Positions 1 through 30,822 of a stretch of DNA of 30,822 nucleotides are shown in pieces. The translations under genes were made by a program, and so were the position numbers. This stretch comes from a virus: positions 1-30,822 of IMG/VR virus record IMGVR_UViG_3300025154_000310. One strand, 5' to 3'. The notes below the pieces were generated by a model that saw nothing but the letters and a program-made list of their open reading frames with translations, did no database searches and was not told the DNA's origin. The stretch's first letter is position 1, and each line of letters begins with the position of its first letter.

Positions 1-466
1 CCCCGCCGTAATTGGTGCCATCGCCAGTACCAATCGACTCTTCATCAATATATTCTGAAGAGTAGTAGGTATTGAAAGACTGCATAACATTGGTTCCAGC
101 AGTGATCTTGCCCTTGGTGGTGGCATACTTGTATTCATAGAAGAACACAGCACCTACTGGTCCAGTCATTGGTTGCATTGACACAAGGTCGTTTGCAATC
201 AAGTTTGGGAAAATCCTACGAATAGCTGGAAATAGATACTTAGTATAGGTTGCCAACTGTCCAGTCAAGGTATCTTCATTTAATGCGTTCTTGACAAAGT
301 TAAGCTCATTCTGCAAAAGAATTGCAGTGGTATTCCGACGATGTGGGTCGCGAATTGAACCTACCAGTGGCTTCCAACGTTGAACCAGACCAGAAACCCA
401 TGCTTCATCAAGAAGGCTGCGGTTGCTGTCTAGCTGTGGTAATGTGTTACGATTTCGTGCTTGCAT
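1..466 (-). CDS. Major capsid protein, T4 gp23-like (3' end outside window)
   Basis: The first 155 residues of the major head protein are present; the gene continues past the left edge. It starts at ATG 466-464 behind a strong AAAGGA. Recognised from a gp23-type segment around residues 80-105, which contains LFPAIRRIFPNLIAND and then LVSMQPMTGPVG, the conserved block of T4-type capsid proteins. The product would form the hexamers of the icosahedral shell after assembly on the scaffold. It follows the prohead protease gene with only 26 bases between, the T4-like order protease - capsid (T4 has the scaffold gene between them; here the scaffold seems fused to the protease). In T4 the N-terminus is cut off by the protease; I could not assign a cleavage site here. 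Family call is firm; everything beyond residue 155 is unseen. Confidence 0.93.
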   Translation of the reverse strand, partial: MQARNRNTLPQLDSNRSLLDEAWVSGLVQRWKPLVGSIRDPHRRNTTAILLQNELNFVKNALNEDTLTGQLATYTKYLFPAIRRIFPNLIANDLVSMQPMTGPVGAVFFYEYKYATTKGKITAGTNVMQSFNTYYSSEYIDEESIGTGDGTNYGG

Positions 467-492
467 TTTAATCCTTTCGTGTTTGTCTAGTT

Positions 493-2637
493 TTACTCAA
501 CAAGTTGTTGCTGTTCACCAGACATATGTTTTAAATACTTCAATGATAAATTGTGTCCACTAGCTTCTGCTAAATCGGCCAGTGGGTTTTCTTCCATATC
601 CTCGGTTAGCGAATCAAGTTGTCCATATGTATCCTCATATGAATTTCGCTCCATCCCGCGTCTTACTCTTTCACGCACCTTTTCTTGCGAGAATGAATCA
701 GTTCTGCGCCTTGATGATTCAGCTAACATGTTGTCAATCTTATGTTCTGGCATACCATCCTTGATGGCAGCCAGCATTTTCTTTCCGTTCGGCATTCGTG
801 AAACAATTGCAGCAGCCGAATTTAAACGCTCTTTCAATATAGCAATCTGTTGCTCATACTTATCAAGTTGTTGCTCATGATTATATGTCTGTTCATCAAT
901 CGCCTTCTTGATATTTTTGGCCCTTATTCCATAGTTGGCAATCTTATCCTGGCATTCTTGTACAATACCAGTCAACCGTCCTATTTCGCTCTCAGCCTCT
1001 GCCAACAGAATCTTACCGTTGTTGAAGCTCTCTTCAAGTTGATTCAATCGCTCAGCATTACGTTCTGCATTTTCGGAACGTGCAATCAAGTGCTTCATGT
1101 TTTCTTTAAGCTCAACAATAAGTTCCCTTGCTTCAGCTGAAACACTTTCACTCTTTTCAAGTTGATCCGTCAAACTATAAACAGTCTCATTTGATTGAAT
1201 GTCACGTTCCACAAAGCTTTTAATCTCATCTGATGATTTTGCCAAAAGTTCCTTCAACCGTGGCACATCTTCAGCTATTTCATTAACTCGTGCAAAACGT
1301 TCTTTCAATACCTCGTACTCATTGATCTGTTCCTTAGAACGTGCTAAAAGTTCTGTCATTGTCGCGATGTCGCTAGCGTTATTTTCAAGCTGTTTTTGGG
1401 CCATCTCAAGATCACGTTTTAACCCGACATTCTCTTCAATGTATGGTTTCTCGCTTTTCTTGCCAATATCCTCAGCAAGCTTGTTGGCAATACCAGTCAA
1501 CTCTTCGATATCATTGTTAACATTGATTTTGTCTGACAATAGGCTTATCAATATTTCACGATTGTCGTATGTTTCAAAAAGCTTCCAGAGATGCAACATA
1601 CAGGCTGCCTTGTGGGCCAACACAACAGATTCATTCAATTGTTCTTTTGATTCGGAAATCTCAAGCTTCAACTGTTCAGAACATGCTTTTTCAGCTTCAA
1701 GTTTCGTTTCAATTGCCTTTACGTGTTCTTCAACATCTCCAGGATACATGAATGGCCTGACAAGTTTTGCTACCTCAACCACAATACGCCTTGAAGCCGC
1801 AACCTCTGGGTCTGTCAGCATTTCGCCCTTGACGCTTTCTGTCAACTCACCCTTAATTCCAACAATATCCTCAAGCAACTTACGCGAATAAACATCCTTG
1901 ATACGTGTCATTTCCTGTCTAATTGCATTGGCAACAGCTTCATCCATATCCTGACGAGTAAACTCTTTGTGTTCATTCGATTCTTGTAGCAAACTTATCC
2001 CAGGGTTATTTTCTGGAATAATCCGCTCAATCTGTTCGATTATCTCAATACCTGTACTGCCAACACGTTCCTTGATTGCCTTATTGCTAAGGCCAGCAAT
2101 CTTTACCGCCTCTTCGAATACATCTGGATATGCTGTTTTGGTGGCTGGATCGTAAACAACATCGAATGTCAACAGCTTATAGTCTTCACCAACAGTTTCT
2201 GTGCCATCTGACTCTTTGACTGTAGAACCATAACCACGCGAACTAACACCTGGAGCAATTCCACACTCAATAAGCGTTATCAGGATTTGACCAGCTGGAG
2301 TGGGAAGAATTTCTGCTTTGCCAATTATTTCATCACCTTCAATGCGTAGATCTGTGATAATGTGGCTCACCCGCGATAGTTTTGTCTGCCCATCTAAGGG
2401 ATGATCTAATTCGCCCAATAGTTTTCTGGCTTTAATTTTGGGCATCAATGAGGCAATTTCACGTTCCCATAGGGGGATACCATAATTACGTCCATTATCG
2501 GTTGGAACACCACCACGCGCAAACTGACCATGTAGAGTGTAGCGACGAGAACCATCACCGTTACGAGCTTCAGATATCTGTTCAGGCTCAAACTTAAATC
2601 CGCCGAATGTATCAATTAGTAAACGTCTATTTGACAT
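493..2637 (-). CDS. Prohead protease (gp21-like) fused to a long coiled-coil scaffold region
   Basis: 714 residues. Residues 1-180 form a herpes/T4-type prohead protease: a LLIDTFGG start resembling T4 gp21 LLIETWG, the catalytic-His motif LLGELDHP (H79), VSHIITDL, and the catalytic-Ser motif GVSSRGYGS (S132/S133), then YKLLTFDVVYDP. Residues from about 205 to 660 are Glu/Lys/Leu-rich with heptad-like spacing and are predicted coiled coil, as in a scaffold. T4 gp21 is only about 212 residues, and the scaffold gp22 is separate. Inference: the protein is both the core scaffold and the protease that later digests the core and trims capsid proteins. ATG 2637 has GAGG upstream. The gene lies between a candidate core protein and the capsid gene, as expected. 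The protease identity is strong; the scaffold role rests on coiled-coil composition and the absence of a separate gp22-like gene here. Confidence 0.9.
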   Translation of the reverse strand: MSNRRLLIDTFGGFKFEPEQISEARNGDGSRRYTLHGQFARGGVPTDNGRNYGIPLWEREIASLMPKIKARKLLGELDHPLDGQTKLSRVSHIITDLRIEGDEIIGKAEILPTPAGQILITLIECGIAPGVSSRGYGSTVKESDGTETVGEDYKLLTFDVVYDPATKTAYPDVFEEAVKIAGLSNKAIKERVGSTGIEIIEQIERIIPENNPGISLLQESNEHKEFTRQDMDEAVANAIRQEMTRIKDVYSRKLLEDIVGIKGELTESVKGEMLTDPEVAASRRIVVEVAKLVRPFMYPGDVEEHVKAIETKLEAEKACSEQLKLEISESKEQLNESVVLAHKAACMLHLWKLFETYDNREILISLLSDKINVNNDIEELTGIANKLAEDIGKKSEKPYIEENVGLKRDLEMAQKQLENNASDIATMTELLARSKEQINEYEVLKERFARVNEIAEDVPRLKELLAKSSDEIKSFVERDIQSNETVYSLTDQLEKSESVSAEARELIVELKENMKHLIARSENAERNAERLNQLEESFNNGKILLAEAESEIGRLTGIVQECQDKIANYGIRAKNIKKAIDEQTYNHEQQLDKYEQQIAILKERLNSAAAIVSRMPNGKKMLAAIKDGMPEHKIDNMLAESSRRRTDSFSQEKVRERVRRGMERNSYEDTYGQLDSLTEDMEENPLADLAEASGHNLSLKYLKHMSGEQQQLVE

Positions 2638-2650
2638 TATGTCATCCTCA

Positions 2651-2839
2651 CTAATATTTTTTCCACATTACCTTTGACGCGAATGGACTTTTATAGAGCA
2701 GTCTTTTCTTTGGTGATTTTCGTTTATGTCTAACATCACTTAGAAATGACGTTTTGTTACTTTGTCCTAATTTTTCCAGCCGCCCACTCCTGTACATGGT
2801 TCTGCTATATCGTTTACCCTCAAGCGCGGGCTTAATTAA
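2651..2839 (-). CDS. Basic 62-residue reading frame, likely -1 frameshift extension of the upstream acidic protein
   Basis: This frame is the -1 frame of the acidic gene that ends at 2836. It stays open across that gene's stop and ends at TAG 2653-2651. The peptide starts LIKPALEGKR and ends KVMWKKY. It has 19 Lys/Arg and 3 Asp/Glu in 62 residues, opposite in charge to the preceding protein. An internal ATG (2797-2795) would give a 48-residue standalone protein, but I see no Shine-Dalgarno within reach of it. That is one reason to prefer frameshifting (see the slippery site entry). The coding character is supported by the length of the open frame, the extreme composition and the head-gene context; function is unknown. 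A DNA-contacting tail on a core protein is a guess. It could also be a separate small gene translated by reinitiation after the TAA. Confidence 0.5.
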   Translation of the reverse strand, partial: LIKPALEGKRYSRTMYRSGRLEKLGQSNKTSFLSDVRHKRKSPKKRLLYKSPFASKVMWKKY

Positions 2840-3852
2840 AAACCCACGTTTTCCTCATACTCTTGAACCGCGACCTGAATTGCATCAAACAACTTGTTAC
2901 GTCGCTCAGTCTTATCCAGCTCGTCACTTTCTGTAAGTGAATCAGACACATTGGCAAGATCAATAAGCTTGTTGGCCACTCGCTCTTCACCAATATAGTT
3001 GTACCGAACAGCCATCAATTCAGCGATATCTCCGATAAGCTCAAACGATTCATCCAAATCATCGTCATTGTCATTAATGTCTTCAGGTTCGTCATTGTCT
3101 GTCAGGAATGAATCAATCTCAGAAACAAGTCGTCGCGACTCAGAAAGGCTCTTACTATTATGTTTGCGCATTTTACTCTCTCCATAATTTTCGTATTCAT
3201 TAGACACTATATTGCTTGTGTCACCAATGTCACTGTTAAAACTATCATATTCAGAATCTGACTCTTCGTCAGACAAAACTTCAACCGTGATGTCGTATAT
3301 GTCAGCAGCCTCATCTTCTGAAACTCCATACTTATCAACTATATATCCAATAATATCGTCGTCTGTGGCTGTCTCATCATCATATATATCCAGATACATT
3401 TCATCATCAACCAAATCACTAGCAGCCGATTCCAACGGATCCATACCAGAATCATCTTCCTCAAAATACTCATCATCAAGGCCGAAATCCATGTTAGTTG
3501 GTTCGGTGTCAAGGGAATCAATCTCGGTATCCACGAATGAATCCATGTTTCCATCTTCACCGCATGAACCACAACTCATATAGTCTGTCATGCCACGCAT
3601 CATATCTTGCATGCCAGTATTTTGTCTGTTCATACCATCCATTCCCATTTCATTCATTCCAAGTACAGGAATGAATGAAATGGAAGCACCGTTGAAAGAA
3701 CCGCCATTGAAAGAACCTAGTCCCTGAACTGGCGCTATAAAGCTTTCACTCATCAAACCAGCCATTCGAACCATTCTGTTGGTATCTGCACCAAGATTCT
3801 GTAGTTCCATTAATGGATTTTTGTTGTCACTTAATAATACGTTAGAAACCAT
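2836..3852 (-). CDS. Acidic head-region protein, candidate prohead core protein
   Basis: 338 residues from ATG 3852, chosen because AGGTGG lies 5 bases before it; a GTG three codons earlier lacks such a site. No family recognised. The first 100 residues are rich in Met, Gly, Asn and Ser (MNEMGMDGMNRQ and similar). From about residue 105 the protein is extremely acidic, with runs of Asp and Glu. The last 100 residues are predicted helical. The position between the portal and protease genes is where T4 encodes core proteins gp67 and gp68, and an acidic core component fits. That role is inferred from place and composition only. The gene ends in a slippery sequence that may add a basic tail. Confidence 0.75.
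   Translation of the reverse strand: MVSNVLLSDNKNPLMELQNLGADTNRMVRMAGLMSESFIAPVQGLGSFNGGSFNGASISFIPVLGMNEMGMDGMNRQNTGMQDMMRGMTDYMSCGSCGEDGNMDSFVDTEIDSLDTEPTNMDFGLDDEYFEEDDSGMDPLESAASDLVDDEMYLDIYDDETATDDDIIGYIVDKYGVSEDEAADIYDITVEVLSDEESDSEYDSFNSDIGDTSNIVSNEYENYGESKMRKHNSKSLSESRRLVSEIDSFLTDNDEPEDINDNDDDLDESFELIGDIAELMAVRYNYIGEERVANKLIDLANVSDSLTESDELDKTERRNKLFDAIQVAVQEYEENVGF
2839..2845 (-). other. Slippery heptamer GGGTTTT beside a stop codon
   Basis: On the coding strand the acidic gene ends GTG GGT TTT TAA. The heptamer G-GGT-TTT fits the X-XXY-YYZ rule for -1 ribosomal frameshifting, with both tRNAs able to re-pair one base back. A GAGG lies 7 bases upstream, and a 4-bp stem AAGC/GCTT with loop CCGC starts 5 bases downstream. 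This resembles a weak version of the dnaX layout. Frameshifting here would replace the stop by the basic 62-residue extension. Use of the site is inferred. Confidence 0.5.
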
Positions 3853-3902
3853 ATTGTCCACCTTATAAATTGTTGATTACATAACTAACTATATGTTACC
3901 AG

Positions 3903-4757
3903 CTATGGCATGGCAACTTTTTCCAAAAATTTGGTACAAAAGTCAATCTTGTTCACCCGTTCAACAACATTCTCATAAACGCCAGCAAGTTCCATTACAT
4001 CAACATTGCTACCATCCAGTTTGAGTTTTTGTTCCAGGATATGCCCAAGATCCTTCGCACTATCTATTATTCCACTACAGAATGCTTTCAGCTCATCAAC
4101 ACCCGAAAAACCAACGTCACTATCATGCTTGATCTGACTCAATATCGGGGATAGCGTAAGCACTTGCTCATTCAATCTCTTGACAACAATGTTTATCGAC
4201 CGTACCACGTCACGTCTATTTGTTTCATTAAGCTGCGCACGCCAATACTTATGCTTTAATTCACGTTCTTTTAGGCTACCCAATACACCATACATTACAC
4301 GACGCATCGGAACTGTTTTCTCGTCTAACTGTTTTATCCAACTATTCTCAGATAGATTTTCTGTCAACCGTTCGCCCAAAAACTTACTAGCATTTAGATG
4401 TTTTTCGTCCGCGCTTGCAATCAAATGCAGCAACGATTTGTTGAACTGGTCCATATTGCCAACTGTAAGATGTTCAATGATTCGCTTTGACTTTTCGATC
4501 AACTCTATAGCTTCGTCAACAACATCGAAAGTACGGATATTATGCTCAACAGCTTGCCCAATACCATGCTCAAAACTGTATTGATATTGCCTAAATTCAC
4601 CGCTTTCATCAACTGTGGTGATGCCGTTTTCATGTAGCAGAAAAAGCTGTTCGCGACCAGCTGACAACTTATTAACTCTATCATTGGCAACTTGTATTGC
4701 TTCTTGATAGCTATTGTTGAATAGTTTCTTGATTGTCTCAACCTTGACAGATTTCAT
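3903..4757 (-). CDS. Unknown helical head-region protein
   Basis: 284 residues starting at ATG 4757, with GAGG five bases before it. No domain recognised. It is predicted almost wholly alpha-helical with many Leu, Ile, Glu and Lys residues, and has no signal peptide or membrane segment. It sits between portal and the acidic core candidate in the head operon, so a prohead-core or portal-associated role is possible but unproven. An extended -10 promoter candidate lies just upstream (4775-4783). One copy of the exact 14-bp repeat (4416-4429) lies inside the gene, where it encodes LHLIAS. Confidence 0.75.
   Translation of the reverse strand: MKSVKVETIKKLFNNSYQEAIQVANDRVNKLSAGREQLFLLHENGITTVDESGEFRQYQYSFEHGIGQAVEHNIRTFDVVDEAIELIEKSKRIIEHLTVGNMDQFNKSLLHLIASADEKHLNASKFLGERLTENLSENSWIKQLDEKTVPMRRVMYGVLGSLKERELKHKYWRAQLNETNRRDVVRSINIVVKRLNEQVLTLSPILSQIKHDSDVGFSGVDELKAFCSGIIDSAKDLGHILEQKLKLDGSNVDVMELAGVYENVVERVNKIDFCTKFLEKVAMP
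4416..4429 (+). repeat. 14-bp repeat TGCAATCAAATGCA, copy 1
   Basis: Exact copy inside the coding region of the 284-residue head-region gene. The word is an imperfect palindrome (TGCA at both ends, 10 of 14 positions symmetric). Four more exact copies occur in the window, against a chance expectation far below one. The two bases before it are CT, as at copy 2. Confidence 0.85.
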
Positions 4758-4774
4758 GTATGCCTCATTGTTGT

Positions 4775-4783
4775 TTTATAACA
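4775..4783 (-). promoter_or_regulatory. Extended -10 promoter candidate TGT-TATAAA
   Basis: The coding strand carries TGTTATAAA in the 61-base gap before the 284-residue gene. It has the TGn extended -10 seen in the better promoters of this window, but no good -35 at 16 or 17 bases. It would give a start about 10 bases before the ribosome site. Moderate to weak evidence. Confidence 0.35.
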
Positions 4784-4818
4784 TAATCGTATTGACAAAA
4801 TGATATTGTGTCAGTAAA

Positions 4819-7674
4819 TCATCTTTTATTTCTCATTATACCCTGCAAATCTGCCATAAATGGCATCAATTGCTTAATGTTCGTTGATAACATGGTGTTG
4901 CTTTCCAATACGTCATCTAGTTTATGTTTCAATCTCTTTTCTGACGACTTGTCACCATGTAACATAAAACGCTCCAACAGCTCATTGTCATCATAGATAC
5001 GCTTACGACTCTCAAAGCCACCTCCACCACCCATTTCCTGACCGAATGATTGTGCCTTGGCTTGTATCTTACCATCGGCAAGAATTTCTTCTTGTCTTTG
5101 TTTCATCAACGACATAGCCTCATCTTCTGTGAACTTGAATATATTGACAAGAACCCATAACAATGAAACGCTTTCCTTCAAACCCTCTGCTATCTGCGCC
5201 TTGGCGCCCCAGGCTTCGATCTGCGCAAGCTCATAAATCATTGTAGGAACTGTCATGGCAAGATCCCACTCAAAATCTTGTGGTTCTTTGCCAATTGACA
5301 ATAAGTGAATATTGCCAACACGCTTATAGCCGTTTCGCAATTCACGCTGTACTGACATAATAGTTCTGGCAAATCTGACATCAGTATGCGACAAGGTTTT
5401 CTCAGCTGGTTCGTCAGTACCAAAGCCAAGATAAACAGCTGGCATCTTCAATGCGGATTGCAATTGTTGGCGTACATAAATTATATCTTCAGTTCCCTGG
5501 TAGCCTGATCCACCTACCGTTTCAACTCTAGTGCTATCCTTGCCATCACGTGTCGGTATCCACAAATTATCAGTCGTGCTATTTTTGACAAAAACGCCAG
5601 CTGACGTTGCAAAGTTGTGCCATTTATTGATGGTTAATGTATAAGTATCTTCTGTATCCAAAACATCCTCAACAGCAACTACTTTATGATTATCGTTAAA
5701 CAACGACCTTTTGAATTCACTGAAATTTTCATATCCAAAATACCTGACAGCTTTTAGCAATAAGTGTCTATGTACATGCTTGATTTGTCGTGGGCTACAC
5801 TGGTTCAATTCATACATCGAATTGGCATCGTTTTGAATAATGCTACAAATTTTATCAACACCAGCGTTGTTGTTTTCAACCACATGTTGCGAAATCATAT
5901 CCAAAAATACTTTTGAGAACTTTATGGTTCTCTTGTCGGCAAGTATATTTTTTCGCTCTTCTGTCCAATAATCGTGCATAAATTCACTCATCGCCTTTCG
6001 ATGTTTAGTCATGAACTCATTATATTGTTCAGTTTTTCGAAATGCCCTAAAATACTGTGTACTATCCCTATTTCTATTGATTTCACCTATTTTCTTGTAA
6101 AATGCTTTTCCACGCGCACTCGCATGCCATTTATTCATGATATTTCTCGCGTTTTCTCTCAGCCATTCAGCATTCTCTGGAACAGATCTGAATTTTTCCA
6201 GGTATTTAGTATTTTCGATAGCAATATCATGGTGTATTTTTCTATGTTCATCTACTGTCACGGATTGTAAGTGCTGCGGATCATTGTTAAGCTTTCCACG
6301 ATCATGATGAATAATATTTCCCCGCTCATAAATACCACATTCTCTTGCAACAATCCTATGCGTATATACATGTTTTCCTTTTGATAGATCAAATACCATT
6401 TCATATCCATCCAGAGAATATCCCTTTTTGTGGGATGATATTATTCGATAAAATGGCATCAATGAATCGCCTTTTTTCAGACTTTTAGCCTCAACATATT
6501 CACCATTTCGACGAATAAATTTATGATCTGGCGTAACGCGTAATTTTTTTCCGTTGTCAAGGGTAACTTGAATTATTTTCGCTTTTTCCCTTGTTTTTCC
6601 CGCAAACGTTATCTTGCCTGGAACGATACGCCCTGTTTCGCGTTCAACAGAATATACCCATTGTTGATTTCCATCTTCAAAATCCTTTGACATTTCAATC
6701 AACGTCTTTTCGGTTCCATCTAGTAGCGGAATCTTTGTATCACCAGTAAGACACAACGGGTTATATCTCATATCAAGTCCGCCCTTTTCGGCATTATAGA
6801 ATTTCTTTTTCTTATAACCCTGACGCACTTGATTCATATAAAGCATTGATTCGCTAGGAGGCAGGTTACCAACATCAATATAGAACGCTAGCCGTTCCGG
6901 AGCATGTTCGAGTTTATAAAGCAATAATGCATCTTCCATCATCGCCAATCTTTTCCAGACGTGACGTGCAGTATCCACAACCGAAAAACCATAAGTTGAA
7001 CGATGTTGTCGTGCCCTTAACCGCCAGTGAATAACTTCCCAATCTTCAAACAACACGATACCATTACTGGTTCTATGTTTAGGATTCGTGACACCACCCG
7101 ATTGAACGAAATCCCGCATTTCTCCATCTGGTATTTCGAATTGCATCCTCTCGTCTTGCGCGAAACCAATAGTTCTACCGTCCACGACAAGGCGTTGCAT
7201 GCTTGGTGGTGGAAGATAAGCTAACCCAACGACACCTTCTTGTCCAAGTAATATTTCAGCAAAACCTTCACCATACTTACATACTGTTCTGGCATGTGGG
7301 CCAATTTCATCTTCAATCTTTAAAGTGCCGTGGTAAAGATTCATCATCTCTGTTTTAATCCAATCGTCATCACTTACTACCCACATGCAAACATTTCGTT
7401 GCCAATCTGGCTGCGTGGTGTCATCCGCAAAAAGATCTAGTGCTGTTGCGATTGCTGGATATTCATCCATAGCTTCGTATTCCTGGAATCTTCTATGACG
7501 GGATTGCACATCTTCAAGCCCGTGACGCATGATTGTGTATGTATTGTCGGTATCGGATTGCATGACAGAAGCGCCACCCATTATTGACAGCTTTGACAAT
7601 GTGGTGGCTTGTTTCTCTATAGAATTGGAAAATGATGATCTTACCTTGTCGGCGATACCTGTTGTCCAGCCCAT
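4819..7674 (-). CDS. Portal protein, T4 gp20-like, interrupted by an intein
   Basis: 951 residues; ATG 7674 follows AAAGGA. Removing the intein (residues 308-698) leaves 560 residues, close to T4 gp20 (524). The N-terminal part has the portal pattern MDEYPAIATALDLFADD near residue 69, and the C-terminal part has DNLWIPTRDGKDSTRVE followed by VGGS. This matches the gp20 segment in which a W-(I/L)-P-x-R-(D/E)-G block precedes a Gly-rich turn. The product is the dodecameric ring at one head vertex through which DNA enters and to which the neck binds; it also nucleates the prohead. The gene is directly after terminase (27-base gap). Portal identity is strong. Splicing is required for a working protein and is inferred. 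Confidence 0.93.
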   Translation of the reverse strand: MGWTTGIADKVRSSFSNSIEKQATTLSKLSIMGGASVMQSDTDNTYTIMRHGLEDVQSRHRRFQEYEAMDEYPAIATALDLFADDTTQPDWQRNVCMWVVSDDDWIKTEMMNLYHGTLKIEDEIGPHARTVCKYGEGFAEILLGQEGVVGLAYLPPPSMQRLVVDGRTIGFAQDERMQFEIPDGEMRDFVQSGGVTNPKHRTSNGIVLFEDWEVIHWRLRARQHRSTYGFSVVDTARHVWKRLAMMEDALLLYKLEHAPERLAFYIDVGNLPPSESMLYMNQVRQGYKKKKFYNAEKGGLDMRYNPLCLTGDTKIPLLDGTEKTLIEMSKDFEDGNQQWVYSVERETGRIVPGKITFAGKTREKAKIIQVTLDNGKKLRVTPDHKFIRRNGEYVEAKSLKKGDSLMPFYRIISSHKKGYSLDGYEMVFDLSKGKHVYTHRIVARECGIYERGNIIHHDRGKLNNDPQHLQSVTVDEHRKIHHDIAIENTKYLEKFRSVPENAEWLRENARNIMNKWHASARGKAFYKKIGEINRNRDSTQYFRAFRKTEQYNEFMTKHRKAMSEFMHDYWTEERKNILADKRTIKFSKVFLDMISQHVVENNNAGVDKICSIIQNDANSMYELNQCSPRQIKHVHRHLLLKAVRYFGYENFSEFKRSLFNDNHKVVAVEDVLDTEDTYTLTINKWHNFATSAGVFVKNSTTDNLWIPTRDGKDSTRVETVGGSGYQGTEDIIYVRQQLQSALKMPAVYLGFGTDEPAEKTLSHTDVRFARTIMSVQRELRNGYKRVGNIHLLSIGKEPQDFEWDLAMTVPTMIYELAQIEAWGAKAQIAEGLKESVSLLWVLVNIFKFTEDEAMSLMKQRQEEILADGKIQAKAQSFGQEMGGGGGFESRKRIYDDNELLERFMLHGDKSSEKRLKHKLDDVLESNTMLSTNIKQLMPFMADLQGIMRNKR
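5581..6753 (-). mobile_element. Intein in portal gene with HNH homing endonuclease
   Basis: 391 residues, from C308 (CLTGDTKIPLLDG, block A) to N698, followed by Ser+1 (VKN then STTD). Block B is VTPDHKF (TPDH at 381-384). Residues about 430-490 carry an HNH motif: THRIVAREC, then IIHHDRGKLNNDPQHLQ, then EHRKIHH. This is the HNH_3-type homing endonuclease pattern. A helical, probably DNA-binding segment follows before block F (TYTLTINKWHNF). The penultimate residue is Lys, not the usual His. The flanking exteins join into an uninterrupted portal sequence, so boundaries are well supported. Confidence 0.9.
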
Positions 7675-7701
7675 GTTATTCCTTTAAGCTAGTCATTTGT
7701 G

Positions 7702-10700
7702 TCAATCTTCAAAACCAAATATTAATGGAGATTGCTGTTTCTTGTTGCGTAAAAAACCTTGTACAGAACCACTCCTGCCATGCAGATTGTGTCGTGGCAA
7801 AACCCAGCTTTCATCATCTTCAATACGGCTACTCGGTGGAGCAATAATCATACCCATTGGTCTTGTCGGTGGCTTTTCGGTTAAAGAACAAACAAGTGAT
7901 GCAGTTGCAATAGCCACGTCGTCTGTTCCCTTCGAACCATCAGAAAAAGTATATGGGTGACTGACAATTCCTGTTTTGGTATCTTGTTCAAGATGAATCA
8001 ACTCTTGTCTTAATACTTGATAGTTATAACAAACAAGACGATCCTCATATATTGATGTCTTCAGATAATCATATACACGAGACGATGTGGTGGCTGAAAT
8101 GACTTGTGTTGTCATACCTTGTTTTTCAAGGTGTTGTCGCATCTCTGGGGCTGACCAACGGTCTGTGCTGACATGCATTATGTTAAATCCATGTGCTTTC
8201 ATATCATAAATGAATGTCCTCAACTCAGGGATGAATATTTCACCATTTTGTGGTGCTACAATCCTTAAACAGAAATCAATCCATATTTCTGGCGCAAGAT
8301 CCATATATTCAGAACCATCAGCCATACGACGCACAACATCAACCCAACGTCCAATATGTCCTATCGCGATACCAGCTGGATCTTCTTTGCCAGACGAAGC
8401 ATCAATGTGTGCATATCTTATCGCTTGTGGGTTAATCTTTGGTATCCAACCCTCCTCGCTATAACCACCTTTTAATCGATTCATTGTTTTGTTACATATA
8501 AGATCCCACAGGAATTCTCCTTCACCACCACACGTGAAAACATCAACCGAAAATGGATGTATAAATTCTCGCTTTAATGCCCTGTCAATTTTGTCACGAC
8601 GTCCCAAAAATGCCTTTGCGGTAATTGTGGCGATACCAGCCTGATCCCTAATTGCATCATCAATGTTATCTTCAAAATCTTTCTTAAAATCCGTAGGTAT
8701 CTCAATAACTCGCGCAAACCTATCAGGCTGTGAAATTTCACGCTTAACTGTTGATACTTCTTCTGGTAACAAGATACGTGACTGACACTGATCATCTCCA
8801 ACCAATACATGAAAACGTTCTGGATTAAAACGTTCTATTGGCCATGTGTCCCATGTCGCATATTCGGCCACAAATATAGTTGGATCTTTGCGGGCAGCTT
8901 TGATTCGTTCTTCCGTAAATGCACCAATCACAGATTTGGACGATGCCACAATGACAACACCTAACATTTTGCCACGTTTCATAAAACGCGATCTAACACG
9001 ACGTATTAAGGTGGTAAAAACCTTGCCTGCAGTGCTCTGTACACCTTCCCTAACACCACGTTTTCCCTCAAAAAAGTTAACCTCGTCGCATGTTGCGCCA
9101 AGAACATTCATACCAATTAATTGTGGCGAACCAGGACTTGCAAGCATCAACTGTATGTTATCAGGAAACATAATTTGGTTACTGCCAACCTTATAGTTAA
9201 TCGTCTTAAAATAAGGTGATGCTGACAACTTTTCAGTTATACCATTAAAGATACCACGTTTTGCTTGCTGTAAGTCCAAGGACAATATCCCGAAAACAAT
9301 TTCAGAGCCCTTCATCAAACCTAATGATTCCTGTGGATCCCTTAAACATAATGTCTGATATATCATCCATGGTATCGCGAATTCACTAAAAGTGCTTTTT
9401 CCAAAACCCAACGAATTTTTGACACTTATGCCATTGCCAATAAATCTGTTACCAGTGTATGCACCAATATCTCCGACTTCTATCTTGTCAGAAACAATAT
9501 TTGACTTTACACGCGCATATCCTACATCAGATGGGAATACCTTCTCAAGCCTAGCAACATCATCTATGTTACCAAACAGCTTCAATAAGTTGGCAAATTT
9601 ATATCTAGATAGCGGCTTATTTAGATTCTTATTGCCACATAGCCATGTAAAACCTTTGAACGAAATATTGAGATTGTTCTTTAGAAAAATCTCTTTAACA
9701 GAACCCCATGTAAAAGGAATAACATCAACATTAGTGTTAGCTTTTCTTGAATGGGCATATTCTTTTATTCTGTTGAAACCTTTCTCCTTGCCTGGTATCT
9801 CACCAATATGATCAACAAACAGTTTGATATTTTCAACAGATTGGACGACAAGCAACCATCCGTGTGATTCTTTAACAGTTTTACCAGTCTTTCTTATAAT
9901 GTGAGATTTATGGGTTATAGGACATATACGGGCCTGAATGCCAAATCTAAATAGACTCGCCTGTATTTGGCGTATGAATCGCTCAGATGCCATTCCCAAT
10001 TGCAACCGTGGAACAGATTTGCTGGGATTGCAATAGATAGATCCTTCACATGCCCATAATGCGTTAAGGAATGCAGCTACAACTTCATTGCTGGAACGCA
10101 ATACTTCGGCCGGAACAGTGACGGTATGCGTTTTCGGTCCAAATAGGTTATGGTGTTTCAAGAAATCCCTAAACCCACATGTCGCGAAATTGACGCTATG
10201 CACTTCCCAACATTTATCGGAACTATTGGTTTCATACGGTTCTGTACAAGTAAAACCCAGCTTTCGCATTAAACAACATACATCATCAACTGTTTTACGA
10301 TTTCCATCTGCATATCTGCTCCTTCCATTATCGCTGCATCCGTCTCCACACCAATATCCAAGCAATCTTGCTTCATCAATGGAAAGATTGGCGCTGGGCT
10401 GTGTGGTCCATTTACGTATAACAGCAACCATGTCACCTTTTTTAAGATATTGTGATTCTACCCACTTTATTTCACCATCCCGCCAACAATGTAACTTATG
10501 GTCTGGTGTTAATGTTATCAACATACCATTATCTAGTGTTACTTTTCTTGTTGTTTTTATACCTGAATGATGGGCAGGTTCCGTTTTTGATGTTTTCTCT
10601 TCATGTAAAAGAATCGTTACATCTTTATTGATTCCATGTTGTTGATAATCATCAATACGTTCTTTCAACGTCGGCAATCCACCATCAGCTTCGTAGATAA

Positions 10701-11070
10701 TACTGTCAAGTGCTATACTGCCGCTTAACGTAGCTTCGCAATACTGCCCCTCAAAAAGTTCAATTAGATCTTCTCTCAGCTTCGGGAACAAGCCCGTTTG
10801 TTGGGCCGTGTTGTATTTGAACTTTCCCAAAAAATATGGATCATCCAAAAATGTACTAATGCCAACTGGACGTTCCTTGTACTCTATGTCAAGCAATGTT
10901 GACAAAACAGATTCATCGTCATCATTTTGTTGATCAATATCCTGTAGCGCACTTTCTAGCATGACGAGCTCATCGGGAGATAGATCAGCTAGTTCTTTTT
11001 GTAGTTCATCATAGTCTTCCTGAAACGTTTTTACGGATTTTAACCTTCCGTTATAATCAATAAGTGGCAT
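7702..11070 (-). CDS. terL: Terminase large subunit, interrupted by an intein
   Basis: 1122 residues; ATG 11070 has only a weak GAAAGAA site. Without the intein (118-552) the protein is 687 residues. The ATPase has a Walker A formed across the splice junction (G117 plus SLGFGKST), a hydrophobic strand, and Walker B with the catalytic Glu (GATCDEVNF, D662/E663). The C-terminal RNase-H-like nuclease has acidic residues at HIDAS (D890), VSTDRW (D970) and GTDDVA (D1050/D1051). The protein cuts concatemeric DNA and drives it into the prohead through the portal. Neighbours are a small-subunit candidate upstream and portal downstream, the usual packaging order. A copy of the 14-bp repeat lies in its leader. 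The 117-residue N-terminal part is acidic and not recognised. Confidence 0.95.
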   Translation of the reverse strand: MPLIDYNGRLKSVKTFQEDYDELQKELADLSPDELVMLESALQDIDQQNDDDESVLSTLLDIEYKERPVGISTFLDDPYFLGKFKYNTAQQTGLFPKLREDLIELFEGQYCEATLSGSIALDSIIYEADGGLPTLKERIDDYQQHGINKDVTILLHEEKTSKTEPAHHSGIKTTRKVTLDNGMLITLTPDHKLHCWRDGEIKWVESQYLKKGDMVAVIRKWTTQPSANLSIDEARLLGYWCGDGCSDNGRSRYADGNRKTVDDVCCLMRKLGFTCTEPYETNSSDKCWEVHSVNFATCGFRDFLKHHNLFGPKTHTVTVPAEVLRSSNEVVAAFLNALWACEGSIYCNPSKSVPRLQLGMASERFIRQIQASLFRFGIQARICPITHKSHIIRKTGKTVKESHGWLLVVQSVENIKLFVDHIGEIPGKEKGFNRIKEYAHSRKANTNVDVIPFTWGSVKEIFLKNNLNISFKGFTWLCGNKNLNKPLSRYKFANLLKLFGNIDDVARLEKVFPSDVGYARVKSNIVSDKIEVGDIGAYTGNRFIGNGISVKNSLGFGKSTFSEFAIPWMIYQTLCLRDPQESLGLMKGSEIVFGILSLDLQQAKRGIFNGITEKLSASPYFKTINYKVGSNQIMFPDNIQLMLASPGSPQLIGMNVLGATCDEVNFFEGKRGVREGVQSTAGKVFTTLIRRVRSRFMKRGKMLGVVIVASSKSVIGAFTEERIKAARKDPTIFVAEYATWDTWPIERFNPERFHVLVGDDQCQSRILLPEEVSTVKREISQPDRFARVIEIPTDFKKDFEDNIDDAIRDQAGIATITAKAFLGRRDKIDRALKREFIHPFSVDVFTCGGEGEFLWDLICNKTMNRLKGGYSEEGWIPKINPQAIRYAHIDASSGKEDPAGIAIGHIGRWVDVVRRMADGSEYMDLAPEIWIDFCLRIVAPQNGEIFIPELRTFIYDMKAHGFNIMHVSTDRWSAPEMRQHLEKQGMTTQVISATTSSRVYDYLKTSIYEDRLVCYNYQVLRQELIHLEQDTKTGIVSHPYTFSDGSKGTDDVAIATASLVCSLTEKPPTRPMGMIIAPPSSRIEDDESWVLPRHNLHGRSGSVQGFLRNKKQQSPLIFGFED
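9415..10719 (-). mobile_element. Intein in terminase P-loop with LAGLIDADG endonuclease
   Basis: 435 residues, from S118 (SIALDSIIYEADG, block A with Ser1) to N552, followed by Ser+1. Block B is LTPDHKL (TPDH 188-191). Two LAGLIDADG-type helices are visible: LLGYWCGDG (236-244) and FLNALWACEGSI (about 334-345), giving a single-chain homing endonuclease. The C-terminus reads GNGISVKN, with Lys in place of the penultimate His, and block F lacks a clear His. The host site is inside Walker A, between its first Gly and the rest, so the ATPase is dead until splicing. Boundaries follow from restoration of a perfect G-x4-GKS motif. Confidence 0.92.
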
Positions 11071-11084
11071 GTCGTTCTTTCTTG

Positions 11085-11098
11085 TGCATTTGATTGCA
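11085..11098 (-). repeat. 14-bp repeat TGCAATCAAATGCA, copy 2
   Basis: Exact copy on the coding strand, in the leader just before the terminase large-subunit start (ATG 11070) and overlapping none of its codons. It ends 14 bases before the start codon and lies in the short gap after the small-subunit candidate. Confidence 0.85.
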
Positions 11099-11109
11099 AG
11101 GCAATCATG

Positions 11110-11918
11110 TTATCTAACCGTTATAGCTGTTTCCTGTGCTGGTGCTGCAATCTGCAATATTGAAGTCGATTTGTCGGTTACCTGTTCACCAATGACTTCC
11201 TCAATGTCTTCCTTATCATATTTCTGTATACGCTTTAACTTGTTCAGAACAGACAAAACCTTGGCGCGTGAATCGTTGCTAGATAGTACTCCTGACATCT
11301 TGTTTCCCACTCTTCGTAGAACAGCTTCCTTGCTTGATAGATCTGCTTCATCAATCGCCATACCTGCCCCCATCTTGATTTCGGCGCGGGCAGTCAATAT
11401 CTGTTGTGCAAGCTTGAAAGTGTTGTTAAGGTTCGCGTTAAGAAACCCATTATCCTGTTCTTGATTTAATGCCATCTCTATTCTTGCCATTTGTAGTGCA
11501 TATAACGTTCCAAGTTCATTTACTTCATTGATTCCAGCCTCAACCTTCGCATATGCCTTGGCTGCATAATCTGGTATACTGGTTTGTACCTTTTCAATAT
11601 CTGGCATCTTGTGGCGTCGATATTCGTAAAGCATTGTTGTCAAGCTTTTACGCATCACGCCAGTATATTCATTGCATTCATCTTGGATATATTCCGCTAC
11701 ACGTTCAGGTGAAAATCCAGCACGCAACCTTTTCTCGGCTTCTGGCCAGCACTTGATCCTTGTCAATTTTTGCGGGGATTTCGGTCCTTCACGCCTAAGA
11801 GGAACCAGGTTAATATCATTCTTGTTGATAGCCTCAAAACGCTTTAAACTCTCATCCTCTTCAGGGTGTCAATATCACTCTTAGGACTATCATGTTTGTC
11901 CAATTGTTTACCTGCCAT
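11110..11918 (-). CDS. Terminase small-subunit candidate with an apparent frameshift near its start
   Basis: The long part (from about 11868 down) encodes a basic N-terminal region with a helix-turn-helix-like stretch (RLRAGFSPERVAEYIQDE) and helical oligomerisation-like sequence. Placed directly before terL, this suggests the small terminase subunit that recognises phage DNA; no specific family is recognised. The open frame has no ATG or GTG start; its first usable codon is TTG 11766, without a ribosome site. A good start (GGAG, 8 bases, ATG 11918) lies upstream in the +1 frame and runs out at 11844. Adding one C to the CCC run at 11866-11864 joins the two into a 269-residue protein with plausible sequence (SDIDTPEEDESLKRF). 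Either the sequence has lost a base here or the gene is truly shifted. A promoter lies upstream at 11977-12005. Confidence 0.7.
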
Positions 11919-11976
11919 AAACACAACTCCGTGTGCAATTACTTGCATTATTCGTAATAACCACAACTTATTATTA

Positions 11977-12005
11977 AGGATATGTAATTAAATGGGATAT
12001 GGCAA
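11977..12005 (-). promoter_or_regulatory. Promoter candidate for the packaging/head genes
   Basis: The coding strand has TTGCCA (12005-12000), 17 bases, then TATCCT (11982-11977). The 114-base gap 11919-12032 holds this, an A/T-rich leader and the GGAG of the next gene, with no further gene. The -35 is preceded by CCC, unlike the TTCT of the related promoters, and there is no TG extension. Confidence 0.5.
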
Positions 12006-12032
12006 GGGAAAGTGGCAGGTTATGGATGACTG

Positions 12033-12893
12033 TCAATATGCTACACTGTCTGTTTCGGTTTCATCGCTTGCCCAATCATCATCTTCGTCAGTCTGTGAAG
12101 CGGCTTGTGCAAAACGGCTAACTGTCTGTTCGCCGTAAACGACCTTTAGCTGTTTCTGTTCATTCTTGAGTGCGATTACCTGGATGCCAAAATTGGCTTC
12201 AACACTCTTGAGCAAGTATCCAAGTCCTTCATCGCCATCTACTCCTGCATTCATGGCAAGAAAGTTTGTGCAAACAAGATCAAGAAGATGCCCTGGCTTG
12301 TCCGATTCAGCTGAATCACCAGCGCGCTTTAATGCCAGATCAACATTGTGTAGTTGTTCATCTGTGAGTTTGAACACCTTGCTGGCGAATTTTTCTATCT
12401 TATTGTCAAGATCGTCAACATCAACTTCACCTTCAGGATCTTCCTTCATTTTCTGAAGAGCACCGCGAGCCAATTCAAGAACACGTGTTGCAGGATTCTT
12501 TTTGCAAATTTCTACCCACTCGTCAACATTGTTTGGATTGACTACACCAATAAGGTCCTTAGCCTTCGACCATCCAACTGTTTCCATCTTCTCACGGACT
12601 TCTGGATTGGCGGCAAGCTTAACACCATAGTAATTCCACATAGATACGAAATAGTTGGCTTTACGTAGCTCAAAATCAAGTTCATTCTCAACATATTGTT
12701 GGAAATTGTCATAATTCAATCTTGTATAAAGAGCCTCTTGGTGAATCGTGAACAGAATTTCTGCCAGATCAAAACTGGCTGTATCAATCCTCTTACGACA
12801 ATCCCTGGCCTTTTCCTGAAACTCACGCGCCCGAACATCCTTCTCGTCCATAACTTCTGCAACACTCTGTTGCAAATAATCTAACGTCTCCAT
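12033..12893 (-). CDS. Unknown acidic-tailed helical protein
   Basis: 286 residues; ATG 12893 is preceded by GAGGAG. Not assigned to a family. The N-terminal half contains YDNFQQYVENELDFELRKA followed by NYFVSMWNYY. That pattern occurs in phage and plasmid proteins with a small helix-turn-helix-like module, so DNA binding is possible. The C-terminal 30 residues are strongly acidic (DEDDDW and similar), a feature of proteins that interact with SSB-coated DNA or basic partners. The gene sits between SSB and the terminase candidate, separated from the latter by a promoter, so it belongs to the recombination/replication operon. Function not known. Confidence 0.7.
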   Translation of the reverse strand: METLDYLQQSVAEVMDEKDVRAREFQEKARDCRKRIDTASFDLAEILFTIHQEALYTRLNYDNFQQYVENELDFELRKANYFVSMWNYYGVKLAANPEVREKMETVGWSKAKDLIGVVNPNNVDEWVEICKKNPATRVLELARGALQKMKEDPEGEVDVDDLDNKIEKFASKVFKLTDEQLHNVDLALKRAGDSAESDKPGHLLDLVCTNFLAMNAGVDGDEGLGYLLKSVEANFGIQVIALKNEQKQLKVVYGEQTVSRFAQAASQTDEDDDWASDETETDSVAY

Positions 12894-12940
12894 AAGCTAC
12901 TCCTCTTAATCGTGTTTATCCGATCTTATTTGATACCATC

Positions 12941-13261
12941 CTACTCAATTTCCACGCGTTCCTCGTCATTATGACATAATGTTGGAACGAACACCATCTT
13001 CTCGACCCTAACTTCTGTTAAGTTAATACCACGCTGCATCAAGTGGCCTTCAACAATCACATAACAACCATTAGCAATATAATCGTGGCACTGTTCCACA
13101 AGAACAGGACCATAGACATTACATCTCACCGTTGTTTCGAATCCAGACCTTGACTCAACAGAAATTTTAAATGAACAACAATCTGTTCCGTTATTCTTTG
13201 TCTTGTCAAAAATTGATTCACTGACAATTCCAGAAATCATGACTTTGTTAAAGCCTTTCAT
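12941..13261 (-). CDS. ssb: Single-stranded DNA-binding protein
   Basis: 106 residues. Start ATG 13261 chosen because GGAGG lies four bases upstream; an extension by ten codons has no site. The sequence follows an OB-fold SSB: KVMISGIVSES, then SFKISVES, then a strand pair ending CNVYGP, followed by GCYVIVEGHLMQRG, the usual 'V-x-V-x-G-x-L' strand. It coats single-stranded DNA during replication and recombination. It lacks the long acidic tail of bacterial SSB; it ends EERVEIE, short but acidic. It has its own promoter (13294-13321), between it and the RuvC-like gene. Confidence 0.88.
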   Translation of the reverse strand: MKGFNKVMISGIVSESIFDKTKNNGTDCCSFKISVESRSGFETTVRCNVYGPVLVEQCHDYIANGCYVIVEGHLMQRGINLTEVRVEKMVFVPTLCHNDEERVEIE

Positions 13262-13293
13262 ATATCCTCCGTCAATTAAGCAAGCTAACATAC

Positions 13294-13321
13294 CTCATAA
13301 CACATATTGCCTTGTTGGCAA
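13294..13321 (-). promoter_or_regulatory. Promoter of the ssb gene
   Basis: Coding strand TTGCCA (13321-13316), 16 bases, TATGAG (13299-13294) with TGT immediately before the -10. The upstream context TTTCTTGCCA and the spacing match the promoters at 22074 and 29199. The -35 is also part of a small hairpin TTGCC/GGCAA with a five-base loop, at the end of the RuvC gene. Confidence 0.6.
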
Positions 13322-13325
13322 GAAA

Positions 13326-13880
13326 CTACTTACTCTTTTTGCGTATAACCTTTGTGGTCGGTTCTTCGAATGTCTTGATACCCAACACAGCAGCACCAAT
13401 AACCCACGCGTCCATAACGTTATTGTTGTCGAAAATAAATCCACGCTCAATGAGCGTTGACTCAATCTTCTTTTTATTGGCCCTTCCAAAGCCCTTGCCA
13501 AGCACACTAGCGCGGGCACTTGTTGCCACCTTATACTCAATGTTTAAAAATCCACTCTCGATCAACTTCGCACGCACTACACCATGCAATTCTCCCAAAT
13601 CATTCTGGGCTCCACGACGACTATATGCATAACGTTCAATAACTATTAGTGACTTTTTGTCAATGTAACGAGATGCCACACCAACAATATGATTCGCGAT
13701 ATGCATCAACCTCATTGTTCGCTCAGCAACCGTAGCATCGCGTTTTAAATCAAATCCAACCGTTGACTCACTGACAATATGTCTATTGTCGTGTGGTATG
13801 GTGCTATCATGTGTCATTATCACCACACCAGATGCGGTACATGAAAGGTCAAGAGACATTATTGGCGACATTATTGTCAT
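13326..13880 (-). CDS. ruvC: RuvC-like Holliday junction resolvase
   Basis: 184 residues. RNase-H fold with the RuvC acidic set: D11 in SLDLSCTASG, E82 in IVIERYAYSRRG, probably E97 in GELHGVV, and D157 in NVMDAWVIG; a basic segment (RANKKK) precedes the last. It would cut four-way junctions from recombination-dependent replication, clearing branches before packaging. ATG 13880 overlaps the TAA of the preceding gene by one base (TAATG); ATG codons at M4 and M8 are alternatives. The family is clear; phage members of this type are common. Confidence 0.87.
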   Translation of the reverse strand: MTIMSPIMSLDLSCTASGVVIMTHDSTIPHDNRHIVSESTVGFDLKRDATVAERTMRLMHIANHIVGVASRYIDKKSLIVIERYAYSRRGAQNDLGELHGVVRAKLIESGFLNIEYKVATSARASVLGKGFGRANKKKIESTLIERGFIFDNNNVMDAWVIGAAVLGIKTFEEPTTKVIRKKSK

Positions 13881-14173
13881 TATCCACCGAATCCAGGTCT
13901 ACGATCATATTCCGTGATATCAACCGAAATGGCAGCTTGGCGTAGCTGCTGTTCTGTCAACATATAAGTTGTACCTGGCTGGAATGGATTAACGGTTACA
14001 GTATTACTTGTGATGGTTGGATATGGTGTAACAGACTCGTATTGTCTTAGTGTTTCAAATACATCCAACAATAGTGGGAGCGTTTCGAACTTTCCACTGG
14101 CCAAAATTTCTGCATACATATGTTCTGCAATTTTCTTCAATGCTTCATGTCTAAATTCTAACGTGTCACTCAT
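13880..14173 (-). CDS. Unknown small protein
   Basis: 97 residues, beginning MSDTLEFRHEALKKIAEHMY. Helical N-terminal half; the second half is Thr/Pro-rich (VTPYPTITSNTVTV) and likely unstructured, ending RPGFGG. AAGAAAGGAATGCC upstream of ATG 14173 provides a ribosome site. Its stop overlaps the start of the RuvC-like gene, so the two are translationally coupled. No function can be assigned. Confidence 0.7.
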   Translation of the reverse strand: MSDTLEFRHEALKKIAEHMYAEILASGKFETLPLLLDVFETLRQYESVTPYPTITSNTVTVNPFQPGTTYMLTEQQLRQAAISVDITEYDRRPGFGG

Positions 14174-14196
14174 GGCATTCCTTTCTTGCTATAAAG

Positions 14197-15138
14197 CTAT
14201 ACATCAAAACAAATAGATGCTAGTTGACAATCCTTAGCACGTGGACAACTCATATTTCCACAAATTCTACCAGGCATTTCTCCACCATTAAGTCCATTCC
14301 TTAGACTTGTCACCTTGTGTTTGATGGCATCAATATCCTGCTCGCTACGGTTAATAACCTTTTCTACCCACGCTAACCTGATATCATTCTCACCCTTATC
14401 GATGAACACAAATTTCATGCGTTTTCTGTCTGAAACATAGAGATAAAACTGCGCCTGTTCGATGTAGTATGGATAGATGTCACCCATTTTGAACTTTTTC
14501 ATTGCGAACGGGTTAGCGGTCTTGAATTCCCATAACGATATTTCGTCCGTCGCAAAACCATCGCAATGGCCATGAATTTTTAACTCTTCGTCAACAAGGT
14601 ATACTTCGACATATTCAAAATCGTTCGGTACAGCTTCATTGCCGCAATCATTACACATCTTCCGTGTTGTGTCAAAAACTTCTGCATTACGGTTTAACGG
14701 TTTTCTACATACTTGACACACAAATTCACTTCTCTTAATCCCGCATGATTCACAGATATCTGGGATAACTATTGGCCCGCCAGTACCATGCAAGTGAGTG
14801 CATACACTACAACGCCACATTCCTGTTAAAAGCTTCGCTGGACCAAGTATAAGGTTTTGAAATGCCCAATGAACTCCAGAACCAAGATTGACAGTCCAAT
14901 TATTATCTGGTGTCCATAACTTTTCCCTCATTATGCCATAGCGGGCAGCCAATACCTCTTCCCGCGCACAGACCTTTCCAAGACCACTTGCACGTATATA
15001 GGAATCAACCGTCATTGGCTTTATGGTTTCATGCTTCTTAAAATGATGAGATGCCCATTCATGAAGATTCATGTCAGTAATAGGAATCGGTGTGTCATTT
15101 TTGATTACTGGTGAGTCATTTAGAACGTTACCTAACAT
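14197..15138 (-). CDS. Cas4/RecB-like exonuclease with two zinc-ribbon insertions
   Basis: 313 residues. The nuclease core of the PD-(D/E)XK superfamily is visible: H90 (SGVHWAFQ), then KIHGHCDGFA (D193), then SLWEFKTAN (E204, K206), then YPYYIEQAQFYLY (the Q-x3-Y motif). Cas4-type iron-sulphur cysteines are present: C57 near the N-terminus and C298, C304 and C310 at the C-terminus, with C293 near. Between the core halves lie two extra CxxC pairs of pairs: C110/C113 with C129/C132, and C141/C144 with C162/C165, which look like two zinc ribbons. It probably degrades or trims DNA ends during recombination. It lies in the recombination operon, upstream of RuvC and SSB. The nuclease call is strong; zinc and Fe-S binding are inferred from Cys spacing. 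Confidence 0.85.
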   Translation of the reverse strand: MLGNVLNDSPVIKNDTPIPITDMNLHEWASHHFKKHETIKPMTVDSYIRASGLGKVCAREEVLAARYGIMREKLWTPDNNWTVNLGSGVHWAFQNLILGPAKLLTGMWRCSVCTHLHGTGGPIVIPDICESCGIKRSEFVCQVCRKPLNRNAEVFDTTRKMCNDCGNEAVPNDFEYVEVYLVDEELKIHGHCDGFATDEISLWEFKTANPFAMKKFKMGDIYPYYIEQAQFYLYVSDRKRMKFVFIDKGENDIRLAWVEKVINRSEQDIDAIKHKVTSLRNGLNGGEMPGRICGNMSCPRAKDCQLASICFDV

Positions 15139-15152
15139 TTTGTTTTTCCTGA

Positions 15153-15497
15153 CTATTGTTCGCGGGAAATTACATCAAACTCCACATACCACACAAGCGT
15201 TCCAGTGCCAATCATTGCACCTGTTTTCTTGTGTTCTGCTATATAACTATTTATCACTTCATCACGCGTGCGCCCCGCCATTCCCCTAACCATTGAATCA
15301 GTGAGATCCCCCAGCTTGAAACGCTTCACAAATCTTACACGTACATGTGCCAATGGTTCGCTATTCGGTGAATCATGCAATGTCTGTACTGCACCAATGG
15401 CAAGTTTAGGTTTATCGGTTGGCCAGTCTCTCAAAAAAGCTTTCTTGCGGCCTGTGAGAATCAACTTGCACTCTTCAGAATTAAACGTAAGTGGCAT
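15153..15497 (-). CDS. ASCH (PUA-like) domain protein
   Basis: 114 residues covering one domain. It has the ASCH pattern: KLILTGRKKAFLRDWP near the start (the L-x-G-x-K-x5-R element), central strands HVRVRFVKRFKLGDLTD, and a last strand VWYVEFDVI. ASCH domains adopt the RNA-binding PUA fold, and some are nucleases or nucleoside-processing enzymes; the substrate here is unknown. AAGGAGATAGTT precedes the start. It lies in the same operon as the Cas4-like nuclease, 15 bases apart. Confidence 0.72.
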   Translation of the reverse strand: MPLTFNSEECKLILTGRKKAFLRDWPTDKPKLAIGAVQTLHDSPNSEPLAHVRVRFVKRFKLGDLTDSMVRGMAGRTRDEVINSYIAEHKKTGAMIGTGTLVWYVEFDVISREQ

Positions 15498-15508
15498 AAC
15501 TATCTCCT

Positions 15509-16096
15509 TTAGAATACATCTTCAGCCAGATGTTTCACTTCTGTCGTGTCACCACCAATCTCTTCAAGTGGCGTTATGGCATAATGCCAATATGTTGGGA
15601 ATTCTGCTTTCTGCCATTCTGTCAATAACCGATCTTCGTCTAAGAAAAACATCGGTTTAATGGTTTCAACTACCAGGCTATTAAGTCCATTTGTTGACTT
15701 GAAGGTTGGAATATAATCTACTGACACGAAGTTATTAAGTGAACCTTTGTCTACCTCAACATCAACCGTACTCTTACCACGGAATTTTCTACTCTTCACA
15801 GCCTGTTCATAACTCAATACCACAGACGGATTATGTTGAATACCTGGTATGGTGTTGGGTATTGCGCCATAATCAATAATCGCGTCAGGATACTTTGACC
15901 TTACAGACAAAATGATATCTTCCGCCATCGCCGTACCAATTGACATTTTGTCGAATGAAACAGCATAACGCTCTTCGCCAGCTCTCATTTTACTGCCTGG
16001 CGCCACGATGTTGCCAGACTCTATGTCTAGCTGCTTTTCAACAAAGTGTTCAACATCATCTTCTGTTTGTGTCACGAAGTTCAATCTAAATTTCAT
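15509..16096 (-). CDS. Unknown protein following the ClpP-like gene
   Basis: 195 residues. ATG 16096 chosen because GGAG lies six bases upstream, inside the end of the ClpP-like gene; a TTG four codons earlier overlaps that gene more and has no site. No recognised domain. It is a mixed alpha/beta sequence without signal peptide or membrane segment, starting KFRLNFVTQTEDDVEHFVE. Spacing of one base from the ClpP-like stop suggests coupled translation and perhaps a joint function; that is inference. Confidence 0.7.
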   Translation of the reverse strand: MKFRLNFVTQTEDDVEHFVEKQLDIESGNIVAPGSKMRAGEERYAVSFDKMSIGTAMAEDIILSVRSKYPDAIIDYGAIPNTIPGIQHNPSVVLSYEQAVKSRKFRGKSTVDVEVDKGSLNNFVSVDYIPTFKSTNGLNSLVVETIKPMFFLDEDRLLTEWQKAEFPTYWHYAITPLEEIGGDTTEVKHLAEDVF

Positions 16097-16097
16097 A

Positions 16098-16712
16098 TCA
16101 CGCTCCAATCAATTCATATTTAGCTGTCACCCGAACAACAAGATCGGGCATCCCAATACGATCTACTAATCCATGATTCATTGCTTCTTGTGCGGTCAAA
16201 TACATATCAGCGTGACCACGTTCATGAATTATATGTTTAAAATAGTCTTTGTCATGCCCACAATTTATGGACACCTGCTCCATTAACCTCTTGTTTACAC
16301 CATCCACGAAACTTGCAGTTGATTGCAGCTCGTTATTTTTACCCCATTCTCCAGCGGAAACTTCATGCATCAAAAAGTAACTATTGGGTGCTGCGAAACG
16401 ATATCCTTTTGTGCCGAAACTAACCAAAACCGCACCACACGAAGCCGCACGTCCAACACCAACCGTTGCGACTATCAAGCCAGAACTTGACAATATGTCA
16501 ACCATCGCATACAGGTTTGCCACCATGCCTCCGGGTGAGTTGATGACAACTGGTAGGATTGTTTGTCCAGACTGTCTTGCACGTGAACAACAATCTGATA
16601 AGTTCTTTATTGTCTTGTCGTCAAAATCATTCACGTATGCGGTCACTGGCTGATCCACAAAATCGAAAATGTTCTTAACTCTTATGTTTTCTAGTACCGC
16701 GTAACTGTTCAT
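16098..16712 (-). CDS. clpP: ClpP-like serine protease
   Basis: 204 residues, near the usual ClpP length. The catalytic triad is in place: S91 in GRAASCGAVL, H116 in FLMHEVS, and D169 in GHADMYLTAQEA; the oxyanion Gly pair is in INSPGGMV (61-62). Following the Asp, AQEAMNHGLVDRIG is the standard ClpP end motif. No propeptide is obvious. ClpP forms a 14-mer barrel and needs a Clp ATPase; none is seen here, so it could use a host partner or act alone as in some phage head-maturation enzymes. This copy is far from the head genes, which have their own gp21-type protease. ATG 16712 overlaps the preceding stop (ATGA). Confidence 0.9.
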   Translation of the reverse strand: MNSYAVLENIRVKNIFDFVDQPVTAYVNDFDDKTIKNLSDCCSRARQSGQTILPVVINSPGGMVANLYAMVDILSSSGLIVATVGVGRAASCGAVLVSFGTKGYRFAAPNSYFLMHEVSAGEWGKNNELQSTASFVDGVNKRLMEQVSINCGHDKDYFKHIIHERGHADMYLTAQEAMNHGLVDRIGMPDLVVRVTAKYELIGA

Positions 16713-16951
16713 AGTTTCTCCATATATCTGATAACATCCGCCATCAGCTCGTCAATAGTCATACCATCACTATAAGGATACTCTACAACCTGTATTCTTA
16801 CGCTATCTTGGAACGATAAATCACTACACGGGGTTAATTCTCCCCAATATTGCGACAATATAGCAAGTCTCACCGCATTTAACAGTTTGTCGTTCTTGTA
16901 TGCTTCACATAATAGCACATAACGTTGACCATCAATCGTTACTTCATGCAT
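16709..16951 (-). CDS. Unknown small protein
   Basis: 80 residues. ATG 16951 has AGGAGG five bases upstream, which decides the start over an earlier codon. The sequence begins MHEVTIDGQRYVLLCEA and has a beta-rich first third and helical end. No family recognised. It overlaps the ClpP-like gene by four bases (ATGA), so the two are co-translated, and it follows the nuclease gene after 11 bases. Confidence 0.7.
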   Translation of the reverse strand: MHEVTIDGQRYVLLCEAYKNDKLLNAVRLAILSQYWGELTPCSDLSFQDSVRIQVVEYPYSDGMTIDELMADVIRYMEKL

Positions 16952-16962
16952 AAATCCTCCTT

Positions 16963-17343
16963 CTAGTCGCAAAACTTTTCACAAAACACGCTGGCAGGCA
17001 CAAGGTACCAATCATGTTCGACAAGACGATTGTCAAAATTCAAACGAATAGACAACGCGGGAAGTCTACCTTGCGCCATTGCTTCCATGGTTATCTTTTC
17101 CAGCCACTCTGCCTTAACCGACAATGATGCTTTTTCTGTCATCTTTGCTTCAATCAAAAACTTATCAGACTTAACATCTGCCTTGGCTCGATAGTCTGAA
17201 CCACTCAATGGATTACGCTTGCCACCAATTAACTTGGCAATATCGTGTTCCTGTTTGCGCGATTGCTTCTTGATTTTCAGGTTGTCACGTTCGCCACTAA
17301 ATGTGTTGTTCCTAAGTTCTTTCGGCGATTCTGGTAAGCTCAT
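16963..17343 (-). CDS. PD-(D/E)XK endonuclease, Hjc/VRR-NUC-like
   Basis: 126 residues. Motifs follow small Holliday-junction or flap nucleases of the PD-(D/E)XK fold: E32 in SRKQEHDIAKLIGG, a Ser/Asp-containing turn NPLSGSDYRAKAD with D56, then FLIEAKMT (E65, K67), then a long helix and IRLNF strand. The basic N-terminus may contact DNA. It would act as a structure-specific nuclease in recombination; a RuvC-like protein is also encoded, so the two may handle different branches. GAGGATACA precedes ATG 17343. Confidence 0.78.
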   Translation of the reverse strand: MSLPESPKELRNNTFSGERDNLKIKKQSRKQEHDIAKLIGGKRNPLSGSDYRAKADVKSDKFLIEAKMTEKASLSVKAEWLEKITMEAMAQGRLPALSIRLNFDNRLVEHDWYLVPASVFCEKFCD

Positions 17344-17350
17344 TGTATCC

Positions 17351-17764
17351 TCATGTATTGTTAGGATTCAGATACACTGTTAAAAAACCATTGTCTCTGA
17401 ATCTACTCATCATTCTTTTTTGGATATATGCTGCCCTTTCTTGATTTTCGCTTCCATTGGCAAACACAACACAACTTACATTGGCACCTAGCAACATAAG
17501 GGTTTTATTGCTATTAAGGTCGTCAATAATCACTATATCCATATTGATATCTTTGTATCGAAACGGAACAGGAAACAGCTTATGCTTTAAGCCCACAACT
17601 GCCATTGTTAACATTGCATCTGGTGTTAGACCTTCCATGCTTCGTATATCGTTTTCACGTAAATACTGAACATATTCTGAAACGATTTGCAATACCAATT
17701 CATAGTCGTTGCCGTTTGTGTTGATTCGCTGTGTGCCATACATACCGGTAAGCACCTTGTTCAT
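17351..17764 (-). CDS. Unknown protein
   Basis: 137 residues. Helical first half, then an alpha/beta section with strands MDIVIIDDL and VSCVVFANG separated by KTLMLLG. The alternation suggests a Rossmann-like fold, but no nucleotide motif is clear. ATG 17764 overlaps the end of the Dam gene by four bases (ATGA). No function assigned. Confidence 0.7.
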   Translation of the reverse strand: MNKVLTGMYGTQRINTNGNDYELVLQIVSEYVQYLRENDIRSMEGLTPDAMLTMAVVGLKHKLFPVPFRYKDINMDIVIIDDLNSNKTLMLLGANVSCVVFANGSENQERAAYIQKRMMSRFRDNGFLTVYLNPNNT

Positions 17765-18603
17765 TTTGCCCTCACAATGATTTCTTCCACATATCCGCGT
17801 TTCTGCCCCTTACAACTTATAGTTCTGTTAATAGCATGAGTTGAACAGATTGTAAAAGAATTTTCTGGATAAAGCGTATTAATGGTGTAATCTGTCTTAT
17901 GGTTTGTTAACACCACAATGGCACCGCGCTTGGCTGTATCTTTCGCAATTTCGGCAAGCCGCAGCTGGTCAGCCAATCCAAGCCATTCCGGGCTGTATTG
18001 TTGAAATGACGCTGTGTCAGATAATGGAATATAAGGTGGATCGCAATATAGTTGATCTCCGGCCTGCGCACATTTCATCGCATCCCCAAAATCGCATGCC
18101 CTAAATTCTACATTTTTGATAAGTTGTGCAACCATCTGCACGTTATAGTCGTCTGGTAAACTTACATGATCATACTTGCCAACTGGCGAGTTAAAGGTAC
18201 CGTTCTTATTCTCGCGATAAAGGCCGTTGTAACACGCGTGGTTTAACCATATCATCAAAGATGCATGTCTGGTATCGGTTGCCGCGCCAGCGTTAAATTC
18301 AGCCCTTAACGGCTCATAGCTGGGCACAAAATTAACAACTGGCAATGTATGAAGATCTTTCAATACAGCCTTAACATCTTGTTGTACTCCAACCCAAGTC
18401 CTGATTATCTTACTGTTAACATCTGAAAAAATACACTTCTTAGCCTGGTTATTGGATAGTCTGAATATCTCAGCAGCACCCGCGCCAAGAAATGGTGAAA
18501 AGAATGTCCCTTCACACTTCTTGCCAAAGGCTGCATTGATATATTGTGCCAACCTTGTCTTACTGCCAGGCCATTTCATGAATGGCTTAATTTGTGATGA
18601 CAT
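17761..18603 (-). CDS. dam: DNA adenine methyltransferase, Dam type
   Basis: 280 residues, full length for the D12 class. Motif X (KPFMKWPGSKTRL) opens the protein, the AdoMet motif is FSPFLGAGAAEIF (38-46), and the catalytic motif is LYCDPPY (DPPY 188-191). It transfers methyl groups to adenine N6; the specificity is probably GATC by similarity to Dam, but this is not shown by sequence. It may protect phage DNA from restriction or mark it for replication or packaging. AAAGGA precedes ATG 18603. It overlaps the HD gene by 17 bases and the next gene by 4. Confidence 0.92.
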   Translation of the reverse strand: MSSQIKPFMKWPGSKTRLAQYINAAFGKKCEGTFFSPFLGAGAAEIFRLSNNQAKKCIFSDVNSKIIRTWVGVQQDVKAVLKDLHTLPVVNFVPSYEPLRAEFNAGAATDTRHASLMIWLNHACYNGLYRENKNGTFNSPVGKYDHVSLPDDYNVQMVAQLIKNVEFRACDFGDAMKCAQAGDQLYCDPPYIPLSDTASFQQYSPEWLGLADQLRLAEIAKDTAKRGAIVVLTNHKTDYTINTLYPENSFTICSTHAINRTISCKGQKRGYVEEIIVRAK

Positions 18604-19492
18604 TTTGTTCCTTTACTACTAATGACAATTCGTTGAAACGTTCCATAAACTCATGCTCAATTTCGTCAATCGATTTCGTGGTGTCAATCGATATGTTGCG
18701 AGCAGCATCTACAAGCCCAAGCCACCAATTCCCTTCCCATTCCACATCTTCCCCAAACAGTGCAAATTTTTCGGCCAACAACACAACATTGTCAGCTCTT
18801 TTGACATAATGATGAATCCAAGAACCGTATTCCTGGCAATATTTACCATAAATCATATCCTGAAGATATTGCTCCGATTCCCTGTATGGCAACATTGTGC
18901 TGGTATACTTGATTGGTCGCGGTATATCGACAAGATATGCTTCACTTGCATCGTGCAACAATCCAGCCAACTCTATGTCACATATTGTTTTATAAGCAAC
19001 ACTGTGTTGTCTATGGTTATTGTGATAAGGACAATACATTTCGCCTGCCAAACGTGACACCAACAAGCTATGTTGTGCGACTGACCAGAATTCCCGTGTA
19101 TGACCAGCAAACCGACACATACGAGAAAGTGCATGCGCAATGTCCTGTATGTCAATATCTTCAGGAAGTGGATCTAACTGATAAAACTTTTTTCCACTAT
19201 AAGTTTCAGACCAATCACCATAACGTACACTAGAATTATTTGTAAGTTTTGCTACCTGAACCACTGCCCTGTCCACATAAAGATGTAGTGGAAACAATGG
19301 TATCAAGGCTAACGTTGCAACGTCATCATCTGTTAGTTTTAACTCACCAATTAATACCGTCAACGTATCTGGATCATCGTGCCAACCAAGCTGACAACTC
19401 TTATAACCATCTGTCAAGATACGATATGCCATACGGTTTACGTGGTTTTCCATCGTTTGCCGAAAACGTCTCAGAAACGTCTCACTTATCAT
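18587..19492 (-). CDS. HD-domain phosphohydrolase (YfbR-like nucleotidase)
   Basis: 301 residues; ATG 19492 chosen for GGAG six bases upstream, inside the end of the preceding gene. After an N-terminal region of about 100 unrecognised residues comes the phage HD pattern: GKKFYQLDPLPEDIDIQDIA, then CRFAGHTREFWSVAQHS (H141), then AGLLHDASEAYLVDIPRP (H180/D181). These bind a metal and hydrolyse phosphates, usually 5'-nucleotides in YfbR relatives, so a role in nucleotide pools is likely. The N-terminal extension makes it longer than YfbR (about 200 residues) and its role is unknown. Confidence 0.85.
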   Translation of the reverse strand: MISETFLRRFRQTMENHVNRMAYRILTDGYKSCQLGWHDDPDTLTVLIGELKLTDDDVATLALIPLFPLHLYVDRAVVQVAKLTNNSSVRYGDWSETYSGKKFYQLDPLPEDIDIQDIAHALSRMCRFAGHTREFWSVAQHSLLVSRLAGEMYCPYHNNHRQHSVAYKTICDIELAGLLHDASEAYLVDIPRPIKYTSTMLPYRESEQYLQDMIYGKYCQEYGSWIHHYVKRADNVVLLAEKFALFGEDVEWEGNWWLGLVDAARNISIDTTKSIDEIEHEFMERFNELSLVVKEQNVITN

Positions 19493-19859
19493 GTTGCGCT
19501 CCATCTCTATCTGGCAATTCAACTGCTTCATCCCACAACACCTTATTACCGTTCTTGTAAAACAGGAATGTTGCTGAATCGTTGAAAATATCAAAGTCAA
19601 CATCGCGCCTCAATAGTTCAATGAATGCACCGCATTCCTGTTTATCATCGAAACCGAACACAATATATCGATCTGATCCCCATGTTATACCTTGTCGGGC
19701 ATAAAAAGCAGTTAATTCGTTTGTGTTTCGCCTTGACTGTTCATCATCATTGATGATGGCAAGCAATATGCTTTCGTCGTTTGCCTTACTTGCTACCATG
19801 CTTGCAAGTCGCATATATTGATGAAAAGCGTTATTGTGGAAGATACTAATACAATACAT
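19482..19859 (-). CDS. Unknown protein
   Basis: 125 residues. ATG 19859 has AGGA six bases upstream; an upstream TTG in frame has no good site. Opens MYCISIFHNNAFHQYMRL; a mid segment SDRYIVFGFDDKQECGAFIELL looks like a small alpha/beta (ferredoxin-like) domain. Nothing recognised. It overlaps the HD gene by 11 bases. Confidence 0.65.
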   Translation of the reverse strand: MYCISIFHNNAFHQYMRLASMVASKANDESILLAIINDDEQSRRNTNELTAFYARQGITWGSDRYIVFGFDDKQECGAFIELLRRDVDFDIFNDSATFLFYKNGNKVLWDEAVELPDRDGAQHDK

Positions 19860-19918
19860 AATCATTCCTTTCTTCAATGGTGATTCAATATCTTTAAAGC
19901 GTGCTACGGGTCGTCAAG

Positions 19919-19927
19919 CCTATAACA
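19919..19927 (-). promoter_or_regulatory. Extended -10 promoter candidate
   Basis: Coding strand TGT-TATAGG in the 79-base gap before the 125-residue gene. It shares the TGTTAT core with the better promoters but has no -35 match at 16 to 17 bases. TTGACG nearby is too close to serve. Weak evidence. Confidence 0.3.
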
Positions 19928-19938
19928 CTAGACATTAT

Positions 19939-20217
19939 TTATTCGCTTGCAATTGGTTGCACGATATACCCTAACGCAAGAAATCTCTGTTCATGCCTTT
20001 CTTTCTGAAACTCAAGAAAACGATTCAGTTTATCAAGGTCAAGTTCTCTAAACACTACACCTTCAGGATCATGACGATAATCTGTGATACCAGCTAATGT
20101 TAACTTTTCACCATCGTCAGATAACGTCAACGCAAGCCCCAATGGATGAAAGAATTCTCTGTTAGCTGCCAACAAAATTCCACGTTCTCTTAATTCGTAG
20201 AGTGAAATGTATTCCAT
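19939..20217 (-). CDS. Small phage protein with YISLYELRERG motif
   Basis: 92 residues, one small domain. It opens with ISLYELRERGILLAANREFF and HPLGLALTLSDDGEKL. This is a pattern I associate with a widespread family of short phage proteins (possibly DUF7415); that match is from memory and not checked. Function unknown. AAGGAG lies before ATG 20217, and it follows the RecA gene by 17 bases, so it is co-transcribed with it. Confidence 0.72.
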   Translation of the reverse strand: MEYISLYELRERGILLAANREFFHPLGLALTLSDDGEKLTLAGITDYRHDPEGVVFRELDLDKLNRFLEFQKERHEQRFLALGYIVQPIASE

Positions 20218-20234
20218 ACAATGCTCCTTATTGA

Positions 20235-21500
20235 CTAAACAGTAAGTTCCATTAAACGATTCAAAACAACCTTCCTTATCGCATCATATTCTGTTCTATT
20301 GCCACGCCATCGCTCCTTAATAGCCTTCTGTGAAGCAAACTCTTCACCAAGCACATAAAGCTTATTGTTGTCTTTGGCAATAATTCCAAGCTGCATACAC
20401 GTCGAGAAAATGAAGTCCGATTCCAATACCTGCCCCAACCTGACACCACGTTCATGATTGGTGATAAGTGACATTCGGAAACTTCCATCCCTTAATGGCG
20501 AACCAGTCTTATTTTTCAATAACTTAAAATTAACCGTAATCTCAATTGGCACATTAGCAGTTTCGTCTTTCGCGGTTCCAATCTGTATCTTTTCGGAAAC
20601 CTTGTCGCTTGTCCAAAACTTCAACTCTAACGAATTTGCGAAGTCCTGTCCCTTGCCACCTGGTTTAACACTTGGATCTCCGAACATTACACCAATCTTT
20701 TGGCGTATCTGTTGAATCCAAATCATAGTTGGTGGCAAATGTGTTTCATTCGCAACTTTGGCTGTGTCACTTACCCACTTACGAACTGCTTTATTTAACA
20801 ATCGTGCCTGAAGCCCCTGTTGATTTTTTTCTGCAGAAACCTCAATTTCTGTTTCTGGAGTCATGGCTGCAAGACTATCAATGACAATCAGATCGATAGA
20901 AGCTGTCTGTAATGCAGCCGATACAAGGTCAACTGTTCGTTCAGCACTCTCCGGATATGAAAGCAATAATCTACTCGTGTCAACACCATGTAATGTTGCC
21001 CATTCTGGATCAAAGGTTCCTTCAACATCAAAGAACCAACACACGAATTCATCGAATGAGTTTTCGTTCAATGCTTCAAGTCGTTCCTTAAACTCTTTGT
21101 CTTTCTCACCCTGCAATGGTACTGGTACCCATAGTCCTTTCTTGACACAATCACATTTACCAATAGCCCTATGGGTACGTTCCAGGGTTTGTGAACGCTC
21201 TGCTTCGGGGATTTCCTCAATCTTGAATTCTGTCGGTGCGCGCCAACAATGTCTACAAAGATTTTGTGCTGAAGCAATTACCTTTAATGCAACTGTTGTC
21301 TTGCCACTTGACCATTCACCACAAAAAGTCGTTATACGGCCCCTGGGAATACCGCCGCCTGTCGCGTAGTTGAACGATGTACTGTCAATTGGTATCCTGT
21401 CAAGCTTTTGTACGTTACCGCCAAACAACACAACATCATGTTTGTATGTCTTCTGTGCCGCACCAGCAAGCTCAGCTATCGCTTTCCATCTATCGCTCAT
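20235..21500 (-). CDS. recA: RecA/UvsX-type recombinase with a Cys-containing insertion
   Basis: 421 residues. Walker A is CGEWSSGKTT (61-69), FDVEGTFD (157-164) is the second conserved block, and Walker B is SIDLIVIDSLAAMTP (D208). IWIQQIRQKIGVMFG is loop L1-like and KPGGKGQDFAN is L2-like. Between Walker A and FDVEGTFD is a roughly 70-residue insertion with C82/C85 and C116/C118, a likely zinc site not in bacterial RecA. It forms the filament for strand exchange, central to recombination-dependent replication, with SSB, the UvsW-like helicase, RuvC and the nucleases encoded nearby. AAAGGA precedes ATG 21500. Confidence 0.93.
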   Translation of the reverse strand: MSDRWKAIAELAGAAQKTYKHDVVLFGGNVQKLDRIPIDSTSFNYATGGGIPRGRITTFCGEWSSGKTTVALKVIASAQNLCRHCWRAPTEFKIEEIPEAERSQTLERTHRAIGKCDCVKKGLWVPVPLQGEKDKEFKERLEALNENSFDEFVCWFFDVEGTFDPEWATLHGVDTSRLLLSYPESAERTVDLVSAALQTASIDLIVIDSLAAMTPETEIEVSAEKNQQGLQARLLNKAVRKWVSDTAKVANETHLPPTMIWIQQIRQKIGVMFGDPSVKPGGKGQDFANSLELKFWTSDKVSEKIQIGTAKDETANVPIEITVNFKLLKNKTGSPLRDGSFRMSLITNHERGVRLGQVLESDFIFSTCMQLGIIAKDNNKLYVLGEEFASQKAIKERWRGNRTEYDAIRKVVLNRLMELTV

Positions 21501-21501
21501 A

Positions 21502-22035
21502 TTAGTTCCTTTTCCTAATTATCGATTTAATCGCATCAACACGTTCCTGAATCTTCTGCTCCATCCACTTTTCAAGGTACTCAATTCGTTCTGGCAGTTT
21601 CGTCATGTCCGTCACTGGAATTGAACGTCCGACATCAGCTTTGCTGAACTTAAAATTGCCAGTATTCTTTGTCACTCCATAATCAATTGTCACGATCGCG
21701 AAAGGAACGTTATCAAGTTTGAATTCTGGACGCTTATGCTGCTTACCAGTCAGGCTTGACACTTCATGATTTAACCATGAACGTACCAGATCTAACGTGT
21801 TGTCATAAACCTTATCAGCATCGTGGTCGTCGCAAAACGATGTAACCCCAACACTGATTCTTGCACTTTCCCCGTCACTGTTGGGCATACTTACAGTGCG
21901 TTGAAGTTTTACCGTAACAGGAAACAACATTTTGTTTACTGAATATGGTACGTGGCTGGATGTCTCCTCAATAACTTCTCGAGGGTCCGATTCTACTTTC
22001 TGGATCACATAATAGCTGTCATTTATGGCATTCAT
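21502..22035 (-). CDS. Unknown protein upstream of RecA
   Basis: 177 residues. ATG 22035 has GGAG five bases upstream; a GTG eight codons earlier is rejected. No known domain. A beta-rich centre (PVTVKLQRTVSMPN, and ISVGVTSFCDD) is followed by a basic helical C-terminus (ERVDAIKSIIRKRN). It is adjacent to RecA (one base apart), so a mediator or accessory role is possible, comparable in position only with T4 UvsY. The leader contains a copy of the 14-bp repeat that runs into its Shine-Dalgarno. Confidence 0.7.
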   Translation of the reverse strand: MNAINDSYYVIQKVESDPREVIEETSSHVPYSVNKMLFPVTVKLQRTVSMPNSDGESARISVGVTSFCDDHDADKVYDNTLDLVRSWLNHEVSSLTGKQHKRPEFKLDNVPFAIVTIDYGVTKNTGNFKFSKADVGRSIPVTDMTKLPERIEYLEKWMEQKIQERVDAIKSIIRKRN

Positions 22036-22044
22036 ATTTACTCC

Positions 22045-22058
22045 TGCATTTGATTGCA
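22045..22058 (-). repeat. 14-bp repeat TGCAATCAAATGCA, copy 3
   Basis: Exact copy on the coding strand in the leader of the gene before RecA. It abuts the GGAG ribosome site (ATGCAGGAG), so a bound protein or RNA here could affect translation. Confidence 0.85.
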
Positions 22059-22073
22059 CGCTTTGTTAGTCAG

Positions 22074-22101
22074 AAGATAACACAGAAATGGAAGCTGGCA
22101 A
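22074..22101 (-). promoter_or_regulatory. Promoter of the recA operon
   Basis: Coding strand TTGCCA (22101-22096), 16 bases, TATCTT (22079-22074) with TGT directly before the -10. Upstream context is TTTTCTTGCCA. The leader of about 30 bases holds the 14-bp repeat and the ribosome site. The 91-base gap 22036-22126 holds nothing else. Confidence 0.65.
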
Positions 22102-22126
22102 GAAAATAGCTAAAAAATCGTGTTTG

Positions 22127-22669
22127 TTAACCCAACTTAGAGGTAAGAATACTAGCCATCACGCGACCATACATTACAGGGTCTTGAAAATAAAGGTCAA
22201 AACAGTAATTGTATTTCATGCTTTTTATCGCGTCATCACCAGAAATTGGCACAGGACTTGCGTCTATTTCGGCCAATACCATACTATTGTGAAGCATGGC
22301 CTGTTCATCTTCATCCAGTGTTACCCTTTCGTTGATATCATCATATACCATGTTACGTTCCTGCATTAACTGTTTAATTTGTTTAAGCAGGACATGGTAT
22401 CTTGGTTGTTCGCCAACTGTTAGTGGAACTGTTTCAATAAACACGTTGATCGATTCATAGCATGCACCTGTTTCCTGATCAACTATGCCCCGTTGACGGT
22501 CGTGCCTGACAATTGTCAGATCGTTGATAAATAATTCAGGGTTTTCCTCAATATACCGATCGATAAGTGTCTTTACTTGAACGATGGTACTATCAAGACA
22601 TTCATTATAGTGTTCCAGCTTTCTCTGTGCTGCTGATGATAACAATAAACCATTGCTTATATTATCCAT
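22127..22669 (-). CDS. Unknown protein downstream of the helicase
   Basis: 180 residues. ATG 22669 has GGAGG five bases upstream and starts just after the helicase stop, which favours it over start codons inside the helicase gene. It is mostly helical, with a strand pair IVRHDRQRGIVDQETG and YESINVFIETVPL. No family recognised. It is co-transcribed with the UvsW-like helicase and followed by the recA promoter. Confidence 0.7.
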   Translation of the reverse strand: MDNISNGLLLSSAAQRKLEHYNECLDSTIVQVKTLIDRYIEENPELFINDLTIVRHDRQRGIVDQETGACYESINVFIETVPLTVGEQPRYHVLLKQIKQLMQERNMVYDDINERVTLDEDEQAMLHNSMVLAEIDASPVPISGDDAIKSMKYNYCFDLYFQDPVMYGRVMASILTSKLG

Positions 22670-22682
22670 AATATCCTCCATG

Positions 22683-24173
22683 TTACTTGCTTGTATCGAA
22701 TAACGTTTGTTGTTTAACAAGCTTAGATTGTTGTGTTGTCGGCATGGCATTATTTTCACGATAGAATGCTGCCCTATATTTGTATAGTTTCTCGACAACT
22801 GGTGCTTCATCCACGAAATCTACCACAATAGGTTCTTTTTTACCATGGTCCGCATTTTCCGGAGTCCAACGACGTATACGGCCAACTGGCTGTTCAATTG
22901 AACTTACTGGCGTTACCATGAAAAGTGTGTCAAGATCCCATATATCAAGCGCATCTTCAACCGTTTGTTTTGTTGCTAATACGAGTTGACACTTTTGAGC
23001 AACTTTACGTTCATGTTTTGTTACGAACCGCATTTTCCTTTCGTTCGGGTTGGGATTCTTTTTCGTTTTACGCTTATAAGTTTCATTTCTATCATTTGTT
23101 GAAACGAACCACTCACCACAAAATATTCCTATTGTTGTGTTGGGTAACATTCTATTAATCTCGATCTTGATGCTTTCCAGCAGATGAAGCCTCTCTCCCA
23201 TGGCCAATACTTTTCGGCCTGTTTTGATTGCCTTCATAAGTTCATCAACTATTGTCCTGGTGCGTATTGCGTCATATGACATCAAACTCAATGCAACAGG
23301 ACGACTAACCCTTGGATGACATTTCCATCCAGTACGAATTATCTTTGCCTTAAATGGCATGGGCTTCAGGTTTGAATGAAATGCTATTCCGCCAACGTTC
23401 CAAAAGAATAAATTCTCACAGCAATCAGATCTTGATGGTGTAGCTGTCAGCCCGATCTTGTATTTTGCTGGAAATTGCAAGATCGTTTTAGAAAATGCCC
23501 TACTGGAAAAATGATGAGCTTCGTCAATAACTACAGTGCCAAAGTGCCGATAAAAATCGGCACCATAATCTCTTTGCATTAAAGATTGAACAAGCGTTAT
23601 CACGAAATCATTGTCCCTAAAATTACATTCATTTTGTTGTGCTATTCCTATCTTCGCATATGGTATCATTGAAAGTATTCTCTCCTGCCATTGCTCCAAC
23701 AAAAATTCCTTATGAACTATAACAAGAGTTGCGCAACCCAGACGCCTAGCTATCTCAATGGCCAAAATGGTTTTGCCGCATCCACAGTCCGCATGCAACA
23801 TAGCACCATATGGAGGATTAATCAATGCATTTACCATCGCTTCAACTGCTATTGACTGCTCCTCATATTTACCTGTTGCCCGCCAATTCGTTGTTGGCAA
23901 GTGTATTGCTTCACCATTGCAGACATCAAACACAATATCATGCTGTTGCTTCATGTTGGCGAAAAAGAATGCACGTGGAACACCAAACAGTTTATCGGTT
24001 TCCTGGTATGCATAGATTGGTGAACTGTCTGCCATATCCGCAAAATCTTGCGCGATTCGCGGTATGATGGTTAAGGAAGATTTAAGACTATGTTGTTGCT
24101 CGATTGTAAGCCCGTCAGGGTTATTGTTTGTGCGCTTCGGCAACCAGGCAAGATTGGAAACAATTATCTTCAT
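22683..24173 (-). CDS. SF2 DEAH-type helicase, UvsW-like
   Basis: 496 residues, close to T4 UvsW (about 500). Motifs in order: Walker A ADCGCGKT (128-135), LVIVHKEFLLEQW (Ia), DEAH at 217-220, GLTATPSR (III, TATP 243-246), a helicase C-terminal domain, and motif VI QPVGRIRR (428-435). UvsW-type enzymes unwind D-loops, stalled forks and Holliday junctions, and handle branches in recombination-dependent replication. That fits RecA and RuvC nearby. GGAG lies six bases before ATG 24173. The ribosome site and part of the start codon fall in a predicted hairpin. The family is sure; equivalence to UvsW rather than another SF2 repair helicase is likely. Confidence 0.88.
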   Translation of the reverse strand: MKIIVSNLAWLPKRTNNNPDGLTIEQQHSLKSSLTIIPRIAQDFADMADSSPIYAYQETDKLFGVPRAFFFANMKQQHDIVFDVCNGEAIHLPTTNWRATGKYEEQSIAVEAMVNALINPPYGAMLHADCGCGKTILAIEIARRLGCATLVIVHKEFLLEQWQERILSMIPYAKIGIAQQNECNFRDNDFVITLVQSLMQRDYGADFYRHFGTVVIDEAHHFSSRAFSKTILQFPAKYKIGLTATPSRSDCCENLFFWNVGGIAFHSNLKPMPFKAKIIRTGWKCHPRVSRPVALSLMSYDAIRTRTIVDELMKAIKTGRKVLAMGERLHLLESIKIEINRMLPNTTIGIFCGEWFVSTNDRNETYKRKTKKNPNPNERKMRFVTKHERKVAQKCQLVLATKQTVEDALDIWDLDTLFMVTPVSSIEQPVGRIRRWTPENADHGKKEPIVVDFVDEAPVVEKLYKYRAAFYRENNAMPTTQQSKLVKQQTLFDTSK

Positions 24174-24207
24174 GTGTCACTCCATATTTTTAGTTAGAAT
24201 GACACAT
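24172..24207 (-). promoter_or_regulatory. Hairpin over the helicase ribosome-binding site
   Basis: The transcript can form an 8-bp perfect stem, ATGTGTCA (24207-24200) with TGACACAT (24179-24172). The loop is 20 bases and contains GGAG (24183-24180). The 3' arm covers the first two bases of the start codon. It could reduce helicase translation or bind a dimeric regulator as DNA. Confidence 0.4.
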
Positions 24208-24226
24208 CAATATAGAAATGTAAAAC

Positions 24227-25189
24227 TTATTTTAGGGTAGCTACAATGGTCTTCATTCGCTTTAACGAATCGTCCAGGCTTGGATCGAATGGCAACACAA
24301 ACTCGGTAAGCTTTATCATGGATTCAATACACTCAACCTGTAAGTCAATACGATAATCGCCATCTTCGACTTCAATCAATCTTACCGCATAATCGATATC
24401 ATTCAATGCTTGTCGGATACTGCTACTTGATTTCTTGAATGCCCGTTTGGTACGCTTGCGAAGCGACTTGATGATGCTGCACAATGATTCTGTTGTCTCG
24501 TCGTATTCATCACAATCATCGCCATCGTAAGTTACGGAATCCGATATACCATCTACCATGTCACGAATATCTTCCAATACTTCGTAAAGGAATTTTTTGG
24601 GCTCCTGTCCCACATCCATGATTTCACGCATGCGCTCGATCATATTTAAACCTTCCTTTAGGCCAATACTTCCTACATCAATACAACAACCACACTTGAC
24701 ATCGTTACCATTATTAATGTCCGCTGTTTGTGCAATACAGTGTTTTGGCACTTGATATTCAGCATCAACTGGTGTTTGACAAAAACTGTTGGTTTTTATT
24801 TTCAATGGTGAATAGTTAGCATACTTTTCTTTTGGCCCCTGTTTTGCAATCAAATGCAGCCGAATTTGTTCCGCCAAATCGATTGGCTTACCGTTTTCGC
24901 GACGATGAAGGCTTGTCAGCGCGATCCATGACATACCATCAACGTCCGTTGGCTCAAGGCCAAATTGTTCAAACATACGTCGATATGGTGTGTCTCGCCA
25001 AAACCACTTATTTCTAATCGAACATCCAGCAAAATGATGAATATCAGCTACTGCTTTACGCTCATCGGCTGCTAAAAACTCATGCAATTCTTCGCAATCA
25101 TCAATTTCGTCCAACATCAAATTAAAAATAGGTAACATTGCTGTTATCATTTGTCCCGTGACTGTTTCGGCATTAAATTTTGCTTCCAT
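24227..25189 (-). CDS. Unknown protein, N-terminus resembling DUF6794
   Basis: 320 residues after AAGGAG. Residues about 40-105 (DERKAVADIHHFAGCSIRN, then KWFWRDTPYR, then LHRRENGKPIDLAEQI) resemble DUF6794, a short domain of unknown function in phage and bacterial proteins; similarity is moderate. The middle has a Cys group (VKCGCCIDVG) and the last 150 residues are acidic then basic-helical. Function unknown. A copy of the 14-bp repeat lies inside (24845-24858). Confidence 0.7.
   Translation of the reverse strand: MEAKFNAETVTGQMITAMLPIFNLMLDEIDDCEELHEFLAADERKAVADIHHFAGCSIRNKWFWRDTPYRRMFEQFGLEPTDVDGMSWIALTSLHRRENGKPIDLAEQIRLHLIAKQGPKEKYANYSPLKIKTNSFCQTPVDAEYQVPKHCIAQTADINNGNDVKCGCCIDVGSIGLKEGLNMIERMREIMDVGQEPKKFLYEVLEDIRDMVDGISDSVTYDGDDCDEYDETTESLCSIIKSLRKRTKRAFKKSSSSIRQALNDIDYAVRLIEVEDGDYRIDLQVECIESMIKLTEFVLPFDPSLDDSLKRMKTIVATLK
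24845..24858 (+). repeat. 14-bp repeat TGCAATCAAATGCA, copy 4
   Basis: Exact copy inside the 320-residue gene, in the orientation of copy 1 and encoding the same residues LHLIA, in a protein otherwise unrelated to that of copy 1. Confidence 0.85.
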
Positions 25190-25198
25190 CTTATCTCC

Positions 25199-25636
25199 TT
25201 ATTGTGTTTCTTTTAACTTATTAGCTATTTCCAGAAATTCTTCCAGAAATTCTCTGTCACCAACACGTGCCGCTGGATGTGGTAAACAATATACTGTCGC
25301 GTTCGTGTTTACTTGTTCAATACCATGTTTGGCGACATTCCCAAAAACCAGAATAACACACGGCTTTATTTTGTCAATTCTTTGTTGCATATATTGCACG
25401 TCGGCTGGAAATTTATCGCTTGACTTGTTACCATAACGCATTGTTGCCTCATCCCAGATAATGCTGGCACAAAGTTCATCACCAAAACATCTTGTCAAGC
25501 GCTTGCCTGTCATGGTGCCATTAGGACGCAACAAACAACGACGACGGAAATCGTCGGATTCCTGAAAGTGTTTGATATAACGTTCTGGGGTGGTGGGCAA
25601 AAAATATGGATTTTGAAGGAATGCAAGAATTGTCAT
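25199..25636 (-). CDS. Uracil-DNA glycosylase superfamily-like protein
   Basis: 145 residues. LAFLQNPYF at the start resembles the G-x-NPG motif 1 of UDG-family enzymes; CVILVFGNVAKHGI is the conserved strand and turn, and VYCLPHPAAR resembles the HPS/HPA motif 2. The central part (TGKRLTRCFGDELCASI, then WDEATMRYG) also follows phage members of the group. Whether it removes uracil is unknown, as the motif 1 residues differ from active enzymes. The ATG overlaps the stop of a 30-residue frame (ATGA). Confidence 0.55.
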   Translation of the reverse strand: MTILAFLQNPYFLPTTPERYIKHFQESDDFRRRCLLRPNGTMTGKRLTRCFGDELCASIIWDEATMRYGNKSSDKFPADVQYMQQRIDKIKPCVILVFGNVAKHGIEQVNTNATVYCLPHPAARVGDREFLEEFLEIANKLKETQ

Positions 25637-25725
25637 GACAAGTATTCAAACGCTGCTGTCACTTCCGACTCGCAAGCCATCACAGAGAAACGTTCTCGCC
25701 TACTGCTTGATTCTACTACTGACAT
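25633..25725 (-). CDS. Small 30-residue protein
   Basis: ATG 25725 with AGGG upstream; TGA 25635-25633 overlaps the next start (ATGA) and the start overlaps the previous gene by 10 bases. The peptide begins MSVVESSSRRERF. The tight couplings on both sides support a real gene, filling a gap otherwise free of coding. Too short for family assignment; could instead only carry ribosomes between neighbours. Confidence 0.45.
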   Translation of the reverse strand: MSVVESSSRRERFSVMACESEVTAAFEYLS

Positions 25726-26228
25726 AATGTTTCCCTTCTCGCTTTGATATTAACACTAGACAACCTAAAATCTTTTTCTAAAACCCTAACATATCCACGT
25801 TCATAAGCACTCATACCTTCCCATACCAGATCGGCATAATAACATACTTTTCCGCCACTACACAACTTACTGGTCCCGCGAATCATATCTTTGATGTCTT
25901 CATCAAGAATATCGCACTTGACCATTAATAGATCGCCATTCATGTATGCATCCACAATATTGTGGTTATGTATCTCTTTTGTTTTATGTAATCCAAAGTC
26001 ATGAAGCGTACCTATTGTCCCTCCAACAGGATTGTTGTTCTTGGCATGCGCCATGATATCAAGAATTATCTTATGGGCCAGTTCTTGACCGTAAATGTTA
26101 TCATAATACCTTGTCGGAACATCCAACATAAATAGTGGTATATCAAGATACATGTTGTTGCTATCATGTTCATAATGTTCAAAACCAACGATATGTCCAT
26201 CTAAACCACAATGATAAAACTCATCCAT
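25716..26228 (-). CDS. Divergent prohead-protease-fold protein, apparently inactive (second paralogue)
   Basis: 170 residues. AAAGG precedes ATG 26228. By eye it follows the gp21-like domain of the protease in this window: GTIGTLHDF (70-78) at the place of LLGELDHP, HNIVDAYMNGDLLMVKCDIL (89-108) against SHIITDLRIEGDEIIGKAEIL, and DFRLSSVNIK (153-162) against DYKLLTFDVV. The catalytic Ser motif SSRG is absent. It overlaps its likely paralogue by eight bases. A binding or regulatory role is a guess; fold assignment is inference from strand patterns. Confidence 0.6.
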   Translation of the reverse strand: MDEFYHCGLDGHIVGFEHYEHDSNNMYLDIPLFMLDVPTRYYDNIYGQELAHKIILDIMAHAKNNNPVGGTIGTLHDFGLHKTKEIHNHNIVDAYMNGDLLMVKCDILDEDIKDMIRGTSKLCSGGKVCYYADLVWEGMSAYERGYVRVLEKDFRLSSVNIKARRETLCQ

Positions 26229-26784
26229 TGGTTACCTTTCCATCATCATCCGCCATCGGCCTGGCTGGTATGGCATCCATGTAAAGACTGACATTCAACA
26301 AACGATAATTATTACCAATAACTATGTTGTTATCCTTATAGTTGGCAGTACCAAGCCCATTAAAGGAAGCAAAAAAACTAAAGCATGATAAATTAAGAAA
26401 TTCGACAAGTAAATATCCATACTGCATTCCATCCAATGCTTCACAGCATACCGATAGCGTATCATCATCCCAATGTACTTCACGTACAATATGAGAAACA
26501 TCAGTAAGATACAACAAACAACCATTTTTTTTAGTTTCAGAATATCTTTCGTCACACAATTGCCCAAAAATAGGTTTATTTCCAGACAATCTATCCAACA
26601 TATCATCATAAATACGGCTCAACAATTCCTTGCTGTAGATGTAACCGAAATGTGTCGGGGTGTCAGCGCGGGCAACTGGAACATGTATGTAGTTTTTGGT
26701 GACTATTACGCCGTCGTCAATAACTACTTCTTCAATCCTCGTCTTATTGCCAAGCTGATCATAGTGATGATGTATCTGCTTCAT
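26221..26784 (-). CDS. Divergent prohead-protease-fold protein, apparently inactive (first paralogue)
   Basis: 187 residues; AAGGAG lies before ATG 26784. Alignment by eye with the protease gene: PIFGQLCDER (71-80) against KLLGELDHPL, DVSHIVREVHWDDDTL (95-110) against RVSHIITDLRIEGDEI, CCEALD against GKAEIL, and NYRLLNVSLYMDA (159-171) against DYKLLTFDVVYDP. The catalytic His is lost (LDHP to LCDE), and SSRGYG is replaced by FFASFNG, so it should not cleave protein. It has no signal peptide or membrane segment. It lies far from the head genes, in a run of overlapping small genes. Function unknown. Confidence 0.6.
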   Translation of the reverse strand: MKQIHHHYDQLGNKTRIEEVVIDDGVIVTKNYIHVPVARADTPTHFGYIYSKELLSRIYDDMLDRLSGNKPIFGQLCDERYSETKKNGCLLYLTDVSHIVREVHWDDDTLSVCCEALDGMQYGYLLVEFLNLSCFSFFASFNGLGTANYKDNNIVIGNNYRLLNVSLYMDAIPARPMADDDGKVTNG

Positions 26785-27038
26785 TCGTCTCCTTCCATAT
26801 TTCTATATTGGCAAGAATAACCTGATGGTGTTTGTGTAGCGATTGCCTGAATTTTGTTCCACTCATCAATCGTCAATTCCGCGATACAATGAAATGAATC
26901 ACCTTCGCGCCAGACTTTCTTAATCACTATATCGCCTGGTTTGTTGATCATGCTCTCATATGCAATCAATAGCATATCTGGATCGAAAAATTGATATCGT
27001 GACTCATATGGCGCAGCGTTATACTGTTTTGTCATCAT
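26781..27038 (-). CDS. Short protein, possibly a truncated relative of the next two
   Basis: 85 residues. Overlaps the 187-residue gene by four bases (ATGA). It has YQFFDPDMLLIAYESM, like the helix before the GQL block, then DIVIKKVWREGDSFHCIAEL, which lines up with HIVREVHWDDDTLSVCCEAL of the neighbour; the region between and the C-terminal strand are missing. This similarity is weaker than that between the two larger proteins. A near copy (12 of 14) of the repeated 14-mer lies at 26961-26974. Confidence 0.6.
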   Translation of the reverse strand: MMTKQYNAAPYESRYQFFDPDMLLIAYESMINKPGDIVIKKVWREGDSFHCIAELTIDEWNKIQAIATQTPSGYSCQYRNMEGDE

Positions 27039-27066
27039 TAGTTCGCCTACGTGTTTGGTTTTAAAG

Positions 27067-27097
27067 TCTGTATCAACAAGTCAAATATTGATACAGA
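27067..27097. promoter_or_regulatory. Perfect 10-bp inverted repeat
   Basis: TCTGTATCAA (27067-27076) and TTGATACAGA (27088-27097) with an 11-base centre, in the 66-base gap between two genes. The stem is A/T-rich and no clear U-run follows on the coding strand, so an operator for a dimeric protein is more likely than an intrinsic terminator. No strong promoter can be seen beside it, although TTTGACTTG lies in the centre on the coding strand. Confidence 0.5.
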
Positions 27098-27104
27098 ATA
27101 GTTA

Positions 27105-28046
27105 TTAAATAAGTCTCAATCCGTCCTTACCTACGTCCCGGAATGGTGGCTTCATTTTCTTGATTAACAAAATGTCAATAAGATGTTCAGCCCAGCCTTT
27201 CGGATCTGTCAGCGTGACTCCTGTTTTTGAGGCCACATATCGCTTAATTTCTGCGACCTTTTGTTCGAATGTCATGTTTGTTGCTCTCACATTCGCCAGT
27301 GCCGCCATTCTCTTTACATCAATACCCACAATAGTTTCAACTGAATCCGAAAGTTCAGATTCAGGTTCATCGTCAACATCTTTGATCAGATTATAGACAT
27401 CAGTAACAAAATGTTCTTCAGCACGCGAACCGAATGCCATTTTCAGGATATATTCCTTGTCAAGTTCAACACCAGTAAGATTTGTCATTTCTTCCAGGCA
27501 ATCAACGTTATCGCCAAGCGGACAGTGATACATAAATTCGCTACGTGTAGACTCAGTATATGAATAACGTTTTGCCATGCTAAATTGTGCGTCAGTTACT
27601 TTAACTGAATAAAATTTCATCACAAATGTGGAATCTACATCATAAGATTGAAGCTTCCACAGCATATCACGCACTGTCGTCTCAATATTCCATTCCATCG
27701 GAGTGAACGATAAGTCAGCCACACCATCTGTGTATTGAATCAATTCTGCGATACTCAACTTTACATTGGCCGATTCATTAAAATAATACGGCAGGAATAT
27801 GGCGCGTATCTCTTTAATGTCTACCGGATTTATCGCATCCTCTATCGTCTCCGAACCAAAAACAGGAGACAAATATGGAGGCTTGGCATTGATGATAATC
27901 TTCTTTAATGTAACCAGCTCATTGGTAAATACTTCTTCAATAACATCTACCGTATAGCTTAGTTTTCTTTCCCATGATTCTGATAGAGAACTTCTCACCC
28001 ACACATCACAAATACAACCATTTACTTCTTTTTTTGTCGATTCCAT
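27105..28046 (-). CDS. Unknown protein
   Basis: 313 residues. ATG 28046 has AGGAG five bases upstream; a GTG two codons earlier is less likely. Mixed alpha/beta with an acidic stretch (DVDDEPESELSDSVE) near residue 235 and a helical C-terminus. No domain recognised. It follows the 229-residue gene after nine bases and is followed by a palindrome. Confidence 0.7.
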   Translation of the reverse strand: MESTKKEVNGCICDVWVRSSLSESWERKLSYTVDVIEEVFTNELVTLKKIIINAKPPYLSPVFGSETIEDAINPVDIKEIRAIFLPYYFNESANVKLSIAELIQYTDGVADLSFTPMEWNIETTVRDMLWKLQSYDVDSTFVMKFYSVKVTDAQFSMAKRYSYTESTRSEFMYHCPLGDNVDCLEEMTNLTGVELDKEYILKMAFGSRAEEHFVTDVYNLIKDVDDEPESELSDSVETIVGIDVKRMAALANVRATNMTFEQKVAEIKRYVASKTGVTLTDPKGWAEHLIDILLIKKMKPPFRDVGKDGLRLI

Positions 28047-28055
28047 AAACACTCC

Positions 28056-28745
28056 TTAAACTTCGTCTGTTTCTACCAGACCTTTTTTGATTTTATCGGA
28101 ACGATCCAAAAATCGCCGATATATTGATTCACGATATTCTTGATCTAACGATACACCATTTGACATAGATTGTCGTTCAGACAATATCCCATTATCTCGT
28201 CGCGCCCGAACATTGCTTAATGCTGTTTCTATATCTGGTGTCCTGACACTTGCTGTTTCCTTTGCCCAATCGAAAGCATTTTTTAAACCCAAAGTTATAG
28301 GCGTATTTATTAAGTTGTTTATAACTCGTTCCGTTGAATATAAAAACATGTTACGATATTTTTCGACATACCAGGCATACCGTTGCATCAACACATCTTG
28401 CAATATACTCAATTTTTCGTCACGTTCAGCCTGTAATGATGACATTTTATCATTGGGCTCGTGTTTTAGTTCTATCGTGCCATCATGACCAACAACGATA
28501 ATGAATGTTGTGGGGAAAGATAATCGTTCAGCCATTAATGCATCATTGGCCCGCAAAAATTCAAAACATACATCAACACAGGTAGCGTTCATGAATGGTT
28601 CTATATAACAACCCCCATCCAACATTAACTCCATTATATTGTGACGTGAGTAATCTTCATTTTCGTGGCATAACTTATCCAATGCCATATCTATTATGGA
28701 CAATACTTCTGGAATACTGTTAATTAGATATTGTGTTGCATTCAT
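28056..28745 (-). CDS. Unknown protein
   Basis: 229 residues. Helical, with a strand pair FPTTFIIVVGHDGTIELKHE near residue 80 and a basic C-terminal region with many Arg (NVRARRDNGILSERQ). No family recognised. Its ATG overlaps the end of the lipoprotein gene by four bases (ATGA). Confidence 0.7.
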   Translation of the reverse strand: MNATQYLINSIPEVLSIIDMALDKLCHENEDYSRHNIMELMLDGGCYIEPFMNATCVDVCFEFLRANDALMAERLSFPTTFIIVVGHDGTIELKHEPNDKMSSLQAERDEKLSILQDVLMQRYAWYVEKYRNMFLYSTERVINNLINTPITLGLKNAFDWAKETASVRTPDIETALSNVRARRDNGILSERQSMSNGVSLDQEYRESIYRRFLDRSDKIKKGLVETDEV

Positions 28746-28969
28746 TTCTTACACCTACACACTATAGTGACATAGTGTTTAAATTGTGACATTACTTCAA
28801 GCTCTTGGTCTGCGCGGCAAGTATAGTCAGTTGTTACCAACACAGTATCTTGGCATGGACAATCAAGGTCATTAATGTAACCCGAACACCCATCACCAGT
28901 TTCGATTGAAGGCCCACAACCTATCATCAACACAGCTAATAATAAAAGAGATAATTTCACGGTCACCAT
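28742..28969 (-). CDS. Small Cys-rich lipoprotein
   Basis: 75 residues from ATG 28969, or 72 from GTG 28960, which has GGAAG about nine bases upstream and gives a cleaner signal peptide (KLSLLLLAVLMIGC). The signal ends in a lipobox-like MIG-C, so the mature N-terminal Cys would be lipidated and the protein anchored in a membrane. The rest has six more Cys (DGCSG, DCPCQD, TCRAD, VCRCKK), suggesting disulphide bonds in the periplasm. A role in superinfection exclusion or lysis is possible, but nothing is specific. It overlaps the preceding gene by 7 bases. Confidence 0.7.
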   Translation of the reverse strand: MVTVKLSLLLLAVLMIGCGPSIETGDGCSGYINDLDCPCQDTVLVTTDYTCRADQELEVMSQFKHYVTIVCRCKK

Positions 28970-29169
28970 CTTCCATTCAATTGTTTATTATTTTCATCAT
29001 AAACCAAGCGAAACATCAACCCGCCGCATTTACGTTCTTGCAATGGCACACACCAACAACATGGTGTGTTTATTTCCAGTTCATCCCAGCTGACGCGATG
29101 ACATGCGAGACATTGTGATACAGGATAGCCTGGAATGTCAAGACAGTAACCCCATTTTGTTTTTACCAT
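28963..29169 (-). CDS. Small Cys-rich, probably zinc-binding protein
   Basis: 68 residues with seven Cys: C9, C20, C23 (CLACH), C37, C38, C40 (CCWC) and C48. CxxC pairs suggest a zinc ribbon or rubredoxin-like knuckle. There is no signal peptide. Ribosome site weak (CGGACAC). It is the first gene behind the promoter at 29199-29226, and its stop overlaps the lipoprotein start. Confidence 0.65.
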   Translation of the reverse strand: MVKTKWGYCLDIPGYPVSQCLACHRVSWDELEINTPCCWCVPLQERKCGGLMFRLVYDENNKQLNGRW

Positions 29170-29198
29170 AGAGTGTCCGTTGTTGAGTTAATGATAAC

Positions 29199-29226
29199 AC
29201 GATAACACGACATTCTGTTATGGCAA
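29199..29226 (-). promoter_or_regulatory. Promoter of the small-gene operon
   Basis: Coding strand TTGCCA (29226-29221), 16 bases, TATCGT (29204-29199), with TGT directly before the -10 and TTTCTTGCCA at the -35. It lies in the 66-base gap after the methyltransferase gene. A second GTGTTATC follows within 10 bases, a tandem duplicate of the -10 region. Confidence 0.6.
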
Positions 29227-29235
29227 GAAAAATGA

Positions 29236-30204
29236 TTAAAACAAGGAAAGTTGCTTGGATGGTTTTAGGCAGGCTGGTGAAAACCATATTTTCTCATCGT
29301 GTCGCCGCGAATTACCGCTTTGATTAGCATAACCACCATTTGCTACCCAACAATAAACATCCCATCCATACTGTTCAAGTTCTTTATGTTCATCCCCGAA
29401 CCCGCATATCGCCATCTTGTATGGTTTATCGATTGCCCATGCACGAACTTCCGAAGCGATTGACGTTTTTGTTACTGGAACGATATCATGGTCAGTATCT
29501 GCATTTGATTGCACCGAATCTTTACTATCCGCCGCATAAACAGCCTCATATCCTTCATAGGGTGGATCAAAGAAAATCGCCACGTTATCGGTTGGTATGA
29601 AATATCCACTCAATACACGCTTCCAGTCGCCAGACAGTATTGTTACATCTTTTAACTTTTTGGCAATTTCCCGAACCATCTCTTGCTTCTTGTTTCTTGG
29701 CACACTGCGAGATAAATATCCCCGTGCTCCACTCGGTTTCGAACGATCTAGTCCTGGTTTGCCCTTAACCCATACTCCATTCTCTATTTTCCACGCGCCA
29801 TTTGCTTCACACCACTTGTTACCGCCTCCCAATGAACAACACATCCCGAATATCCACCATGCCGCGACCTTAATGTCATAAAAATTTAGGTCTGTCTCTA
29901 TCGGTTTTAATCGCGATGGTCCTTCCTTCAACAGCCAGTCATGCATAAGATAGATATCCGTTTCGATAATTGGCATATCCATTTGTTCAAAAAGTTCATC
30001 TGGTGCCAACTTGACAGCTCTCCAGAAGTTAACAAGGAAAAAGTCTTTGTCGTTCACATATTTGTGATATGTCTCATGTTGACACGCGAACAGAACCGAC
30101 AGCTCACCACAGAATGGTTCTATATAGTGTGTTGTCTTGCCAAAACGCTTCCATACTTCAGGCGCATGTATACTCTTGCCACCATAATAAGGCATTAACT
30201 TCAT
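29236..30204 (-). CDS. N6-adenine DNA methyltransferase, D12 class
   Basis: 322 residues. Motif X is MPYYGGK (4-10), the AdoMet motif is YIEPFCGELSVLF (27-39), and the catalytic motif FFDPPYEGY has DPPY at 213-216. The target-recognition part differs from the Dam gene at 17761, so a different recognition site is likely; the two are clearly non-identical. It may protect against host restriction. GGGGAA precedes ATG 30204. A promoter lies upstream. A copy of the 14-bp repeat (29500-29513) lies in the coding region, encoding VQSNA. Confidence 0.9.
   Translation of the reverse strand: MKLMPYYGGKSIHAPEVWKRFGKTTHYIEPFCGELSVLFACQHETYHKYVNDKDFFLVNFWRAVKLAPDELFEQMDMPIIETDIYLMHDWLLKEGPSRLKPIETDLNFYDIKVAAWWIFGMCCSLGGGNKWCEANGAWKIENGVWVKGKPGLDRSKPSGARGYLSRSVPRNKKQEMVREIAKKLKDVTILSGDWKRVLSGYFIPTDNVAIFFDPPYEGYEAVYAADSKDSVQSNADTDHDIVPVTKTSIASEVRAWAIDKPYKMAICGFGDEHKELEQYGWDVYCWVANGGYANQSGNSRRHDEKIWFSPACLKPSKQLSLF
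29500..29513 (-). repeat. 14-bp repeat TGCAATCAAATGCA, copy 5
   Basis: Exact copy in the methyltransferase gene, encoding VQSNA in a frame different from that used at copies 1 and 4. Confidence 0.85.
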
Positions 30205-30268
30205 GTTTTCCCCACTGAATCGTTAATGTTTTGATTGATTTAATGAACAATATAGAATACTATATGGC

Positions 30269-30296
30269 AAGATATCACGGAATGAGAATTTGTCAA
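30269..30296 (-). promoter_or_regulatory. Promoter of the methyltransferase gene
   Basis: Coding strand TTGACA (30296-30291), 16 bases, TATCTT (30274-30269), with TGA directly before the -10: a strong extended -10 sigma70 promoter. Leader about 60 bases. The rest of the 143-base gap (30205-30347) is A/T-rich and holds no gene; I see no convincing terminator for the preceding gene. Confidence 0.7.
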
Positions 30297-30347
30297 AGAA
30301 TTGACGTTAGGCTATAAGGGCTAGCATGGACAACACAAAGTGTACCA

Positions 30348-30822
30348 TTACACTATACTGTATTGCGGTTCACAATATTTCGAATTCCAATCCAATGGCT
30401 CTGACAACATGAATAGTTGACGATATTCGTTGAAGTACGCTTCAGCTATAGCGTTATTCTCAATCTTCACCACGTTTTCAAATGAATTATTGGCCGATTC
30501 GGTGACATTATAGCTACCAGTCCATACCATCCACGGTTTCAGGGTTGTAACGTCCTTAAAACGCTTAGGGCTATATTGTGTCTGGCGTTCGCAAAATACC
30601 AGAAATTTATGGTGCATACGTGATGAAATTGACTCACGATCACAATGTCCAACACAACGTACTGGTTCAACCTTTGTTACCAGATTATCATGGTTCATTG
30701 CCACGCCAACCAGGTCAATGCAATCAATATCACATTTCAGTTTATCGTATGTACTCTTCAGTTTGGCCTTGAAGTTATCCTGTTTATCGGCGGGGCGCAA
30801 AAAATCTTCCTTCTGTACAAGG
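30348..30822 (-). CDS. Phospholipase D-like protein (5' end outside window)
   Basis: The frame is open to the right edge, so the N-terminus is missing; at least 157 residues remain. The C-terminal HKD-type motif is seen: RMHHKFLVF (H-x-K) followed by WTGSYNVTESANNSFENVV, the Gly-Ser and Asn of PLD active sites, and a helix with NNAIAEAYFNEYRQLF typical of the family end. PLD-family proteins include nucleases and lipid-active enzymes; in a phage replication region a nuclease role is more likely but unproven. A usual family member has two HKD motifs or acts as a dimer; the upstream one cannot be seen. A TTG at 30800 is not a likely start because the frame continues. Confidence 0.8.
   Translation of the reverse strand, partial: LVQKEDFLRPADKQDNFKAKLKSTYDKLKCDIDCIDLVGVAMNHDNLVTKVEPVRCVGHCDRESISSRMHHKFLVFCERQTQYSPKRFKDVTTLKPWMVWTGSYNVTESANNSFENVVKIENNAIAEAYFNEYRQLFMLSEPLDWNSKYCEPQYSIV

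Follow-up and report, generated by a model that had tools for sequence, protein, structure and literature searches.

The head gene block of this virus raises the question of how, if at all, a 62-codon open frame is translated that overlaps the end of a strongly acidic gene in the -1 phase and fills the gap before the prohead protease gene. The window analysed here is a virus contig of 30,822 bases, with nearly all genes on the minus strand, and the head cluster it carries is T4-like and new (Table 1). Since the T4 gene order is 20-67-68-21-22-23, the acidic gene, the 284-aa gene before it and the gap behind it together occupy the 67/68 slot. A preliminary description of this DNA had placed the acidic gene where prohead-core genes lie, and this position is borne out: a gp20-like portal gene stands on one side and an S77 protease gene on the other, with a gp23-like capsid protein gene beyond. 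We regard the product as a putative prohead (scaffolding core) protein.

Table 1 Coordinates of the head genes and of the candidate signals around the end of the acidic gene
Feature	Position	Strand	Details
Small-terminase candidate	11766-11110	minus	
Large terminase with intein	11070-7702	minus	
gp20-like portal with intein	7674-4819	minus	PF07230 E 1.1e-52; PF14890 E 6.8e-17
284-aa protein	4757-3903	minus	between portal and acidic gene
Acidic gene, putative prohead-core protein	3861-2836 as listed	minus	between 284-aa gene and S77 protease
GAGG, Shine-Dalgarno-like	2856-2853	minus	7 nt before heptamer; duplex -6.3 kcal/mol
Slippery heptamer G_GGT_TTT (GGGTTTT)	2845-2839	minus	in acidic-gene frame, directly before TAA 2838-2836
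-1 frame extension, 62 codons + TAG	2839-2651	minus	TTA 2839 to TAT 2654, TAG 2653-2651
Rival start ATT in TAATT	2838-2834	minus	overlaps acidic-gene stop; in tail frame
Predicted downstream stem	2831-2782	minus	outer helix GCCCGC/GUGGGC; 7 nt after heptamer
Rival start CTG 2779	2791-2777	minus	in frame; AGGAG 2791-2787 seven nt before; -7.0 kcal/mol
Gap between acidic gene and S77 protease gene			198 bp
S77 prohead protease	2637-493	minus	714 aa; PF03420 E 2.8e-19, residues 35-170; phrog_207 E 3.9e-44
gp23-like capsid protein, start only	466-1	minus	PF07068 E 1.5e-13

Only distant relatives of the head genes were found, with identities of about 30-34% for the portal and up to 45%, 38% and 32% for the protease, capsid protein and terminase, respectively. 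These proteins and the acidic gene served as queries in the contig scans; the acidic gene, its -1 frame tail and the 284-aa protein had no relative in the searches of IMG/VR contigs, genome contigs and the phage collection (tblastn), from which records closest to the window may have been excluded. The head module is a mosaic, the portal, protease and capsid protein being T4-like and the terminase siphophage-like, closest to those of Vibrio LV6, Stenotrophomonas DLP3 and Rhodobacter RcTiptonus (30-32%). The terminase intein is inserted just before the SLGFGKST P-loop and contains a LAGLIDADG domain, and the portal intein has an HNH-like domain. Unlike T4 genes 21 and 22, the S77 protease ORF continues as a single ORF into a C-terminal scaffold-like region of ~500 aa. 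It contains 30 [IL]xE motifs against 16 expected and the 284-aa protein 11 against 5, an excess that fits processing by a protease of the gp21 type. A family search with the 284-aa protein gave no significant match, and comparison with the ~285-aa gene located behind the portal gene of other T4-like phages showed no similarity, so homology to it was rejected. Outside the head block lies a ClpP-like protease gene (16098-16712, PF00574 E 6.2e-25).

As listed from GTG 3861, the acidic gene has 341 codons and encodes a protein of pI 4.05 with 19 Lys/Arg and 86 Asp/Glu residues. Its true start is probably ATG 3852 (338 aa), which is served by the ribosome site AAGGTGG (-7.8 kcal/mol). A 16-bp perfect inverted repeat with a 7-nt loop lies within the gene at 3645-3683. 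On the minus strand the gene ends GAG TAT GAG GAA AAC GTG GGT TTT TAA, followed by TTAAGCCCGCGC. The -1 frame that runs on from here is the only open frame in the gap before the protease gene, and its stop falls 13 nt before the protease start codon, just before the protease ribosome site. The tail it would encode has a pI of 10.96, and a protein made by joining the two frames would carry a net charge of -67 in the body and +16 in the tail.

Around this junction most of what the preliminary description had claimed was recovered. The last two sense codons of the acidic gene complete, in frame, the X_XXY_YYZ slippery site G_GGT_TTT; GAGG is present seven bases upstream of it; the 62-codon -1 frame has the same 19 Lys/Arg and 3 acidic residues; and the internal ATG said to have no ribosome site, ATG 2797, scores -0.4 kcal/mol, most window genes having sites of -5 to -9 kcal/mol. 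The small stem-loop claimed five bases downstream fared less well: a stem is predicted, but it starts 7 nt away and is ordinary against shuffles (-16.2 kcal/mol, z -0.83; 32 of 200 shuffles were equally stable). For a fold of 116 nt, z is as low as -1.75. As for the GAGG duplex, its strength is equalled by 8% of random 25-mers inside genes.

Heptamers of the form X_XXY_YYZ (Y = A/T) occur in frame at 0.34% of codons in the window (32 in about 9,450), and the overlap between the acidic gene and the -1 frame, whose last upstream stop lies 19 nt before the TAA, measures 19 nt, giving a chance of about 2% for a heptamer within it. As comparable overlaps we took the ten cases in the window where a gene end is followed by a -1 continuation of 25 or more codons; across these, about 0.3 chance heptamers are expected, and one was observed, that of the acidic gene alone. 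The most efficient heptamers in E. coli include V_VV.A_AA.R and H_HH.U_UU.Y; in those of the U_UU.Y type that work efficiently X is U, C or A rather than G, and bacterial ribosomes favour cognate P-site re-pairing if Z = U (PMC4066793), both of which tell against G_GGU_UUU. It falls outside the top E. coli class. It does fit the R_RR.U_UU.Y exceptions, which contain the shifty UUY codon and are shiftier than expected (PMC4066793). In mammalian systems G_GGU_UUU is among the best heptamers (PMC5009743).

Whether the tail is coding at all is a separate matter, and one on which the evidence is divided. By our judgement it is very probably coding, and a 62-codon open frame arose in just 29 of 4,000 dinucleotide shuffles (0.7%). 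The choice of synonymous codons, on the other hand, is poorer than in any of the 372 in-frame 62-codon stretches of window genes and resembles that of wrong frames, and when 32 genes and six small or partial ORFs were scored for coding, the tail came lowest, at -0.022. Low scores are also seen in short basic genes of T4, yet above the tail (5.3, 0.101; alt.-2, 0.128), and T4 gp68 has a normal coding score with its basic tail included. Comparison of the tail with Pfam, PHROGs, NCBIfam, PDB and phage sequences gave no match, and Rfam and tRNA scans gave nothing useful. Two candidate identities were rejected: there was no similarity to the small basic ORFs that precede the protease in other T4-like loci, and the idea of a phage ribosomal protein bS21, which came from a bS21 gene near the protease of Microcystis phage Mel-JY01, found no Pfam support.

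We consider -1 frameshifting on G_GGU_UUU the best single explanation for the tail and give it a probability of roughly 0.4, a figure that, like the gradings of its rivals, is judged and not computed. In its favour are the in-phase heptamer, the lack of a normal start for the tail, the way the tail fills the gap, charges like those of gp68, and the precedent of frameshift-extended head proteins in other phages; against it stand the non-gene-like codons of the tail, a heptamer outside the top E. coli class, the ordinary 3' structure, the lack of detectable homology to gp68 and the want of any relative of acidic gene or tail in the collections searched. Somewhat unlikely, yet the strongest of the rivals, is a separate small gene for the basic protein, translationally coupled to the acidic gene and starting at ATT, by short-range reinitiation at ATG 2797 or at CTG 2779, the heptamer then being a coincidence that costs about 2%. 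A -1 relation is also seen between neighbouring genes in seven further pairs of the window, so this relation needs no frameshift and by itself is no evidence for one. T4 genes 67 and 68 provide a precedent in their coupling via TAATG, where the window has TAATT, and several T4-like loci have a small basic ORF with its own start just before the protease, although those proteins show no homology to the tail. The available starts are awkward: ATT and CTG, neither of which figured in the preliminary description, are rare start codons, even if the ribosome site of the CTG is good; ATG 2797, the sole nearby in-frame ATG, has no such site; and up to codon 58 of the -1 frame no ATG, GTG or TTG is preceded by a ribosome site.

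It is also possible, if improbable, that acidic gene and tail are one ORF, as in gp68, in which a run of T has lost one of its letters through sequencing or assembly error or recent mutation. The frame breaks exactly within a homopolymer (GGGTTTTTAA, five T), and six T would unite the two frames into a protein with the gp68-like charge layout. The odd codon usage of the tail would be left unexplained, and no other gene in the 30.8-kb window has a broken frame, which argues for a low error rate. Least probable of all, in our view, is that the 198-bp gap is noncoding, perhaps regulatory, with the -1 frame open by chance. The wrong-frame codon usage and the want of any family, structure or homology match would suit this, as would the strong hairpin AACGTCATT-TCTA-AGTGATGTT (2753-2732), which in RNA reads AACGUCAUU-UCUA-AGUGAUGUU and lies inside the -1 ORF. 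The rarity of so long an open frame among shuffles speaks against it, as does the end of the frame right before the protease ribosome site; promoter and terminator scans gave no excess, and three other long gaps in the window carry small ORFs that start with ATG or GTG. These encode 80 aa, preceded by AAGGAGG, in gap 16713-16962; 85 aa in gap 26785-27104; and 68 and 74 aa in gap 28746-29235, the 74-aa product being lipoprotein-like.

If frameshifting does occur, most ribosomes would stop at the acidic-gene TAA, while a minority would slip back one base on G_GGU_UUU, aided by pairing of GAGG with 16S rRNA and perhaps also by the downstream stem, and would append the 62-residue basic tail to the acidic protein. 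The core would then hold the short form together with a minor, long-tailed form of the same protein, whose tail would attach to DNA or to the acidic core, a role that the basic C-terminus of gp68 may also have. Tentatively, and a little less firmly than slippage itself, we propose that a gp68-like tail of a T4-type core protein has here been made conditional by -1 frameshifting, the ribosome setting the ratio of tailed to untailed protein. How proteins are placed in the scaffolding core of T4-type phages is not understood, and the structure of the core is unresolved (PMC9958956); if true, dosing the basic tail of a core protein by frameshifting would be a simple and testable control of core composition.

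The closest parallel is T4 gp68, a prohead core protein (phrog_1049) whose gene, like the acidic gene, stands next upstream of the S77 protease gene, in an order of portal, core genes, protease and gp23 common to T4 and the head block of the window. T4 gp67 and gp68 are small core proteins of opposite charge, as the acidic gene product and the tail would be. In seven T4-like phages the body of gp68 has a net charge of -6 to -17 and its last 62 residues one of +19 to +27, and for the window to show this layout of acidic body and basic C-terminal ~62 residues, the -1 frame has to be joined to the acidic ORF. Given this parallel in charge, it is credible that acidic gene and tail belong together functionally, be it through a frameshift or because a T was lost. 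In other respects the two differ, gp68 being a single ORF of about 140 aa with its own start, whereas in the window the acidic protein has 341 aa and the -1 frame encodes the basic part. The window protein gave no match to phrog_1049, hhalign comparisons with gp68 gave P 0.35 and 0.86, and profile Smith-Waterman scores of the joined protein against gp68 lay within those of shuffles; with none of these comparisons giving similarity, the tail was rejected as a gp68 homologue. The likeness to gp68 is one of analogy.

Among known frameshift signals, those of dnaX and IS911 are similarly built, with a heptamer, an upstream Shine-Dalgarno-like element and a stem 5-8 nt downstream (PMC4066793), although dnaX uses A_AAA_AAG where the window has G_GGU_UUU, outside the top E. 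coli class, and the stem in the window is no better than shuffles. C-terminal extensions made by -1 frameshifting are known for T7/T3 gene 10 and the coat protein of Listeria phages A118 and A500 (PMC5009743). There, as proposed here, a slip near the end of the gene gives an extended head protein. The T7/T3 and Listeria heptamers differ from that of the window; moreover, those cases concern coat proteins and several have been shown by experiment, whereas the window offers a putative core protein with a proposed extension. Since the examples named here are coat proteins, a core protein extended by programmed -1 frameshifting would, if true, widen the range of frameshift-extended head proteins.
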